Assembly: GCF_026107415.2 (NCBI RefSeq) | Contig: NZ_JAPCHX010000006.1 | Coordinates: 372,001 to 436,000 of the forward strand | Origin: Microbacterium sp. MPKO10 | Lineage (GTDB): Bacteria > Actinomycetota > Actinomycetes > Actinomycetales > Microbacteriaceae | Length of the DNA stretch: 64,000 nt | Direction of reading: 5' to 3' | Shown here: piece by piece, positions 1 through 64,000 of the stretch | How positions within the stretch are numbered: position 1 is the stretch's first letter | Layout: the number at the start of each line of letters is the position of its first letter | Notes under the pieces: model-generated | Told to the model about the DNA's origin: nothing | Seen by the model: only the letters and a program-made list of their open reading frames with translations | Database searches by the model: none | Made by a program: the position numbers and the translations under genes

Positions 1-1
1 A

Positions 2-952
2 GAATCAGTGCTCGTCTTCTTCGTGTTGTCCGGCCTCGTCGTGGCACTTCCCACGTTGAAGAGCACGTTCTCGTGGGCGGCGTATTATCCCCATCGGGTG
101 TTGCGCCTCTATGCACCAGTGTTCGTCTCCCTCATTATCGCCTCCGCACTGATTCTGCTCATCCCCCGCGACCCGGCAACCGTTCCAGACGGCTCGTGGA
201 TGCGGGATGCCCAGGCGACATCCGTCAGCGTGCAAAGCTTCTTCAGCGAAGCATCCCTTTTTCGTGTCACCTACGACATCAACAATGTTCTCTGGTCGCT
301 GCGGTGGGAGGTGGTGTTCTCGCTTCTGCTCCCGGTATTCGTGTTTATCGCGTGGATGCTGCGTAAACAGGCGCTCTGGATCGGAGTGGCATGCGCGGCC
401 CTCAGCGTCGTCGGGCGCGTCACCGAGATCAACGCGCTGATTTACCTGCCGGTGTTCATGATGGGCACATTGATTGCTGTTCGCCTCGACGAGCTCGTGG
501 CCTGGGGGCAGCATCGAGGGCGCGGACTATGGATTGTCGTCGCCACGACTGCGGCGTTCCTCATGGGAGCGAGTTGGTTTGCCCGACCTGTCTTCGAGTC
601 GGGGAGCATCGGAAATCTTATCCTGTGGGGTCTGTCTGGCACCGGAGCCGGTCTTGTCATCGTCCTGGCTGTCGCCTGGCCCGGGTTCCGCAGCCTCCTT
701 GAAATCAGGCCCGTGCAATGGCTCGGCAAAGTCTCGTTCAGCCTGTATCTGGTGCATGCTCCCCTGCTGGGAACGCTTGGCTTCCTATTCGGTGACCGCT
801 ACTGGTGGCTGACTGGAATCGTCGGCATCCCCGTCAGCCTCGTCGTCGCCGCCCTGTTCTTTCGCTTCATCGAATCACCGAGCCAGAAGCTCAGCAAGGT
901 GGTCGGCCGTTGGAGCGGACGTACTCTCGCAAAAACGGCGACCGTGGGCTAA
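2..952 (+). CDS. Acyltransferase 3 family membrane protein, 5' end cut by the window edge
   Basis: The reading frame is open to the left edge, so the true start lies upstream. The first visible residues (LVFFVLSGLVV) match the FFVLSG motif that members of the acyltransferase 3 (Pfam PF01757) family carry some 50-60 residues from their N-terminus, so roughly one membrane segment is missing. The rest is a run of hydrophobic helices with short loops, as expected for an integral membrane O-acyltransferase that modifies surface glycans or lipids. It converges with the glycosyltransferase gene on the other strand and their 3' ends overlap by 4 bp. The substrate cannot be told from sequence. Confidence 0.87.
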   Translation, partial: ESVLVFFVLSGLVVALPTLKSTFSWAAYYPHRVLRLYAPVFVSLIIASALILLIPRDPATVPDGSWMRDAQATSVSVQSFFSEASLFRVTYDINNVLWSLRWEVVFSLLLPVFVFIAWMLRKQALWIGVACAALSVVGRVTEINALIYLPVFMMGTLIAVRLDELVAWGQHRGRGLWIVVATTAAFLMGASWFARPVFESGSIGNLILWGLSGTGAGLVIVLAVAWPGFRSLLEIRPVQWLGKVSFSLYLVHAPLLGTLGFLFGDRYWWLTGIVGIPVSLVVAALFFRFIESPSQKLSKVVGRWSGRTLAKTATVG

Positions 953-2439
953 CGGTCGAGGCCGGTCACACGCTGCACCCGGCGCTTCGTGCGCCCGATG
1001 CTCTTGCGCATTCTGACAAATGCTGACACGTCGCCGGCATGGCGTGTTCGTTTGCGTTCTAAGGCGATCTCCATGGCACGTGCCCACCGGCGGCACACGA
1101 CTGTGTCCGCATAGCGCTGCGAATGAAGAGTTGCTCTCCGCCGCATTCTGGCCACCTGCTCGGCTGGCAGAGACTGTTCGGCGAGAATGCCGCGAACGAG
1201 GGACTCGATATCTCCGTCGTCGGCGAGAAAGCCGTTGCGTCCATGAGCGATCATGTCGGCTGGTCCGTATTGGATGTCGTATGAGATTGGGATGCAGCCG
1301 TAGGCCATCGCCTCGACAAGCACGAGAGGTTGGCCCTCGGCCGTTGAAGACAACAGGCTGAAGTCCGCGTCGGCGAAGCGCGCCGCCGCGTGCGCGTCGA
1401 AGGGCAGCAGGCTGACAGCATCCGCCACGCCAAGTTCAGCGATGAGTGTCTGCAGCCTCTCGCGTTCAGGGCCGTCGCCATGGACATCGAGCGTGACGTC
1501 GAATCCACGTTCACGGACACGGGCGATTGCCCGGATCGCATGGTCGACGCGCTTGCGTTTCGTCAGCGAGGCAAGCATGATGCCGCGGCCGCGCTTATGG
1601 GCCGCGGAGGGCACTGTGGGCGTCGCCTCACGCCCGTTCGGGATGGCGAAGATCGCGTGTGCGCTGACGCCATCATCACGCAGATCTTGGCGCTGCCTCT
1701 CTGTGAGGGCCACGAGCGCGTCGTAGCCGTCAGCATGCTCGATCGAGTCTTTGCGCGACGCTCTCAGCTTCGCGGAGCCGCCCGCGCGCCGATGTGAGCC
1801 GTGCAACAGGTGCATGGTGACGACATTGTCCCGTCGATACGTGTGCACAAATCGTGCGGCGGTCTTTGAATCAACAATGAGGAAGCTGCGCTTGCCTTCC
1901 GTGAGCGCGTCGAGCCAGTAGCGATAAACCGCCCACACGCTCTTCCACGAGCGAACCGGTTTGCCACTGGTGTCGTAAAAGACAACCGATCGCCTGCCAT
2001 CGTGCGCTCGATCCGTCATCAGAAGAGAGCCATCGTCACGAAAGCGGTCGGCGGAGGCGTCGTCGGTTCCGCCGTTTCGCATACGGCACACGACGACGCC
2101 GTCGCGCATGCGGACGTCATCGCCGTCCTGGGGCGCGAGGGGCTCGGCGCGGGCGTGCGTTCCTGCCTTGGGCCGGACACCATGTTCACGCATCCAATCC
2201 CAGATATTGAGCAGGCGCATCCGATCTGTGAGCTGGCCCTCGGCACGGAGCCGCCATTCCAGCTCCGTGTAGTCGGGGCGATCATCAAGTGTGAGCACCG
2301 ACAGCGAGGTGTCTCCCTCGCGAACGAATGCGCGCGACCGATGGAGCATGGCTGCCGTCATGCCCCCGAAATGTTCTGGTATCCCCCATGTCAGAGCGAA
2401 CTGCCGCCCCCGCGGGAATCGCACTTGTGCAATTGACAC
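949..2439 (-). CDS. Glycosyltransferase family 4 protein, TagE-like
   Basis: 496 residues with a GT-B architecture. The C-terminal half has the nucleotide-sugar domain: SLTKRKRVDHAIRA, a VHGDGPERERLQ stretch, then an E-x7-E motif (EGQPLVLVE) followed by AMAYGCIPISYDI and YGPADMI. The Y/FGP-type ending and the long N-terminal half resemble poly(glycerol-phosphate) alpha-glucosyltransferases that decorate wall teichoic acid, so a cell-wall polymer is the likely acceptor (inference). The start is GTG at 2439, chosen because a -10 hexamer TAGCCT lies 6 nt upstream (leaderless pattern). No signal peptide is visible, so the enzyme probably acts on the cytoplasmic face. Confidence 0.85.
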   Translation of the reverse strand: MSIAQVRFPRGRQFALTWGIPEHFGGMTAAMLHRSRAFVREGDTSLSVLTLDDRPDYTELEWRLRAEGQLTDRMRLLNIWDWMREHGVRPKAGTHARAEPLAPQDGDDVRMRDGVVVCRMRNGGTDDASADRFRDDGSLLMTDRAHDGRRSVVFYDTSGKPVRSWKSVWAVYRYWLDALTEGKRSFLIVDSKTAARFVHTYRRDNVVTMHLLHGSHRRAGGSAKLRASRKDSIEHADGYDALVALTERQRQDLRDDGVSAHAIFAIPNGREATPTVPSAAHKRGRGIMLASLTKRKRVDHAIRAIARVRERGFDVTLDVHGDGPERERLQTLIAELGVADAVSLLPFDAHAAARFADADFSLLSSTAEGQPLVLVEAMAYGCIPISYDIQYGPADMIAHGRNGFLADDGDIESLVRGILAEQSLPAEQVARMRRRATLHSQRYADTVVCRRWARAMEIALERKRTRHAGDVSAFVRMRKSIGRTKRRVQRVTGLDR

Positions 2440-2445
2440 GCTGCG

Positions 2446-2451
2446 AGGCTA
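2446..2451 (-). promoter_or_regulatory. -10 box of glycosyltransferase gene (leaderless)
   Basis: TAGCCT ends 6 nt before the GTG start at 2439, matching the spacing seen at other leaderless starts in this window. Confidence 0.5.
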
Positions 2452-2529
2452 TTCCCGTGATCTATGCGGAACCTGTGACGTTCCAGATGATTCGGTGACC
2501 TCCAGCGATCAGAGACATGTGCACAAGGG

Positions 2530-2603
2530 TGGGGCGTGCGGGGCTTGAACCCGCGACCGACGGATTATGAGTCCGTTGCTCTAACCGGCTGAGCTAACGC
2601 CCC
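2530..2603 (-). tRNA. tRNA with CAT anticodon (tRNA-Ile2 or elongator tRNA-Met)
   Basis: A full cloverleaf can be drawn: 7-bp acceptor GGGGCGT/ACGCCCC, D arm GCTC..GAGC, anticodon stem ACGGA/TCCGT around loop CTCATAA, and T arm GCGGG TTCAAGC CCCGC, with discriminator A and no encoded CCA. Anticodon CAT is shared by elongator Met and by Ile2, whose C34 is converted to lysidine by TilS. The TTAGCTCAG..GGTTAGAGCA and GGTCGC segments look closer to bacterial Ile2, but this is not decisive. The 5' end overlaps the 3' end of the adjacent glycosyltransferase gene. Confidence 0.93.
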
Positions 2604-3844
2604 CGACGCGTGCCATCGGACATATCCGTGACATCGGTGACTGGGTCAGTCACCGCTTCACCACGATACAGGCTTTCGAAGGTTGATAACGTGTTCTGGA
2701 TGTCGTGTGGCCTGATCATGCGCAGCGATGCGCGCTTCATCTTTTCATACTGATCACGATCCGCCGTGAGCACGTCACTGAGCCGCTGGGAAAGCTCATC
2801 GACATCGCCCGGCGTGAACAGATAGCCGTTCTCCCCGTCGTGTACAAGGTGCGGAAGAGCCATGGCATTCGCCGCGACGACAGGAAGCGCCGTGGCCATC
2901 GCCTCCATCGTGACGATGCTCTGCAGCTCGGCGATGGAGGGCATCGCCAGGACGGTTGCGCGCTGGTACGCCGCCTTGAGCTGCTCGTCAGTGACATATC
3001 CGGTGAAAGTCACGCGATCTGCAACGCCCATCTGCTCGGCAAGAGCCTCGAGATTGCGCCTCTGATCGCCGCCTCCGATGATCTCAAGGCGGGCGTCCAG
3101 ACTGTTTTCCATGCGTGCAAATGCCTTGATGAGCACATCGATCTGCTTCTCCCCGGTGATCCGGCCGACGAAAATAATCCGATTCTCGGATCTCGGCTCG
3201 AAATCAGGAGTATAGGCGGATGCGTCAATTCCGCAGGAGATTGCATGCACATCCGCACGTCCCGTCGCCTGTTCGAGGAAATCGGCGGCCCGTCGAGTAG
3301 GTGTCGTCACTGCCGACGCCAGGCCCAGAATGCGACGCGCGTCGTTCCACATGATCTTCACCGCACGCTTCTGAATGAAACGCGGAAGCATCGTGAATTC
3401 GAGGAGATTCTCGGGCATGAGATGGTTCGTTGCGACGACGCGGATCCCGCGTTTTGCCGCTTCGATCGTCATGCCTCGCCCGATCACCAGGAACGATTGG
3501 GAGTGCACCACATCGGGCCCCACAGCATCCAAGATGCGGGCGGCGTTCTTGCGCGAACGCCACGGCAGCGCGAATCGCAGCCAGTCGTGCGGGAACCAGC
3601 GCCAGCTGTACAGCCGATGCGCCGTCATCCGTTGGCCCTCGTGCGTCTCCGTCCAGGTGCCGTGCCGGCGCGAGGCAGCGGGTGCGACAACATGCACGTC
3701 GTGCCCCCGTTCGACAAGCCCGGCTGACAAACGTTCAGCGAAGCGTGCCGCCCCATTGACATCGGGAGCGAAGGTATCGGCTGCAATCAGCACCTTGAGT
3801 GGGGGACGGTGCGCAGAATTCTCGCGGATATCAGACTCAGACAA
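2594..3844 (-). CDS. GT4 family glycosyltransferase, PimB/mannosyltransferase-like
   Basis: About 416 residues with two Rossmann domains. The N-terminal domain has KVLIAADTFAPDVNGAARF, a glycine-rich acceptor loop typical of PimB'/MgtA-type mannosyltransferases. The C-terminal domain has FVGRITGEKQIDVLI, a GGGDQR stretch and ELQSIVTMEAMATALPVVA, the family E-x7-E variant. A role in membrane glycolipid or lipoglycan mannosylation is likely but inferred. The start is uncertain: TTG at 3844 has a GGAGG 13 nt upstream, and a GTG at KVLIAAD is an alternative. The stop codon TAG lies inside the 5' end of the neighbouring tRNA, so mRNA and tRNA sequences overlap by 10 bp. Confidence 0.87.
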   Translation of the reverse strand: MSESDIRENSAHRPPLKVLIAADTFAPDVNGAARFAERLSAGLVERGHDVHVVAPAASRRHGTWTETHEGQRMTAHRLYSWRWFPHDWLRFALPWRSRKNAARILDAVGPDVVHSQSFLVIGRGMTIEAAKRGIRVVATNHLMPENLLEFTMLPRFIQKRAVKIMWNDARRILGLASAVTTPTRRAADFLEQATGRADVHAISCGIDASAYTPDFEPRSENRIIFVGRITGEKQIDVLIKAFARMENSLDARLEIIGGGDQRRNLEALAEQMGVADRVTFTGYVTDEQLKAAYQRATVLAMPSIAELQSIVTMEAMATALPVVAANAMALPHLVHDGENGYLFTPGDVDELSQRLSDVLTADRDQYEKMKRASLRMIRPHDIQNTLSTFESLYRGEAVTDPVTDVTDMSDGTRRGR

Positions 3845-3940
3845 AGTGGGGGTCGTTCCTCCGTCTCGGCCGGTGCTCGTTGCACGCGGTCACATGCGCG
3901 AATCCTTGGTGAGATGTTCGCACGAACGTGGTCATTCTAA

Positions 3941-3963
3941 TCAAACACCGCACCGTGGCGGTG
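3941..3963 (-). terminator. Terminator downstream of the DMT transporter gene
   Basis: On the minus strand CACCGC and GCGGTG pair around a 6-nt loop and are followed by TTTGATT. It lies in the 145-nt gap after the transporter stop at 3990 and before the glycosyltransferase start. Confidence 0.55.
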
Positions 3964-3989
3964 ACATGCCGTGCGGGTAATCAGCAAGC

Positions 3990-4916
3990 TCACGGTTTCA
4001 CCTGTGGATGGTGTCTGGCGAGTTGCACGACGCCCCAGATCGCAACAAATCCGGCGACGATGAAAGAGATGATCGCCCACAGCGGCGCGCCGGACGCCTC
4101 ACGGAGGACCACAATGCCGACGGCGACAGCCACGAGCGGATCAATGACAGTGAGACCCGCGATGACGAGATCAGGAGGCCCCGACGCATATGCGTTCTGC
4201 ACGAAATATGCTCCGAGCGCCGTTGCGGTGATCAGCCCGGCAATGCAGACAACGGTGAGCCAGTCGAAGTTGCCGTTAGACACACGACTGAGGATGACCT
4301 TCGCAAGTGTGGCAACGAAGCCGTAGATGGCGCCAGCCGCGATGATGTAGAAGATCGCCTTCGCCCGCGACCGTGTTACGGCGAAGATGATGGCGAACAA
4401 TACGAGGACGCCGCCCATAGCGCACAGAACGATGATGAGCGCCGGAGTAGTGACGGGGCGGTCTACGCCAACAATCGCCGCCGTTGTAACAAACAGCGCG
4501 ACACCCGTCACGCACGCGATGATCGCGATGATCGAGCGACGATTCAGCGTGATGTCCGCAATCCGGGCATTCAAAATCGACGTGATCACAAGTGCGATGG
4601 CCCCGAGAGGCTGTACGAGAATGAGCGGTGAGAACGCCAGCGCTGACAATTGGAAAACAATCGCGAGAGCCAGCATCACCGTGCCGATCACCCAGGAAGG
4701 CCGCAGCAGTAGTGCCTTCAACTGCGTGAGGCTCAGTCCGCTCGAACCTCCCCCTCCGCTTCGTTGTTCGACTTTGACGACACCACGATGCTGAAACTGA
4801 GCCCCGAGCGACATCAGCACGGCCCCGACCAGCGCAAACGGAATGCCGATAAGGCGAGTTGGATCCTGTGTGAACTGGTCCGTGAGATCAGACAGGTCGT
4901 CGAGCGGAAACATCAC
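3990..4916 (-). CDS. DMT-superfamily (EamA/NIPA-like) membrane transporter
   Basis: 308 residues with about nine to ten hydrophobic segments, starting with IGIPFALVGAVLMSLGAQFQ and containing the SPLILVQPLGAIALV and SGPPDLVIAGLTVIDPLVAV blocks. These resemble the two EamA-type repeats of DMT transporters and the NIPA-like proteins of actinobacteria. The substrate is unknown; NIPA proteins are linked to magnesium, which is only a family hint. The GTG at 4916 is preferred because TAGTCT lies 6 nt before it. It is divergent from def, with only 43 nt between the two starts. Confidence 0.85.
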   Translation of the reverse strand: MMFPLDDLSDLTDQFTQDPTRLIGIPFALVGAVLMSLGAQFQHRGVVKVEQRSGGGGSSGLSLTQLKALLLRPSWVIGTVMLALAIVFQLSALAFSPLILVQPLGAIALVITSILNARIADITLNRRSIIAIIACVTGVALFVTTAAIVGVDRPVTTPALIIVLCAMGGVLVLFAIIFAVTRSRAKAIFYIIAAGAIYGFVATLAKVILSRVSNGNFDWLTVVCIAGLITATALGAYFVQNAYASGPPDLVIAGLTVIDPLVAVAVGIVVLREASGAPLWAIISFIVAGFVAIWGVVQLARHHPQVKP

Positions 4917-4922
4917 CTCCTG

Positions 4923-4928
4923 AGACTA
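4923..4928 (-). promoter_or_regulatory. -10 box of the DMT transporter gene (leaderless)
   Basis: TAGTCT is followed by 6 nt and then the GTG at 4916. The purine run before the ATG three bases further on is too close to act as a ribosome-binding site. Confidence 0.5.
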
Positions 4929-4946
4929 CAGCGCTGCTGCGAAAGA

Positions 4947-4952
4947 TAAGCT
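4947..4952 (+). promoter_or_regulatory. -10 box of def (leaderless)
   Basis: TAAGCT lies 7 nt before the ATG at 4960, with no Shine-Dalgarno sequence in between. It is back to back with the transporter promoter in a 43-nt divergent region. Confidence 0.5.
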
Positions 4953-4959
4953 GATTGGC

Positions 4960-5526
4960 ATGACCGTTCGTCCGATCCGCATTCACGGCGACCCCGTTCT
5001 GCACGAACCGGCCCGCATCGTCACGGACTTTAATGCCGATCTGCGCACCCTCGTCACTGACATGTTCGACACGATGGACGCAGCGCCAGGCGTTGGTCTT
5101 GCCGCACCGCAGGTGGGGGTGGGGCTACGGCTCTTCGTTTACAGCTACGGAGATCAGAACGACACTCCGTGGCGGGGCGTCGTGGTGAATCCCACACTCC
5201 TCATGATTCCCGCCCCCGCTGGGGTTCCCGATGACGACGACGAATCGGAAGGGTGCCTGTCGTTCCCCGGGGAGCGGTTCCCCCTTCGTCGCTCAGAGCA
5301 CGTCATCGTTACCGGCGTCGACGCGGAGGAACGCCCTGTCAGGATCGAGGCAGACGGATGGCGCGCACGAATCCTGCAGCATGAGTACGACCATCTTGAC
5401 GGAACGATTTACATCGACCGCCTCGACTCGGCGTTCGACCGTGTCCTGATGCGCATTATCCGCAAGCGCGGCTGGGGCGTTTCCGGTAACGCCTGGAACC
5501 CGATGGATGAACGTCTGGAAGGATGA
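4960..5526 (+). CDS. def: Peptide deformylase
   Basis: 188 residues. It removes the formyl group from the N-terminal formylmethionine of nascent proteins in the cytoplasm. All three family motifs are present: GVGLAAPQ at residues 44-51, EGCLSFP at 97-103 and QHEYDH at 140-145. Cys99, His141 and His145 are the expected metal ligands and the Glu between the two His is catalytic. An acidic insert (PDDDDES) precedes motif 2. The start ATG has a -10 box 7 nt upstream and no ribosome-binding site. tRNA-Asn follows after about 90 nt with its own promoter. Confidence 0.97.
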   Translation: MTVRPIRIHGDPVLHEPARIVTDFNADLRTLVTDMFDTMDAAPGVGLAAPQVGVGLRLFVYSYGDQNDTPWRGVVVNPTLLMIPAPAGVPDDDDESEGCLSFPGERFPLRRSEHVIVTGVDAEERPVRIEADGWRARILQHEYDHLDGTIYIDRLDSAFDRVLMRIIRKRGWGVSGNAWNPMDERLEG

Positions 5527-5568
5527 TGCCGTGGGAGTGCGTCAAAACGCCCGGGACAGTGTCCGGAT

Positions 5569-5596
5569 TTGGCGCATCGCAAACGTTTGGTAAAGT
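5569..5596 (+). promoter_or_regulatory. Promoter of tRNA-Asn
   Basis: TTGGCG at 5569-5574 and TAAAGT at 5591-5596 are separated by 16 nt and lie about 20 nt before the tRNA. Confidence 0.5.
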
Positions 5597-5617
5597 AGCT
5601 GTGCTGTTCGACAGTGA

Positions 5618-5690
5618 TCCTCGATAGCTCAATTGGCAGAGCAATCGGCTGTTAACCGATAGGTTGTTGGTTCGAGTCCAACTCGAGGAG
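5618..5690 (+). tRNA. tRNA-Asn (GTT)
   Basis: Cloverleaf with acceptor TCCTCGA/TCGAGGA and discriminator G, D arm GCTC..GAGC, anticodon stem ATCGG/CCGAT around loop CTGTTAA (anticodon GTT), and T arm GTTGG TTCGAGT CCAAC. CCA is not encoded. A strong terminator follows within 10 nt. Confidence 0.97.
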
Positions 5691-5697
5691 CTTCTCA

Positions 5698-5723
5698 CCC
5701 CCTCCGCGTGCGGAGGGGGTTTT
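5698..5723 (+). terminator. Rho-independent terminator of tRNA-Asn
   Basis: CCCCCTCCGC pairs with GCGGAGGGGG almost back to back and is followed by TTTT. The 173 nt from here to the next gene (5897) hold no recognisable feature. Confidence 0.85.
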
Positions 5724-5896
5724 GCGTGGGGCTTATAGGCCAGAACGTGTGTATGGGGTTGGGCGTTTCATCCTCGTCCTATGGTGTCGAAGCCACAACG
5801 GGTGACACGGTTCAGTCGCCGTCCGGCTACGACAACGGCGTGTCCTGGTGGGCGGGCCGATACTGGAGAGACGCGATAACCCGCTCGGGCGCTGGC

Positions 5897-6739
5897 TCAG
5901 GCCGTGCCCCCCTCTTCGTGAGAGCCCAGTGCGCTCAGGTAGGGATGCGTGCGATCCGCAAGCAGCGTGTCGATGTCATCGAGGCCGACGAGCCCACCTT
6001 TGTGCAGAGCGATCACTCGAGAGGTGACGTGACGCAGCAGAGCGAAGTCATGGCTGATCACGAGAGCTGCCAGACCCTTCTCGTCGCGCAGACTGCGGAG
6101 AAGATCGTGCAGTGCCTCCCGCGCGAGGACATCGATGCCCGTGGTCGGCTCATCGGCGATGAGGACCCGTGGCCCGAGCACCAGCGAGCGCGCGATGGCC
6201 ACGCGCTGACGCTGGCCGCTCGACAACTCAAATGGATACGCGTCCAGGGACGAGAACGGCATATGCACGGCGTCAAGAATCGTGGCGACGTGGCGCCCGA
6301 GGATCGCACGATCAAAGCGTTTGTCGCGCTCAAGGATCGGCTGCCCCAGAATCTCGGAGACCGTGTACTCGGCGGGCAGCTGCATGGCAGCGTCCTGTGG
6401 CAAATATGCGGTACGGAACTGCAGCTCGGCGAGACGCCGCTTCGACACGCGGCCGCGCAGCGCCGTTCCGAGCAGACGCGCCTCTCCCCCGGCAATTGTG
6501 GGTCCGAGACGCTTGCCTCTCGATACTTTGAAATCGGCGGACAGGACAGAGGCGAGCGTGGATTTTCCGGACCCTGCCTCGCCGATTACTCCCACGATCT
6601 CTCCCGCACCGACCGCGAAGGTGACGCCGTCGATGGCCGTGTGCTCAGCACTCGCTCCATGCGCGGGATAGCTCACGGTCAGATCGGAGGCTTCGAGCGC
6701 GGGCTCGGCGTCAGATGCAGAGGGCATACGTTCCATCAT
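5897..6739 (-). CDS. Orphan ABC transporter ATP-binding protein, peptide/nickel (DppD/OppF) type
   Basis: 280 residues forming one complete nucleotide-binding domain: Walker A GEAGSGKST, Q-loop in AYLPQDAAMQL, signature LSSGQRQRVAIARSL, Walker B VLIADEPTT, and H-loop in VISHDFALL. The TVSEILGQPILER segment and the C-terminal THPYLSAL resemble oligopeptide/nickel importer ATPases. No permease or binding-protein gene is next to it, so it must work with subunits encoded elsewhere or is a leftover. It sits 23 nt downstream of dnaG on the same strand. ATG 6739 is used; ATG 6727 is an alternative. Confidence 0.85.
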   Translation of the reverse strand: MMERMPSASDAEPALEASDLTVSYPAHGASAEHTAIDGVTFAVGAGEIVGVIGEAGSGKSTLASVLSADFKVSRGKRLGPTIAGGEARLLGTALRGRVSKRRLAELQFRTAYLPQDAAMQLPAEYTVSEILGQPILERDKRFDRAILGRHVATILDAVHMPFSSLDAYPFELSSGQRQRVAIARSLVLGPRVLIADEPTTGIDVLAREALHDLLRSLRDEKGLAALVISHDFALLRHVTSRVIALHKGGLVGLDDIDTLLADRTHPYLSALGSHEEGGTA

Positions 6740-6762
6740 GCCGTAGCCGACCCCACACGTGC

Positions 6763-8610
6763 TCAGCCCGCGCGGAGTCGGCGACGTTCGGTCTCGAGCT
6801 GCACCAGCTTCTGCTGGATCGTTCGCGAGCCTTCGGTATCGCTCGGATCGTGCCGTTGTAGGGATCCAAGGAGCTCCGCCTTGCGACGGAGCATGTCGCG
6901 CTCGATGAGTGACACCGTGACATCACGCGCATACACTTCGAGTTCGTCCTGACCGCGCTCAGGGAGCGGTGCAACGCCCAGCTGATGAAGCAAATCGCGA
7001 TAAGGCGCGGGGGTGTCATCGCTGATCGACTGAAACCACCCCGTCGACGCGAAGTCGTCCATGTGCGCGGCGATCGCATCGCGGACGACCGAAAGCGAAT
7101 GATTCGTGAAGCCGGTGTGCACGGCGGCCAACACAAGATCTTCACCGATGACTTCCGGATGCTGTACAACAGCCATGAGCGCATCGCGTTCAAGCCGAGT
7201 CGACGGATCACGCGGCAGATCGGCCAGCCCGACAGGTCGTTCAACCGGGGGCTCGACAGGAGGCTGAGCGCGCTCGTGGCCGTGAGGGACCTGTTTACCT
7301 GCCGATCGGACGGCGCGCTGAACCTCGCTGAGCTCGACACCGAGCTGCCGGGCAAGTACGCGAGTGTATCCGGGACGAAGGGAGGCATCGCGAATGTCGG
7401 AGACGATGGGCGCCGCCGCGCGGAGTGCGCCGACACGGCCCTCGACCGTGTCGAGGTTGTACTGGGCGAGCACCTGCTTGATCACGAACTCGAACATCGG
7501 TTCTTTGGTGTCGAGCAGACGCCTGACAGCCGCGTCTCCGCGTTTCAGACGCAGATCGCACGGGTCGAGCCCGGCAGGGCCCACGGCAACGTATGTCTGC
7601 GCGGCGAATCGCTTCTCTTCGGAGAACGCGCGCAACGCGGCCTTCTGCCCGGCAGCATCCGGATCGAAAGTGAAGATGACCTCTCCATTGTGCGAATCAT
7701 CGCTCATGATGCGGCGGATGATCTTGATGTGTTCCACGCCGAAAGCGGTTCCGCACGTGGCGACGGCCGTCGTGACTCCCGCGAGGTGGCACGCCATCAC
7801 ATCTGTGTAGCCCTCGACGACGACAACGCTGTTGCCACGGGAGATGTCGCGCTTCGCGAGATCCAGTCCGTACAGAACCTGCGCCTTATGATAAACCGGC
7901 GTCTCCGGCGTATTGAGATATTTGGGGCCTTTGTCATCATCGAAGAGCCTCCGGGCACCGAACCCGACGGTCTGCCCCGTCACATCGCGGATCGGCCAGA
8001 CGAGGCGTCCGCGGAAGCGATCGTAGACTCCCCTGTCGCCCTGCGATAGCAGCCCCGCGGTCACGAGCTCATCTCGAGTGAAGCCTGCAGCTGTGAGGTG
8101 CTTCTGCAGGCTGTCCCACGACTTCGGCGCGAATCCCACCCCGAACCGTGCGGCAGCGTTCGCGTCGAAGCCCCGCTCCCCCAGAAAAGCCCGCCCCGCT
8201 TCGGCACTCGGTGCCATCAGCTGCTGCTGGAAGAACTGCTCAGCGGCCTTGTTCGCCGCGAGAAGGCGCGACCGACGCCCATGATCGACGCTTGGACCCG
8301 CGCCATCCTCGTAGTGCAGTTCGATGCCGACGCGCGCGGCAAGGCGCTCAACGGCTTCGGCGAACGTGACGTGGTCCATCTTCTGCAGAAACGAGATGAC
8401 GTCGCCCGATTCGCCGCATCCGAAACAATGGTAGAAACCGACCTGCGATCGCACGTGGAAGCTCGGCGTCCGCTCATCGTGGAAAGGACATAACCCCTTC
8501 ATCGACCCGATTCCTGCGGACTTCAACGTGACGTAGTCGCCGATGATCTCCGCGAGATTCGTGCGTGATTTGACCTCTTCGATGTCACTTTGTCGAATGC
8601 GGCCAGCCAT
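6763..8610 (-). CDS. dnaG: DNA primase
   Basis: 615 residues. It makes RNA primers at the replication fork. The N-terminal CHC2 zinc-binding domain is clear (Cys41, His44, Cys62, Cys65 in CPFHDERTPSF and FHVRS..YHCFGCGESGD). The catalytic core has FRGRLVWPIRD, and the TOPRIM domain has VVVVEGYTDVMA and FDPDAAGQKAA, supplying the acidic metal-binding residues. The C-terminal region would bind DnaB helicase. The start ATG at 8610 has TAGGAT 6 nt upstream, so the message is probably leaderless. Confidence 0.97.
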   Translation of the reverse strand: MAGRIRQSDIEEVKSRTNLAEIIGDYVTLKSAGIGSMKGLCPFHDERTPSFHVRSQVGFYHCFGCGESGDVISFLQKMDHVTFAEAVERLAARVGIELHYEDGAGPSVDHGRRSRLLAANKAAEQFFQQQLMAPSAEAGRAFLGERGFDANAAARFGVGFAPKSWDSLQKHLTAAGFTRDELVTAGLLSQGDRGVYDRFRGRLVWPIRDVTGQTVGFGARRLFDDDKGPKYLNTPETPVYHKAQVLYGLDLAKRDISRGNSVVVVEGYTDVMACHLAGVTTAVATCGTAFGVEHIKIIRRIMSDDSHNGEVIFTFDPDAAGQKAALRAFSEEKRFAAQTYVAVGPAGLDPCDLRLKRGDAAVRRLLDTKEPMFEFVIKQVLAQYNLDTVEGRVGALRAAAPIVSDIRDASLRPGYTRVLARQLGVELSEVQRAVRSAGKQVPHGHERAQPPVEPPVERPVGLADLPRDPSTRLERDALMAVVQHPEVIGEDLVLAAVHTGFTNHSLSVVRDAIAAHMDDFASTGWFQSISDDTPAPYRDLLHQLGVAPLPERGQDELEVYARDVTVSLIERDMLRRKAELLGSLQRHDPSDTEGSRTIQQKLVQLETERRRLRAG

Positions 8611-8616
8611 GCCCCC

Positions 8617-8622
8617 ATCCTA
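8617..8622 (-). promoter_or_regulatory. -10 box of dnaG (leaderless)
   Basis: TAGGAT followed by 6 nt and the ATG at 8610. Confidence 0.5.
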
Positions 8623-8661
8623 GCGTCAGCCCTCGAGCGCAGGACCGAGTTGTGGACGGCG

Positions 8662-9930
8662 TTACGCCCTGGGGATAACTCCGGCCACCACGTCACGATT
8701 CTCATACAGCGCGACAGCACCCTGATCGGTCAGACTGGCGATCTGATCGACGACGATGCGCTTGCGCACGGCATCTGACGGCGCGACCCTCCACTCGGCG
8801 GCGAAGCCGACGTCGAGCCCGGCGCCGTCGGATGACCACAGTCGCTCGGCGAGAGCCAGCAGGATCTCTCGCTGCTGACGGTAGATCGGCTGCCGGGCAT
8901 CGCTCGACATTACGAACGCAGCGACAACGCCCTTCAGCACGGCGATCTCAGACTCGATCTCGTGGGGTATCTCGACGTGGGCTCCGAAACGAATGAGGCT
9001 GCGCTGCGGATACGCCGCTTGTGTCGCCGCCGTTGCAGAGCGTGCGAAGTGCCCGATCATCGAGCTCGTGAAGTCTTTCAGCCCGGCGAGATCGCGACGG
9101 GATCCGTCCCACGAGAGCGGCCAGGAAGGATGCTGTGAGAGTCTCTCGAACGCGGCGCCCAGATCATCGAGGGTGAACGCGCTCCCCGCCCAGGCGAGCA
9201 CCGCCTTGAGAAGCGACTCGTGGCCCGCTTGCGCATTGAGGAACGCGGGGTCGATGTATTCGCTAACGATGGCGTCTTCGAAGTCATGCACCGAGTACGC
9301 GATGTCGTCGGAGAGGTCCATAACCTCGGCTTCGATACAGCGCTGTTCGGCGGGCGCTCCGTCTCGGAGCCACTCGAACGCACGCGTGTCATCGTCGAAG
9401 AAGCCGAACTTGGCCCGACCACTGGGATCAGCAGTCGCGTGCGCCGCTGGCCACGGGTACTTGCAACTGGCATCGAGGCTCGCACGCGTGAGGTTCAGGC
9501 CATACGGTGTTCCATCGGCGTCGAACACTTTCGGCTCCAATCGCGTGAGCACGCGCAAGGTCTGCGCGTTCCCCTCGAACCCACCGACATCGAGTGCCCA
9601 CTCGTTGAGTGCCTTCTCTCCGTTGTGCCCGAAGGGCGGGTGGCCGATGTCGTGCGCGAGACACGCCGTGTCGACGACATCGGGCGCGAGCGCTAGGCTC
9701 GCCGCGAGCTCTCGGCCCACCTGCGCCACTTCAAGGGAGTGCGTGAGCCTGTTTCGGGCGAAGTCCACGCCCGAGGTGGGGCTCAGCACCTGCGTCTTCG
9801 CCGCCAGTCGTCGCAGCGCGCTTGAGTGCACAAGCCGCGCACGATCGCGTGCGAAGTCGCTGCGCCTTGATGTGTGGTGTTCGGGGAGCCATCGCGCTTG
9901 ATCATGTGCGTTGTAGACGTCAACCGCCAC
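8662..9930 (-). CDS. dgt: Deoxyguanosinetriphosphate triphosphohydrolase (HD domain)
   Basis: 422 residues. It hydrolyses dGTP to deoxyguanosine and triphosphate, helping dNTP balance. The HD-superfamily metal motif is visible as RNRLTHSLEV plus LAHDIGHPPFGHNGE, and the N-terminal HTSRRSDFARDRARLVHSSA block is typical of bacterial dGTPases. The GTG start lies inside the end of dusB (11-bp overlap), so the two are translated from one message. dnaG follows 51 nt downstream. Confidence 0.94.
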   Translation of the reverse strand: MAVDVYNAHDQARWLPEHHTSRRSDFARDRARLVHSSALRRLAAKTQVLSPTSGVDFARNRLTHSLEVAQVGRELAASLALAPDVVDTACLAHDIGHPPFGHNGEKALNEWALDVGGFEGNAQTLRVLTRLEPKVFDADGTPYGLNLTRASLDASCKYPWPAAHATADPSGRAKFGFFDDDTRAFEWLRDGAPAEQRCIEAEVMDLSDDIAYSVHDFEDAIVSEYIDPAFLNAQAGHESLLKAVLAWAGSAFTLDDLGAAFERLSQHPSWPLSWDGSRRDLAGLKDFTSSMIGHFARSATAATQAAYPQRSLIRFGAHVEIPHEIESEIAVLKGVVAAFVMSSDARQPIYRQQREILLALAERLWSSDGAGLDVGFAAEWRVAPSDAVRKRIVVDQIASLTDQGAVALYENRDVVAGVIPRA

Positions 9931-11074
9931 TGGTGCTCAACTCCGCTTCGTGAATCTCGCGCGCATGCTGTCCGGCAATGGCATGCGACTCAAGCCAGCC
10001 CTCGGGCAGCACGGGGCGCTTGGGATGCCCTGAGCGGCCCCGAGGCCCCTCGGCATCGACCCCCGGGTACGGAAGCGATTCGTCGAGCGACGACAGAAGC
10101 TCGTCCAGCTGGGCGAGGGACTCCACAGTGGCCAGGCGCGTACGCAGATCGCTGCCGACGGGGTACCCCTTGAAGTACCACGCCACGTGCTTGCGAATAT
10201 CGCGGCATCCGCGCTCTTCTGACTCGAAGAACTCGGCCAGAAGCTCGGCGTGACGCCGGAACGTGGCGATTACCTGTCCGAGGCCGGGGCGGAACCGCTC
10301 GGGCTCGCCGCGGAATGCCGCAGCCAGGTCCCCGAATAGCCACGGCCGGCCCAGGCAGCCGCGGCCCACCACGACACCATCGCAACCGGTCTGCTCCATC
10401 ATGGCGAGGGCATCGGACGACGACCAGATGTCGCCGTTGCCGAGAATGGGAACGTCGGAGATCGCCTCCTTCAGCTGGGTGATCGCGTTCCAGTCCGAAT
10501 GCCCGGAATAGAATTCGGATGCTGTCCGCGCGTGAAGCGCGATGGCCGACACCCCGGCGTCGCGTGCAAACCGTGCCGCATCGAGGTAGGTGAGATGGTC
10601 TTTGTCGATACCGGTGCGCATTTTCACGGTCACCGGAATCGATCCGGCCGCCTTGACAGCCTCGGTGACGATGCCACGGAACAGCTCATGCTTCCACGGA
10701 AGTGCGGCGCCGCCGCCCTTCCGAGTGACTTTGGGGACGGGGCAACCGAAGTTCAGATCGATGTGGTCCGCGCGGTCTTCAGCGACGATCATCGTCACGG
10801 CGTCGCGAACAGTCGCCGGGTCGACACCGTTGAGCTGCACGCTGCGGGGAACCTCTGACTCGTGATGCGAGATGAGGCGCATGGTCTCTGCCGTGCGCTC
10901 GACGAGTGCCCGAGAGGTGATCATCTCGCAGACGTACAGCCCGGCCCCGAACTCGCGGCACAGGCGCCGGAATGCCGTGTTGGTGATTCCGGCCATCGGG
11001 GCAAGCACAACGGGCACGTCGAGGGTGAGCGAGCCGATCTGCAGCGGACGCTCACGCGTGGAAGTCAAGGTCAT
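9920..11074 (-). CDS. dusB: tRNA-dihydrouridine synthase (DusB type)
   Basis: 384 residues. It is an FMN-dependent enzyme that reduces uridines in the tRNA D-loop. The TIM-barrel motifs are present: APMAGITNTAFRRLC at the start, MITSRALV, and the catalytic NFGCPVPKVTRKGGGAA with the general-acid Cys. GNGDIWSS and VVGRGCLGRPWLF match the FMN phosphate-binding and Dus signature regions. It overlaps dgt by 11 bp downstream and uppS ends 83 nt upstream, in keeping with the uppS-dusB-dgt-dnaG order of related actinobacteria. Confidence 0.95.
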   Translation of the reverse strand: MTLTSTRERPLQIGSLTLDVPVVLAPMAGITNTAFRRLCREFGAGLYVCEMITSRALVERTAETMRLISHHESEVPRSVQLNGVDPATVRDAVTMIVAEDRADHIDLNFGCPVPKVTRKGGGAALPWKHELFRGIVTEAVKAAGSIPVTVKMRTGIDKDHLTYLDAARFARDAGVSAIALHARTASEFYSGHSDWNAITQLKEAISDVPILGNGDIWSSSDALAMMEQTGCDGVVVGRGCLGRPWLFGDLAAAFRGEPERFRPGLGQVIATFRRHAELLAEFFESEERGCRDIRKHVAWYFKGYPVGSDLRTRLATVESLAQLDELLSSLDESLPYPGVDAEGPRGRSGHPKRPVLPEGWLESHAIAGQHAREIHEAELSTSGG

Positions 11075-11135
11075 AACCTCTCAATTGTCCCAGATTCGGT
11101 CGCCGTCGGCGTGCGCCGCGGGAGGTCGGCACCGC

Positions 11136-11153
11136 GGCACCCGACAGGGTGCC
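11136..11153 (-). terminator. Hairpin between uppS and dusB
   Basis: GGCACCC and GGGTGCC pair around GACA, just past the uppS stop. No U-run follows on the minus strand, so termination is uncertain. Confidence 0.3.
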
Positions 11154-11156
11154 CCG

Positions 11157-11978
11157 TCAGCGCCCTTCCTGCGCCTCGGACGTCGGAGTGTCAACAGCTC
11201 CCCCGAACCGACGATCCCTGCTCACATAGAGGCTCACAGCTTCCCAGAGATCGGTGCGAGTGAAATCGGGCCAGAGTGTGTCGAGGAAGACCATTTCGGC
11301 GTATGCACTCTGCCAGAGCATGAAGTTGCTTGTGCGCTGCTCACCCGAACTGCGCACAAACAGGTCTACGGGCGGTGTCTCGGGAACGTAGAGGCGCGAG
11401 GCGATCGTGCGCTCGTTGATTCCACCGGGCTTCAGCCTGCCCGCCGCGACGTCGCGAGCGATCGAGCGAACAGCATCCGTGACTTCGGTTCGACCTCCAT
11501 AGTTGACACACATCGTCAGGGTGAGGACGGAATTGTCGGCCGTGAGTCGCTCAGCGTACTGGAGTTCTTTGATGACGGAAGCCCAGAGCCGAGGCCTGCG
11601 CCCGGCCCAGCGGATTCGCACACCCCACTCGTTCAGCTGGTCACGCCGTCGATGAAGCACGGCACGATTGAAGCCCATGAGAAAGCGCACTTCCTCAGGC
11701 GACCGCGCCCAGTTCTCCGTCGAGAACGCGTACACGCTGATGTGGCGGATGCCCATCTGAATGGCACCGGCAACAACATCCAGAAGTGCCGCCTCGCCGG
11801 CCTTGTGACCTTCGATGCGGGTCATCCCCCGCTTGTTCGCCCATCGACCGTTGCCATCCATCACGATGGCGACATGCTTCGGCAGCGCCTTCGCCGGCAG
11901 CTCGGGAGGATAGATTCCTGTCCAGTCGACGGGGCGATAGGGCACGGCGTCGGCGTGCGTATACGGCTTGGGTGTCAC
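11157..11978 (-). CDS. uppS: Isoprenyl transferase (undecaprenyl/decaprenyl diphosphate synthase)
   Basis: 273 residues from GTG 11978. It condenses isopentenyl diphosphate units in cis to make the polyprenyl carrier lipid for cell-wall precursors. Motifs: [10 protein letters not shown] with the catalytic Asp, [19 protein letters not shown], and [18 protein letters not shown]. The start is set by a GTGA overlap with the recO stop. A longer in-frame version would run into recO and has no support. Ends before a weak hairpin. Confidence 0.95.
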
Positions 11979-12715
11979 TGTTGTCTTTCCGGTGTCGAAC
12001 TGAGATGTGCGTACGAGCGCAGGCCGCGCTCGAGGTGCCATTGCACGTATGCGGCGACAAGTCCGCTCGCGCGTGACCGTACTCGCTCGTCGGCGGCATC
12101 CACCAACTGCCAGTCGCCCGCAAGGAGCGAACCGAGAAGCTCACGGGTCGGTTCTTCGATTCGGGGACTGCCCGTCGGAGCGCAATCGGGGCAGACGACT
12201 CCGCCCATCTGCACAACCATCGTCGCGTGCGGGCCCGGTTGCTGGCAGCGCGCGCAATCAACAAAACTCGGTGCCCACCCCGCAAGCGACAGCGCTCGCA
12301 ACAGGTAGGAGTCCAGCGTCATCGCCGGCACGTGCTCCCCGCGGGATAGAGATCGCAATGCCCCGAGCAGCAGCAGATACTGCTGGTGATTGGAATCCGA
12401 TTCAGTGAGTTTGTCCGCCGTCTCGACCATGACATTCGCTGCCGTATAACTGTCATAGTCGGCGGCGATCAGCTGCCCGTACGAACCGAGCGAATCGGCC
12501 TGCGTGATGGTGTCGAGGCTGCGCCCCTCGTAAAGCTGGAGGTCGGCGACCATGAACGGTTCCAGTCGCGAACCGAATCGGGACGACGTGCGGCGGATCC
12601 CCTTCGCGACGGCGCGCACCTTCCCGTGCTGACGAGTCAGCAGGGTCACGATGCGGTCGGCCTCGCCCAACTTGTGGGTGCGCAGCACAACGCCTTCATC
12701 TCGGTATAACGGCAC
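11975..12715 (-). CDS. recO: DNA repair protein RecO
   Basis: 246 residues. It helps load RecA in the RecFOR recombination pathway. The N-terminal OB fold has [21 protein letters not shown] and [10 protein letters not shown], and the C-terminal helical part carries a CARC..CPDC zinc site. The start is GTG at 12715, with GATAAT 5 nt before it. The stop overlaps the uppS start by 4 bp (GTGA), so recO and uppS are translationally coupled. A strong hairpin separates recO from leuA. Confidence 0.94.
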
Positions 12716-12778
12716 ACCTGATTATCTCGCGTTCAGCTGGGTGGTCGCCCCGCGACATCGCTTCTGGCCGAAACGAAA

Positions 12779-12830
12779 GGGCGGATGCTGTGGGACACCG
12801 ACACATGTCGGTGTCCCACAGCATCCGCCC
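12779..12830 (-). terminator. Terminator of leuA, a perfect 24-bp inverted repeat
   Basis: Arms 12779-12802 and 12807-12830 are perfectly complementary with a 4-nt loop (ACAT). On the minus strand the stem is followed by TTTCGTTTC, so it can end the leuA transcript. Each arm contains one copy of the octamer GGATGCTG or its complement, which is over-represented in the whole window. Confidence 0.8.
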
Positions 12831-12845
12831 TGCCGAACTGATTCG

Positions 12846-14639
<1,794 letters not shown>

Positions 14640-14656
14640 TCAGCCGACGACGAACT

Positions 14657-14694
14657 CCGCGACGAGAAGGGCTCGAACTTAAGCCTCGTCGCGG
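14657..14694 (-). promoter_or_regulatory. Putative leuA attenuator hairpin
   Basis: CCGCGACGAG (14694-14685) pairs perfectly with CTCGTCGCGG (14666-14657) around an 18-nt loop. The 5' arm is the end of the leader peptide coding sequence, so ribosome position over the Leu codons just upstream should decide whether this stem forms. The leuA ribosome-binding site lies about 30 nt further on. Confidence 0.6.
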
Positions 14695-14723
14695 CAGCTA
14701 AGGAGAAGCGCGGTAGAGAACAC
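14679..14723 (-). CDS. Putative leuA leader peptide (14 aa, three consecutive Leu codons)
   Basis: A GTG-started frame encodes MFSTALLLSCRDEA and stops at TAA, 66 nt before leuA. Three consecutive codons CTT CTC CTT call for leucine. TATGCT lies 6 nt before the GTG, so the peptide would be read from the first nucleotide of the transcript. Leucine-rich leader peptides upstream of leuA have been described in actinobacteria; the CR after the Leu run is how I remember that class. A 10-bp hairpin overlaps its last codons. The peptide itself has no expected function; its translation is the sensor. Confidence 0.65.
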   Translation of the reverse strand: MFSTALLLSCRDEA

Positions 14724-14729
14724 GTTTTC

Positions 14730-14758
14730 AGCATAACACCGTCGACGCTGTCTGAGAA
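14730..14758 (-). promoter_or_regulatory. Promoter of the leuA leader
   Basis: -10 TATGCT at 14730-14735 and -35-like TTCTCA at 14753-14758, 17 nt apart. The predicted start of transcription coincides with the leader GTG. Confidence 0.55.
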
Positions 14759-14770
14759 TCGCAGTAGAGA

Positions 14771-16150
14771 TCACGCTACAGCGAGTGCCGCGATGGGGCT
14801 GCCGCGCAGCACACGTCGCGTGGGCATGATCGCCGCGCCAATACACAGTGCGACGGTGGCCACGGGCACCGCGATGAGCAGCCAGAGCGGGACCACCGGT
14901 ACCACGAACTGACCTCCCGGAATCGAGCCGAGAAGCGCCATTGCCCCGCTCCAGCCATAGCCGATCCCGAGGGCGAACCCCACGATCACTGCCGACACAC
15001 CCATTGTCATGCTCTCCGTGAGTATCATCACTCGGACCTGTCGGCCCGTCAGACCGATGGACCTGAGAAGGCCGAGCTCGCGGCGGCGCTGCAGGACAGA
15101 CTGCGACAACGTGTTGACGAGGCCGACGGCAGCTATCAGGGCAGAGAAACCGAACAGCAGAGAGAACACCACGATCGAGAAGGACAGCGCCGAGTCGGAA
15201 TCAGCATAGAGATCAGGAAACGCCGATTGCGCACCGAACAGCACATCGTAATAGGTCTCCATCGCCACGGAGAACATCACGATGAGGGTCACCCCGATTA
15301 CAACCCCGATGACGGCCCGGCTGCTCCGACCCGGTTCGCGCACCGCGTTCGCCGCAGCAAGACGTGTGGCCGCCCCCATCGTGAAAAGGCTACCGACCGC
15401 CCGAAGAACAGCAGGCAAAAATCGATCAGCGCACAGAATCACTCCCCCGAACGACAGCATCCCTCCGGGCACGGCCACGGGAAGCCCCCACGGCGTCTCT
15501 CGGCCGATAACGATCCCGAGAACGAGACACCCGATCCCCACGATGATGAGCACGATGCCGAGAGGGGCCCGCGAACGCGGCTCGGTCAGACCAACGGCAG
15601 CCGCACCCGCAGCTTCAACCGGGGCAACCCCCAGCACAGCGCGTGAACCCGTGAGGACGGCAACAGCGCAGACCGCGATCGTTGCGATGACCGGTGCGAG
15701 AAGCTGAGCAGAGAACAGATTATAGGGCTTGGACGGCAGCGCTCCAATGTTCACGGCGATCAGCACAGTCAGTGCTCCGACAGCAGCCACGATGGCCGCG
15801 CCAAATGTGCTGCTGATCGACGCGGTGAACAATCCTGAGCGCACAAACCCACGGCGGATGCTGCGCGTCTCGGCTCCGAGCAGGCGCAGGCGGGCGATGT
15901 CGATCGTGCGGCCGGCGATCACCGTTCGCACGGTGTTCGACGTCACGATCGCACCGACGAAGACGGCGATCGCGAAGAATGTGGCGGCGACGACCGTCAG
16001 AGCGACCTTCATGCGTTCATGAGTGGCGACATCGTATTCCCCGAGCACATGAACCAACACAGCGGCTCCCTGAAGTAGCGCGACCCCGAATCCGGAGGAC
16101 AGCGCGGCGACAAGGCCGGTGGAGCGCAGGTCTCGACGCGTGAGAATCAT
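14771..16150 (-). CDS. FtsX-family ABC transporter permease
   Basis: 459 residues with about ten membrane segments. The C-terminal domain has the FtsX-like core: LVNTLSQSVLQRRRELGLLRSIGLTGRQV, then ILTESMTMGVSAVIVG and a final MPTRRVLRGSPIAALA. The N-terminal half holds a second related domain (VGAIVTSNTVRTVIAGRTIDIARLRLLGAETRSIRRG). Such permeases usually export antibiotics, peptides or lipoproteins or act in stress sensing. The start overlaps the ATPase gene by 4 bp, so both form one transporter; the two-component genes upstream probably control it. Confidence 0.9.
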   Translation of the reverse strand: MILTRRDLRSTGLVAALSSGFGVALLQGAAVLVHVLGEYDVATHERMKVALTVVAATFFAIAVFVGAIVTSNTVRTVIAGRTIDIARLRLLGAETRSIRRGFVRSGLFTASISSTFGAAIVAAVGALTVLIAVNIGALPSKPYNLFSAQLLAPVIATIAVCAVAVLTGSRAVLGVAPVEAAGAAAVGLTEPRSRAPLGIVLIIVGIGCLVLGIVIGRETPWGLPVAVPGGMLSFGGVILCADRFLPAVLRAVGSLFTMGAATRLAAANAVREPGRSSRAVIGVVIGVTLIVMFSVAMETYYDVLFGAQSAFPDLYADSDSALSFSIVVFSLLFGFSALIAAVGLVNTLSQSVLQRRRELGLLRSIGLTGRQVRVMILTESMTMGVSAVIVGFALGIGYGWSGAMALLGSIPGGQFVVPVVPLWLLIAVPVATVALCIGAAIMPTRRVLRGSPIAALAVA

Positions 16151-16908
16151 CGCACTGCCTCACGCCGCAGCATCGCCGCGGAGATATCCTCCGCCGAGGA
16201 CGGGCCCCGATCGTCGACAACGCGTCCGTCGGCCAAGGAGACGATGCGCGTTGCCCAGCTCGCGGCGATCGGATCGTGCGTCACCATGGCCACCGTCTGG
16301 CCGAGTTCTCGAGAGGTCTTGGTGAGGAGAGTGAGAACGTCATGTCCGCTTGCCGAATCGAGGTTTCCTGTCGGTTCGTCGGCGAACACCACATTCGGCC
16401 GTGTTGCGAGAGCCCGCGCGATGGCGACGCGCTGCTGCTGCCCTCCGCTGAGCTCGCTCGGCCGGTGTGCAAGCCGGTCAGAGAGGCCAAGGAGGTCGAT
16501 GAGCTCAGCAACGTGCCGTCGCTCACCAGCTGAGGGTCGGCGACCATCCAGGTCGAACGGCAGAAGGATGTTCGCCTCTGCATCGAGCGTGGGTACGAGA
16601 TTGAACGCTTGGAAAATGAAGCCGATGCGGCGCCTGCGCATTATGGTGAGCGCCGAGTCGCCGAGAGTCGTGATCTCGTCGTCTCCAAGCCATACCTGAC
16701 CGGTATCAGCGGTGTCGAGTCCAGCCAGGACATGCATGAGTGTGGACTTTCCCGAACCGCTCGGCCCCATGATCGCCGTGAACTCTCCCCGCCGGAGGCC
16801 GAGCGTCACATCGTCGAGAGCGCGCACACGCCCTTCACCGTGACCGTAGCTTTTGCTGACGCCGACAACACGGGCGACAAGGCCCATGTCAGATGTTGAA
16901 ATCTTCAT
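16147..16908 (-). CDS. ABC transporter ATP-binding protein (MacB/LolD/BceA-like)
   Basis: 253 residues from ATG 16908. One nucleotide-binding domain: Walker A GPSGSGKST, Q-loop IFQAFNLVPTL, signature LSGGQQQRVAIARAL, Walker B VVFADEPTGNLDS, and H-loop VTHDPIA. The DEPTGNLDS form is typical of ATPases paired with FtsX-type permeases. The start is set by TAGCGT 7 nt upstream (leaderless); an upstream in-frame ATG at 16947 lacks that support. It ends 4 bp inside the permease start. Confidence 0.93.
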   Translation of the reverse strand: MKISTSDMGLVARVVGVSKSYGHGEGRVRALDDVTLGLRRGEFTAIMGPSGSGKSTLMHVLAGLDTADTGQVWLGDDEITTLGDSALTIMRRRRIGFIFQAFNLVPTLDAEANILLPFDLDGRRPSAGERRHVAELIDLLGLSDRLAHRPSELSGGQQQRVAIARALATRPNVVFADEPTGNLDSASGHDVLTLLTKTSRELGQTVAMVTHDPIAASWATRIVSLADGRVVDDRGPSSAEDISAAMLRREAVR

Positions 16909-16915
16909 GTTCTCA

Positions 16916-16921
16916 ACGCTA
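16916..16921 (-). promoter_or_regulatory. -10 box of the ABC ATPase gene (leaderless)
   Basis: TAGCGT followed by 7 nt and the ATG at 16908, in the 75-nt gap after the response regulator gene, so the transporter can be expressed apart from its regulator. Confidence 0.45.
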
Positions 16922-16983
16922 TGGACGGCGAGAGTCGGAGGCGTCAACCCGTAGGATGACCTGCGTCGATCATGAGATGGAGA

Positions 16984-17649
16984 TCAGCTGGCGATGCCGT
17001 GTTCATACGCGTAGATCACCAGCTGCACGCGATCACGCGCGCCGAGTTTGCTGAGAACCCGGCTGACGTGGGTCTTCACCGTCGCTTCGCTGAGGTACTC
17101 CTTCTGAGCGATCTCGGAGTTGCTCAGACCCGCGGCCGCAAGTCGGAATATGTGCTTTTCACGATCGGTGAGCGCAGCGAACTCGATCGGGTCTCTATGC
17201 ACCGCGGAATGTCCCAGCTGCGCAAGGAGCGTCTTCGTCGCGCCCGGGGCGATCACGGCACTCCCCGAGTGCACTGATCGGATGGCGGCGAGCAGAAACT
17301 CCGGCTGAGAATCTTTGAGGAGAAAACCGCTTGCCCCGATGCGCAAGGCACGTGCTGCACCCTCATCGAGCTCGAAGGTGGTGAGGACGATAATGCGGGG
17401 CGGGGTCCGGCCGGCGGCATCGGCTTCGGCAAGGATGCGCTCTGTCGCCTCGATCCCGTCGAGGGCCGGCATACGCACGTCCATCAGGATCACGTCGGGT
17501 CTCGCGGTTCGAGCCAGTTCAATGCCTTGGTGACCATTCTCGGCTTCACCCGCGAATTCTAGGTCGGATTGCGAATCGATCAGCATCCGGATGCCGGCGC
17601 GGAACAGTGACTGATCGTCGACGAGGGCGACGGAAATGGTCTCGGGCAT
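16984..17649 (-). CDS. NarL/LuxR-family response regulator
   Basis: 221 residues. The N-terminal receiver domain has the acidic pair in ALVDDQSLF, the phospho-acceptor Asp57 in VILMDVRMPALDG, the Thr in IIVLTTFE and the Lys in FLLKDSQPE. The C-terminal LuxR-type helix-turn-helix reads LTDREKHIFRLAAAGLSNSE through ATVKTHVSRVLSKLGARDR. It follows the histidine kinase by 21 nt, so the two are a pair. The likely target is the ABC transporter gene downstream (inference from position). Confidence 0.95.
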   Translation of the reverse strand: MPETISVALVDDQSLFRAGIRMLIDSQSDLEFAGEAENGHQGIELARTARPDVILMDVRMPALDGIEATERILAEADAAGRTPPRIIVLTTFELDEGAARALRIGASGFLLKDSQPEFLLAAIRSVHSGSAVIAPGATKTLLAQLGHSAVHRDPIEFAALTDREKHIFRLAAAGLSNSEIAQKEYLSEATVKTHVSRVLSKLGARDRVQLVIYAYEHGIAS

Positions 17650-17670
17650 CAGACGGTGACCTCACTCAAC

Positions 17671-18843
17671 TCAGGCTGCGGGGAGTCGTGCATGGACGCG
17701 GAATCTTCCGATGGCGGAAGCGTCGATATCGAGCGTACCGCCCGCAAGGGCCGCACGCTCTTTCATCCCGGGAAGACCGTGCCCTCGCGCGAGACCGCCC
17801 GGCTCGGACGCACCAGCTGGAGCTGTGGCATTCTCAATGATGAGTTCAACGCCGTCAGCGTCTCCTTTGACAATCGCGTCGACATCGACCGTTCGGTCGC
17901 TGTGATGCAAGGCATTGGTCAGGGCCTCCTGCATGATGCGATAGGCGGCGATCTGCCTGCCCGTGGGCAGATCAGGGGGCGTACCGATGAGCGTGTACCT
18001 CACAGACAGTCCTGCCGTGCGCATCCTCTCCACAAGGGCGTCAATGTCGGCGAGTCCCGGTTGGGGACCGGCATCCTGCTCATGTCGCAACTCGCTCAGT
18101 AGCAGCCGAACATCGCCGAGAGCGTGACGAGCCGTGTCGGAGACCGTCTCGAGAGTACCCGCGAGCGCTTCGGCGTCGCCCTTGTGCACGTACCGGGCAC
18201 CGTCGGCCTGCGCGACGACGACGGCGAGTGAGTGTGCAACGACGTCGTGCATGTCGCGCGCGATTCTGCCTCTTTCGTGCTCGATAGCCGTGGCCTGTTC
18301 GGCGAGCACTTGCGCTTGCTGCGCGCGGAAGCGATCGTATCCGGCCTGCCGTGCGGCATCAGCGGTCCGCATCAGCTGACCAAGTGTCCAGGACAGCCCG
18401 AGAACGAGAACACCGACGATCGATCCCATAATCGTGGCGAAAGAGACGATTGAGATCGACGTCAAGTCGCGAGGAAGCTGTGAGTTCGTCAAAAGAACCG
18501 TGTAGGCGGATGCGACCACTCCGCCGAAGATCGCAGAGCCGAGTCCGTACCAGCGCACCCAGCCCTGCCCGTACCGAGCCGTGGCGTAGAGAACAATGGG
18601 TATGGCGATGTTGTACGCATTCGGTGTCGCCCCCGAGACCATTTGAACGATGGCGGCCAGCCAAGCGACGGACAGCGAGAGTGCGGGCGATGTCCGCCGC
18701 AGGACGAGAGCACCGCCAATCGCCAGTAGCACCCACGGCTCAGCGGCCCCGCCGTGCATCGCGAACGGGAGGGCCAGGAGGCAGATGAAGGCTCCAATGA
18801 CGCCATCGACAGCGTATTGACGTGGCAGGAGCGGGCGAATCAT
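17671..18843 (-). CDS. Two-component sensor histidine kinase (HisKA_3 type)
   Basis: 390 residues from ATG 18843. The N-terminal half contains about five membrane segments without a large extracellular domain, which points to sensing in or at the membrane. Then follow the dimerisation/phosphoacceptor motif ERGRIARDMHDVVAHSLAVVV with the phosphorylated His, and a HATPase_c domain ending GHGLPGMKERAALAGG. The start is preferred over an upstream frame extension because TACTGT lies 7 nt before it. Intramembrane kinases of this kind often sit beside ABC exporters involved in antimicrobial resistance, as here. Confidence 0.92.
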   Translation of the reverse strand: MIRPLLPRQYAVDGVIGAFICLLALPFAMHGGAAEPWVLLAIGGALVLRRTSPALSLSVAWLAAIVQMVSGATPNAYNIAIPIVLYATARYGQGWVRWYGLGSAIFGGVVASAYTVLLTNSQLPRDLTSISIVSFATIMGSIVGVLVLGLSWTLGQLMRTADAARQAGYDRFRAQQAQVLAEQATAIEHERGRIARDMHDVVAHSLAVVVAQADGARYVHKGDAEALAGTLETVSDTARHALGDVRLLLSELRHEQDAGPQPGLADIDALVERMRTAGLSVRYTLIGTPPDLPTGRQIAAYRIMQEALTNALHHSDRTVDVDAIVKGDADGVELIIENATAPAGASEPGGLARGHGLPGMKERAALAGGTLDIDASAIGRFRVHARLPAA

Positions 18844-18850
18844 GCGCTCA

Positions 18851-18856
18851 ACAGTA
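18851..18856 (-). promoter_or_regulatory. -10 box of the histidine kinase gene (leaderless)
   Basis: TACTGT followed by 7 nt and the ATG at 18843. This is the likely promoter of the kinase-regulator cassette, just downstream of the era stop. Confidence 0.45.
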
Positions 18857-18942
18857 GTGCGCCGGCGTCGCTGAGGCGATCGATTTCGACCGCGCTCATC
18901 CTCACGTTGTGCGAAATCATCCGCGAGTTGCATGATGGCTGA

Positions 18943-19848
18943 TCAGAACCCGAGCCGACCCAGCTGTTTCGGATCTCGTTGCCAATCACGAGCCACCTTG
19001 ACCCGGAGCGAAAGGAACACTCGAGAGCCGACGAGCGGCTCGATCTGCGCCCGAGCGCGCTCTCCCACGTCGCGGAGGCGGGATCCGTGCTTGCCGATCA
19101 CGATCGCTTTCTGACTGTCGCGTTCCACGAAGAGATTTGCAAAGACATCGACGATCTCCTTGTCGTCACGCTTGCTCACATCGTCGATCGTGACAGCGAG
19201 AGAATGCGGAAGCTCGTCACGCACGCCCTCGAGCGCAGCTTCGCGAATGTACTCGGCAATGCGATCTTCGAGCGACTCATCGGTGACCCGTTCGTCTGGA
19301 TAGAGCTTCGGCGATTCTGGAAGCAACATGATGAGCTGATCGGTGAGGATGTCGAGTTGAATGCCCTCGGTGCTTGACACGGGAATGATCTCGTCCCATT
19401 CCCTCAGCTGTGACACGGCGAACAGCTGATCAGCGACCCGGGCCTTCGGCACGGCATCAATCTTGGTGACGATCGCGACTTTGCGCGCTCGAGGGAACGC
19501 ATCGAGTTGATCATTGATGTAACGGTCCCCTGGTCCGATCTTCTCCCCCGCCGGTACGCACATGCCGATGATGTCCATGTCGCTGAGCGTCGACTGGACC
19601 AGATCGTTGAGCCGTTCACCGAGCAGGGTCCGGGGCCGATGCACCCCGGGGGTGTCGACGATGATGAGCTGGCCGTTGGGCGCCGTGATGATGCCGCGAA
19701 TCGCCTTGCGCGTTGTCTGCGGTTTCTCACTCGTGATCGCCACCTTCGTGCCGACCAGCGCATTCATCAGCGTCGATTTCCCGACGTTGGGTCTGCCGAC
19801 GAACGAGACGAAGCCCGCCCGATAGTTGCTCGCGCCTGTGCCGCTCAT
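18943..19848 (-). CDS. era: GTPase Era
   Basis: 301 residues. It is an essential GTPase that assists 30S subunit assembly and 16S rRNA 3'-end maturation. G-domain motifs: GRPNVGKST (G1), TTRKAIRG (G2), DTPGVH (G3), TKID (G4). The C-terminal KH RNA-binding domain has VIGKHGSRLRDVGERARAQIE. The start ATG has AGGAG 5-6 nt upstream and overlaps the stop of the CNNM gene by 4 bp. It closes the long minus-strand chain that begins with hrcA. Confidence 0.97.
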   Translation of the reverse strand: MSGTGASNYRAGFVSFVGRPNVGKSTLMNALVGTKVAITSEKPQTTRKAIRGIITAPNGQLIIVDTPGVHRPRTLLGERLNDLVQSTLSDMDIIGMCVPAGEKIGPGDRYINDQLDAFPRARKVAIVTKIDAVPKARVADQLFAVSQLREWDEIIPVSSTEGIQLDILTDQLIMLLPESPKLYPDERVTDESLEDRIAEYIREAALEGVRDELPHSLAVTIDDVSKRDDKEIVDVFANLFVERDSQKAIVIGKHGSRLRDVGERARAQIEPLVGSRVFLSLRVKVARDWQRDPKQLGRLGF

Positions 19849-21137
19849 GCTCGCTCCTGTTCCTCTGAACGGTCCGAACCGGCATCCGTTTCTCGTGTCA
19901 CGATGATGGTACTGATCTCGCCCTGTCTGCCCCGCGTTCGCTCGGCAATCATCCGGAGACCGTGCGTGGTCGCTGTGTCACCCGACTCGGGCAGCCTGTC
20001 CAGGGACTTCGCCAAGAGCCCGCCTGCCGAATCCACGTCGTCGTCCTCGATGTCGAGATCGAAGAGATCCCCCAGTTCGTCGAGCGAGAGTCGTGAGCTG
20101 ACGCGGAATCGCGCGTCGTCAAGGCGTTCGACGTCCTCCGGCTCATGATCGTATTCGTCGGCGATGTCGCCGATCAGCTCTTCAATCAGATCCTCGAGCG
20201 TGACGAGGCCCGCTATGCCGCCATACTCATCGACGACCATCGCCAGGTGGTTCGACTCTACCTGCATCTGCTGAAGCAGATCATCGACCTTCTTCGACTC
20301 AGGCACGAACAGTGCGGGCCGGGTCAGTTCAAGCGCGCTGCCCTGCTGCGCGTCATCATCGCGTTCGTAGACGACGCGCGCCAGATCTTTGAGGTAAAGG
20401 ATGCCGAGCACCTCATCAACATCGTCGGAGATGACGGGCGCGCGTGAGATGCCCGTTCCGAGAAATACGCCGAGGGCGTCGACAACCGTGGTCTCGTGAT
20501 CGATGCTCACCATGTCCGTGCGCGGGATCATCACCTCCCGAACATACGTGTCGTTGAACTCGAAGATCGAGTGGATGAGCTCGCGGTCGTCTTCTTCGAG
20601 AACACTCATTTCAGTGGCCTCGTCGACCATGCTCAAGAGCTGCTCTTCTGACGAGAACGAGATCTCGCGCGGGACGCCGGGTGTGACGCGATTTCCGAAC
20701 GCCATCAACGCATGCGCGACGGGTCCGAGAAGCACACGCACGAAGTGGATGAGCGGTGCCGTGAGATGCAGAAGCGTATCGGCGTGATTGCGCCCAAAGC
20801 TGCGGGGGCTGGCCCCGACGAGGACGAACGACACGATCGTCATGATGAATGCCGACACGAGCAGGGCGAGCCACAGCTGCGGGAACAGTTCGGCGAACAC
20901 CAGCGTCACGAGCACCGCAGCGGTCGTTTCAGCGAAGATGCGCATGAAGTTGATCGAGTTCATGTGCGCGCCGGGATCGATGGCGACGGCTTCCAGAGCA
21001 CGCGGTCGCCGAGCACGTTCCGCGAGCTCCTGAATATCGCTGCGCGACTTGACCCCGATCGCGGCATCCGTCGCTGTCATGAGCCCCGCGAAAGCGATGA
21101 GCGCGAGCGCTGCGCACACGAAGACAATCAGGAGCAC
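19845..21137 (-). CDS. CNNM/CorC-family membrane protein with CBS domains (hemolysin-like)
   Basis: 430 residues. The N-terminal DUF21/CNNM transmembrane domain (about four helices, DPGAHMNSINFMRIFAETTA) is followed by two CBS domains (MIPRTDMVSIDHETTVVDAL and VDDLLQQMQVESNHLAMVVD with DEYGGIAGLVTLEDLIEELI) and a CorC/HlyC transporter-associated C-terminal domain. Family members are linked to Mg2+ transport. The GTG start directly abuts the ybeY stop (0 nt gap) and the end overlaps era by 4 bp. Confidence 0.92.
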   Translation of the reverse strand: MLLIVFVCAALALIAFAGLMTATDAAIGVKSRSDIQELAERARRPRALEAVAIDPGAHMNSINFMRIFAETTAAVLVTLVFAELFPQLWLALLVSAFIMTIVSFVLVGASPRSFGRNHADTLLHLTAPLIHFVRVLLGPVAHALMAFGNRVTPGVPREISFSSEEQLLSMVDEATEMSVLEEDDRELIHSIFEFNDTYVREVMIPRTDMVSIDHETTVVDALGVFLGTGISRAPVISDDVDEVLGILYLKDLARVVYERDDDAQQGSALELTRPALFVPESKKVDDLLQQMQVESNHLAMVVDEYGGIAGLVTLEDLIEELIGDIADEYDHEPEDVERLDDARFRVSSRLSLDELGDLFDLDIEDDDVDSAGGLLAKSLDRLPESGDTATTHGLRMIAERTRGRQGEISTIIVTRETDAGSDRSEEQERA

Positions 21138-21602
21138 TTAGGCCCCATGTCGGTCGATGGTCGCGAACGAGAGCAGAATGTCTCGTTGGATGCCGAACAT
21201 CTCGCGCTCTTCGTCCGGCTCGGCGTGGTCGAAGCCCAGCAGATGCAGAATGCCGTGCGTGGTCAGAAGAAGCAGTTCGTCCAATGTCGAATGCTTTGCC
21301 GCTTCGGCCTGGAGCTCGGCCACCTGCGGGCACAGGACGATGTCGCCGAGCAGCCCGGGAGCAGCGGGGTTCTCCTCGGTTCCCGGGCGCAGCTCGTCCA
21401 TCGGGAAGCTCAAGACGTCGGTCGGCCCGGGTTCATCCATCCACTGCACATGCAGCTGCTCCATCGCTCCTTCGTCGACGAGAACAATGTTGAGCTCGGC
21501 TTCAGTGCTGACGTGCATGGCACCCAGCGCGTGATTGGCGAGACGCAACAGAGCGCCTTCATCGACGCTGACCGCCGATTCGTTATTGATCTCGATGCTC
21601 AC
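21138..21602 (-). CDS. ybeY: rRNA maturation endoribonuclease YbeY
   Basis: 154 residues. It is a zinc-dependent RNase needed for 16S rRNA maturation and ribosome quality control. The metal motif H-x3-H-x5-H is complete (HGILHLLGFDH). The LVDEGAMEQLHVQWMDEPGPTDVLSFP block is characteristic. The GTG start overlaps the phoH stop by 4 bp, and era lies two genes downstream, the usual functional grouping. Confidence 0.95.
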   Translation of the reverse strand: MSIEINNESAVSVDEGALLRLANHALGAMHVSTEAELNIVLVDEGAMEQLHVQWMDEPGPTDVLSFPMDELRPGTEENPAAPGLLGDIVLCPQVAELQAEAAKHSTLDELLLLTTHGILHLLGFDHAEPDEEREMFGIQRDILLSFATIDRHGA

Positions 21603-22687
21603 GATGTGAACCCTCCGGGTCGGCGTCTATCGTCTCGGGACGATCTGCCGCGACGTTCTGCCCTGTTAGCAAATTCGCGGGCCTGATCGCGCTCGAATCG
21701 CTCAGCCTGCTGGCGCTGATCGTACTCGCTGTACGCGTCCACGATCTGCCCGACCAGCGTGTGACGCACGACGTCGTCACTGGTCAGTCGGCAAAACTCA
21801 ATGTCATCGATGCCGTTCAGCACACGCGTGACCAGGCGAAGGCCGGATGCTGCGCCGGGAAGATCCACCTGCGTGATGTCACCTGTGACAACCATTTTCG
21901 AGTTGAAACCCAACCTTGTCAGGAACATCTTCATCTGCTCTGGCGTTGTGTTCTGCGCTTCGTCCAGCACCACGAATGAGTCATTCAGCGTGCGTCCCCG
22001 CATATACGCGAGCGGGGCGACCTCGATCGTACCCGCCGCGAGTAGACGCGGCACTAGCTCCGGGTCCATCATTTCATTGAGCGCATCGTAGAGGGGGCGC
22101 AGATACGGATCGATCTTGTCGGTCAGCGTTCCGGGAAGGAATCCGAGACGCTCCCCTGCCTCGATTGCCGGTCGCGAGAGGATGATCCTGGTGACCTCTT
22201 TGCGCTGCAGTGCCTGCACAGCCTTCGCCATAGCCAGGTAGGTCTTGCCTGTCCCGGCCGGGCCGATGCCGAAGACCACGGTGTTCTCGTCGATGGCGTC
22301 GACATACTGCTTCTGGCCGGCAGTCTTCGGGCGGATCGTCTTTCCGCGGGCCTGCAGAATCGTCTGTCCGAGGATGTCGGACGGCGTGTGGCTGCCTTCG
22401 TCGAGTAGCCGTGATGACGTCGTCACGTCTGATTGCGCGAGATCCTGCCCGTTTCGCACGAGGACGAGAAGCTGCTCGATCAGCTCACGTGTGGCAGCGA
22501 CGGATTCCGTCGGACCGGTGAGTGTGATCTTATTGCCGCGGACATGCACGCTGACATCAGGATGCTCGTGCTCGATGCGCGTCAGCAGGCGATCCTGCGG
22601 GCCGAGGAGCTGCACCATGGCGATGCCGTCGATGTGCATCTCGGCGGAGGTCGGTGCCCCGGATTCGGGCTGGTCAGCGTCCGACAA
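21599..22687 (-). CDS. PhoH family ATPase (PhoL type)
   Basis: 362 residues from TTG 22687. The C-terminal RecA-like ATPase domain has Walker A GPAGTGKTYLAMAKAV, ILSRPAIEAGERLGFLPGTL, and Walker B VLDEAQN, typical of PhoH-like proteins that lie beside ybeY and may act on RNA. The N-terminal part resembles a small RNA-binding domain. A TTG start is proposed because GGAGAGGGG lies 4 nt before it. The next in-frame ATG codons would remove the conserved N-terminus, while an upstream extension would run through the HIT gene. It starts inside the HIT gene end (14-bp overlap). Confidence 0.9.
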   Translation of the reverse strand: MSDADQPESGAPTSAEMHIDGIAMVQLLGPQDRLLTRIEHEHPDVSVHVRGNKITLTGPTESVAATRELIEQLLVLVRNGQDLAQSDVTTSSRLLDEGSHTPSDILGQTILQARGKTIRPKTAGQKQYVDAIDENTVVFGIGPAGTGKTYLAMAKAVQALQRKEVTRIILSRPAIEAGERLGFLPGTLTDKIDPYLRPLYDALNEMMDPELVPRLLAAGTIEVAPLAYMRGRTLNDSFVVLDEAQNTTPEQMKMFLTRLGFNSKMVVTGDITQVDLPGAASGLRLVTRVLNGIDDIEFCRLTSDDVVRHTLVGQIVDAYSEYDQRQQAERFERDQAREFANRAERRGRSSRDDRRRPGGFTS

Positions 22688-23030
22688 GTGACCCCTCTCC
22701 GAGATCTCCGGCAAGAATATGCGCGTGCACGTGAAAGACGGTCTGCCCCGCCTGTTCTCCGCTGTTGAAGATGAGACGGTACTGTCCGCTGGAGCGGTCG
22801 TCAGCGATCTGCTGAGCCATGCCGACGAGATCGGCGAGCAGCTGCGGGTCGCCCGAAGCCAGCTCACTCACCGTCGCGTAGCGTTCGGTCTTGGGCACGA
22901 CGAGAACGTGCACCTGCGCCTGCGGGTTGATGTCTTCAAAGGCGATCAGCGCGTCGGTTTCAGCAACGATCGTCGCCGGAATCTCACGCGCGACGATGCG
23001 GCTGAAAATACTCGGGGTCGTCTCAGTCAT
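22674..23030 (-). CDS. HIT family (histidine triad) nucleotide hydrolase
   Basis: 118 residues. The histidine triad is HVHAHIL near the C-terminus, and the N-terminal FSRIVAREIPATIVAETDALIAF block is typical of the HINT branch, purine nucleoside phosphoramidases. The start ATG has TAGGAT 6 nt upstream, so it can be read from a leaderless message in the 39-nt gap after rsmE. Its 3' end carries the phoH ribosome-binding site. Confidence 0.94.
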   Translation of the reverse strand: MTETTPSIFSRIVAREIPATIVAETDALIAFEDINPQAQVHVLVVPKTERYATVSELASGDPQLLADLVGMAQQIADDRSSGQYRLIFNSGEQAGQTVFHVHAHILAGDLGEGSLVGR

Positions 23031-23036
23031 GTCTCC

Positions 23037-23042
23037 ATCCTA
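23037..23042 (-). promoter_or_regulatory. -10 box of the HIT gene (leaderless)
   Basis: TAGGAT followed by 6 nt and the ATG at 23030; probably an internal promoter for HIT-phoH-ybeY-CNNM-era. Confidence 0.45.
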
Positions 23043-23069
23043 CGGAATCACCGAGCGAGTCGTGCGCGC

Positions 23070-23798
23070 TCACCACAGGCCTGTCATGACGTTGAGTACG
23101 GCCAGCGATGCGGCTCCCGCTGACGAGGTGCGCAAAACGGTGGGGCCGAGACGCACGCGCTCGGCACCGGCATTGGCAAATATCTTGAACTCACGTTCCT
23201 CGATTCCCCCTTCCGGACCGACGACGATTGTGATCGCGCGGTCGTCGAGATGGATGCTGCTGAGAGACGTGTCAGCCTGCGGGTCGAGCACCAGCATCCG
23301 GCTGTCTGCAGCGCGATCGGCGAGGTCCGCCGTGGTCGCAGCGGTCTCGACGACGGGAATGTGGGCCCGCAACGACTGCTTTGACGCTTCACGAGCGATC
23401 GTCTGCCACCGCTGCACGCCCTTCGCAGCCTTGGCGGCATCCCAGCGGGAGACGCTCCGCGCAGCCTGCCACGGAATCACTCCGGTCACTCCGAGCTCGG
23501 TGCACATCTGCACAGCCCGCTCATCGCGGTCACCTTTCGCGAGTGCCTGTGCGAGATGGACGCGGGGCGTCCGTGGGCTGTGGCTGTCTACGCTCTCCGC
23601 CGTGACGACCACTTCACCCGGTCGAGCAGATTCCACGACGCCGGTCACGAGCAGGCCTCTCCCGTTGCCGACCATCACGTGTTCGCCCGGCCGCACACGG
23701 CTGACGGACACCGCGTGCTTGGCTTCCGCGCCTCCCAGGGCCAGGAGGTCGCCTGGTGTCGCGTGCTCCAAGTGATCGTCGAGGTAGAGGGTGCTCAC
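23070..23798 (-). CDS. rsmE: 16S rRNA (uracil-1498-N3)-methyltransferase
   Basis: 242 residues, a SPOUT-class methyltransferase that methylates U1498 near the decoding site using S-adenosylmethionine. Visible motifs are the N-terminal PUA-like domain (GGAEAKHAVSVSRVRPGEHVMVGNG) and the knot region TIVVGPEGGIEEREF followed by RLGPTVLRTSSAGAAS. GTG start 1 nt after the dnaJ stop, so it belongs to the hrcA-dnaJ operon. Confidence 0.95.
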   Translation of the reverse strand: MSTLYLDDHLEHATPGDLLALGGAEAKHAVSVSRVRPGEHVMVGNGRGLLVTGVVESARPGEVVVTAESVDSHSPRTPRVHLAQALAKGDRDERAVQMCTELGVTGVIPWQAARSVSRWDAAKAAKGVQRWQTIAREASKQSLRAHIPVVETAATTADLADRAADSRMLVLDPQADTSLSSIHLDDRAITIVVGPEGGIEEREFKIFANAGAERVRLGPTVLRTSSAGAASLAVLNVMTGLW

Positions 23799-23799
23799 A

Positions 23800-24903
23800 T
23801 CAGCTCACGAAGCGGTCGCGGAGTTTCGCAAAGAGTCCCTGCTGGAAGTGCGCAAGCTGAGGCGCGGGTTCTCGGCGCCGCTCGGAGAAGGAGCGGATGA
23901 GATCGCGCTCCTTGTGATCGAGTTTCGTCGGGGTGACAACCTGCACTCCTACGCGCAAGTCGCCGCGGTTGCTGCTACGCAAAGCCGTGATGCCGCGTCC
24001 CTTGATCACGAGAACGTCGCCGCTTTGAACGCCGGGACGCACCTCAAGTTCGACATCGCCGTCTAGAGCGTTGATCGTGCTGGTGGTTCCCAGGATCGCG
24101 TCGGCCATGGAGACTTCGAGGGTGCAGAGGATGTCGTCGCCGTTGCGGCTGAAGACATCGTCGTGACGCACCTTGATCTCGAGGTAGAGATCGCCCGATG
24201 GTCCGCCGCCTGGGCCGACCTCACCGCTGCCCGGCATCTGAAGCCGCAGGCCGGTGTCTACGCCCGACGGAATGTCCACGGACACAGTGCGGCGGGCGCG
24301 AACCCGGCCCTGACCCTGGCAGGTCACACACGGGTTGGGAATGACTGTCCCGTATCCCCGGCAGGTTCCGCAGGGGCTGGCGGTGACGACGTTGCCGAGC
24401 AGTGAGCGCACCGTGCGCTGCACCTGCCCGGTGCCGTGGCAGATGTCACAGGTGACGGGAGACGTGCCCGGCTGGCAGCAGGAGCCCTCACACGTCTCGC
24501 ACAGCACCGCGGTGTCGACGTCGATCTGCTTCGTGCTGCCGAACATCACGTCGATCAGGTCTACCTCGATGCGAAGCAGGGCGTCTTCCCCGCGTTCCTG
24601 GCGAGAGCGCGGCCCTCTGCCACCTCCGCCTCCTCCGCCGAAGAATGAATCGAAGATGTCGCCGAAACCGCCAAAGCCCCCGGCGGAGCCAAACGGGTTG
24701 CGCCCGCCCGCGTCGTATTCGGCGCGCTGCCGTGGGTCGCTGAGAACGTCGTAGGCGTGCGTGACGTTCTTGAACGTGTCAGCGGCTTCCGGGCTCGGGT
24801 TGACGTCAGGATGCAGCTGACGCGCGAGCTTCCTGTACGCCTTCTTGATCTCATCGGCCGACGCGTCGCGCGACACGCCGAGTGTTTCGTAGTGGTCAGC
24901 CAC
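23800..24903 (-). CDS. dnaJ: Chaperone protein DnaJ
   Basis: 367 residues, the type I Hsp40 co-chaperone of DnaK. J-domain with HPD at 31-33, a Gly/Phe-rich region ([16 protein letters not shown]), then the cysteine-rich zinc domain with CETCEG (135-140), CDICHGTG (152-159), CGTCRGYG (178-185) and CVTCQGQG (192-199). The first repeat departs from CxxCxGxG. The C-terminal substrate-binding domain is complete. GTG start with GAGGAAAGG upstream. It lies directly after hrcA, so it is expected to share CIRCE/HrcA control (the DnaJ2-type arrangement of actinobacteria). Confidence 0.96.
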
Positions 24904-24987
24904 TCGTGGCCTTTCCTCGTCGTACGCCGGTCGGGCTCGTCCGGCGAATCTGCAGTTCTGTGCGCCGAGCCGCGCACCTGGAGTGTG

Positions 24988-26013
24988 TCACTCGACTCCG
25001 AGGAGCCGTGTGAGGTACCGGGCGACGGCGCGCACGGCCGTGATGTTGCCCGCGTAGTCCATTCTCGTCGGTCCCAGGACTCCGAGGCGGGCGATTTCGC
25101 CAGCAGAGGAACGGTAGCCGCTCGTCACGATACTCGTCTCATCAAGGCCGAATGGGGCGTTTTCACGCCCGATGCTGGCCGAGACGTCGAGCTGATCCAC
25201 CTGCATCTCGCCGAAGAGCCTGAGCAGCACCACTTGCTGTTCGAGTGCCTCAAGGACGGGAAAGATGCTGCCGGAGAAGTCTTCTTCAGTACGAGCGAGG
25301 TTGGCAGCGCCCGCCATGACAAGACGATCCTCGCGGTAATGGCTCAGGACCTCGAGGACGACCTCGCGCACAGAGGCGAGGACATCGTTCGTCGTGTCTG
25401 CGGGCTCGACAGCCTCGCATTCTGCCAGCGCTGCGGCTGCGGCCGTGACGGTGCGTGTGGACACCTCGTCATTCAGCCGCGTTTTGATGCGTGAGATCTC
25501 ATCGTCGTCCAGCGGATGCCGCGACTCCACGAGTCGCTGATCCACGCGGCCGTTGTCGATGATCACGACGACGAGCAACGTGGTGGGGCCAACAGACACG
25601 AGCTCGATGTGGCGTACCGACGCGCGTGCAAACGACGGGTACTGCACGAGTGCTACTTGATTGGTGATTTGAGAGAGCAGTCGAACCGTCCGGGCCAGAA
25701 GATCGTCAAGATCGGCCGAGGGCTCAAGGAACATCTCGATGGCCCGTCGCTGAGCCTGGGACAGGGGACGCTTGTCCCTGAGCTGGTCGACGAAGAGCCG
25801 ATACCCCTTGTCGGTGGGCACTCGACCGGACGACGTGTGCGGAGCGACGATCAGCTGTTCTTCTTCAAGCTGGGCCATGTCGTTGCGGATCGTAGCTGCT
25901 GACACACCGAACTGGTGACGATCCACGATCGATTTGGAACCGACGGGCTCGCGTGACGAGACGTAGTCGGCAACGATCGCTCGCAGCACGTCGAGGCTGC
26001 GTTCGGAAACCAT
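24988..26013 (-). CDS. hrcA: Heat-inducible transcription repressor HrcA
   Basis: 341 residues. It binds CIRCE operators and represses chaperone genes. The N-terminal winged helix has SERSLDVLRAIVADYVSSREPVGS and VSAATIRNDMAQLEEE; the rest is the GAF-like and dimerisation part, ending LGPTRMDYAGNITAVRAVARYL. GGAAGGAG lies about 10 nt before the ATG. A CIRCE element sits in its own 5' leader, so it is autoregulated together with dnaJ. Confidence 0.96.
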   Translation of the reverse strand: MVSERSLDVLRAIVADYVSSREPVGSKSIVDRHQFGVSAATIRNDMAQLEEEQLIVAPHTSSGRVPTDKGYRLFVDQLRDKRPLSQAQRRAIEMFLEPSADLDDLLARTVRLLSQITNQVALVQYPSFARASVRHIELVSVGPTTLLVVVIIDNGRVDQRLVESRHPLDDDEISRIKTRLNDEVSTRTVTAAAAALAECEAVEPADTTNDVLASVREVVLEVLSHYREDRLVMAGAANLARTEEDFSGSIFPVLEALEQQVVLLRLFGEMQVDQLDVSASIGRENAPFGLDETSIVTSGYRSSAGEIARLGVLGPTRMDYAGNITAVRAVARYLTRLLGVE

Positions 26014-26029
26014 GGTGCACGACTCCTTC

Positions 26030-26056
26030 CTGGCACTCCGAGCTTCTGAGTGCCAA
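26030..26056 (-). promoter_or_regulatory. CIRCE operator of the hrcA-dnaJ operon
   Basis: TGGCACTC (N9) GAGTGCCA forms a perfect 8-bp inverted repeat with 9-nt spacer, a close variant of the TTAGCACTC-N9-GAGTGCTAA consensus. It lies between the -10 box and the hrcA ribosome-binding site. Confidence 0.9.
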
Positions 26057-26061
26057 TCTTA
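26056..26061 (-). promoter_or_regulatory. Likely -10 box of hrcA
   Basis: TAAGAT directly upstream of the CIRCE element, placing the operator at the start of transcription. Confidence 0.4.
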
Positions 26062-26189
26062 GTCGGTGACAAAGCGGCGCGGATAATTGCAGCGTTCACG
26101 GCGTATCTGTAGGTTTACTCATAAGTCTTGCGAAGGACTTGACACGAGCGTTCGCCAGCCAGCGAACTCACTAAGCGAAAGGCGAAGCA

Positions 26190-26888
26190 ATGACTGACCC
26201 CAATGCATCACAGCCGGCTGATCCCAATCAGCCGCCACCCCCGCATGGCCAGCCATCTCAGACACCCCCACCACAGCAGCCGCAATACGGTCAGCAGCAG
26301 CCACCGCAGCAGCCACAGCAGCCGCAGTATGGGCAGCAGCCACCCCAGCAGCCGGGGTACGGCCAGCAGGCTCCGCAGCCGGGGTACGGCCAGCAGCCTG
26401 AGTATGGGCAGCAGCCACCTCAGCAGCCGGGGTACGGCCAGCAGCCCGGGCAGCAGCCGTACGGACAGCCGCAGTACGCGCAGGCTCCCGGGGCGCAGCC
26501 GCTATCCCCGCAGGATGACAAGACGTGGGCGATGTGGTCGCACTTTGGTGGCGTGCTCAGCATTCTGCCTTCGTTGATCATCTACCTTGTGTTCAAGGAT
26601 CGTGGCCCGTTTGTCCGTCAGGAGGCCAAAGAGGCTCTGAACTGGCAAATTACGATTCTCATCGTGATGATCGCGTGGGGAATCGTGACGGGGATCCTCA
26701 GTGGCATCATCGTCGCGTCGATGATCGCCGGAGGAAGCTTCGCAGCGTTGACGGGCGTTTCGGCGCTGTTCACGCTTCTGGCGTGGCTCCCGTACATCCT
26801 CAACTTGATCTTCTCGATCGTGGGAGGCGTCAAGGTCAAGGGTGGGCAGCCGTACCGCTACCCGGTCAACTTCCGCTTCATCAAGTAG
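26190..26888 (+). CDS. DUF4870 domain membrane protein with Pro/Gln/Tyr-rich N-terminal repeats
   Basis: 232 residues. Residues 1-105 are low complexity, built from tandem variants of PQQPGYGQQ and related units, with no hydrophobic segment. The C-terminal half is a DUF4870 (Tic20-like) domain with three to four membrane segments: WAMWSHFGGVLSILPSLIIY, then FVRQEAKEALNWQIT and two more helices. The disordered N-terminus should face the cytoplasm. AAAGGCGAAG lies before the ATG. It converges with hemW with a 1-nt gap. The function is unknown. Confidence 0.88.
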   Translation: MTDPNASQPADPNQPPPPHGQPSQTPPPQQPQYGQQQPPQQPQQPQYGQQPPQQPGYGQQAPQPGYGQQPEYGQQPPQQPGYGQQPGQQPYGQPQYAQAPGAQPLSPQDDKTWAMWSHFGGVLSILPSLIIYLVFKDRGPFVRQEAKEALNWQITILIVMIAWGIVTGILSGIIVASMIAGGSFAALTGVSALFTLLAWLPYILNLIFSIVGGVKVKGGQPYRYPVNFRFIK

Positions 26889-26889
26889 G

Positions 26890-28116
26890 TCATTCGGTCA
26901 GACGCCGTACGACGGCATCCGCCAGAAGCCGCCCTTTCACGGTCAGTACGATGCGACCGTGAAGGGCGGCTTCTGCGTTGACCAGCTCGTCTGCGATCAG
27001 CCCGGCAACGGCGGTGCGCGCCGGCGCGCTCAGAGCGTTCGTGGGGAATCCGTCGCTGATACGGGTCTCCAGAAGCACCCGCTCCAGCTGACGGGTCTCA
27101 TCGCTCAGTGTCTCTCGCCCCGCGGCAGGTGACAGGCCCTGTGCCAGTCGTCCTGCATAGGCTGCGGGATGCTTGACATTCCACCAACGGACGCCGCCGA
27201 CATGGCTGTGAGCTCCGGGGCCGACGCCCCACCAGTCCTGTCCCGTCCAGTACGCGAGGTTGTGGCGCGATCTGTGCGCTTCGCCGCGTGCCCAGTTGCT
27301 GACCTCGTACCAATCGAAGCCCGCGGCACTGAGCATTGCCTCGGCGAGCTCGTACATGTCTGCTTCGAGGTCGTCGTCTGGGACAGCCACCTCACCACGC
27401 CTGATCTGACGGGCGAGCTTCGTGCCCTCCTCGACGATCAGCGCATAGGCCGACAGATGATCGGGATGCTGTTCGAGGGCGTGCTCCAGCGAACGCCTCC
27501 AGTCGTCGATGCTCTCGCCCGGCGTTCCGTAGATGAGGTCGAGGCTCACATCGAGGCCTGCTGCCCGCGCGGCGGCAACGACGTCGGGGATGCGCTCCGG
27601 GTCATGCGTGCGCTCCAGCGTCGCGAGCACATGAGGAACCGCTGACTGCATTCCGAACGAGACACGGGTGAAGCCTGCCTCGACCAGTTCGTTCAGGTAC
27701 CGCGCGTCAACGCTGTCAGGGTTCGCCTCTGTCGTGACCTCGGCGCCGGCGACAAACCCGAATTCATCGCGGAGGCCCGACAGCATCCGCCCCAAGTCAC
27801 GCGCGGGCAAGAGCGTCGGTGTGCCTCCACCAAAGAAGACAGTCGACAACGGACGTGCTTCGGCACCGACATCCGAGAGGACCTGCCCGGCCAGTCGGAT
27901 CTCCCGCAGAGCCTCATCCGCGTAGTCGCTCTGGTGGGCGCCCGCGAGTTCTGTGGCCGTATATGTGTTGAAGTCGCAATAGCCGCAGCGCACGCGGCAG
28001 AACGGGACATGCACGTACATCCCGAGGTCGCGCGTGGCAGAGCCTAACGCGGCCGATGACGGCAGGCGGCCGTCGGTCGGTGCGGGATCGCCGAGGGGCA
28101 GGGCGGACGGTGACAT
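26890..28116 (-). CDS. hemW: Radical SAM protein HemW (coproporphyrinogen III oxidase-like)
   Basis: 408 residues. The radical SAM cluster motif is CRVRCGYC (C-x3-C-x2-C) within YVHVPFCRVRCGYCDFN. Then follow STVFFGGGTPTLL, TTEANPDSVD, RVSFGMQSA and DLIYGTPGE, the usual HemN/HemW series, and a C-terminal winged domain. Proteins of this size without the HemN-specific N-terminal Cys motif are taken as HemW heme chaperones rather than oxidases. It follows the DUF1990 gene with no gap. Its 3' coding part contains a 21-bp hairpin. Confidence 0.92.
   Translation of the reverse strand: MSPSALPLGDPAPTDGRLPSSAALGSATRDLGMYVHVPFCRVRCGYCDFNTYTATELAGAHQSDYADEALREIRLAGQVLSDVGAEARPLSTVFFGGGTPTLLPARDLGRMLSGLRDEFGFVAGAEVTTEANPDSVDARYLNELVEAGFTRVSFGMQSAVPHVLATLERTHDPERIPDVVAAARAAGLDVSLDLIYGTPGESIDDWRRSLEHALEQHPDHLSAYALIVEEGTKLARQIRRGEVAVPDDDLEADMYELAEAMLSAAGFDWYEVSNWARGEAHRSRHNLAYWTGQDWWGVGPGAHSHVGGVRWWNVKHPAAYAGRLAQGLSPAAGRETLSDETRQLERVLLETRISDGFPTNALSAPARTAVAGLIADELVNAEAALHGRIVLTVKGRLLADAVVRRLTE
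26923..26975. repeat. 21-bp inverted repeat inside the hemW 3' end
   Basis: Arms 26923-26944 and 26955-26975 are complementary with a single bulged base and a 10-nt loop. It lies 35-87 nt past the DUF4870 stop, where a terminator for that transcript would be expected, but no T-run follows on either strand. Confidence 0.6.
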
Positions 28117-28773
28117 CTAGTCGCGCACGGTGCGCGCCCAGGCCGGCGAGAGCGCCCTCAGATACTGAGCCGCCAGTCGACGACGTCTGCGCATGAGCAG
28201 AAAGGGGAAAATGCGATAGAGCGGCCGCGCAGCACGCACGAAGGCGCGTACGGTGAACCAAACGCTGTCGTCGTCTCTCTTCTCGATCGCAAAAGACTCT
28301 TCACCGCTGATCGTGTGGCCTGAAACCGTGCCGAAGGCGAAGGTAACCCGTCGTGGCTCCTCCACGACATAGACCACTCGAATATGCCCGCGCACTCGAT
28401 AGGGGCCGACGCGTCCCGAGAGCTCGGCTGTCGTGCCCGATGTGATGTACGGGGTGCCGTCTGAGGCGAAACGATCCTCGGTGCGCTCGGTTCCGCGACC
28501 GATCGGAGTTCCGTCCTCGGCGAAGCGCACACCCTGATACGCATCTCCGGAACCGCGTTCGATGCTTGCCACCGTGATTCCCGCGAGTCGGAGGACCTCC
28601 CAGGACAACACCGACGCGGATGCTGCGGCGAAACGCTCGTCACCGCTCCCGATCTTGATCGATTCCTCGTGCGGCCGATAGCCGTCCGGTGGATACTGCA
28701 TCAGGTCGGCAGCCTGGGTCGCCCCCACCGCCGCGTAATCGGTCGGCTGGTCTTGGAAGTTGGACCGGCGCAT
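28117..28773 (-). CDS. DUF1990 (UPF0548) family protein
   Basis: 218 residues from ATG 28773. The sequence matches the DUF1990 layout: NFQDQPTDYAAVGATQ, YPPDGYRPHEESIKIGSG, VLSWEVLRLAGI, then a beta-rich C-terminal half with YVVEEPRRVTFAFGTVSGHTISGEESF and a basic tail (LLMRRRRRLAAQYLRAL). An upstream ATG is possible but this one fits 4 nt after the lepA stop. The biochemical function is unknown. It lies between lepA and hemW on the same strand, probably in one operon. Confidence 0.85.
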   Translation of the reverse strand: MRRSNFQDQPTDYAAVGATQAADLMQYPPDGYRPHEESIKIGSGDERFAAASASVLSWEVLRLAGITVASIERGSGDAYQGVRFAEDGTPIGRGTERTEDRFASDGTPYITSGTTAELSGRVGPYRVRGHIRVVYVVEEPRRVTFAFGTVSGHTISGEESFAIEKRDDDSVWFTVRAFVRAARPLYRIFPFLLMRRRRRLAAQYLRALSPAWARTVRD

Positions 28774-28777
28774 GTGT

Positions 28778-30631
<1,854 letters not shown>

Positions 30632-30778
30632 CGCGTTCCTTACTCTGTTGTCGTCGGTAGTGTCTTATTGTCCCACGCGAAGTGCCGAATAGTTCATGTG
30701 TTCGTTCGTTATCGGTCCGTGTGCGGGAGCGTGTGCCCCGTCGTGACCTCACGGTTTCCGGATGCCCGCGGTTGCTGG

Positions 30779-30784
30779 TAGTAT
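30779..30784 (+). promoter_or_regulatory. Likely -10 box of rpsT
   Basis: TAGTAT with TTTCCG 18 nt upstream; this would give an rpsT leader of about 95 nt. The remaining lepA-rpsT gap shows no other clear site. Confidence 0.4.
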
Positions 30785-30887
30785 CGAGCGTTGGCTTGCG
30801 TGTGGCGGAAACCGCACGAATCGCCGGGAGCGCCCTCTCTCGCCCCACCGGCACCACCGAACACACCAAACGAAGGCACAGATAAAC

Positions 30888-31148
30888 GTGGCAAACATCA
30901 AGTCGCAGATCAAGCGAATCGGCACAAACCTCAAGGCGCAGGAGCGCAATCGTCAGGTCAAGAGCGAGCTCAAGACCGCGGTGCGTAGCACGCGCGAGGC
31001 CGTTGCCGCTGGCGACAAAGAAGCAGCGTCGAAGGCTCTCGCGCTCGCTTCGAAGAAGCTCGACAAGGCAGTGAGCAAGGGCGTCATTCACAAGAACCAG
31101 GCAGCGAACCGCAAGTCCGGTCTCGCGCAGATGGTCAGCGCGCTCTAA
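30888..31148 (+). CDS. rpsT: 30S ribosomal protein S20
   Basis: 86 residues from GTG 30888: [20 protein letters not shown], a basic helical protein that binds 16S rRNA in the small subunit. The longer in-frame extension upstream is untranslated leader. It is monocistronic, with a promoter about 100 nt upstream and a UUCG-loop terminator right after the gene. The opposite strand carries lepA upstream and holA downstream. Confidence 0.96.
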
Positions 31149-31170
31149 GCAGCACAGTTCAGACCTGCTC

Positions 31171-31200
31171 GGCCCCGCTTCGGCGGGGCCGTTTGCATTT
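31171..31200 (+). terminator. Terminator of rpsT
   Basis: GGCCCCGC and GCGGGGCC pair around a TTCG tetraloop, followed by GTTTGCATTT. Confidence 0.85.
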
Positions 31201-31226
31201 GTCGTGGGAATGCTTTCAGCCCTCGG

Positions 31227-32252
31227 TCACGACGAGGTGCCCCGTGACGCGATCACGCCGATGAGCCGCTCAACGGCAAAGACCGGGTCGCGTTCGGCCC
31301 CCTTAACAGCGGCGTCTGCCTCAGCGAGCGCGAGGATAGCCTGACCGAGGCCCGCGTCGGACCAGCCACGGGCGTCGCGTCGCGCCCGGTCGACTTGCCA
31401 CGGTGCCATGCCGAGCGCCCCGGCGAGTTGCCCGGAACTGCCGTGCGCGTTTGCCACTTTCGCCATCGCTCGTACCTTCATGGCGAAGGCCGCGACCATC
31501 GGCACAGGGTCGGCACCCGAGTCGAGGGCGTGCCGCAGGCTGACGAGGGCTTCTGCTTTCCGCCCGGCCAGGGCGATGTCGGCGACAGCGAATGCCGTTG
31601 TTTCGACGCGGCCGCCATAATAGCGATCGACGATCTCCTCTGTGATGTTCTCTGCCGAGTCAGCGATCAGCTGTTGGCACGCGGCAGCCAGTTCAGCCAC
31701 ATCGTCCGCGAAAGCCGAGACGATCTGCCGAAGGGCTCCGGGGCTGATCCGCTTTCCTGCGCGTGTGAATTCGGCACGTGCAAAGTCAGACTTTTCGGCA
31801 TCCTTCTTGAGATCGTCGCAGACGATCTCAATCGCGATTCCCTGTGCGGCGCGCACGGCTTCGAGAAGCTTCTTTCCCCGCACTCCTCCACTATGTCGGA
31901 GCACGAGATAGGCGCTCTCCGCAGGCTCAGCAATGTACTCGATCGCCTCTGCAAGGAACGCGTCGGTGCTTTTCTCGACAGCGCCCACGCGGATCAGGCG
32001 TGGCTCGGCGAACAGCGACGGACTGGCAAGCGTGAGAAGCTCGCCCGGCTGATACGCGGCCGCATCGATATCGGTGACCTCAAGGCTCGGATCCTCGGCA
32101 CGGAGATAGTCGCGGAGCCCCTTTGTCGCGCGTTCGGCGAACACGTCCTGCGGCCCTGAGACCAGGACGACGGGTGCCGGCCGCACCTCGTGCCATTTCA
32201 GCTGCGGAATTGCCGCCGTGTTCTTCGCTGTGGAACCTCGCCGTGCTGCCAC
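31227..32252 (-). CDS. holA: DNA polymerase III subunit delta
   Basis: 341 residues. It is the clamp-loader subunit that opens the beta clamp. VVLVSGPQDVFAERATKGLRDYL begins the AAA-like N-terminal domain; SEKSDFARAEFTRAGKRISPGALRQIV and the C-terminal helical collar with WQVDRARRDARGWSDAGLGQAI are typical of actinobacterial delta. The start is GTG with AAGGAG 4 nt before it. It lies 30 nt after comEC, in the comEA-comEC-holA order common in Gram-positive bacteria. Confidence 0.94.
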   Translation of the reverse strand: MAARRGSTAKNTAAIPQLKWHEVRPAPVVLVSGPQDVFAERATKGLRDYLRAEDPSLEVTDIDAAAYQPGELLTLASPSLFAEPRLIRVGAVEKSTDAFLAEAIEYIAEPAESAYLVLRHSGGVRGKKLLEAVRAAQGIAIEIVCDDLKKDAEKSDFARAEFTRAGKRISPGALRQIVSAFADDVAELAAACQQLIADSAENITEEIVDRYYGGRVETTAFAVADIALAGRKAEALVSLRHALDSGADPVPMVAAFAMKVRAMAKVANAHGSSGQLAGALGMAPWQVDRARRDARGWSDAGLGQAILALAEADAAVKGAERDPVFAVERLIGVIASRGTSS

Positions 32253-32282
32253 ATCGCTCCTTCGTCGTCGTACCCGTCCAGC

Positions 32283-34574
32283 TTATCCGGCACCGCCGTC
32301 AGCGGCTGTCGTCTCCGACCACACCACGAAGGAGCCATCGCGGGCCGAGATGAGGATCATTCCGCGTCTGTCCGTGCGCAGGATGTGCCCACCGGCTTCT
32401 TTCAGAACGTCAAGCGTCTGCTGGGCCGGATGCCCATACGTGTTGTCAGCGCCGACCGACACGATCGCGAGCGTCGCATGCAGCTGTGCGTACAGCTCGG
32501 CGGCTTGATCACGGCTGCCGTGGTGAGCGACCTTGACGATGTCTTCTGTCGTGCCCGCGTGCAGACGAGAGAGCAGCTGATGCTGTTCGGGCTCTCCCAG
32601 GTCCCCCAGCAGCATGATTCGGATGCCATCGAGCTCGACGTCCAGCACAATACTTCCGGCGTTTCCCGTCGCCGCGTGCGATGCTGGCCAGAGCACCGAA
32701 TAGTCGATGCCCCCGACCACGTTGTGCACACCCGCCGTCACGACCTCCGCGGGGACTCCGGCGTCGGCAAGGATGCTGGTAACCCTCTCCCCTGCCTCGT
32801 CGTGGACCTCCTGGACAAGAGCAACGTCGACGCGTTCAACGATGCCGCTCAGGCCACCGACATGATCGGCGTCGTAATGCGTGAGTACGAGGACGTTGAT
32901 GCGCGTGATCCCAAGCGTCTCAACGCAGCGCGAGACGAGTTCGGGCTCGAGACCGGTGTCGACGAGCATCGTGCCGCCATCTGAGCGCAGCAGAACGGCA
33001 TCACCTTGCCCCACGTCGCACGCGGCAACGGACCAGTCCGACGGCCGCTGTAGAGCCCGCGTGAGCACCGGGGTTCCGGTGATTCCCGCCGTGCCTCCCA
33101 GGCCGAGGCAGAGCAGCCCGATGGCCACTTTGCCCGTCCAGTGCGCACGCCACCGCGGGAGAAGAAACAGCCCGATCGTCACAGCAGTGACAGCGGCAAG
33201 CACGAGGGCACCGAGGGCGCCAGGGATCCATGGAACTTGAGCACCGGGCAGCGATGCTGCGACCGTGGCGACTCCCGCGACCCATGACGACGGGACGAAG
33301 GCAATCCAGGCGAGAGCCGTCGCAACCCACGGAACAAACGGTGCCACCACGCAGGCGCAGAGCCCGACCACGGTGCCGACGGGAGCGGCCGGAGCGGCGA
33401 GAATGTTGGCGGCGACCCCGTACAGGCTGATGCTGCTCGACAGGAGGATGAGCACAGGTTGGCAGGCCAGCTGGGCAGCAAGCGGTACCGCGATCATCGT
33501 CGCCAAACCGCGTGGCAGAACGCGCCCGAGTGCCGCTGCGAGGGGCCGTGTCAGCAGCAGAAGTCCTGCTGTTGCCAGCACGCTCAGCGCGAATCCGGCG
33601 TCGAACGCATACCAGGGGTCGAGGGCGAGCATCAGGATGACGCTCGCCGCGAGAACCGGGATACCGCCCGATGGCCGCCCTGAGAGGTGAATCAGTAGTG
33701 CGAGCGCTGCCATGATCGAGGCGCGCACGACACTCGACTGTGGAGTGACGAGAACGACGAAGCCGATGAGAATGATAAGAGCAAGTGCGACGCGTATCAC
33801 TCGGCCGGCACCGAGCCGAGCCGACAGGAGCATGGCGAATGCGACGACGATGGCGCAGTTGGCCCCGGAAACGGCTGTGAGGTGGCTGAGGGAAGCGTCC
33901 TTCATGGCAGCATCCAGTTCGGCATCAACAGCACTCGTGTCCCCCACGGCTAGGCCGGGTAGAAGGCGGGCGCCTGCTCCGGGCAGATCCGCACACAACT
34001 CGACGAAACCACGTCGCATGTCGTTGGCCCAGCCGAGGTACCAGGGAGGGGCTGCTGTGACCGAGATCTCGTCGTCGGCGAAGATCAGCGCGGACGCGGC
34101 ATCCGTTAGGTCAGTAAGAATCACCTGGCCGCTGATCTCGACGGTCGACCCGATCGCCGCTTTCCCTCCCGAGATCGAACCGAAGATCGTGATCGGCACA
34201 TCAACAGCCCGCCCCTCGACCGCCGTTGCTGTCGCACGCATTCTCAGCTGCGATGGGCCGCGGCTCGTTGCGTGCGCGAGACCACCGATCGTTGCCACGA
34301 CCGTCGTCGCGCCGCCCTTCTCACCGGCTGCCGTCACAAGAGCATCTGGGCGGCGGATGTCGGCGTTTGCGGATGCGGAAATGCTGATAAGCGCGGCGCT
34401 TCCCAGAGCAATGGCGATGAGGGCGAGGACGCCCCCTCGACGCCGGATCACGCACCAGGCGGTAAGGGCGACGGCAACACCCGTGCATCCTCCCCAAATG
34501 AGGACGTACGCCTGCGTCGCGATTCCGACGAGAGCGGCCAGCCATGCCATACCCGCGGGAAAGAGCAGTCGCAT
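32283..34574 (-). CDS. comEC: ComEC/Rec2-family DNA uptake channel protein
   Basis: 763 residues. After several N-terminal membrane segments and a soluble OB-like region comes the Competence domain (ALAVGDTSAVDAELDAAMKDASLSHLTAVSG with about eight helices), then a metallo-beta-lactamase-like C-terminal domain with LVLTHYDADHVGGLSGI and VAHHGSRDQ. In competent bacteria ComEC carries single-stranded DNA across the membrane and its MBL domain is thought to degrade the other strand. It follows comEA by 1 nt. No type IV pilus genes are in this window. Confidence 0.93.
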   Translation of the reverse strand: MRLLFPAGMAWLAALVGIATQAYVLIWGGCTGVAVALTAWCVIRRRGGVLALIAIALGSAALISISASANADIRRPDALVTAAGEKGGATTVVATIGGLAHATSRGPSQLRMRATATAVEGRAVDVPITIFGSISGGKAAIGSTVEISGQVILTDLTDAASALIFADDEISVTAAPPWYLGWANDMRRGFVELCADLPGAGARLLPGLAVGDTSAVDAELDAAMKDASLSHLTAVSGANCAIVVAFAMLLSARLGAGRVIRVALALIILIGFVVLVTPQSSVVRASIMAALALLIHLSGRPSGGIPVLAASVILMLALDPWYAFDAGFALSVLATAGLLLLTRPLAAALGRVLPRGLATMIAVPLAAQLACQPVLILLSSSISLYGVAANILAAPAAPVGTVVGLCACVVAPFVPWVATALAWIAFVPSSWVAGVATVAASLPGAQVPWIPGALGALVLAAVTAVTIGLFLLPRWRAHWTGKVAIGLLCLGLGGTAGITGTPVLTRALQRPSDWSVAACDVGQGDAVLLRSDGGTMLVDTGLEPELVSRCVETLGITRINVLVLTHYDADHVGGLSGIVERVDVALVQEVHDEAGERVTSILADAGVPAEVVTAGVHNVVGGIDYSVLWPASHAATGNAGSIVLDVELDGIRIMLLGDLGEPEQHQLLSRLHAGTTEDIVKVAHHGSRDQAAELYAQLHATLAIVSVGADNTYGHPAQQTLDVLKEAGGHILRTDRRGMILISARDGSFVVWSETTAADGGAG

Positions 34575-34575
34575 C

Positions 34576-35166
34576 TCAGATCGTCACCAGGTCTTTGAGC
34601 ATCGCGAACGTCTTTTCGCCGATGCCCGAAACGTTGCGCAGATCGTCGACGGAGCGAAAGCCTCCGTTCTCGTCGCGCCAGGCGATGATGCGCTGCGCAA
34701 GTGCCGGGCCGATTCGTGGAAGTGTTTCCAAGTCTTCTGCGGTCGCTGTATTGAGGTTCACGCGGCCCTGGGCATCGGTGCCGTCCTCCTCTTCTGTTTC
34801 CCCGACGGCAGGGACGCGGATCTGCTCGCCGTCCGTGACGAAGCGGGCGAGATTGATCGCAGTGGGGTCGGCCTCGTCCGTCATACCGCCGGCTGCCGCG
34901 ACAGCATCCATCACGCGTGCGCCCTCGTGAAGTTGATACAGGCCGGGGGTCTGCACCGCGCCCAACACGTGGACGTAGATGGCGACCGGCGCGCTCGACG
35001 CCGTGGGATGCGTGCGCACCGTTGAGACGTGCTCATCGCCGTTGAGGAGCGTGATCACCACAGCGACAGACAGACCTGCGAGCATCGTCAAAACCGCGAC
35101 TCCGGCACCGAGACGCAGACGTTTCGGGCGTCGAGCGCGTCGCGACAGTTCGGCCCGCTCGTGCAT
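34576..35166 (-). CDS. comEA: ComEA-type helix-hairpin-helix DNA-binding protein
   Basis: 196 residues. It has a basic N-terminus and one membrane segment (VLTMLAGLSVAVVITLL), then a SLBB-like domain (VHVLGAVQTPGLYQLHEGAR) and a C-terminal pair of HhH motifs (NLNTATAEDLETLPRIGPALAQ and LRNVSGIGEKTFAML). It is expected to sit on the outer membrane face and hand double-stranded DNA to ComEC. The ATG at 35166 has TAACCT 6 nt upstream, so comEA-comEC-holA likely start from a leaderless message. Confidence 0.93.
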   Translation of the reverse strand: MHERAELSRRARRPKRLRLGAGVAVLTMLAGLSVAVVITLLNGDEHVSTVRTHPTASSAPVAIYVHVLGAVQTPGLYQLHEGARVMDAVAAAGGMTDEADPTAINLARFVTDGEQIRVPAVGETEEEDGTDAQGRVNLNTATAEDLETLPRIGPALAQRIIAWRDENGGFRSVDDLRNVSGIGEKTFAMLKDLVTI

Positions 35167-35172
35167 GGGCCC

Positions 35173-35178
35173 AGGTTA
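35173..35178 (-). promoter_or_regulatory. -10 box of comEA (leaderless)
   Basis: TAACCT followed by 6 nt and the ATG at 35166. Confidence 0.45.
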
Positions 35179-35231
35179 GGGCGATCCCAATCGGTGCCGC
35201 GCGCTCGAGCGTCAAGTTGTGGGTAGACAAC

Positions 35232-35262
35232 GCGGATCGCCGTCCTGTGGACGGCGATCCGC
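35232..35262 (-). terminator. Terminator of leuS
   Basis: A perfect 14-bp stem (35232-35245 with 35249-35262) and a 3-nt loop, located 8 nt after the leuS stop. On the minus strand it is followed by GTTGTCTACC. Confidence 0.75.
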
Positions 35263-35269
35263 TCTGCTG

Positions 35270-37780
35270 TTATCGCGCGGTGGCGATGCTCACAATCTTG
35301 GGGGCGCGGACGATGACATTGGTGATCTCCGCCTCACCGATTGCGCGCTGTACGTTCGCATCACCACGCGCGAGCCGCTCAAGCTCGTCGGGCATGATCG
35401 ACGGAGACACCTGCAGGCGGCCCCTGACCTTTCCATTGACCTGCACAACGGCCGTGACTTCATCCTCGACGAGAAGAGCAGGCTCAGCCTGTCGCCATTC
35501 CACGTGCGCCACCGTGGGCTCGTAGCCGAGCAGCTCCCACATGTCCTCCGCCGTGTACGGAGCGAAGACGTTCAGCGCGACGGCGATCGTCTCCGCCGCT
35601 TCGCGCACGGCTGCATCGGCGGCGCCCGGCCCCTTGTCGATGGCCTTCCGCGTGACGTTCACAAGCTCCATCAGACGGGCGACCGCGACGTTGAACTTGT
35701 ACGACTCGATGAGGTCAGGAACATCGGCGAGGAAGTGATGAACCAGTTTGCGCAGTGCCGTGTCACCGGTCGACACATCAATGCCCGGGCCGCTCGAGAC
35801 GTCGTGCGCAATGCGCCAGGCACGCGCGAGGAATTTGGTGGAGCCGGTCGGCGAGACATCCGCCCAGTCGATATCGTCCTCGGGCGGACCCGCGAACGCG
35901 AGAGTCACACGCAGCGCGTCTGCTCCGTAGCTGTGCATCTGATCGGCGAACTCCACGAGATTGCCGACACTCTTGCTCATCTTCTGCCCGTCCATGAGCA
36001 CCATGCCCTGATTGAGCAACGCGGTGAATGGCTCTTCGAAGTCGACATAGCCGTAGTCGTGCAGAACCTTCGTCATGAATCGCGCATACAGCAAGTGCAG
36101 GATCGCGTGCTCGACACCGCCAACATACTGATCGACCGGCGCCCACTTCTTCGCCTCGGCCACGTCGAACGCCACCTCATCCGAGTTCGGGGAGAGGAAG
36201 CGCAGAAAGTACCAGGAGCTGTCAACGAACGTATCCATCGTGTCCGAGTCACGGCGCGCGCTGCCACCGCACGACGGGCAGTCCACGGTGGCCCAGTCGT
36301 CTGCACCGCCAAGTGGACTCGTGCCCTTGGGCCGCAAGTCGAGGCCTTCGGCCGCTGGCAGTTTTACCGGAAGCTGGGACTCCGGGACGGGCACCTCACC
36401 GCAGGAATCGCAGTGGATGATCGGGATCGGCGTACCCCAGTAGCGCTGCCGCGAGATCAACCAGTCGCGGAGCCGGTAATTCGTCGCCGTCTCACCCGCT
36501 CCGGCCTCGCCGAGGGCCGTCGTCAGAGCGTCGATGGCCTCGTCCTTCGAGAGCCCATCGAACGTTCCAGAGTTCACGAGAAGACCGTCACCGCTGAGGG
36601 CTGTGCCTGTCTCGGCCGGGTCATCGACATCAGTCAGCGTCCCGTCCGGGGCGACGACGACGCGTACCGGCAGATCGAGCGCGCGGGCGAAGTCGAGGTC
36701 GCGCTGGTCGTGGGCGGGGACACCCATGACGGCACCGTGACCGTAGTCGGCCAGAACATAATCGGCTGCCCAGATGGGGATCCTGTCGCCGGTGAGCGGA
36801 TGAGTCGCGTACCGGTCGAGGAACACTCCGGTCTTCTCGCGGTCTGTCGACTGCCTGTCGATGTCGCTCTCCGTCTTCGTCTTCTCGAGGTACGCGGCAA
36901 ATTCCGTCTGCACCGCACTCGTGGCGCCTGCGGCAAGCTCAGCAGCGAGAGCAGAGTCGGGAGCGACGGCCATGTAGGTGACACCGAAGAGCGTGTCTGG
37001 GCGCGTTGTGTACACCGTGACGGGTTCATCCCGGCCCTCGATACCGAACACGACGTCAGCGCCGGTCGACCGGCCGACCCAGTTGCGCTGCATCGACAGA
37101 ACCTTCGCGGGCCATGCGCCTTCGAGTTGTGTCAGGTCATCGACGAGCCGGTCAGCGTACGCGGTGATTCGGAAGTACCACTGCGTCAGATTGCGCTTGG
37201 TCACGACGGCACCGCAGCGCTCGCACATGCCATCGACAACCTGCTCGTTGGCGAGCACCGTCTGATCGTTCGGGCACCAGTTCACCGGGCTCGCCTTGCG
37301 ATACGCGAGCCCTTTCTCATACAGCTTGAGGAACAGCCACTGGTTCCACTGGTAGTACTCGGGGTCTGATGTGTGAATCTCGCGAGACCAGTCGAACGAC
37401 GGCGCGTAGACCCTGAAGCTCGCCTTCTGCTGTTCGATGTTGCCGTAGGTCCAGTCGCGCGGGTCGGCACCACGTTTGATCGCCGCGTTCTCCGCGGGCA
37501 GCCCGAACGAGTCCCAGCCGACGGGATGCAGAACGTTGTACCCGCGCTGACGCCAGTACCGTGCGAGCACGTCACAGAGACCGAATGCCTCCGCATGGCC
37601 CATGTGCAGATCGCCTGACGGGTAGGAGAACATGTCGAGAACGTACTTGCGCGGGCGCTCGTCAGTGGCGTCATCCGTCGCGAACGGCTTCAGCGCATCC
37701 CAGACCGGAAGCCATTTCTCCTGAATCGCGGCGAAATCGTACTTCTCGGCTGTAGCGTGCGCTGTCTGCTCGTGGGACAC
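35270..37780 (-). CDS. leuS: Leucine--tRNA ligase
   Basis: 836 residues, class I synthetase. The HIGH-like motif is HMGH at about 59-62 ([16 protein letters not shown]), the KMSKS motif is intact ([11 protein letters not shown]), and the large editing insert carries [12 protein letters not shown] and the zinc-type [11 protein letters not shown]. The C-terminal anticodon-binding and tail domains follow. GTG start with GGAGATTGAGAG upstream. It lies downstream of the cyd operon on the same strand but has a hairpin in front, so it is probably separate. Confidence 0.97.
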
Positions 37781-37808
37781 GTGACTCTCAATCTCCGTCA
37801 GCTGGGCA

Positions 37809-37832
37809 ACCAGGCCGACACAGTGGCCTGGT
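37809..37832 (-). terminator. Hairpin after the cydABDC operon
   Basis: ACCAGGCC and GGCCTGGT pair around 8 nt in the 71-nt gap between the cydC stop and the leuS start. Only TTGCCC follows, so it is a moderate terminator candidate. Confidence 0.45.
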
Positions 37833-37851
37833 CCAATATCCCAGGATACCG

Positions 37852-39528
37852 CTAGACGAGGGTGCCCTCTCTCATACTGAATCGTCGGTCGATCAGCGGC
37901 GCGGGAACATCATCATGGCTGATCACGATGATGCTTCGCCCTGTTGACGTCGCTGCCGTGATCAGATCGCGCAGCAGAACGCCCGCTCGCGCAGCATCCA
38001 CATTTGCCGTCGGCTCATCGAGAACAAGGATCGGGAAGTCACGCAGAAGCGCCCGGGCGAGCGACAGACGCTGAGCCTGCCCACCGGAGACAAGTGCTCC
38101 GCGTTCACCCACCCGAGCATCGAGTCCCCCGCGTGCCGCGACCCAGTCGCCGAGCCCGACCTGGTCGAGAATAACGAGAAGCTCCTCGTCCGTCGCTGTG
38201 TCGCGCGCAAAGAGCAGGTTCTGCCTGACGCTGTCGTCAAAGAGATATGGATGCTGTTCGCACAGCCCCACCGTGGCATGCACATCGCCGAGGCTCCGTG
38301 CCTCGACTCCCCCGATGCGGTAGCTGCCGCCGTATTCCAAGAACCGCACGAGCACATTCGCGAGCGTGCTCTTGCCGGAGCCGCTGCTTCCCTCGATGAG
38401 AACGGACTCGCCAGGCTCGACAACGAGGTCGACGTCGGTCAGCGCGTTTTCCTCCGCGCCGGGCCAGCGCGCCGACACCCCCTGCAACGTCAGACGCGTG
38501 TCTGTCGGAGCACTTGTACCCGTCGGGGCACCGCCCTCGCGAGGGATCTCGACGGGCAGTTCCTCCGGCAGGGTCGCCGCAAGGCGGTCGGCGCTGGAGC
38601 GCACGGCTCGCCAGTGATTCACCGCCACAGGGATCGTGCCGATCACCTCGAAGATGGCGAGCGGTGTGAGCGCAATGACGGCGAAGACCGGGCCCCCAGT
38701 GCCGTCGGGCATGACGAGCGTGGAGCCGACGCTGATCGCTCCGACGACGGCCAAGCCCGTCAGCAGGGCGATGATGGCCGCACTCAGTCCGAACCCGCTC
38801 GCGCGGCGCAGCGCGGTTCGCGTCAAACGAGCATCCGCCATGCGGACGCGCTCGCGCGCGGCAGCCTCGGCGCCGTAGTGCACCAGAACGGGGAATCCCT
38901 GCACGTAATCGAGGATCGCACTCGCCAATTCTTCTCGCTTGGGAGCCAGCGACCGTTCCGACGCTCCCGCCACTGTCGACGTCGCCCAGGTGGCTCCGAT
39001 GCCGCAGAGGACGAGAGTGATAGCCAACACGACGGCTGCTGTCGGACTCAGCAGTGCAATGCCCGCGACAGACAGGACCGCGACGGTCACAGCGACAACG
39101 ATCGGCTGCACGACCCGGAGAGACAGATTCTGCAGCTCATCGACGTCAGTGACCACTGCGGTCAGAAGTGAGCCGCGAGAACGGTCTGTGAGACCTGCGG
39201 GGGCACGAGGGATGAGGCGCCGGAGGACGTCGGTGCGCAGGGAGGCGAGCTGCCGGAAAACCGCATCGTGGCTGTACAGCCGCTCGAGGTAGCGGAACAC
39301 CGCGCGTGCGAGGGCGAACGCGCGTACGCCGACCGCAGCCATGGTGAGAAACAGCACAGGTGGCTGCTCTGCAGCTCGGACGATGAGCCACGCGCTGGTC
39401 GCCAGCAGCGCCACGATGGCGAGCCCCATCGCGATGCCCGACAGCATCCCAGGCAGCACCTGCCTGAAGCGAGGAAGTGCACGACGGAGGATGCGACGGC
39501 GCTCACGCACATCGGCTGTGCTGGTCAT
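37852..39528 (-). CDS. cydC: Heterodimeric ABC exporter subunit CydC
   Basis: 558 residues from ATG 39528. Six membrane segments are followed by an ATPase domain: Walker [16 protein letters not shown], signature [16 protein letters not shown], Walker [13 protein letters not shown], and H-loop VISHDDV. With CydD it forms the inner-membrane transporter (thiols and/or heme) needed for assembly of cytochrome bd. The start overlaps the cydD stop as ATGA, which rejects a longer upstream reading. Confidence 0.94.
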
Positions 39529-41162
39529 ACGAGAACCTCCGCCCGATCGCCGATCGTGATGCACTCGTCCGCCCATTCGACGAGCGCGGGCCGGTGACTG
39601 ACGACGATCACGCAGGCGCCTCCAGCCGCGAGCTCGCGCAGACCGCGCGCGACGATCTGCTCAGTGCGCCGGTCGAGTGCCGACGTGGGCTCGTCTAGGA
39701 CGATGATGTGCGCCCCGAAGCGCTGTGCACGGTAATAGCACCGAGCAAGTCCGACGCGCTGTGCCTCACCGCCGGACAGCCCCATACCCGCTGTTCCCAG
39801 ATTCCGGTCCAGTTTGATATCGCCAGCCGCCGCTCGTTGGAGCGCCCGCTCGGCCTGCCGCACATCGGGCGCCGGGTCTCCGAGTGTGACGTTGCTGAGG
39901 ACAGTTCCGGCCTGAAGGGCAGGGTTTTGCGGCGCCCAGGAGAGCCACGAGCGCTCCCCTGGGCTCACGGCCGTCATGTCGACACCACCCACATGAACGC
40001 TGCCCGTGTGCGGGGTGAGCCCGGCGATCACACGCAGGAGTGTCGATTTGCCTGCTCCGCTGTCGCCGGTGATGGCGAGGACGCTTCCGCACCGAGCGCG
40101 CAAGCTCTGATGTTCGAGAACAGCTGTCTCGTCACGCACCACGGTGACGTCGCGCAGTTCAAGATCTCCAGATGCTGACAGAGAGGCACACTGGGGCTCG
40201 GGGGCGGCCTCCGCAGCGTCGAGGATCTCGAACGCATCCTGCGATGCCTCCACGCCCTCGGCTGCCGCGTGGAAGTGTGTGCCCACCTGTCGGATGGGCA
40301 AAAACACCTCGGGCGCGAGAAGCAGCACGAAGAGGCCGACGGTCAGCGGAATCGCGCCATCGACGAGCCGGAAGCCGATGGAGACGGCGAGCAGCGCCAC
40401 AGACAGGCTGGCCATGAGCTCGAGAACGAAGCCGGAGAGAAACGAGATGCGCAGGACGGCCATTGTCGAGCGTCGGTAGTCATCGGTGATCGAGCTCATG
40501 CGGTCGATTTGCCGCTTCTCCCGCCCGAAGACCTTGAGCGTCGACAACCCACCGACCACATCGAGGAATGATGCCGACAGACGGTTCAGGCCGTCCCATT
40601 GACGCCGTTGAACGGTGCGCGTCGCGAGTCCGATGAGCACCATGAAGATCGGGATGATCGGCAGAGTGACAAGAAGAATGATGCCCGAGAGCAGGTCCTG
40701 CCCGAAGACGACAAGAGCGAGCGCGGGGAGCGTGATCGCCGTGCGGATCAGCTGGGGAAGGTAGCGGGCGAAATAGTCGTCGAGTGCGTCGAGACCGTGC
40801 CCCAGCAGCGTTGTCAGACGTGCGGACTGTGTGTTCTCGAGCCACTCGGCTCCGAGTCTTGGCAGTGCTGTGAGAACGGTCATGCGCAGCTCGCTCTTGG
40901 CGCGCGCGGCCCCTCGTGCGCCTGTCGCCTCGGTGCCCCAAGACAGCAGGGCGCGGGCGGCTGCGCAGGCAGCGATGCCGCCAAGAGACGGCGCGAGCTC
41001 CTGCCACGACGCCCCGTCGATGATGTGAGTGAGTGAAGCAGTCACGCCCCAGGCGAAACCGATGATCGCGAGCGTGTCGGCCAGTGCGAGCACGGCGCCG
41101 AGAACGAGGAAGCCTCGAGACGACCTCGCGTAGCGCAGCAGGCGGGGGTCAAGCGGCCGCAT
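39525..41162 (-). CDS. cydD: Heterodimeric ABC exporter subunit CydD
   Basis: 545 residues. The membrane domain has the six-helix exporter layout with FMVLIGLATRTVQRRQWDGLNRLSASFLDVVGG. The ATPase has Walker A TGDSGAGKSTLLRVIAGL, signature GLSGGEAQRVGLARCYY, Walker B IIVLDEPTSALD, and H-loop VVSHRPA. It overlaps cydB by 14 bp and cydC by 4 bp, so all four cyd genes are one operon. Confidence 0.95.
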   Translation of the reverse strand: MRPLDPRLLRYARSSRGFLVLGAVLALADTLAIIGFAWGVTASLTHIIDGASWQELAPSLGGIAACAAARALLSWGTEATGARGAARAKSELRMTVLTALPRLGAEWLENTQSARLTTLLGHGLDALDDYFARYLPQLIRTAITLPALALVVFGQDLLSGIILLVTLPIIPIFMVLIGLATRTVQRRQWDGLNRLSASFLDVVGGLSTLKVFGREKRQIDRMSSITDDYRRSTMAVLRISFLSGFVLELMASLSVALLAVSIGFRLVDGAIPLTVGLFVLLLAPEVFLPIRQVGTHFHAAAEGVEASQDAFEILDAAEAAPEPQCASLSASGDLELRDVTVVRDETAVLEHQSLRARCGSVLAITGDSGAGKSTLLRVIAGLTPHTGSVHVGGVDMTAVSPGERSWLSWAPQNPALQAGTVLSNVTLGDPAPDVRQAERALQRAAAGDIKLDRNLGTAGMGLSGGEAQRVGLARCYYRAQRFGAHIIVLDEPTSALDRRTEQIVARGLRELAAGGACVIVVSHRPALVEWADECITIGDRAEVLV

Positions 41163-42168
41163 GAGCGTCCACGTCCTCGGGAATATGGTCTCGTGATACG
41201 CGTTTCCGAAACACCCAATATGTCCACCCCTGATACAGCAGGATGAGCGGTACAGCGAACAGAGCGATCCAGCTCATGACCTCGAGTGTGTAAGGCGTCG
41301 ACGAGGCGTTCGCGATTGTGAGGCTGTTCGCCGGGTCGTTTCTCGCGGGCATGACCGCGGGGAAGAGCGCGGTGAACAGCGTGAGCACGGCCCCGGCAAT
41401 CGTTGCTGCCATGCCGGTGAATGCCAGGCCTTCGCGGCCCAGCACATTCGTCAGTATGGCGCTCACAAGCAGTACCGCGGTGACGATCGCCAGAATCACC
41501 ACGGCTCCTGTGCCGTGTTCGATGACAGTCCAGCCAAGGAAGGCGACGGCCAGGAGAGCCGTGATGATCCCGGAACGGGTCGCGAGCGTCCGTGCTCGAG
41601 CCCGGATCGTGCCATCGGTCTTAAGAGCGATGAACACGATGCCGTGCGTGAAGAACAGCAGAAGCGTCGTGAGCCCGCCGAGAAGCGCGTAGGGGTTCAG
41701 CAGATCCAGGATGCTCCCGATGAAATCGTGGTTCTCATCCAGGGGAACCCCGTGCACGATGTTCGCGAACGCGACACCCCAGAGCAGCGCGGGCACAGCT
41801 GATCCGAACACGATCATCGCGTCAAAGCGCCGCTTCCACGATTTCTCGGGGCGCTGGTGACGGTACTCGAAGGACACTCCTCGGAGAATGAGCGCAACGA
41901 GAATGAGGAGCAGAGGCAGGTAGAAACCACTGAACAGCGTCGCATACCACTCGGGAAAAGCCGCGAAGAGCATAGCGCCGGCGACGATGACCCATGTCTC
42001 ATTGAGATCCCACACGGGGCCGATGGTGTTGATCAGCACGCGCCTGTCGGTATCGTCGCGCCCGAGAAACGGTAGCGACATGCCGACGCCGAAATCGAAG
42101 CCATCGAGGACGAAGTATCCGATGAAGAACGCGGCGATGACCCAGAACCACACAACTGTCAGATCCAT
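41149..42168 (-). CDS. cydB: Cytochrome bd ubiquinol/menaquinol oxidase subunit II
   Basis: 339 residues with about nine membrane helices. It starts MDLTVVWFWVIAAFFIGYFV and contains LDGFDFGVGMSLPFLGRDD, INTIGPVWDLNETWVIVAGAM and the conserved C-terminal YQGWTYWVFRKR. It pairs with CydA in the quinol oxidase that reduces O2 at low oxygen tension. AGGAG lies 7 nt before the ATG. The gene lies 8 nt after cydA. Confidence 0.96.
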   Translation of the reverse strand: MDLTVVWFWVIAAFFIGYFVLDGFDFGVGMSLPFLGRDDTDRRVLINTIGPVWDLNETWVIVAGAMLFAAFPEWYATLFSGFYLPLLLILVALILRGVSFEYRHQRPEKSWKRRFDAMIVFGSAVPALLWGVAFANIVHGVPLDENHDFIGSILDLLNPYALLGGLTTLLLFFTHGIVFIALKTDGTIRARARTLATRSGIITALLAVAFLGWTVIEHGTGAVVILAIVTAVLLVSAILTNVLGREGLAFTGMAATIAGAVLTLFTALFPAVMPARNDPANSLTIANASSTPYTLEVMSWIALFAVPLILLYQGWTYWVFRKRVSRDHIPEDVDAHAAA

Positions 42169-42176
42169 GACTACTC

Positions 42177-43586
42177 CTAGTACACCGTTACGCGGGCAGC
42201 GGGCTCGCGCGAATCATCGTCTGTCGAAATGGGCTCTGGCCCGGCATGCACTGCTTTGAGGATGAGCCGGAATTCCACGACGGCGAGGGATCCGTACACG
42301 AGAGTGAACGCCACGAGCGAAATCAGGACGGTCAACCCGGACACCCCAGGAGACACGCCGTCCTCTGTCTTCAGCAGACCGAAGACCAGCCACGGCTGCC
42401 TGCCCATCTCGGTGAAGATCCATCCGACACTCATCGCCAGCAATGAGGCGGGGAATGACCAAATGGCCGCCCTCCAGACCCACGGGTTTTTCGGCATCCG
42501 GCCCTTGCGGGTCAGCCAGAGGCCGACGACAGCCACCACAATGTGCACGACGCCGAGTCCGATCATCCAGCGGAACGACCAGTAGGTGATCCAGATGATC
42601 GGTGCGTAGTCCCCGGGACCAAAGACTCCTTGATAGGCGGCCTGAATATCGTTGATCCCCTCGACTGTGCCGTCAAGCGAATGAGTCGAGAGCAGGGCGA
42701 GCAGATACGGCACGCGCACCGAGAACAGTTCGTGTACGCCGTCGGGTGTGCCGAGTGTGAAGATCGAGAATGAGGCGTCGGCACCGGATGCTGTCGTGTA
42801 CAGCGCTTCGGCTGCCGCCATCTTCATCGGCTGCGCCTCCACCATGGCCAGGCTCAACTGATCGCCCATGAGTGCGGTTCCCGCTCCAGAGATCACCATG
42901 GTCCAGAGCCCGAACTTCAGTGCCGGGCGCATCGTCTCGATGTTCTTTCCGCGTGCCAGGTGCCAGGCGGCGACGGAGATCACGAGGCCAGCAGAGACCA
43001 TGAAGCACGCGAAGATGGTGTGCGGGAACGCTGCGAGAGCAATGGGATTCGCCAGCAGCTCACCCAAGCTGGTGAGCTCAGCGCGGCCCTTCTCCTCGTT
43101 GATCGTGTATGCGATCGGATTCTGCATGAAGGCGTTCGCAGCGATGATGAAATAGGCGGAGACCACCGTGGCCACAGCCGTCACCCAGATCGTTGCCAAG
43201 TGCAGGCCGCGCGGAAGTCGGTCCCAGCCGAAGATCCAGAGTCCGATGAACGTCGCCTCAAGGAAGAACGCCAGAAGTGCCTCGAGAGCGAGTGGCGCGC
43301 CGAAGACGTCTCCCACAAAGCGCGAATAATCCGACCAGTTCATCCCGAATTGAAATTCTTGAACGATTCCCGTAACAACGCCCATGGCGAAGTTGATCAG
43401 AAAGATCTTTCCGTAGAAATGGGTCAGCTGCAGATACTCGAGCTTTCCCGTTCTCACCCACACGGTCTGGAAGATGGCGACGATCGTTGCCAATCCGATC
43501 GTGAGAGGGACGAAGAGAAAGTGATACAACGTCGTCAGCCCGAACTGCCAGCGCGAGAGAACAAGCGGATCGAGGAACTGTTCCAC
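42177..43586 (-). CDS. cydA: Cytochrome bd oxidase subunit I
   Basis: 469 residues from GTG 43586, which has GGAGG 6 nt upstream (the longer reading is leader). It carries LSRWQFGLTTLYHFLFVPLTI with the heme-ligand His, the GRQPWLVFGLLKT signature near the C-terminus, and a short Q-loop, as in actinobacterial and Bacillus enzymes. It catalyses quinol oxidation and O2 reduction at hemes b558, b595 and d. First gene of cydABDC; transcribed away from a BlaI-type repressor gene with four operator palindromes in between. Confidence 0.96.
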   Translation of the reverse strand: MEQFLDPLVLSRWQFGLTTLYHFLFVPLTIGLATIVAIFQTVWVRTGKLEYLQLTHFYGKIFLINFAMGVVTGIVQEFQFGMNWSDYSRFVGDVFGAPLALEALLAFFLEATFIGLWIFGWDRLPRGLHLATIWVTAVATVVSAYFIIAANAFMQNPIAYTINEEKGRAELTSLGELLANPIALAAFPHTIFACFMVSAGLVISVAAWHLARGKNIETMRPALKFGLWTMVISGAGTALMGDQLSLAMVEAQPMKMAAAEALYTTASGADASFSIFTLGTPDGVHELFSVRVPYLLALLSTHSLDGTVEGINDIQAAYQGVFGPGDYAPIIWITYWSFRWMIGLGVVHIVVAVVGLWLTRKGRMPKNPWVWRAAIWSFPASLLAMSVGWIFTEMGRQPWLVFGLLKTEDGVSPGVSGLTVLISLVAFTLVYGSLAVVEFRLILKAVHAGPEPISTDDDSREPAARVTVY

Positions 43587-43610
43587 CGACGACCTCCACA
43601 AGCTAGTGAC

Positions 43611-43627
43611 TTCTACAATATGTAGAA
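43611..43627. promoter_or_regulatory. Operator copy 1 (cydA-proximal)
   Basis: TTCTACA ATA TGTAGAA, a perfect palindrome 25 nt upstream of the cydA GTG. Confidence 0.8.
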
Positions 43628-43635
43628 CCGAGCAT

Positions 43636-43652
43636 TTCTACACAGTGTAGAA
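43636..43652. promoter_or_regulatory. Operator copy 2
   Basis: TTCTACA CAG TGTAGAA, a perfect palindrome. Confidence 0.8.
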
Positions 43653-43659
43653 CACATTC

Positions 43660-43676
43660 TTCTACAATGTGTAGAA
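43660..43676. promoter_or_regulatory. Operator copy 3
   Basis: TTCTACA ATG TGTAGAA, a perfect palindrome. Confidence 0.8.
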
Positions 43677-43682
43677 CTTGTT

Positions 43683-43699
43683 TTCTACTGCCTGTAGAA
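43683..43699. promoter_or_regulatory. Operator copy 4 (repressor-proximal)
   Basis: TTCTACT GCC TGTAGAA, one arm mismatch; ends 30 nt before the repressor ATG. Confidence 0.75.
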
Positions 43700-43717
43700 G
43701 CTTCGGCGAAAACCGCG

Positions 43718-43723
43718 TATCCT
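43718..43723 (+). promoter_or_regulatory. -10 box of the BlaI-type regulator gene (leaderless)
   Basis: TATCCT followed by 6 nt and the ATG at 43730. Operator copy 4 overlaps where the -35 element would be. Confidence 0.5.
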
Positions 43724-43729
43724 GGTCGT

Positions 43730-44113
43730 ATGGCAACTCTTGGAGATCTTGAACGCTCAGTGATGGACGTCCTCTGGACATCACCTGAGCCGCTCAGCGC
43801 TGGTGATCTGAGGGACCGGCTCGTGTCCTCGGCGGCTGGTGCGACGCGCCGTCAGCTGGCGGCCACGACCGTACTGACAGTGCTCTCGCGTCTTGAATCA
43901 AAGGGGTTCGTGTCGCGCAACCGCATGCACCGTCCTCACCTGTACGAAGCAGTGACGACGCGTGCCGACCACACGGCTGAGCTCATGCACGAGGTTCTCG
44001 GGGCCTCTCAGGACCGCGAAGCTGCACTCGCGCGCTTCATCGGCCAGGTCTCCCCGTCCGAAGCCGAAACCCTTCGCGCGCTGCTGAGCAGCACGACGCT
44101 TCCCGCCAAGTAG
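43730..44113 (+). CDS. BlaI/MecI/CopY-family transcriptional repressor
   Basis: 127 residues from ATG 43730. The winged-helix domain has LGDLERSVMDVLWTSPEPLSAGDLRDRL, then ATTVLTVLSRLESKGFVSRNR, the standard BlaI helix-turn-helix and wing. The C-terminal helices for dimerisation (DHTAELMHEVLGAS) follow. In BlaI/MecI systems a partner membrane peptidase of family M56 leads to repressor cleavage; here that partner is the next gene, 16 nt downstream. Four matching operators lie between this gene and cydA, so the cyd operon and the repressor gene itself are its likely targets (inference). The start fits a -10 box 6 nt upstream. Confidence 0.93.
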   Translation: MATLGDLERSVMDVLWTSPEPLSAGDLRDRLVSSAAGATRRQLAATTVLTVLSRLESKGFVSRNRMHRPHLYEAVTTRADHTAELMHEVLGASQDREAALARFIGQVSPSEAETLRALLSSTTLPAK

Positions 44114-44116
44114 CCG

Positions 44117-44122
44117 TATCCT
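44117..44122 (+). promoter_or_regulatory. Possible -10 box of the M56 peptidase gene (leaderless)
   Basis: TATCCT followed by 7 nt and the ATG at 44130; it lies in the 16-nt gap after the repressor stop. Confidence 0.35.
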
Positions 44123-44129
44123 GAGTGCG

Positions 44130-45050
44130 ATGGTTCTCGCCTCTGCGCTCCTCGCCATACTCGCTTTCGCTCTGGCCTGGCCCGCCCCGATACTGCTTGC
44201 CCGAGCGGCATGGCCCTCGCGAGCGCCCGCCGTCGCGCTGGTGGTCTGGCAGGCCATCGCCATCGCCGGTGTGCTGTCCACCCTCGGCTCTCTCATCACG
44301 TTTGGCCTCTCGGGAGTTGCAGACACCCTCACCGCCGGGCTCACCCGACTCACGGAAAGTGTCGCGACAGGCGGCAGCCCCGCGGGCCTCGGTGCGCTCC
44401 ACATCTTCGCGCTCTGCTGCGCCGTCCTGTTCTCGGGGCATCTCATGCTCAGCGTGCTGACGACAGTCATTCGCACTGAGCGAGAGCGTCGGCGTCAACA
44501 CGATCTGGTGACGCTGCTCAGCGCTCCGGCGAGCACGGTGCCCGGTGCCCGGGTCATGGAGTATCCGGCGCCTGTAGCCTATTGCCTGCCCGGCGCATTC
44601 CGCACAGCGACGGTCCTCACCGACGGGCTTGTCAAAGCGTTGAGCCCTGACGAGCTCGCGGCTGTGCTGGCCCACGAGCGCGCTCATCTGACACAGCAGC
44701 ATCACCTTCTCCTCCTGGCCTTCCGTGCCTGGCGCAAGGCCCTTCCCTGGTTCCCCATCGCCACCCGCGCCAGTGACGCTGTCGGACTCCTCGTCGAAAT
44801 GCTCGCTGACGATGCCGCGCGCTCCGAGTCCTCAGCTGAATCTCTCGTCTCAGCCATTGTCACGGTGGCCACGGGCGGCGGAAGCTCTCCCGATGTCGGT
44901 GTTGCCGATGCCACGCCGGAGTCCGCCGCTCCGCGCGTGACCCGGCTTCTGACCGAACATCCCCCGCTGCCTTCCGCCACCGTCGCTGCCGTCCTCATGA
45001 GTGCTGTCGTGCTCGTTCTCGTGCCCCCAGCCCTCCTTCTCGCAGCCTGA
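44130..45050 (+). CDS. M56 family membrane metallopeptidase (BlaR1-like, no sensor domain)
   Basis: 306 residues. Membrane segments lie at about 1-20, 35-60 and 88-112, and one closes the C-terminus (ATVAAVLMSAVVLVLVPPALLL). The zinc motif HERAH is at 182-186, preceded by ALSPDELAAVLA, as in BlaR1/MecR1 and CAAX-like M56 peptidases. The cytoplasmic loop includes RTERERRRQHD. Unlike BlaR1 there is no penicillin-binding sensor domain after the last helix, so the signal is not a beta-lactam bound there. Paired with the upstream repressor gene; the pair is expected to control the cyd operon. Confidence 0.9.
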   Translation: MVLASALLAILAFALAWPAPILLARAAWPSRAPAVALVVWQAIAIAGVLSTLGSLITFGLSGVADTLTAGLTRLTESVATGGSPAGLGALHIFALCCAVLFSGHLMLSVLTTVIRTERERRRQHDLVTLLSAPASTVPGARVMEYPAPVAYCLPGAFRTATVLTDGLVKALSPDELAAVLAHERAHLTQQHHLLLLAFRAWRKALPWFPIATRASDAVGLLVEMLADDAARSESSAESLVSAIVTVATGGGSSPDVGVADATPESAAPRVTRLLTEHPPLPSATVAAVLMSAVVLVLVPPALLLAA

Positions 45051-45067
45051 CAGCACCCGGATTCGTT

Positions 45068-45073
45068 TATGCT
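45068..45073 (+). promoter_or_regulatory. -10 box of the DedA gene (leaderless)
   Basis: TATGCT followed by 6 nt and the GTG at 45080. Confidence 0.5.
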
Positions 45074-45079
45074 CGCAGA

Positions 45080-45805
45080 GTGAACGATCTCCTTGACGGC
45101 ATCTTGAGCGCGGTGCAAGACGTTGATCCCGTCCTGCGGACGATCATCGCTGGAGTCGCGATCATGCTTGAGACGAGCATCCTCGTCGGGCTCATCGTCC
45201 CCGGAGACTCGATCGTCATCGTCGCCAGCACAGGGGTTGCCACTCCGCTTCAGTTCATCGCGATGTACTGCGTTGTCGTGGTCGGCGCTCTCATCGGGGA
45301 GAGCATTGGCTTCGCCCTCGGGCGATACTTCGGCGACTACATCCGGCGCTCCAGACTAGGGCGACGCATTGGGGAGCACAATTGGGAGCGTGCAGAACGC
45401 TACCTGCAGCGACGCGGCGGCATCGCTGTCTTCCTCTCGCGGTTTCTGCCGGTCTTTCACTCGATCATCCCCCTCACTGTCGGGATGAGCTCGATGAGAT
45501 ACCGTCGCTTTCTGGCGTGGACAGTGCCCGCGTGTCTCATCTGGACGGGTGCGTACGTAACTGTCGGCTCGGCTGCCGCCGAGACTTACCGGGAGCTCTC
45601 CGAGCGACTGCACTTCGCCGGCTATGTCTTCGTCGGCATCATCGCTGTTTTCCTGTTGCTGGCCTGGCTGATCAAGAAGATTCTGCATCGCCTGGAGCGC
45701 CGGCATATGGTGCAACCGCAGCCGCCGAACACCTCGCGCGATCGCGATGCTGACGACAACGTGACAGGATTGACGGATGCCCCGCACCGAGATGAGTCCG
45801 CCTGA
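45080..45805 (+). CDS. DedA/SNARE-associated family membrane protein
   Basis: 241 residues. The VTT domain is clear: ETSILVGLIVPGDSIVIVAS, GESIGFALGRYFGDYIRRS, and FLSRFLPVFHSIIPLTVGMSSMRYRRF with the conserved membrane-embedded Arg/Pro region. Four to five membrane segments and a hydrophilic C-terminal tail. DedA proteins move polyprenyl phosphate or phospholipids across the membrane and affect envelope integrity. GTG start with a leaderless -10. The last 29 bp overlap the next gene in another frame. Confidence 0.92.
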   Translation: MNDLLDGILSAVQDVDPVLRTIIAGVAIMLETSILVGLIVPGDSIVIVASTGVATPLQFIAMYCVVVVGALIGESIGFALGRYFGDYIRRSRLGRRIGEHNWERAERYLQRRGGIAVFLSRFLPVFHSIIPLTVGMSSMRYRRFLAWTVPACLIWTGAYVTVGSAAAETYRELSERLHFAGYVFVGIIAVFLLLAWLIKKILHRLERRHMVQPQPPNTSRDRDADDNVTGLTDAPHRDESA

Positions 45806-46802
45806 GCCCGAGCGCATTCACCGTGCGGCACGGCTCGATGACGCATTTCTCGCGTGGCGAGCGAAACGGGCGATCAAACGGGGCTTAGAGCCCACAGCAG
45901 TCACGTACACGGGGTATGGGTCGACCACCTGGGTTCGCGTGCTGGGGCGGGTGCTCTACACTCACCGGGGCCGAGAGAAGGAAGCGACGAGTCGCACACG
46001 AGGATGGCGCAGCTTCACCAGCATCCCCGTGGTTTCCAGCGCCGTCACCATTGACATCGCCGGCACGCGGCATGAAGTCGTTGCCGACCGAGGAGGAGTC
46101 ATCGACGCGGTGATCTCCGCCGAGATGGAGCCGGGCTGGCAGACGATCCAGATGTCTGCACAAGGCTCCGACCCGGTGACAAGTGACGTCTACATCGTCG
46201 ATCCAGACACGCGTGTTGGCGTGATCTCAGACATCGATGACACCGTCATGGTGACGGCACTGCCGCGCCCTTTCGTCGCCGCGTGGAACACTTTCGTCCT
46301 TGACGAGCACGCGCGCACGCCCGTCCCGGGAATGGCGGTGCTCCTCGACAGACTGTCGCGGATGAACGGCGGCTGCCCTGTCATCTACCTCTCCACGGGC
46401 GCATGGAACATCGCTCCCGCGATCACCCGGTTTCTGTCGCGTCATCTGTATCCCGCCGGTGCGCTCCTGCTGACGGATTGGGGGCCAACGCACGATCGGT
46501 TTTTCCGCAGCGGCCGAGAGCATAAGCATGAGAGCTTGCGCCGTCTCGCGAACGAATTTCCCGACATCAAATGGATCCTTGTTGGAGACGATGGCCAGCA
46601 CGACGAGGAGTTGTACTCCGCTTTCGCTTCCGAGCTGCCCGACAATGTCTCTGCTGTGGCAATCAGACAGCTGTCCGCTGGTGAAGCAGTTCTCGCCGGA
46701 GGCCGCTCCAAGCACGAGCAGCGCGACGCCGGCCACACCTGGGTGTACGCACCTGACGGCGCGGGCCTTCTGAGCGAGCTGAACGATATCCTCTCCGACT
46801 GA
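45777..46802 (+). CDS. App1-like phosphatase domain protein (DUF2183)
   Basis: 341 residues. The C-terminal half has HAD-like catalytic motifs: VISDIDDTVMVT (DxDxT), IYLSTGAWNIAP, and ILVGDDGQHDEELY. This matches the App1/DUF2183 conserved domain, whose yeast member is a phosphatidate phosphatase. The N-terminal half is a beta-rich domain. No signal peptide is seen. It overlaps dedA by 29 bp, so a role in lipid turnover together with DedA is possible but unproven. Confidence 0.88.
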   Translation: MPRTEMSPPEPERIHRAARLDDAFLAWRAKRAIKRGLEPTAVTYTGYGSTTWVRVLGRVLYTHRGREKEATSRTRGWRSFTSIPVVSSAVTIDIAGTRHEVVADRGGVIDAVISAEMEPGWQTIQMSAQGSDPVTSDVYIVDPDTRVGVISDIDDTVMVTALPRPFVAAWNTFVLDEHARTPVPGMAVLLDRLSRMNGGCPVIYLSTGAWNIAPAITRFLSRHLYPAGALLLTDWGPTHDRFFRSGREHKHESLRRLANEFPDIKWILVGDDGQHDEELYSAFASELPDNVSAVAIRQLSAGEAVLAGGRSKHEQRDAGHTWVYAPDGAGLLSELNDILSD

Positions 46803-46818
46803 TGTCACAGGCTGGCGA

Positions 46819-46824
46819 TAGAGT
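46819..46824 (+). promoter_or_regulatory. -10 box of the winged-helix gene (leaderless)
   Basis: TAGAGT followed by 7 nt and the GTG at 46832. Confidence 0.45.
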
Positions 46825-46831
46825 CTGACTC

Positions 46832-47941
46832 GTGACTCGAGAACTGACAGCCGCTCACGTGCGGCGTGCACGCTGGCAGTCGCTGGGCTTAGGGACGCCT
46901 CGGTTCGACTCTCCACCCGACGTCGTGGATGGGCTCGGAGCGCTCCAGGGGCAAGACCTCCCGGGGGTGCTGCTCTCACTCGCTCTTCGTATTCCCGGCG
47001 CAGATACTGACGATGTCAGGCAATGCTTCACTGATGGAACTCTTGTGCGAGGCTGGCCGATGCGGGGCACCTTGCACGTGGTGCGCTCAGAAGATCTCCT
47101 TCCGCTCACGCAACTCACCCAGGGCCGGGTCCTTAGCGGTATGGCCAGTCGCGCCCGGGCGCTCGGCATTACAGACACGATTGTCGACACCGTCATCGAC
47201 AACGTGACGGCTGAGCTCGACATGTCGCACCCTGTCTCCCGAGCCGAACTGAGAGCGATGATCGCACGCGCTCATCCAGGCGAGCCACGAACCGAGGTCA
47301 TTTCGCATTTGATGTATCAGCTGAGCGTCCGAGGACTCATCTGCCATGGCCCCTTCGTCGAGGGCGAGCAGCGCATCGTGCTCACTCGCCGTTGGGTTCC
47401 CGAGGGCACGTCTGTGAACGACGAGAGCTTTCTCCCCCGGATGCTCTCACGGTATATCAGCGGGCACGGCCCGGTATCTGCTGCCGATGCGGCACGCTGG
47501 TTCGGACTGCCCTTGGGCCATATTCGGAGAGCACGGCACTCACTTTCGGATGCAATTCTCGACGTCTCCACTCCCACGGGGACACAATGGATGCTGTCGA
47601 GCGCCGCCACGGACAATACGCTGTCGACGCTTCACCGTCGCCCCACTACCAGGCTGCTGCCGGGTTTCGATGAATTCATGCTGGGTTACTCTGACCGTTC
47701 CTTTGCCGTGCCTGCCGCGTCTTTGTCCGAGATCGTTCCCGGCAACAACGGCATGTTCCGGTCGACGGTGTGCTCCGCAGCATCCGTGGTCGGCACCTGG
47801 TCCCGGAAGAACTCCGGGCGCAGCATCCAGACCCACCCGTTCACAACGTTCTCGAGGGAGACAGTTCGCGGTATCCGGTCTTCTGCGCGAGAGCTGTCGC
47901 GCATCACCGGCACGCAGTTGACAGTGCAGCTTCCGGATTAG
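46832..47941 (+). CDS. Winged helix DNA-binding domain protein (HTH_42/AlkX-YcaQ-like)
   Basis: 369 residues. The start LTAAHVRRARWQSLGL, then VVDGLGALQGQDLPGVLLSLALR, LVRGWPMRGTLHVV, and the C-terminal LLPGFDEFMLGYSDRS place it in the winged-helix DNA-binding (DUF1006/HTH_42) family, whose characterised members (YcaQ, AlkX/AlkZ) are DNA glycosylases acting on alkylated or cross-linked bases. The actinobacterial branch is mostly uncharacterised, so the activity is inferred. GTG start set by a leaderless -10. Confidence 0.87.
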   Translation: MTRELTAAHVRRARWQSLGLGTPRFDSPPDVVDGLGALQGQDLPGVLLSLALRIPGADTDDVRQCFTDGTLVRGWPMRGTLHVVRSEDLLPLTQLTQGRVLSGMASRARALGITDTIVDTVIDNVTAELDMSHPVSRAELRAMIARAHPGEPRTEVISHLMYQLSVRGLICHGPFVEGEQRIVLTRRWVPEGTSVNDESFLPRMLSRYISGHGPVSAADAARWFGLPLGHIRRARHSLSDAILDVSTPTGTQWMLSSAATDNTLSTLHRRPTTRLLPGFDEFMLGYSDRSFAVPAASLSEIVPGNNGMFRSTVCSAASVVGTWSRKNSGRSIQTHPFTTFSRETVRGIRSSARELSRITGTQLTVQLPD

Positions 47942-47944
47942 TCT
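47939..47944 (+). promoter_or_regulatory. -10 box of the FUSC gene (leaderless)
   Basis: TAGTCT followed by 6 nt and the ATG at 47951. Its first three bases are the stop codon of the preceding gene. Confidence 0.45.
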
Positions 47945-47950
47945 GAAGTC

Positions 47951-49027
47951 ATGAGATTCACGGGACGCATTCAAGCGTCGAAGCGGGCACCGCTTCTGCA
48001 GGTGGTAAAGACGTCTGTAGCTGCCGTCCTCTCGTGGATCGTCGCGAGCCTCATTCTTCCGGCCGAACTGCCGATCTTCGCGGCGATCGCTGCGCTGCTC
48101 GTTGTTCAGCCGAGTGTGAACCAGTCGTTCGGCAAGGCGATCGAGCGCAGTGTCGGCGTCATATCCGGAGTCGTCGTCGCGACTCTGCTCAGCGTCGTGC
48201 TCGGACAGCATGCCTGGGTGGTGATGCTTGCCATCCTTGTCGCCGTTCTCTTGGCGTGGTCGCTGCGGATGACCACGGGCACATCAAACCAGGTTGCGAT
48301 CAGCGCAATGCTGGTCCTCGCACTCGGTGCCTCCTCCCCCGAATACGCCTGGGACCGGATCATCGAGACCTTGCTCGGCGCCGCGCTGGGTTTCGTCGTC
48401 AATATCGTGATCGTTCCGCCCGTTCTCGTCTCCCCTGTTCGCGAGAACGTCATCCTTCTGGGCAACGAACTTGCGGCCACGCTCGAAAGGCTCGCTACCG
48501 CTCTCAGTGAACCGCAGAGCTCCGGCGACCGCGAACGCCTCATGATCGAGGCACGTCTGCTTCGGCCCATGAAGGATGCCGCCGTCGACGCGATCGAGGA
48601 AGGTGAAGAGTCTCTCTCGCTGAACCCGCGAAAGTCGGCGCATCGCGATCAGCTTCGTGAGCTTCGTGAGGTGACTGACCGTTTCGGCCCTGTGGTGACG
48701 CGCGTGATCGGCATGACCCGCGCATTCCGCGACCACTATGACGAACGTCTCTATGAAGAACCGACGCTGCGAGCCATCGCTGACCAGCTCACGAGAGCAG
48801 CGCATGACTTACGCCTCATCATGCGCCCATCGATTCCGGATCCGGAGCCGATGACAAGCGAGTTTCCCGCTCTCACGGCCCCGCTGCAGGTCAAACCTCC
48901 ACAGTCGACGCACTGGGTGTTGATTGGATCCCTCATGGAAGACCTGCGGCGCATCCGCGAGGAGCTGTTGATTCAGACCGAAGACGATTTGGACGACATC
49001 GACGATTTCGGTTCCAGGGACGACTGA
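47951..49027 (+). CDS. FUSC family (aromatic acid exporter-like) membrane protein
   Basis: 358 residues. About six membrane helices lie in the first 165 residues (VVKTSVAAVLSWIVASLILP, FAAIAALLVVQPSVNQSFGKAIERSVGVISGVVVATLLS), followed by a soluble helical domain with charged coiled-coil character (ANELAATLERLATALSEP onward). This is the FUSC/YccS-like half-transporter layout. The tail ends in an acidic stretch (EDDLDDIDDFGSRDD). The substrate is unknown. It converges with the YchJ-like gene. Confidence 0.88.
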   Translation: MRFTGRIQASKRAPLLQVVKTSVAAVLSWIVASLILPAELPIFAAIAALLVVQPSVNQSFGKAIERSVGVISGVVVATLLSVVLGQHAWVVMLAILVAVLLAWSLRMTTGTSNQVAISAMLVLALGASSPEYAWDRIIETLLGAALGFVVNIVIVPPVLVSPVRENVILLGNELAATLERLATALSEPQSSGDRERLMIEARLLRPMKDAAVDAIEEGEESLSLNPRKSAHRDQLRELREVTDRFGPVVTRVIGMTRAFRDHYDERLYEEPTLRAIADQLTRAAHDLRLIMRPSIPDPEPMTSEFPALTAPLQVKPPQSTHWVLIGSLMEDLRRIREELLIQTEDDLDDIDDFGSRDD

Positions 49028-49036
49028 TCTGAGCGG

Positions 49037-49432
49037 CTAAGAGGCGATGGGCAGGTCGTCGACGTAGTACCAGCGCCCGTTTTCTCGAACGAAGTGACTG
49101 CGCTCCTCCTGCCGGCCCCGCCCGTCGGCAGTATGGTACTGGGCGACGAAATGCACGGTGCCCTCGCTGTCGAATGGGCCGCCGCCGGTTGTCGAGAGAA
49201 CGTGGAGCCGCCACCACGTCGCATCCTCATCGAGTGCGAGGCCCCGCGGACGCGTTGATCGGTGCCAGGTACGCAACAGATACGTCACATCGCCCACTGC
49301 GAATGCCGTATACCTGGAGCGCATCAGTTGTTCGGCTGTCGGGGCGTCAGACACACCCGCAAGAACCGGGCCGCAGCATGAACCGTAATCATCACCCGTG
49401 CCACACGGGCACCGATCGTCGTCGTTCACCAC
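49037..49432 (-). CDS. YchJ family (UPF0225) metal-binding protein
   Basis: 131 residues from GTG 49432. The N-terminal SEC-C-like motif is DRCPCGTGDDYGSCCGPVLAG, giving four Cys ligands, followed by TAEQLMRSRYTAFAVGDVTYLLRTWHRSTRP and FVAQYHTADGR, the NTF2-like YchJ core. The function is unknown; SEC-C motifs bind zinc and often mediate protein contacts. The GTG is chosen because the conserved start NDDDRCPCG follows it; the longer upstream reading would overlap pabB. It is 31 nt downstream of pabB. Confidence 0.88.
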   Translation of the reverse strand: MVNDDDRCPCGTGDDYGSCCGPVLAGVSDAPTAEQLMRSRYTAFAVGDVTYLLRTWHRSTRPRGLALDEDATWWRLHVLSTTGGGPFDSEGTVHFVAQYHTADGRGRQEERSHFVRENGRWYYVDDLPIAS

Positions 49433-49463
49433 GGGATACACAGCCCATCCCCCACAGGTATTC

Positions 49464-50708
49464 TCACAATTCCCATTCTGCCGGAACCAGCGCCCCCAGA
49501 GCGGCAAGTGGGGCCCGTGCTTTCACTACGACCTCGCCGATCTCGAAATCGGGGCGAGAATCGATGGTGAGACCACCACCAGCGCCCACGTATGCCTCGT
49601 CACCGTCGATGACAACGCTACGAATGGTCATCGCCAGGTCCATCGTTCCGTCGGAGCCGAGCCATCCGTAGCATCCGGAATAGGCTCCCCGGGGTGCGCC
49701 TTCCAGTTCTCTGAGAATCTCGATCGCACGATGCTTGGGCGCTCCCGTCATCGATCCGGCCGGGAACGTCGCGGCGACGACGTCAGCGCGGTCGACGCCG
49801 GTGGCCAGTAAACCCGTCACCTGGCTGACAAGTTGATGGACATGCGTGTGAGTCTCGACGTCGAACAAGCGCGCCACAGCCACCGTTGCCGTCGCGCAGA
49901 CGCGGCTGAGATCATTGCGCATCAGGTCGACGATCATCAGGTTCTCGGCTCGTTCCTTGGCGTCTGCGGCAAGCTCATCGATGAGAGCACGATCTGCCGT
50001 TGCGTCGGCTCCTCGAGGCCGGGTGCCCTTGATCGGGCTTGACGTCAGCTCGCCGGATGCTGCCAGATGTAGAAATTGTTCGGGCGATGCGCCGACGAGC
50101 GCTCGCTCCCCATCCCGGATCAACGCCGCATAACGGGCCTCTCCGTGAGACAGCTGAGCGTGTACGTCGCGCGGATCGACACGGCCAGGAACCGTGAACC
50201 GTGTCGTGAGACAGAGCTGATAGGCGTCTCCCGCCCGAATCGCGTCCAGCGCGCATGAGATCATCTGACGGTACTCCCGCGGGCTGTGACGCGCACGTGC
50301 TCGGCGAGAAGGCAGGATCTCCGCGCTCTGTGGGCGAACTCCCGATCGCCCTTTCAGCGCAGCCGTGACTGATCCGGCCCATTCGTCGAGCTCATCGATG
50401 GGCGCGTGGGCCCAGATTCTCCCGGTTGTCTCTTCGACAGACACGTACCTTTCAACGCGCAGCCACGCAGATTCCTCGGGCTCATAGCCGATCCAGCCGA
50501 CCCACCCCGCGAATGGCAACTGTACTGAGCCGGCCTCCAAATCGTCGGGAAAGCAATCTGTCGTCATGGAATCACCGATGCCGATGCGGCTCACCGTGAA
50601 CTCACGGTCCCGCGTGGTGAGCCAGAATCCTTGGGGATCATCCCCCACCAGCACATCGTAGATGTCGCCAGCATCCTGCGATCTCACCGGAAGCAGCCGT
50701 CGCGCCAT
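49464..50708 (-). CDS. pabB: Aminodeoxychorismate synthase component I (PabB)
   Basis: 414 residues from ATG 50708. It is a chorismate-utilising enzyme: SPREYRQMISCALDAIRAGDAYQLCLTTRF, SPIKGTRPRG, AENLMIVDLMRNDLSRVC, and FPAGSMTGAPKHRAIEIL. The Lys in PIKGT (instead of Ala in PIAGT of TrpE) is the nucleophile typical of PabB, so the product is aminodeoxychorismate for folate rather than anthranilate. No glutamine amidotransferase (pabA) or lyase (pabC) gene is adjacent. GGGAAG lies 4 nt before the start; an upstream extension is not supported. Confidence 0.9.
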   Translation of the reverse strand: MARRLLPVRSQDAGDIYDVLVGDDPQGFWLTTRDREFTVSRIGIGDSMTTDCFPDDLEAGSVQLPFAGWVGWIGYEPEESAWLRVERYVSVEETTGRIWAHAPIDELDEWAGSVTAALKGRSGVRPQSAEILPSRRARARHSPREYRQMISCALDAIRAGDAYQLCLTTRFTVPGRVDPRDVHAQLSHGEARYAALIRDGERALVGASPEQFLHLAASGELTSSPIKGTRPRGADATADRALIDELAADAKERAENLMIVDLMRNDLSRVCATATVAVARLFDVETHTHVHQLVSQVTGLLATGVDRADVVAATFPAGSMTGAPKHRAIEILRELEGAPRGAYSGCYGWLGSDGTMDLAMTIRSVVIDGDEAYVGAGGGLTIDSRPDFEIGEVVVKARAPLAALGALVPAEWEL

Positions 50709-50952
50709 GATCTTCCCACCAACCTCCGAATGATGATTGACGCGGGGCAGGGGCCGTCGCGGGCAGGCGTGCGTGTTCCCCAAGTCTATGGCGTGCCCGC
50801 GCCAGACCGTATCGCCGGGCGACGACTCTTTTGCTCCCGGCCCGGCTCAAGGGTTCCCCATTCGGGTGACCGCGGTGACCGTGTGTATTCCAATGGACGC
50901 GGCGTTCAGTCCAGCCTGTTAGCGTCGCCCGTGCGACGACAAGGAGATTCAC

Positions 50953-51681
50953 ATGCATCGTAAGCTGTTGGCAGGATTGGGAGCGGCAGTCGTGCTGCTC
51001 GGCATCGCCGGGTGCAGTGACGCTGCCCCGCTCGCGGGCCCCACGTCCACGAGTGGTGAGCAGCAGGCTGGTGAGCCTGATCTGTCAGGCATTCCCGACG
51101 TCGTCGCTGAGGTGAATGGCGAAGAGCTCGCGAAGGATGACTTCATCGAGCTCTACAAGGGTCAGTTCCAGCAGATGCAGGCACAATCCCAGACCACGGG
51201 CCAAGAGGTGGATCAGAAGGAGCTTCGCACTCAGACTGTGAATGCAATGGTCGATACCGAGCTGCTCGTGCAAGAAGCTGATTCTCGCGACATCACCGCT
51301 TCGCAGGAGGAGCTTGACGCTGCGTTGCAGGAGCTCGCCACGGCCAATCAGATGAAGACTGCTGATGAAGCGCTCGCGGCTCTCAAGGAGCAAGGGCTTG
51401 ACGAGGACGAGGTGTATTCCCAGCTAGAGACCCAGGTGCGACTCGACAAGTTGATTGCCGAAGAGACTGGCGACATCGAGCCGACGGAAGACGAGCTGCG
51501 GGCGCTCTACGACGAGGCCGTCGCCCAACAGAAGCAGTCGGGTGCTGAAGGTGAGCTGCCTTCGTTCGAGGACGCCAAACCGCAGCTGATTGAGCAGGCG
51601 ACCTCGCAGAAGCAGTCTGAAGCCTACAAGACGATTGTCGATGACCTGCGCGAGGGCGCGAAGATCACGATCAACCTCTGA
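50953..51681 (+). CDS. SurA N-terminal domain lipoprotein
   Basis: 242 residues. A lipoprotein signal peptide ends at the lipobox LGIAGC (Cys about residue 21), so the protein is anchored outside the membrane. The mature part has DVVAEVNGEELAKDDFIELYKGQF and MVDTELLVQEADSRDITAS, the SurA/PrsA N-terminal chaperone helices, but no PPIase (parvulin) domain. It is highly acidic and Gln-rich. A role as an extracytoplasmic folding factor is likely but inferred. AAGGAG lies 7 nt before the ATG. Confidence 0.9.
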   Translation: MHRKLLAGLGAAVVLLGIAGCSDAAPLAGPTSTSGEQQAGEPDLSGIPDVVAEVNGEELAKDDFIELYKGQFQQMQAQSQTTGQEVDQKELRTQTVNAMVDTELLVQEADSRDITASQEELDAALQELATANQMKTADEALAALKEQGLDEDEVYSQLETQVRLDKLIAEETGDIEPTEDELRALYDEAVAQQKQSGAEGELPSFEDAKPQLIEQATSQKQSEAYKTIVDDLREGAKITINL

Positions 51682-51696
51682 GCTCGGAGCGTTTTT
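51676..51696 (+). terminator. Terminator of the lipoprotein gene
   Basis: CTCTG and CGGAG pair around AGCT, then CG and TTTTT. The stem overlaps the stop codon; it is short, so termination may be partial. Confidence 0.45.
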
Positions 51697-52021
51697 CTGC
51701 AGATCAGCCCGTGACACGGCGACGTGACCTCCTTTCAAGCTCGGTCAAGCGGATGCCGCCTCTGCCGTAGAGCACAATCGCGAGTGCTCCCCTGATCGCG
51801 AGTCCTCCCTAGGCGCATGCGCCCAGGGAGACTAACGATCCGGCGCTCACCGGAACAATCACAATGACGAACGCGTCATTGAGATTGACAAGGCCACAAT
51901 CCGCGCGAAATAAGGCTCGGCGCCGCGGTGTATTCGCGACGAGGCGCGTGCATTGGGAGCAGAAGGGATGCTCGGGGTCACGATGGATCCCTCATCATCG
52001 CGGTCCCAGTGCAGCGAAGTC
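51697..52021. other. Gene-free stretch with small repeats
   Basis: No credible gene. It holds a near-perfect 15-nt direct repeat (ATCGCGAGTSCTCCC at 51777-51791 and 51795-51809), an imperfect hairpin at about 51805-51830, and an 8-bp palindrome at 51862-51881. Confidence 0.5.
51862..51881. repeat. Palindrome of operator-like form, no clear target gene
   Basis: CAATGACG and CGTCATTG separated by AACG: a perfect 8-bp inverted repeat of 20 bp total. No gene starts nearby on either strand. Confidence 0.45.
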
Positions 52022-52330
52022 TCATACGCGGGTCATCAGCACTGCTGTGTACGCGTGGCGCTCCTTGTAACAGTCAGGGGTCGCCTCGGTGGGCTCGCCG
52101 GCGAAGCTGTCCATGGCGGTGTCCGCCGCGTCGCACCTTGTTGAATCGAATTCGGTCGTGGCAAGGTCAGAGCCACTCACAGGGCCGGAGTCGTCATTGC
52201 CCTCGCGGCCCTTGCCGTTGGGGATCGGATCGTTCGTTGTGCCGGAGCTTATACAGCCGCCGAGCCCGACGCACAGCACCGCGGCTATCGCTTCTGCCAG
52301 CACGCTGAATGATCTCCATTGCACTCTCAT
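52022..52330 (-). CDS. Small putative lipoprotein
   Basis: 102 residues from ATG 52330. A basic N-terminus (MRVQWRSF) is followed by a hydrophobic stretch and the lipobox LGGC, then a hydrophilic mature part beginning CISSGTTNDPIPNG with two further Cys (DSTRCDA and TPDCYKE) that could form a disulfide. No family is recognised. No clear ribosome-binding site or leaderless -10 supports the start. It lies in a gene-poor stretch near a transposase remnant. Confidence 0.55.
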   Translation of the reverse strand: MRVQWRSFSVLAEAIAAVLCVGLGGCISSGTTNDPIPNGKGREGNDDSGPVSGSDLATTEFDSTRCDAADTAMDSFAGEPTEATPDCYKERHAYTAVLMTRV

Positions 52331-52494
52331 GCAGCCACGATGCGTCCCCAAGTGCTCGCATGCAGCCAGAATTAAAGGATTCGCATCGTGATCGCACGCG
52401 CCGTCACCCGCGAATAGAGCCGCCTGGGAGTCGAATGTGTGGGAACCTGAGCGCAGGGAGAATTGCAAGAACTGGTCAGCTACATCTGTGTTCC

Positions 52495-52665
52495 TCAGAA
52501 GCCTCCTGTGTTCCCGCCCGGAATCGGAGGTTTTGTGTACTTCCTTGCATCGCGAATGCCGTGTCGCACTCCCAGCCTGATAATCCAGTAGAGAATGAAG
52601 CAGGCCAACACGGCGACCAAGATGTAGAGCAGGAATCCGACCCAGATTGTTGAGGAATGCATCAT
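52495..52665 (-). CDS. Small single-span membrane protein
   Basis: 56 residues from ATG 52665. One long hydrophobic segment (WVGFLLYILVAVLACFILYW) is followed by a basic segment GVRHGIRDARK and a Pro/Gly tail, consistent with an N-out or N-in single-pass protein. The start is supported by TATCAT exactly 6 nt upstream, the leaderless arrangement found elsewhere in this window. No known family is recognised. Confidence 0.65.
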   Translation of the reverse strand: MMHSSTIWVGFLLYILVAVLACFILYWIIRLGVRHGIRDARKYTKPPIPGGNTGGF

Positions 52666-52671
52666 GCGAAG

Positions 52672-52677
52672 ATGATA
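52672..52677 (-). promoter_or_regulatory. -10 box of the small membrane protein gene (leaderless)
   Basis: TATCAT followed by 6 nt and the ATG at 52665. Confidence 0.45.
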
Positions 52678-52837
52678 GCGGTAGAGTTCACAACCGCTTC
52701 TCAACTCGCGAAAAGTCGTACCGGCCTGGATCGCCCGACGTTGTGGACTCAAGGCGCACAGCTGGCGGTCTCACCATCACCTTTCGGCAATAGTACGGGT
52801 GTGAAAGGCATTGCAGGTGCGGGAAAGAACTAGGTGT

Positions 52838-52978
52838 CCTGCCGGGGAGCTTTATTAAGCGACTGATGGGCGGCTTGTTCCCGATTGTGGAGCAGGTCCT
52901 GTGCTGATTGTAGTAATAGCGCCAGGGCTCGAAAACGGCTCGACGCTCTATGTCTGAGGCGTAGAAGCGACCGTGGCC
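52838..52978 (-). pseudogene. IS481-type transposase remnant (C-terminal end)
   Basis: About 45 codons resemble the end of IS481-family integrase-core transposases: GRFYASDIERRAVFEPW, then RYYYNQHRTCSTIGNKPP and ISRLIKLPGR, compared with the usual YN-HRPHSAIG-PPISRL-LPG pattern. The catalytic DDE part is absent upstream and the frame runs on without the expected stop, so this is a decayed fragment. No terminal inverted repeats or target duplication were found by eye. Confidence 0.6.
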
Positions 52979-53189
52979 TGTCCGTCGACGAGGCTCTCTC
53001 CAGCTCATTCACCTCAACTCTATGCGAGCTGAGGTGGTCAGCGGTGCGTAGCCGTTATTGGAGGTAGTCGTGATCGTCATGAATGTTCTATGCGAGCGAT
53101 TCATGATCAATGATCCACGGCGGCTTCTCAGCGCGGGAGGAAGCTGGCAATTCCGGACCGCTCTCGGCCTCTCCGGACTACCCGCCAAC

Positions 53190-53226
53190 AAAAGTGCCCT
53201 GGAAACTGACGTTTACCAGGGCTTTT
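53190..53226 (-). terminator. Terminator of tRNA-Ala
   Basis: Directly after the tRNA on the minus strand, AAAAGCCCTGG and CCAGGGC pair around a 13-nt loop, followed by ACTTTTGTT. Confidence 0.75.
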
Positions 53227-53227
53227 G

Positions 53228-53300
53228 TGGATCTGAGGGGACTCGAACCCCTGACCCCCTGCATGCCATGCAGGTGCGCTACCAGCTGCGCCACAGACCC
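53228..53300 (-). tRNA. tRNA-Ala (GGC)
   Basis: Cloverleaf with acceptor GGGTCTG/CAGATCC (one G-U pair), D arm GCGC..GCGC, anticodon stem CTGCA/TGCAG around loop TGGCA-containing GGC anticodon, and T arm AGGGG TTCGAGT CCCCT. Discriminator A, no encoded CCA. It borders a gene-poor stretch with a transposase remnant. Confidence 0.96.
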
Positions 53301-53385
53301 ATAAGTGTTGCCGGAGCAACTCCCCTACTGTACTACACACAGGGGCGCGAGCAGAAATCGCTCAGCCCCGTGTCGGGCATCCCCT

Positions 53386-53754
53386 TTATGGAGCCAGCGC
53401 TTCCTGCAGAGGGATCACCGGGCAGTCGCTCCAGAGCCGCTCAAGCGCGTAGTAGTTGCGCTCTTCCGGATGGAACACATGCACGACGAGGTCGCCGAAG
53501 TCGATCAAGACCCAGCGACCCTCCGCGCGGCCTTCACGTCGCGCGACACGTGTTCCCCCCTCCGCGAGCACTTCTTCGACAGCATCAGCAATTGCTCCGA
53601 CATTCCTCTCGCTGCGTCCAGAAACAATCAGGAAAGCATCGGCGAATGGAAGCGGCTGCGAAACATCGAGGGCGACCAGTTCTTCTGCGCCCGCGTCCAC
53701 GGCAGCCGCGGCTGCACGCCGAACCTGGAGCTGTGAATCCTCAGAAACTGTCAC
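53386..53754 (-). CDS. rsfS: Ribosome silencing factor RsfS
   Basis: 122 residues. It binds uL14 on the 50S subunit and blocks subunit joining when nutrients are low. Motifs: ELVALDVSQPLPFADAFLIVSGRSERNVGAIADAVEE and the C-terminal GRWVLIDFGDLVVHVFHPEERNYYALERLW, which are diagnostic. GTG start. It follows the low-complexity protein gene by 28 nt, in the order nadD-hypothetical-rsfS common to this family of actinobacteria. Confidence 0.95.
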   Translation of the reverse strand: MTVSEDSQLQVRRAAAAAVDAGAEELVALDVSQPLPFADAFLIVSGRSERNVGAIADAVEEVLAEGGTRVARREGRAEGRWVLIDFGDLVVHVFHPEERNYYALERLWSDCPVIPLQEALAP

Positions 53755-53782
53755 GTTGACTGTGTGCTCTTTCTCGCGATGG

Positions 53783-55012
53783 TCAGAAGGAACCCGTCAT
53801 GAGCCCCACGATCACAACGCCGATAACGGCGACACACAGGACGCCAGCGGTGATCGCAAGGATCATAAGCAATTTGGAACTGGATGCTTTCGTGGGTGGA
53901 GTGATGACGTCGCGCGTCACCGCGTGTGTGCTGACTGCCTTTGTCGCAGACACTGGCGTGCCTGCCGTTGCCGTCGTGTCTGCGCCGTTGTCCCTGCCCG
54001 TGTCGACGTCCGAGCGCTCGGCCCCCGACTGACGATCACGCGCCTTCGACCTCGGAAGATCGACGGAACCGGTCACAAGGGGCCCGTCGCTCCCTGGCAC
54101 CGGGCTCTGAGTCGGCTTACTCGGAGCTCCAGGCAGAATGAGGACGCTCGATGTCGTGAACACGTCGGATCCGCGAGCTTCGGGCGCGACGAGCGTGTCG
54201 AAGGCACGAGCGGCACCGTCGCCGCCTTCCTCACCAGCACGCGCACTGAATGCCGAGGACACATCAGCATTCGACTGAGAAGAACCCTTCTCGGAATCCG
54301 GAGGCCGAGGGGCTTCGACAGGCTTCTCGCCGCTGGAAGCGACGCCCTCTGCTTCGCGCGACTCTGGCTTGCCGGTTGCCGGTTTATCGTCGGGTCCTTC
54401 CGGCTGAGACGACGTCTTTGCTGTCGCATCGCTGTCAGCGGCCTCAGGCTTCTGCGCCTTCAGCGCTTTGGCCGCCTTCTTCGCCGCTTTCGACTTCTTG
54501 GCCGGGGCCGGCTTGGGTGCAGCGGGCTTCCGCTGGCCGGTCGGAGAACCCTGCGCCGTCTCTTCGCTGGGCGGCGGCACGGGTGCGTCGTCTGGTATCG
54601 ATGGTCGCGCTGGCTGCGGTGCGGGAAGAGGCGGCTCGTCACCATTCTGGAGCCCGGTGGGGGTGACAATTTGCGTCTGTCCGGTTTCGGCGCGCAAAGC
54701 TCGAAGCTCGCGGCGGGTCAATGGGCGCCCCTCGGACTCGGCGGAGGGCGATGGCCCCGTGCTCGGCTCGCCTGTCACAGCCTGTGGGGCCGCAGGTGCG
54801 TCTTCGGCATTCTGCGATGCCGCACGATCTCCCGTAAGCGGAGTTTCGCGCTTTTCGGCCGGGGTCTCCTCTGCAGGCAGCGTCGACGCGTCGGGCTCGT
54901 CGCCCTGCGGCGGCTTCTGTGACTGCAGGACGCTGTCGTGCGCCTGCTGCGCTCGCAGCCTCTCGCGTCGTTGTCGCCGTGAGAGTGGCTGCTCGTCAGA
55001 AAACGACGTCAT
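53783..55012 (-). CDS. Low-complexity protein with C-terminal membrane anchor
   Basis: 409 residues. The N-terminus is basic ([15 protein letters not shown]) and a similar RRELRAL motif recurs near residue 100. Most of the protein is Pro/Ala/Ser/Glu-rich and probably disordered, with an Ala/Lys-rich helical stretch ([15 protein letters not shown]). One membrane helix near the C-terminus ([23 protein letters not shown]) would leave the bulk in the cytoplasm. No known domain. It overlaps the nadD stop by 4 bp and precedes rsfS, so it is co-transcribed with both. Confidence 0.8.
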
Positions 55013-55611
55013 TCACTACTCCGATACAGATGATATTTCGTGATGTATTGCACGACACCATCCGGAACCAGATACCACACGGGATGCCCCCTGCTGACCC
55101 GGCTTCGGCAATCCGTCGACGAGATCGCAAGTGCCGGAACTTCCAACAAGCTTACGTGCTCCTCGGGCAATCCAGAAATGTTCAAGGTATGTCCCGGCCG
55201 ACTCACAGCGACGAAGTGGGCCAGCGAGAACAGCTCAGCATGGTCCTTCCAACTCAGAATTTGCGCGATCGCGTCGGCACCGGTGATGAAGAACAGGTCA
55301 GAATCTGGCCGCTGCCGCTTCAGATCGCGGAGAGTGTCGATCGTGTATGTCGGCCCCGTACGTTCAATATCGACGCGACTCACCGTGAACTGCGGGTTGG
55401 CCGCAGTGGCGACGACCGTCATCAGGTACCGGTGCTCGCCCTCGCTGACCTGGCTCTTCTGCCACGGCTGACCGGTGGGCACGAAGATCACTTCGTCCAG
55501 CCCGTACGAGTGCGCGACTTCGCTCGCGGCTACGAGGTGCCCATGATGAATAGGATCGAACGTGCCGCCCATCACGCCGATGCGGGGTCGCGACACAGCG
55601 CCTACGCTCAC
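55009..55611 (-). CDS. nadD: Nicotinate-nucleotide adenylyltransferase
   Basis: 200 residues. It forms deamido-NAD from nicotinate mononucleotide and ATP. The nucleotidyltransferase signature is [18 protein letters not shown] (T/HxGH), with [16 protein letters not shown] and [18 protein letters not shown] further on; [23 protein letters not shown] is a variant of the ISSTxIR motif. GTG start, 15 nt after a small membrane protein gene. Confidence 0.95.
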
Positions 55612-55626
55612 GATGCTGATCGGTGC

Positions 55627-55848
55627 TTAGTGCTGCTGCTCGCCAGCATCCGCGGTGTCGTACGTGTGAGATGTCGGTGCCGAGCCGGTCTTGTGGCTGT
55701 GGCGGTTCGCGACGTCACGGTAGGTGAAGGTGATGACGCCGAGAAACAGGAACACGACGAGCGCCAGCACACCGAACATGAAGCTCGGCATCGGCAGTTC
55801 GTTGACCACATGCTCGGATTCGGCCATCAGGATCGTCGCAAACGACAT
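55627..55848 (-). CDS. Small conserved membrane protein
   Basis: 73 residues. A single strong hydrophobic helix (SFMFGVLALVVFLFLGVITF) is preceded by MAESEHVVNELPMP and followed by TYRDVANRHSHK, a pattern I recognise from short proteins encoded beside nadD in actinobacteria. The function is unknown. GGAGA lies 5 nt before the ATG at 55848, supporting this start. The C-terminal tail is hydrophilic and His/Thr-rich. Confidence 0.8.
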   Translation of the reverse strand: MSFATILMAESEHVVNELPMPSFMFGVLALVVFLFLGVITFTYRDVANRHSHKTGSAPTSHTYDTADAGEQQH

Positions 55849-55896
55849 GTTCTCTCCGTTTCTCGCGGCCTATCACCGCACACACCAGTCTACAGG

Positions 55897-57162
55897 TCAG
55901 GCGCGAACCTGGCCGTCGCCGCGCACGAGCCATTTGGTGCTGGTCAGCTCGGCTAGGCCCATCGGCCCACGCGCATGAAGCTTCTGCGTCGAAATTCCAA
56001 CTTCGGCGCCGAAGCCGAAGACGCCACCATCGGTGAAACGGGTCGATGCATTGACCATCACGACGGCGGAATCCACTTCAGCGAGAAAGCGTTCTGAGCT
56101 GCGGACACTCTTCGTGATGATCGCGTCTGTGTGATGCGTCGAGTAAGTATCAATGTGCTCAATAGCCTCATCAAGCGAGTCGACGATTCGCACTCCGAGA
56201 GTCAGCTCGAGGTGCTCTGTGCTCCATTCGTCGGGCGCGGCAGCCTCGATGCGCGCGTCGAGCGCACGTGCCCTCTCGTCTCCGCGCACGGTCACGCCAG
56301 CATTGAGCAGCCCGTGCATCACGCTCGGCAGCACCTCGTGCGCAGCGTCCGTGTGAATCAGGAGCGTCTCGGCGGCGTTACAGACACTCGGGCGCTGTGC
56401 CTTCGCGTTCACGATGATGGATGCTGCCATGGCAGCATCCGCGTCGGCATCCACGTACACGTGCACGACGCCCGCTCCGGTTTCGATGACCGGGACGGAC
56501 GACTCCGCCACGACCGTATTGATAAGAGATGCACTCCCCCGCGGAATCAGGACATCCACCCGCCCGCGGGCCTGCATCAGCTCGCGCGCACCGTCTCTTC
56601 CAAAGTCGTCGATGGACTGAATCGCGTCGGCAGGCAGCCCGGCATCCATAATTGCACCACGCAGAATTCGCGTGAGTGTCGTGTTGCTCTCGATCGCTGC
56701 CGACCCTCCGCGGAGGACAACGGCGTTACCACTGCGGAGAGCAAGGGCCGCAATATCCACTGTGACGTTGGGCCGCGCTTCATAAATCGCTCCGACGACT
56801 CCGAACGGCACACGGACTTGTTCAATTTTGACGCCGTTATCGAGGACGCTCCCCCGCAGAACCTCGCCCACCGGATCGGTCAGCGCGCCGATGCTGCGCA
56901 CGGCATCCGCGAGACCGCTGATGCGTGTCTCGTTGAGCGTGAGCCGATCGAGAAGGCCCGCGGCGAGAGAGTTCTCGCGCCCACGCGCGATGTCACGCGC
57001 ATTCGCGCTGAGAATCTCATTAGCCGATCGTTCGATCGCCGTGGCGACCGCCTCGAGCGCCGATTCGCGCTCCGATCCGGTTGTCAGCGCGAGTCGGCGA
57101 GAGGCGCGACGCGCGGCGTCAAGTCGCTGGCTGACGGTGGAGGCTGAGGCGTTTTCGGTCAT
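55897..57162 (-). CDS. proA: Glutamate-5-semialdehyde dehydrogenase
   Basis: 421 residues. It reduces glutamyl-5-phosphate to the semialdehyde in proline synthesis. Motifs: RVPFGVVGAIYEARPNVTVD, LRSGNAVVLRGGSAAI, DVLIPRGSASLIN, and the catalytic Cys region RPSVCNAAETLL. ATG 57162 has TAGAAT 6 nt upstream, so besides read-through from proB (22 nt upstream) it may have its own leaderless promoter. A perfect 22-bp palindrome lies within its coding sequence at 56419-56440. Confidence 0.96.
   Translation of the reverse strand: MTENASASTVSQRLDAARRASRRLALTTGSERESALEAVATAIERSANEILSANARDIARGRENSLAAGLLDRLTLNETRISGLADAVRSIGALTDPVGEVLRGSVLDNGVKIEQVRVPFGVVGAIYEARPNVTVDIAALALRSGNAVVLRGGSAAIESNTTLTRILRGAIMDAGLPADAIQSIDDFGRDGARELMQARGRVDVLIPRGSASLINTVVAESSVPVIETGAGVVHVYVDADADAAMAASIIVNAKAQRPSVCNAAETLLIHTDAAHEVLPSVMHGLLNAGVTVRGDERARALDARIEAAAPDEWSTEHLELTLGVRIVDSLDEAIEHIDTYSTHHTDAIITKSVRSSERFLAEVDSAVVMVNASTRFTDGGVFGFGAEVGISTQKLHARGPMGLAELTSTKWLVRGDGQVRA
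56419..56440. repeat. Perfect 22-bp palindrome made of inverted GGATGCTG octamers
   Basis: GGATGCTG at 56419-56426 and CAGCATCC at 56433-56440 flank a symmetrical CCATGG, inside proA. Confidence 0.75.
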
Positions 57163-57168
57163 GCCCCG

Positions 57169-57174
57169 ATTCTA
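57169..57174 (-). promoter_or_regulatory. -10 box of proA (leaderless)
   Basis: TAGAAT followed by 6 nt and the ATG at 57162, in the proB-proA gap. Confidence 0.45.
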
Positions 57175-57184
57175 GCGAGAGGCG

Positions 57185-57973
57185 CTACTCGACACGTCTT
57201 TGTGGCACGAACCAGGTTCCGACATCTGCTCCGTTGAGCGCATCGCGCACCTGGGACGCCGCCGTGACGAGCACACCAGTCCCGTTCTGGGCAGCCAGGA
57301 GGGCCGCTGAGACCTTCGTCGAGGCTCCACCCGTTCCCACACCGCCGCGTTTGGCCTCGCCAAACTCAACGTCGACGAGCGCGTCTCCCGCACGAACGGT
57401 GCCGATGCGCTCCGCGCCCGGAACGTCGGGCGGCCGAGTGTAGATTGCATCGACGTCGCTGAGCAGCACGAGAGCATCTGCCTGTGTCAGCGTGGCAACA
57501 AGGGCGGCAAGCCTGTCGTTGTCGCCGAAACGGATCTCATGGGTGGCCACCGTGTCGTTCTCGTTGACGATCGGCATAATACGCAGCCCCAACAGACGTT
57601 CAACAGCTCGCTTGGCGTTGCTGCGCGATGCAGGGTCGTCGAGATCGCTCGCCGTCAGCAGCACCTGACCGGCAACAACACCGTACCGATCCAGGCTGTC
57701 CTGATACCGGTAGACGAGGACGTTCTGGCCGACCGCTGCAGCCGCTTGCTGAGTGGCCAGGTCTTCCGGCCTGCTGTCGAGGCCCAGATAGGGCATTCCT
57801 GTCGCGATCGCTCCCGATGACACGAGGATTACCTCGACACCGCCCGAATGGGCGTCTGCGAGTGCGTCGACGAGCGGTTCGATCTGACCGCTGTTCACGC
57901 CGCTGATGGATGACGATCCGACTTTCACAACGATGCGTCGCGCGGCAGTGATCTCTGCGCGAGCCGTGATCAT
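57185..57973 (-). CDS. proB: Glutamate 5-kinase, short form without PUA domain
   Basis: 262 residues. The amino-acid kinase domain is complete: [53 protein letters not shown] and [14 protein letters not shown], then [19 protein letters not shown]. The protein stops there, about 100 residues shorter than the E. coli and mycobacterial enzymes, which carry a C-terminal PUA domain. Short forms exist in other bacteria. The start overlaps the obgE stop by 4 bp; proA follows. Confidence 0.95.
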
Positions 57974-59484
57974 GATTCGGGCTCGTCCTCCGACCAGAGG
58001 CCGGCTTCGCGCTCACTCTCGAGTTCTTCGCGGGCAGCGGCTTTGGCGTCCATCCGCTCGTAGTATGCGTCGCGGCGCTGACCGCGTGTTGGGCGCGCAT
58101 TGTCGTCGAGCCGTGTGTCCGTTCCTCGAGGTGACGACATCAGCTCAGCCGTTGAGGTAAGCGTTGGCTCCCAGTCGAAGACCACGCCCTGTCCCGGACC
58201 GATCACAACTGTTGATCCGGGTACGGCGCCCGCCTTGAAGAGCGCGTCTTCAATACCGATCTTCGCGATGCGGTCGGCGAGGTAACCCACGGCTTCGTCG
58301 TTGGTGAAGTCCGTCTGCTGCACCCAACGTTCTGGCTTCGCGCCGAGGATGCGATAGACATTGCCGTACGTGCCGCCTTCCACGAGGATCTCGAACGGCT
58401 TGCGGTTCACGGGCTTCGGCGTCATGACGATGCGCGGCGCCTGCTCGTCGAGCTCACGCTGGGCATCGCGATGTTCCTGCACGATCTCCCCCAACGCGAA
58501 TGTGAGCTGACGGAGTCCCTCATGGCTGACGGCGGAAATCTCGAAGACCCGATATCCCCTGGCCTCGAGGTCGGGGCGAATGAACTCTGCGAGCTCGTGT
58601 GCCTCAGGAACGTCGATCTTGTTCAATGCGATCAGCCGAGGGCGCTCGGCCAACGGAATCTGCCCGTCGGGAACAGGATATGCGGCGAGTTCGGCCTCGA
58701 TCACGTCGAGGTCACTCAGCGGATCGCGGCCGGGCTCAAGGGTGGCGCAGTCAATGACGTGGAGAAGCGCAGCACACCGCTCGACGTGACGGAGGAACTC
58801 AAGCCCGAGCCCCTTCCCTGTGCTCGCGCCCTCGATCAGACCAGGGACGTCAGCGACCGTGTAACGGTATTCGCCGGCCTGCACGACACCGAGATTGGGG
58901 TGCAGTGTCGTGAATGGATAGTCGGCGATCTTGGGCTTGGCGGCCGAGATCGCGGCGATGAGGCTCGACTTACCTGCAGAGGGGTACCCGACAAATGCCA
59001 CGTCGGCAATGGTCTTCAGCTCGAGCACGATATCGGCAGCCTGACCCGGTGTGCCGAGAAGCGCGAACCCGGGTGCCTTCCGCTTCGTGGACGCCAGTGC
59101 CGCGTTCCCGAGCCCGCCATAACCGCCCTCGGCGATGACGTACTGGGTGCCGGGCTCGGTCAAGTCAATGAGGGTTTTTTCAGCGGCGTCTTTGACGACG
59201 GTTCCCACCGGGACGGGCAGAACGAGATCTGCTCCGGCAAAACCGTGTCGCAAGTCGCCCATCCCAAACCCGCCGTTCTCCGACGCGCGGTGGGGCGATC
59301 GGTGGTACGGCAGAAGCGTTGTTACCTGCGGATCCGCCTCAATGATGATGTTGCCGCCGTTGCCGCCGTTTCCGCCGTCGGGCCCGGCGAGGGGCTTGAA
59401 CTTCTCTCGCCGAACGGAGACGCAGCCGTTGCCGCCTTTGCCCGCGCTGACATGCAGTGTCACGCGATCGACGAATGTCGCCAC
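57970..59484 (-). CDS. obgE: GTPase ObgE/CgtA
   Basis: 504 residues from GTG 59484, which has AAGGAGG 6 nt upstream. It is an essential GTPase in 50S assembly and stress control. The Gly-rich Obg domain ([19 protein letters not shown]) is followed by the G domain with [11 protein letters not shown] (G1), [12 protein letters not shown] (G3) and LNKIDVPE (G4), then a C-terminal OCT domain and a charged tail. Downstream of rplU-rpmA behind a terminator; it heads obgE-proB-proA. Confidence 0.96.
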
Positions 59485-59530
59485 GGTGCCCTCCTTGAGA
59501 TATGTCCGGCCGCTGTCGTGCCGGAAAGTG

Positions 59531-59564
59531 CATAAGGGGGCGGGCAAACGCCCGCCCCCTTATG
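59531..59564 (-). terminator. Terminator of rplU-rpmA
   Basis: A perfect 15-bp stem (59531-59545 with 59550-59564) and 4-nt loop, 15 nt past the rpmA stop, ending CCCCCTTATG on the minus strand. It separates the ribosomal protein genes from obgE. Confidence 0.75.
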
Positions 59565-59579
59565 AGAAATCGTTGTCGG

Positions 59580-59837
59580 CTACGCGTCGACCGTCACGAT
59601 GTTGACGACCTTGCGGCCGCCCTTCTTGCCGAACTCTACTGAGCCGTTCGACAGAGCGAACAGCGTGTCGTCGCCACCACGGCCGACGTTGACGCCCGGG
59701 TGGAAGTGCGTGCCACGCTGACGGACGATGATCTCGCCCGCGTTGACGACCTCGCCACCGAAGCGCTTCACACCGAGGCGCTGGGCGTTCGAGTCACGAC
59801 CGTTGCGAGTCGAACTCGCACCTTTCTTGTGTGCCAT
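59580..59837 (-). CDS. rpmA: 50S ribosomal protein L27
   Basis: 85 residues. It begins [20 protein letters not shown], the uncleaved form without a Firmicutes-type N-terminal extension, and contains [21 protein letters not shown]. Its N-terminus reaches the peptidyl transferase centre of the large subunit. It follows rplU by 20 nt. Confidence 0.97.
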
Positions 59838-59857
59838 CTCGTATTCTCCTCGATGCC

Positions 59858-60166
59858 TTACTTGATTCCGGTGACCTTGACGCGTGTGAGCTCCTGACGG
59901 TGCCCCTGACGCTTCTTGTAGCCGGTCTTGTTCTTGAATTTCTGGATGGAAATCTTCCGCCCGCGCAGGTCTTCGAGGACCTCAGCCGTCACTGTGACCT
60001 TGGCGAGCGACTTCTGGTCGCTCGTGACCGTGTCACCGTCGACGAGCAGCACAGCGGGAAGCTCAACGTTGCCGTTCTTATCGGCCTGGACACGATCCAT
60101 CGTCACGATGGTGCCGACCTCGACCTTCTCCTGCCGACCACCGGCGCGCACAACTGCGTAAACCAC
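59858..60166 (-). CDS. rplU: 50S ribosomal protein L21
   Basis: 102 residues. It starts [20 protein letters not shown] and ends [21 protein letters not shown], the L21 signature. GTG start. First gene of rplU-rpmA. The 200 nt upstream include TTGACA at about 60210 and a small GGAGC-ATTG-GCTCC hairpin; a structured leader is possible but not demonstrated. Confidence 0.97.
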
Positions 60167-60363
60167 TTGGAGTACCTACTTCTCTGAGGAGCCAATGCTC
60201 CGCTTGTCTGTCAAAGGAAAAGTCACTGCTCCAGACATACCCAGCGGGAAAAGAGGTGTGCCTGTCAGAAAACCATGGTGGTGACACAGTGATAAGCCAG
60301 TCACCAACGATCAACTTTACTTCATCGACGCGAGATTCGACAAATGAGACGTCCGCGTGTTCC

Positions 60364-60369
60364 TAGAAT
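60364..60369 (+). promoter_or_regulatory. -10 box of the DUF4031 gene (leaderless)
   Basis: TAGAAT followed by 6 nt and the ATG at 60376. Confidence 0.5.
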
Positions 60370-60375
60370 GAGCGT

Positions 60376-60639
60376 ATGGCCGTTCTGATCGACCCTCCGC
60401 TGTGGCCTGCGCACGGCACCGTGTGGTCTCACGTCGTGAGCGATACCTCAATCGACGAGCTGCAACGTTTCGCAGCATCCGTGAATCTGCCTCCACGCAG
60501 CTTCGATCGAGACCACTATGACGTGCCCGCTTCGCGCTACGACGAGATCGTTGCCGCGGGGGCCGTTCGTGTCACAGCGAACGAGCTGACCCGCCGACTG
60601 ATCGCCAGCGGCCTTCGCGTCCGTGCGCGGGACCGCTGA
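60376..60639 (+). CDS. DUF4031 domain protein
   Basis: 87 residues: AVLIDPPLWPAHGTVWSHVVSD at the start, then LPPRSFDRDHYDVPASRYDE and the basic C-terminal ELTRRLIASGLRVR. This is the DUF4031 family, small cytoplasmic proteins common in actinobacteria and of unknown function. The start has a leaderless -10. It converges with the RNase E/G gene, 7 nt apart. Confidence 0.88.
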   Translation: MAVLIDPPLWPAHGTVWSHVVSDTSIDELQRFAASVNLPPRSFDRDHYDVPASRYDEIVAAGAVRVTANELTRRLIASGLRVRARDR

Positions 60640-60646
60640 CGTCTCG

Positions 60647-63025
60647 TCAGGATTCGTCGGTTGCGTTTGGGTCGTCCCCCGCCGAAACAGGTGTTCCCGT
60701 CAGCGCCGCTGTCGTGACGCGACGCGAGCGATTGCGCCCCTGGCCGGGTTTCTTCGGTTCGGGAAGCGAGTCGAGGACAGATCCGAGCAGGTCCTCGGCT
60801 TCGCGTTTGTCGATCGCGCGTGAGGACCGCTGCGCCGGCTCGATCGGAATGTCGAGAATGGCAACGGACTCGTCCGGGCCGGTCGCCGTGCCGGCATCCG
60901 CCTCTTTCGACTCGCTTGCAGCCGGCTCGGAGACGTCATGCTTCTCGGGTGTCTCCGTCTCGGGGTGAATCGTGCTGGCTGCGATCTGCGACAGTGCCTT
61001 CTTCGCATCGTCGGTGATCGAGTGCGCCGTTCCCGCGCTCTTCTGAGAGTGCTGGCCACCGCCGTTGCCGTGGTTTCCGCCGCCGTTGCCGCGTCGCTTG
61101 CGCCCGCCGTTGTCCGAGCCGGATGAACGATGCTTCGACACGGGCTCGTGATGCACAACGACACCGCGCCCCGCGCAGGCGTCACAGGCCTCACTGAAGG
61201 TTTCCAGCAGGCCGAGACCCAACTTCTTCCTGGTCATCTGTACCAGTCCGAGCGAGGTCACCTCTGCCACCTGATGCTTGGTGCGGTCACGGCTCAAGCA
61301 CTCGACAAGTCGGCGCAGAACGAGGTCACGGTTGGTCTCAAGCACCATGTCGATGAAGTCGACGACGATGATTCCGCCGATGTCGCGCAGTCTGAGCTGT
61401 CTGACAATCTCTTCGGCGGCTTCGAGGTTGTTCTTGGTGACGGTCTCTTCGAGGTTGCCGCCCGAACCCACGAACTTGCCGGTGTTCACGTCGACGACAG
61501 TCATGGCCTCGGTGCGGTCGATCACGAGAGACCCGCCACTCGGCAGCCACACCTTGCGGTCCAGTGCCTTCTCGATCTGCTCGGTGATGCGGTATTCGTC
61601 GAAGACATCCTTGCTGCCCTCGTACGTCTCGACGCGGTCAAGCAGATCGGGCGCGACCTGACTGAGGTACTTCTCGATCGTCTGCTTGGCATCAGAGCCC
61701 GAGATGACCATGCTCTGGAAGTCTTCGTTGAAGACATCGCGCACGATCTTGATCAACAGGTCGGGTTCAGAGTGCAGCAGCGCCGGAGCGTGTCCGTTCT
61801 CGACCTGCTTCTGGATCGACTCCCATTGCGACGTCAGCCTGTTCACGTCCCGCGTCAGCTGCTCTTCTGTCGCGCCTTCGGCGGCGGTGCGCACAATGAC
61901 TCCGGCGTTCTCCGGGAGGATCGCCTTGAGGATCTTCTTCAGACGGGCGCGCTCCGTGTCGGGAAGCTTGCGCGAGATCCCGTTCATCGAGCCGTTCGGT
62001 ACGTACACCAGGTAACGCCCCGGGAGCGACACCTGACTGGTCAGCCGTGCTCCTTTGTGGCCCACGGGGTCTTTCGTCACCTGCACCAGCACCTTGTCGC
62101 CGGGCTTCAGCGCGAGTTCGATGCGCCGGGGCTGGTTGCCGGTCTCGACGGAGTCCCAATCGACTTCACCTGAGTACAGCACAGCATTGCGTCCGCGACC
62201 GATGTCGACGAACGCAGCCTCCATGCTTGGCAGCACATTCTGCACCTTGCCAAGGTAGACGTTTCCGATCAGCGACGACTCCTGTGAGCGCGCAACGTAG
62301 TGCTCTGCGAGAACCTGGTCCTCGAGAACTCCGATCTGAATGCGCCCGCTCTTCGAACGCACAATCATCGTGCGGTCGACCGATTCACGGCGGGCGAGAA
62401 ACTCGGCTTCGGTGACGACAGAGCGACGCCGACCGGCATCCCGTCCGTCACGGCGACGCTGCTTCTTCGCCTCGAGCCGCGTGGACCCCTTGATCTTCTG
62501 CGGTTCGGTGATCGGCTCCGGCTCATTCTGGCCTGATCCGTCGTTGTCACCACCGCGGCGGCGTCGCGAGCGCCGCCTCGAGTTGCCATCGTCATGCGCG
62601 CTGTCGTCTTTGTCATTCCGCGACGGGCGCGGAGGCAGCGGTCTGATGTCAGGCGCCTTGAAGATCAGCTGCGTGGTGACTGGCGGGGCGGATACCTCGC
62701 TCAAAGTGGATGCTGCTGAGCTGCTCTCCTCAGCCGCGTCTCCCTGGCTGTCGTGATCCGCTGTTGTTGCAGACCCCGTGCTCTGGGCCTCGGCGTCGCC
62801 GGGCTGATCCGGTGCGGCCGTCGCGTCAGATCCAGACGCAGCGCGGGAATCGGCGTTTGCCTCGGAGGCAACGGCATTCTCTGCCGTCGTGTCCGTGCCC
62901 GCGCTGTCTCTCCCTGCGGCGTTCTCGACAGCCTCCGTCTGCGTGGAGGCGTGTGGTTCTGGCGTTGTCTGGGTTGTGCCGTCGACGGGGTCGACGGGCG
63001 GTGTCGTGTTCTCTTTTTCCACCAT
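60647..63025 (-). CDS. Ribonuclease E/G family endoribonuclease
   Basis: 792 residues from ATG 63025. It processes rRNA and decays mRNA. The first 270 residues are acidic, Ala/Ser/Thr-rich and disordered, then basic (RRSRRRRGG). Then come the S1 domain (GNVYLGKVQNVLPSMEAAFVDI), the 5' sensor/RNase H-like region, the catalytic DNase I-like Asp residues in TVVDVNTGKFVG and GGIIVVDFIDM, and the zinc-link CDACAGRG. A long C-terminal tail follows. The actinobacterial enzyme carries its extension on the N-terminal side, unlike E. coli RNase E. Confidence 0.94.
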   Translation of the reverse strand: MVEKENTTPPVDPVDGTTQTTPEPHASTQTEAVENAAGRDSAGTDTTAENAVASEANADSRAASGSDATAAPDQPGDAEAQSTGSATTADHDSQGDAAEESSSAASTLSEVSAPPVTTQLIFKAPDIRPLPPRPSRNDKDDSAHDDGNSRRRSRRRRGGDNDGSGQNEPEPITEPQKIKGSTRLEAKKQRRRDGRDAGRRRSVVTEAEFLARRESVDRTMIVRSKSGRIQIGVLEDQVLAEHYVARSQESSLIGNVYLGKVQNVLPSMEAAFVDIGRGRNAVLYSGEVDWDSVETGNQPRRIELALKPGDKVLVQVTKDPVGHKGARLTSQVSLPGRYLVYVPNGSMNGISRKLPDTERARLKKILKAILPENAGVIVRTAAEGATEEQLTRDVNRLTSQWESIQKQVENGHAPALLHSEPDLLIKIVRDVFNEDFQSMVISGSDAKQTIEKYLSQVAPDLLDRVETYEGSKDVFDEYRITEQIEKALDRKVWLPSGGSLVIDRTEAMTVVDVNTGKFVGSGGNLEETVTKNNLEAAEEIVRQLRLRDIGGIIVVDFIDMVLETNRDLVLRRLVECLSRDRTKHQVAEVTSLGLVQMTRKKLGLGLLETFSEACDACAGRGVVVHHEPVSKHRSSGSDNGGRKRRGNGGGNHGNGGGQHSQKSAGTAHSITDDAKKALSQIAASTIHPETETPEKHDVSEPAASESKEADAGTATGPDESVAILDIPIEPAQRSSRAIDKREAEDLLGSVLDSLPEPKKPGQGRNRSRRVTTAALTGTPVSAGDDPNATDES

Positions 63026-63311
63026 CTCTGGTGCACTCCTCGACCGGAGGGACAGCCGCGCCATCCATCCGGGAACTCTCATAGGGAAGATGCGCCTCAG
63101 CGAACTCCTCCACACTTCTTATCGCTCGCGATCGGCGTGATGCTCTGATCGCAAACCCTCGGTCACTCCGACCGATTTACAACACTGGGCGGTCTGTGCC
63201 CAATAAGCCTTTATCTGCCGGGAGGCAAAGCGCGGTTCGCCTGACGACTGTGCCATTATCGCACGTTACCCGGCGATCTGCCGCATGCGCCGTCGACACA
63301 GCGGTCTGTGT

Positions 63312-63317
63312 CATAAT
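63312..63317 (+). promoter_or_regulatory. -10 box of the VKOR gene (leaderless)
   Basis: CATAAT followed by 7 nt and the GTG at 63325. The rest of the 299-nt gap to the RNase gene shows no recognisable site. Confidence 0.45.
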
Positions 63318-63324
63318 CCACACC

Positions 63325-63933
63325 GTGACCGAAACGCGCACAGATTCTCCCGACACAGCCCGTTCCGTCCCTGTGGCGATCTTTCTCGTCATCGCGGGAG
63401 TCATTGGGTGGTACGCCGCTTTCCGGCTGACGCTCGACAAATTTGTCCAGCTCGAGAATCCTGATTCCAAGCTCGGCTGCGACATCAGCGTCATTGTGGG
63501 GTGCAGTACAAATCTGTCGTCAGAGCAGGGAGCGGTCTTCGGTTTTCCCAACCCAATCATCGGGCTCGCCTGCTGGGTCGTCCCCATCGTCATCGGCGTC
63601 GCGCTCCTCGCCGGTGCGAGGTTCCCGCGCTGGTTCTGGCTGTGTCTCTGGGCGGGATTCCTCTTCGGGTTCTGTCTGGTCGCCTGGTTCGCCTTCCAGA
63701 GCATCTACGTCATCAGTTCGCTCTGCCCGTGGTGCATGCTGACGTGGTCGGTGATGATCCCGTCGTTCTTTGCGTTGACCTTCCACGTGATGAGGCTCGG
63801 AGCTTTCGGTGACCGCGTGCGTGGCCTCGGAGCGACGCTGGCCGGCTGGACGCCACTGATCACTCTCGTCGTATTCGTGCTCATCGCTGTGCTCGCCCAA
63901 GTGCGACTCGACGTGATCGGCTCGCTCCTCTAA
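63325..63933 (+). CDS. Vitamin K epoxide reductase family membrane protein
   Basis: 202 residues from GTG 63325. Five membrane segments. The VKOR redox centre is CPWC in YVISSLCPWCMLTW, and the loop pair includes Cys in LGCDISVIVGCSTNL, with the active-site Ser/Asn region FGFPNPIIGLACWVV. In actinobacteria such proteins reoxidise DsbA-like enzymes and replace DsbB, feeding electrons to menaquinone. No thioredoxin-like domain is fused. The start is fixed by a leaderless -10. Confidence 0.92.
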   Translation: MTETRTDSPDTARSVPVAIFLVIAGVIGWYAAFRLTLDKFVQLENPDSKLGCDISVIVGCSTNLSSEQGAVFGFPNPIIGLACWVVPIVIGVALLAGARFPRWFWLCLWAGFLFGFCLVAWFAFQSIYVISSLCPWCMLTWSVMIPSFFALTFHVMRLGAFGDRVRGLGATLAGWTPLITLVVFVLIAVLAQVRLDVIGSLL

Positions 63934-64000
63934 TGCCCGATGCGCCGCCGCAGCCTCGCGGCCGCCACGGCGCATCGGTTGGTGCAGCGGGTCAGGCGAA
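63933..64000 (+). CDS. Possible partial gene running off the window
   Basis: An ATG overlaps the VKOR stop as TAATG and the frame stays open to the edge (MPDAPPQPRGRHGASVG...), a hydrophilic Pro/Arg/Gly-rich N-terminus. Only about 22 codons are visible, so no family can be assigned. Translational coupling to the VKOR gene would be expected if it is real. Confidence 0.35.
   Translation, partial: MPDAPPQPRGRHGASVGAAGQA

Follow-up and report, generated by a model that had tools for sequence, protein, structure and literature searches.

Genes and putative operators at the cydA-blaI locus

The window analysed here is a stretch of 64,000 nucleotides from Microbacterium sp. MPKO10, in which CydA, CydB, CydD and CydC form one complete run by Pfam and TIGR models. 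The genes are divergent from a BlaI-family gene, followed 16 nt later by a gene for a membrane metalloprotease. The first-pass annotation had proposed this arrangement; the Pfam/TIGR profiles bore out every gene, and the spacing was confirmed. The features are:

37852..39576, minus strand: cydC, thiol/heme ABC exporter subunit required for cytochrome bd assembly (TIGR02868, 513.7 bits, cut-off 329)
39525..41162, minus strand: cydD, partner ABC exporter subunit, ORF overlapping cydC (TIGR02857, 554.5 bits, cut-off 435)
41149..42168, minus strand: cydB, cytochrome bd oxidase subunit II (PF02322, E=2e-108; TIGR00203 above cut-off)
42177..43586, minus strand: cydA, cytochrome bd oxidase subunit I (PF01654, Cyt_bd_oxida_I, E=1e-156)
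43611..43627, no strand: putative operator 1, cydA-proximal, TTCTACAATATGTAGAA
43636..43652, no strand: putative operator 2, TTCTACACAGTGTAGAA
43660..43676, no strand: putative operator 3, TTCTACAATGTGTAGAA
43683..43699, no strand: putative operator 4, blaI-proximal, -47 from the ATG, TTCTACTGCCTGTAGAA
43718..43723, plus strand: TATCCT, a -10-like hexamer beginning 12 nt before the blaI ATG
43730..44113, plus strand: blaI-family winged-helix repressor, 127 aa (PF03965, E=6.5e-20)
44130..45050, plus strand: BlaR1/M56-like membrane zinc metalloprotease, 306 aa (HERAH, E223/D227/D228)
45080..45805, plus strand: DedA/VTT membrane protein, 29 nt after the peptidase gene (PF09335, E=2e-25)

The start of cydA is most likely the GTG at 43586, judging from the GGAGG in front of it and the protein N-terminus; the ORF runs on to a TTG at 43601. 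The blaI ORF had been listed from 43667, and we replaced this start with the ATG at 43730 because the longer ORF crosses the operators. The gap between cydA and blaI measures 143 nt and contains four near-identical palindromes, TTCTAC-N5-GTAGAA, which had gone unremarked in the earlier annotation. Matches with up to three mismatches number five in the 64 kb against 0.32 expected, four of them within 89 bp; a chance origin is rejected from this expectation and from the whole-genome site count. The palindromes are putative dyad operators in a divergent promoter common to repressor and target, as in BlaI/MecI systems; they are kept in relatives, and the -47 position of operator 4 recurs in many of these. 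The -10-like hexamer lies so near the ATG as to suggest a nearly leaderless blaI transcript, and TANNNT is found at -12 to -14 in 29/80 named loci. A generic bacterial promoter scan gave one weak sigma-70-like match over the operators and is uninformative for a high-GC actinobacterium.

Penicillinase_R (PF03965) covers the full repressor at 72.1 bits (cut-off 22.6), and the repressor profile matches PDB entries 2G9W, 1SD6, 1OKR and 1SD4, the nearest being M. tuberculosis BlaI (2G9W). Residue F103, invariant among 21 aligned repressors, aligns with the P1' Phe102 of the Asn101-Phe102 cleavage site in S. aureus BlaI; the P1 residue here is Arg instead of Asn.

The partner had been called an M56 peptidase, a label that the sequence profiles do not sustain (Pfam M56 scores 21.4 bits, under its cut-off of 31, and M48 scores above its own) but that the predicted structure, best matched by BlaR1, does. 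Among 36 relatives of the protease, M48 is matched by all 36 and M56 by 20 (E<=0.001). The AlphaFold model, built from a 36-sequence alignment (pLDDT 93) and superseding an earlier seven-sequence model with weak structural matches (pLDDT 73.5), has BlaR1 residues 1-289 as its top match (Z 11.9, 222 aligned, rmsd 5.8), spanning model residues 5-264. Foldseek alone placed Ste24/ZMPSTE24 (M48) above BlaR1 (E 0.006-0.04), so that by fold the protease is of M48/M56 type. The HEXXH motif (HERAH), E223 and D227-D228 are invariant in 36 aligned proteases. The model predicts no extracellular penicillin-binding sensor domain, with only one C-terminal helix beyond the match to BlaR1. The DedA/VTT gene is possibly an operon member with the peptidase gene, which it directly follows only in some relatives (loci L051-L054).

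Conservation of the pairing and the candidate regulon

Linkage to cyd in most relatives, on which the first-pass annotation had staked its reading, was found: close BlaI orthologues lie divergent from cydA in 20/20 cases (60 family genomes) and named orthologues in 79/80 (Microbacteriaceae and Micrococcaceae), nearly all with operators, counts that overstate independence because the genomes are kin. Over 145 loci the protease gene follows blaI with a median gap of 7 nt (136 within 60 nt, 17 overlapping by 4 nt), and HEXXH is kept in 144. A perfect operator is present at 7/7 comparison cydA loci with this BlaI and at 0/23 cydA loci of relatives without it (Fisher p=5e-7, kinship ignored). At least 10 families of the class show the BlaI-M56/cyd pairing, which involves three oxidase types; BlaI is retained across at least three types of adjoining cydA, with at least four changes on the BlaI tree, and the operators (TTCTAC, TACTAC or TACGAC) vary with BlaI lineage.

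In the whole genome (3.75 Mb) there are seven perfect copies of TTCTAC-N5-GTAGAA, four of them in the cydA-blaI gap; the other three lie upstream of pta-ackA, before atpB (ATP synthase) and upstream of an HTH regulator. These scans worked by pattern matching, so degenerate sites may have escaped them. Sites with up to one mismatch numbered 13 against 6 in the control; since about half of these are expected by chance, weight was given to perfect sites and to those that two relatives share at one gene, namely pta and the gene at L011/L137. Across the window genome and relatives, sites precede the respiratory or energy genes pta-ackA, atpB, ctaC (in two relatives), flavohaemoglobin and narK-narG/moaB. 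Some additional sites adjoin genes with no respiratory link. The same motif occurs at a distant BlaI beside copper genes (L076) in a genome without cydA, so a motif match alone cannot prove which BlaI binds.

On the BlaI tree, M. tuberculosis BlaI falls within the clade of cyd-linked repressors and is orthologous to the repressor here. Two mycobacteria-like genomes (M. tuberculosis family) have blaI away from cyd and carry related operators in front of cydA, atpI-atpB and blaI. The pattern scans of these genomes had a higher background (5 hits vs 1 in the control, and 7 vs 5), and only targets common to both were used; the ATP-synthase site is before atpI in these genomes and before atpB here. 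The targets of M. tuberculosis BlaI include the ATP-synthase operon (PMC12565901), and the cyd promoter is also bound according to one paper (PMC5473688). The circuit, which the earlier annotation could not place as described or new, is therefore not wholly undescribed; in open-licence literature on BlaI with cydABDC, cytochrome bd or cydA, we found no description of a cyd-linked pair outside mycobacteria. Clofazimine induces cyd and ATP synthase together in M. abscessus (PMC8765290), consistent with a common repressor.

Probable control of cytochrome bd and competing readings

That the pair controls cytochrome bd, as first proposed, is strongly supported by the tandem operators, the linkage across families, the lack of operators where the repressor is missing and the respiration-centred candidate regulon. 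Because the pair adjoins the backup respiratory oxidase in many actinobacteria with matching sites between, it most likely switches respiration genes and not antibiotic resistance. Control at the DNA level is well supported and proteolysis of the repressor by its partner is likely; to the whole reading, of a respiratory or energy repressor of cydABDC relieved by a protease partner, we give a probability of roughly three in four.

From the operators, their conservation, the regulon, the protease fold and the catalytic motif, all read from sequence, we infer repression, cleavage and a signal as follows. A dimeric BlaI-family repressor would bind the tandem operators between cydA and blaI, silencing cydABDC as well as the blaI-protease operon that encodes it; further targets that it may repress or modulate in this genus are pta-ackA, the ATP-synthase operon and a small number of others. 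The membrane protease, devoid of a beta-lactam sensor domain, would detect impaired respiration or a disturbed membrane and cut the repressor towards its C-terminus, near R102-F103, whereupon the low-proton-yield bd oxidase would be expressed.

Among the counterpoints, joint repression of ATP synthase and cyd is not obviously what an oxidase switch needs, and the putative cleavage site has Arg, not Asn, at P1.

More tentatively, and with the odds somewhat against it, respiration and energy control, not beta-lactam resistance, could be ancestral in this extensive BlaI-M56 branch of actinobacteria, to which M. tuberculosis BlaI-BlaR belongs. The protease, having no sensor domain, would take its reading straight from the state of the respiratory membrane, be it quinone redox state, proton-motive force, nitric oxide or lipid carriers. 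To our knowledge, such a signal is not known for the BlaR1 family. If this is true, a family annotated across actinobacteria as a penicillinase regulator would instead switch cytochrome bd, the drug-tolerance oxidase, together with ATP synthase, and it would be easily understood why energy genes are under M. tuberculosis BlaI, the partner of which is unable to bind beta-lactams. The input of M56 proteases that have no sensor domain would become testable in soil bacteria that are harmless and tractable, for which a cyd promoter with 2-4 operators would be a strong reporter.

The pair might instead be mainly a sensor of cell-wall or beta-lactam stress, as proposed for M. tuberculosis BlaI-BlaR, with cytochrome bd induced within antibiotic tolerance. 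M. tuberculosis BlaI has been described as repressing blaC, with a regulon that connects ATP synthase and cyd with beta-lactams (PMC5473688; PMC12565901), and the DedA gene after the protease here is related to undecaprenyl-phosphate carriers; however, relatives do not generally keep that gene at this locus, the protease matches BlaR1 only over residues 1-289 and has no extracellular beta-lactam-binding domain, and it is energy genes that carry operators in front. The earlier statement that no beta-lactamase lies beside the pair held: two PF13354 proteins are encoded elsewhere, and a whole-genome pattern scan found no operator with up to one mismatch near their genes. The predicted target promoter is that of cydABDC, not of beta-lactamase or PBP2a as in Bla/Mec resistance systems. 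We regard a beta-lactam sensor as unlikely, though a serious contender.

Alternatively, BlaI may repress cyd while relief comes through a ligand or other regulators, the M56 protein having another substrate and not cleaving BlaI. We found no reported cleavage for any sensor-less actinobacterial pair, the P1 residue is unlike that of S. aureus, and the mycobacterial partner BlaR, also without a sensor domain, has an unexplained input (PMC5473688). The tight spacing behind blaI and the near-universal HEXXH argue against this reading, which we consider improbable.

Copper sensing is a poor prospect too: since cytochrome bd needs no copper, repression of cyd would be lifted whenever the aa3 oxidase, which depends on copper, cannot be supplied or is poisoned. 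CopY copper repressors share the fold family (a weak TIGR02698 match, far under cut-off), the genome's second BlaI-M56 pair adjoins CopD-like genes, two relatives have an operator at ctaC, and L076 joins the motif to genes resembling copper handling. Copper-type BlaI proteins, however, form a separate branch of the tree, and the 127-residue repressor has zero cysteines and thus no CopY-type Cys-x-Cys sensor, so that copper sensing would have to sit in the protease. Control of only the repressor and protease, with cydA a coincidental neighbour, could explain the sites in that most relatives have perfect ones solely in the shared intergenic region, but is very hard to credit given divergent linkage kept through at least 10 families and oxidase-type replacements, operators at cydA in the two mycobacteria-like genomes with blaI elsewhere, and cydA genes without operators where BlaI is missing.

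Relation to known regulators

Rex of Streptomyces, SigC and HrrSA of Corynebacterium and ArcA/Fnr of E. coli also regulate cytochrome bd, taking their cue from redox conditions, haem or the state of respiration. They share the predicted target of the present pair but are soluble redox factors, sigma factors or two-component systems, with no repressor destroyed by a membrane protease. The CopY/TcrY copper repressors belong to the same Penicillinase_R fold family and have autoregulated operons, whereas here the match is far under cut-off, cysteines are absent, the partner is a protease and the target is cyd. The S. aureus BlaI-BlaR1 and MecI-MecR1 systems likewise encode a winged-helix repressor and a membrane zinc metalloprotease in a single operon that diverges from the target gene, with a shared transmembrane-protease fold (the BlaR1 match) and a conserved Phe that aligns at the cleavage position; unlike them, the pair here has no penicillin-binding sensor domain, a respiratory oxidase as its predicted target and 2-4 copies of the operator TTCTAC-N5-GTAGAA. 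M. tuberculosis BlaI-BlaR (Rv1846c-Rv1845c) differs in lying apart from cyd (a gnd-like ORF is downstream at the related locus L279), in a TAC[T/G]AC half-site in place of TTCTAC, and in being named for control of blaC, a kind of target for which the present genome has no operator; yet it provides the nearest solved structure (2G9W), stands in the same region of the tree, and has in common with the present pair a sensor-less protease and, among the targets reported for it and predicted here, the ATP-synthase operon and (according to PMC5473688) cyd.

Layout of the cyd-blaI locus and its operators

The genome holding the window is 3.75 Mb in size and actinobacterial, with its nearest named relatives in the Microbacteriaceae. 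The first-pass annotation had placed cydABDC divergent from a BlaI-family gene followed by an M56-like protease gene, and both family matches and gene layout agree with this: cydA-cydB-cydD-cydC form a single run on the minus strand, each of the four strongly matching curated families, and the Penicillinase_R (BlaI-family) gene diverges from cydA, the metalloprotease gene starting 16 nt after it.

43586 (-): cydA start, most likely this GTG, with GGAGG ahead of the start codon
43611, 43636, 43660 and 43683: operator starts, spaced 25, 24 and 23 bp
43730-44113 (+): BlaI repressor
44130-45050 (+): BlaR1/M56-like membrane metalloprotease
45080-45805: DedA/VTT membrane protein, 29 nt after the protease gene
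45777-46802: APP1-type phosphatidate phosphatase domain protein, ORF overlapping the DedA 3' end

The DedA/VTT gene is kept after the protease in four of the nearest relatives, and an AlkZ-like DNA glycosylase gene follows the APP1-type ORF. BlaI really starts at ATG 43730 (the protein begins MATLGDLERSVMDVLW...); the longer listed ORF reads across the operators. These operators, overlooked in the first-pass annotation, are four copies of the 17-bp palindrome TTCTAC-N5-GTAGAA between the cydA and blaI start codons. Allowing up to three mismatches, five matches were found in the window against 0.32 expected from its dinucleotide-preserving shuffles, four of them within an 89-bp stretch of the gap, and the entire genome holds only seven perfect copies. 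The blaI-proximal operator lies at -47 from the blaI ATG, a position shared with many relatives. A -10-like TATCCT starts 12 nt ahead of that ATG, and 29 of the 80 named loci carry TANNNT at -12 to -14. A repressor on this operator would mask the blaI -35 region, which predicts autorepression.

The sequence itself shows the operators, the linkage, the regulon, the protease fold and the catalytic motif, whereas repression, repressor cleavage and the inducing signal are inferred. Most likely the repressor silences both its own operon and cydABDC by binding, probably cooperatively, to two to four operators, and is cleaved by the protease once respiration or the membrane is perturbed.

Conservation and depth of the pairing

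The linkage of the pair to cyd held when relatives were searched. Among 60 family genomes, 20 besides the window's own encode a BlaI with 54% identity or more; in all 20 blaI is divergent from cydA with operators in the intergenic region, perfect in 19 and degenerate in the remaining one (G049). The 80 best orthologues in the GTDB collection belong to Microbacteriaceae and Micrococcaceae (including Cryobacterium, Leifsonia, Mycetocola, Arthrobacter and Pseudarthrobacter), and cydA is divergent in 79, the exception being a metagenome-assembled genome (L208); 78 of the 80 loci have two or three perfect operators and two have one, neighbouring copies being mostly 23-25 bp apart. Across 145 loci the gap from blaI to the protease gene has a median of 7 nt, with 17 overlapping by 4 nt, and HEXXH is retained in 144. 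For comparison, 23 cydA loci of the same type (61-77% identical) were taken from family genomes without this BlaI clade: none has a perfect operator within 400 bp upstream of cydA, and near matches occur at only two of them (11/12 and 10/12), whereas 7/7 comparison loci with BlaI have at least two perfect copies (Fisher p=5e-7, kinship of the genomes ignored).

In order- and class-wide samples, more distant BlaI proteins (41-57% identity) also adjoin cydA, and none below about 40% does. Close orthologues included, the pairing occurs in families f1, f6, f7, f8, f15, f16, f36, f38, f45 and f47; in f53 blaI and the adjoining cydA share a strand. The half-site tracks the BlaI lineage, being TTCTAC near the window and TACTAC or TACGAC elsewhere. 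On a 94-protein BlaI tree, in which support for the deep forks is only moderate, the cyd label needs 7 changes vs 27 in shuffles. The neighbouring cydA genes fall into three or more types (identity to the window cydA of 74-86%, of about 40-45%, and other or lower), and the type changes at least four times along this tree, indicating that the switch was retained while the oxidase varied. We suggest that respiratory control was the original role of this BlaI branch, an idea that appears undescribed within the open-licence literature. Separately, a 49%-identical BlaI-M56 pair in another family (L269) adjoins, as read from sequence, glyceraldehyde-3-phosphate dehydrogenase and not cyd.

Operators elsewhere and candidate signals

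Beyond cyd and blaI, perfect sites in the window genome lie upstream of pta-ackA, downstream of atpI just ahead of atpB, and in front of an HTH regulator gene. In a second member of the genus (G001), an operator lies upstream of pta, a pair precedes a flavohaemoglobin gene, another pair separates a narK-like/NarG-like run from moaB, and a single one lies 21 nt before a gene that precedes a multicopper oxidase; the orthologous-looking window-genome gene has a one-mismatch operator 22 nt upstream.

L048:4700-4716 and L141:5697-5713: pta-ackA operators in both genus members, 38 nt (window genome) and 37 nt (G001) upstream
L011:340-1517 and L137:3885-5139: similar membrane protein genes, no Pfam match, preceded by the operator at a distance of 21-22 nt in each of the two genus members
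L050:6382-7602 (contig C5 near 536429): second BlaI-M56 pair of the window genome, with CopD-like copper genes as well as a TetR-like regulator next to it
L076:7541-7585: two perfect sites between a 33%-identical BlaI and divergent genes

The shared pta-ackA operator ties acetate overflow and substrate-level ATP to the cyd repressor, and the membrane protein and multicopper oxidase genes are perhaps a nitrogen-oxide respiration unit. Operators also precede ctaC (cytochrome aa3 oxidase) in G007 and G040, and atpB in the latter. The cyd-blaI gap is the sole operator site in many relatives, and certain extra operators adjoin genes without a respiratory link; the common theme is respiration and ATP supply.

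Copper is a rival signal: the divergent genes at L076 resemble, by sequence, copper handling and a Dyp-type peroxidase, and that relative has a 1.6-Mb genome without cydA; the copper-linked second pair belongs to a separate BlaI branch, and a genome-wide pattern search found no TTCTAC-N5-GTAGAA site beside it. The other rival is cell-wall stress, to which the DedA/VTT protein, kin to undecaprenyl-phosphate carriers, is a possible link through envelope state; no operator with at most one mismatch lies at the window genome's two PF13354 beta-lactamase-family genes.

In M. abscessus, clofazimine raises cyd and ATP-synthase transcripts together (PMC8765290), which fits a common repressor.

Comparison with known BlaI systems

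The component parts are already known and a mycobacterial relative has been studied; a conserved locus that joins cyd to BlaI-M56 and carries tandem operators appears undescribed within the open-licence literature. The closest solved structure to BlaI is M. tuberculosis BlaI (2G9W), which sits among cyd-linked repressors on the tree together with L279, a locus containing a gnd-like ORF. A 2009 abstract on the M. tuberculosis protein reportedly names as targets the ATP-synthase locus, blaC and blaI-blaR, together with genes for two membrane proteins; cyd is not reported to be among them. In two mycobacteria-like genomes from the family of M. tuberculosis, which have blaI away from cyd, cydA is preceded at 31-40 nt by TAC[G/T]AC-N5-GT[A/C]GTA sites, and such sites also lie ahead of atpI-atpB and of blaI in both. 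The sites at cydA and atpI-atpB agree with reported M. tuberculosis BlaI targets, the ATP-synthase (Rv1303) promoter (PMC12565901) and, less certainly, the cyd promoter, the latter as stated in PMC5473688 citing Sala et al. (2009). The window repressor and its M. tuberculosis counterpart share a region of the tree and differ in half-site, TAC[G/T]AC in the relatives of the M. tuberculosis protein vs TTCTAC here.

Sequence profiles place the protease above the cut-off for M48 and below it for M56. Its AlphaFold model, built with 36 relatives (pLDDT 93), has BlaR1 residues 1-289 as top structural match (Z 11.9, 222 residues, rmsd 5.8), followed by M48 proteases such as ZMPSTE24; HEXXH, E223 and D227-D228 are invariant. 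BlaR1 has a sensor domain, whereas comparison of the predicted structure with BlaR1 found no counterpart in the window protease. S. aureus BlaI is cleaved at P1' Phe102, with which repressor F103, invariant in 21/21 aligned orthologues, aligns.
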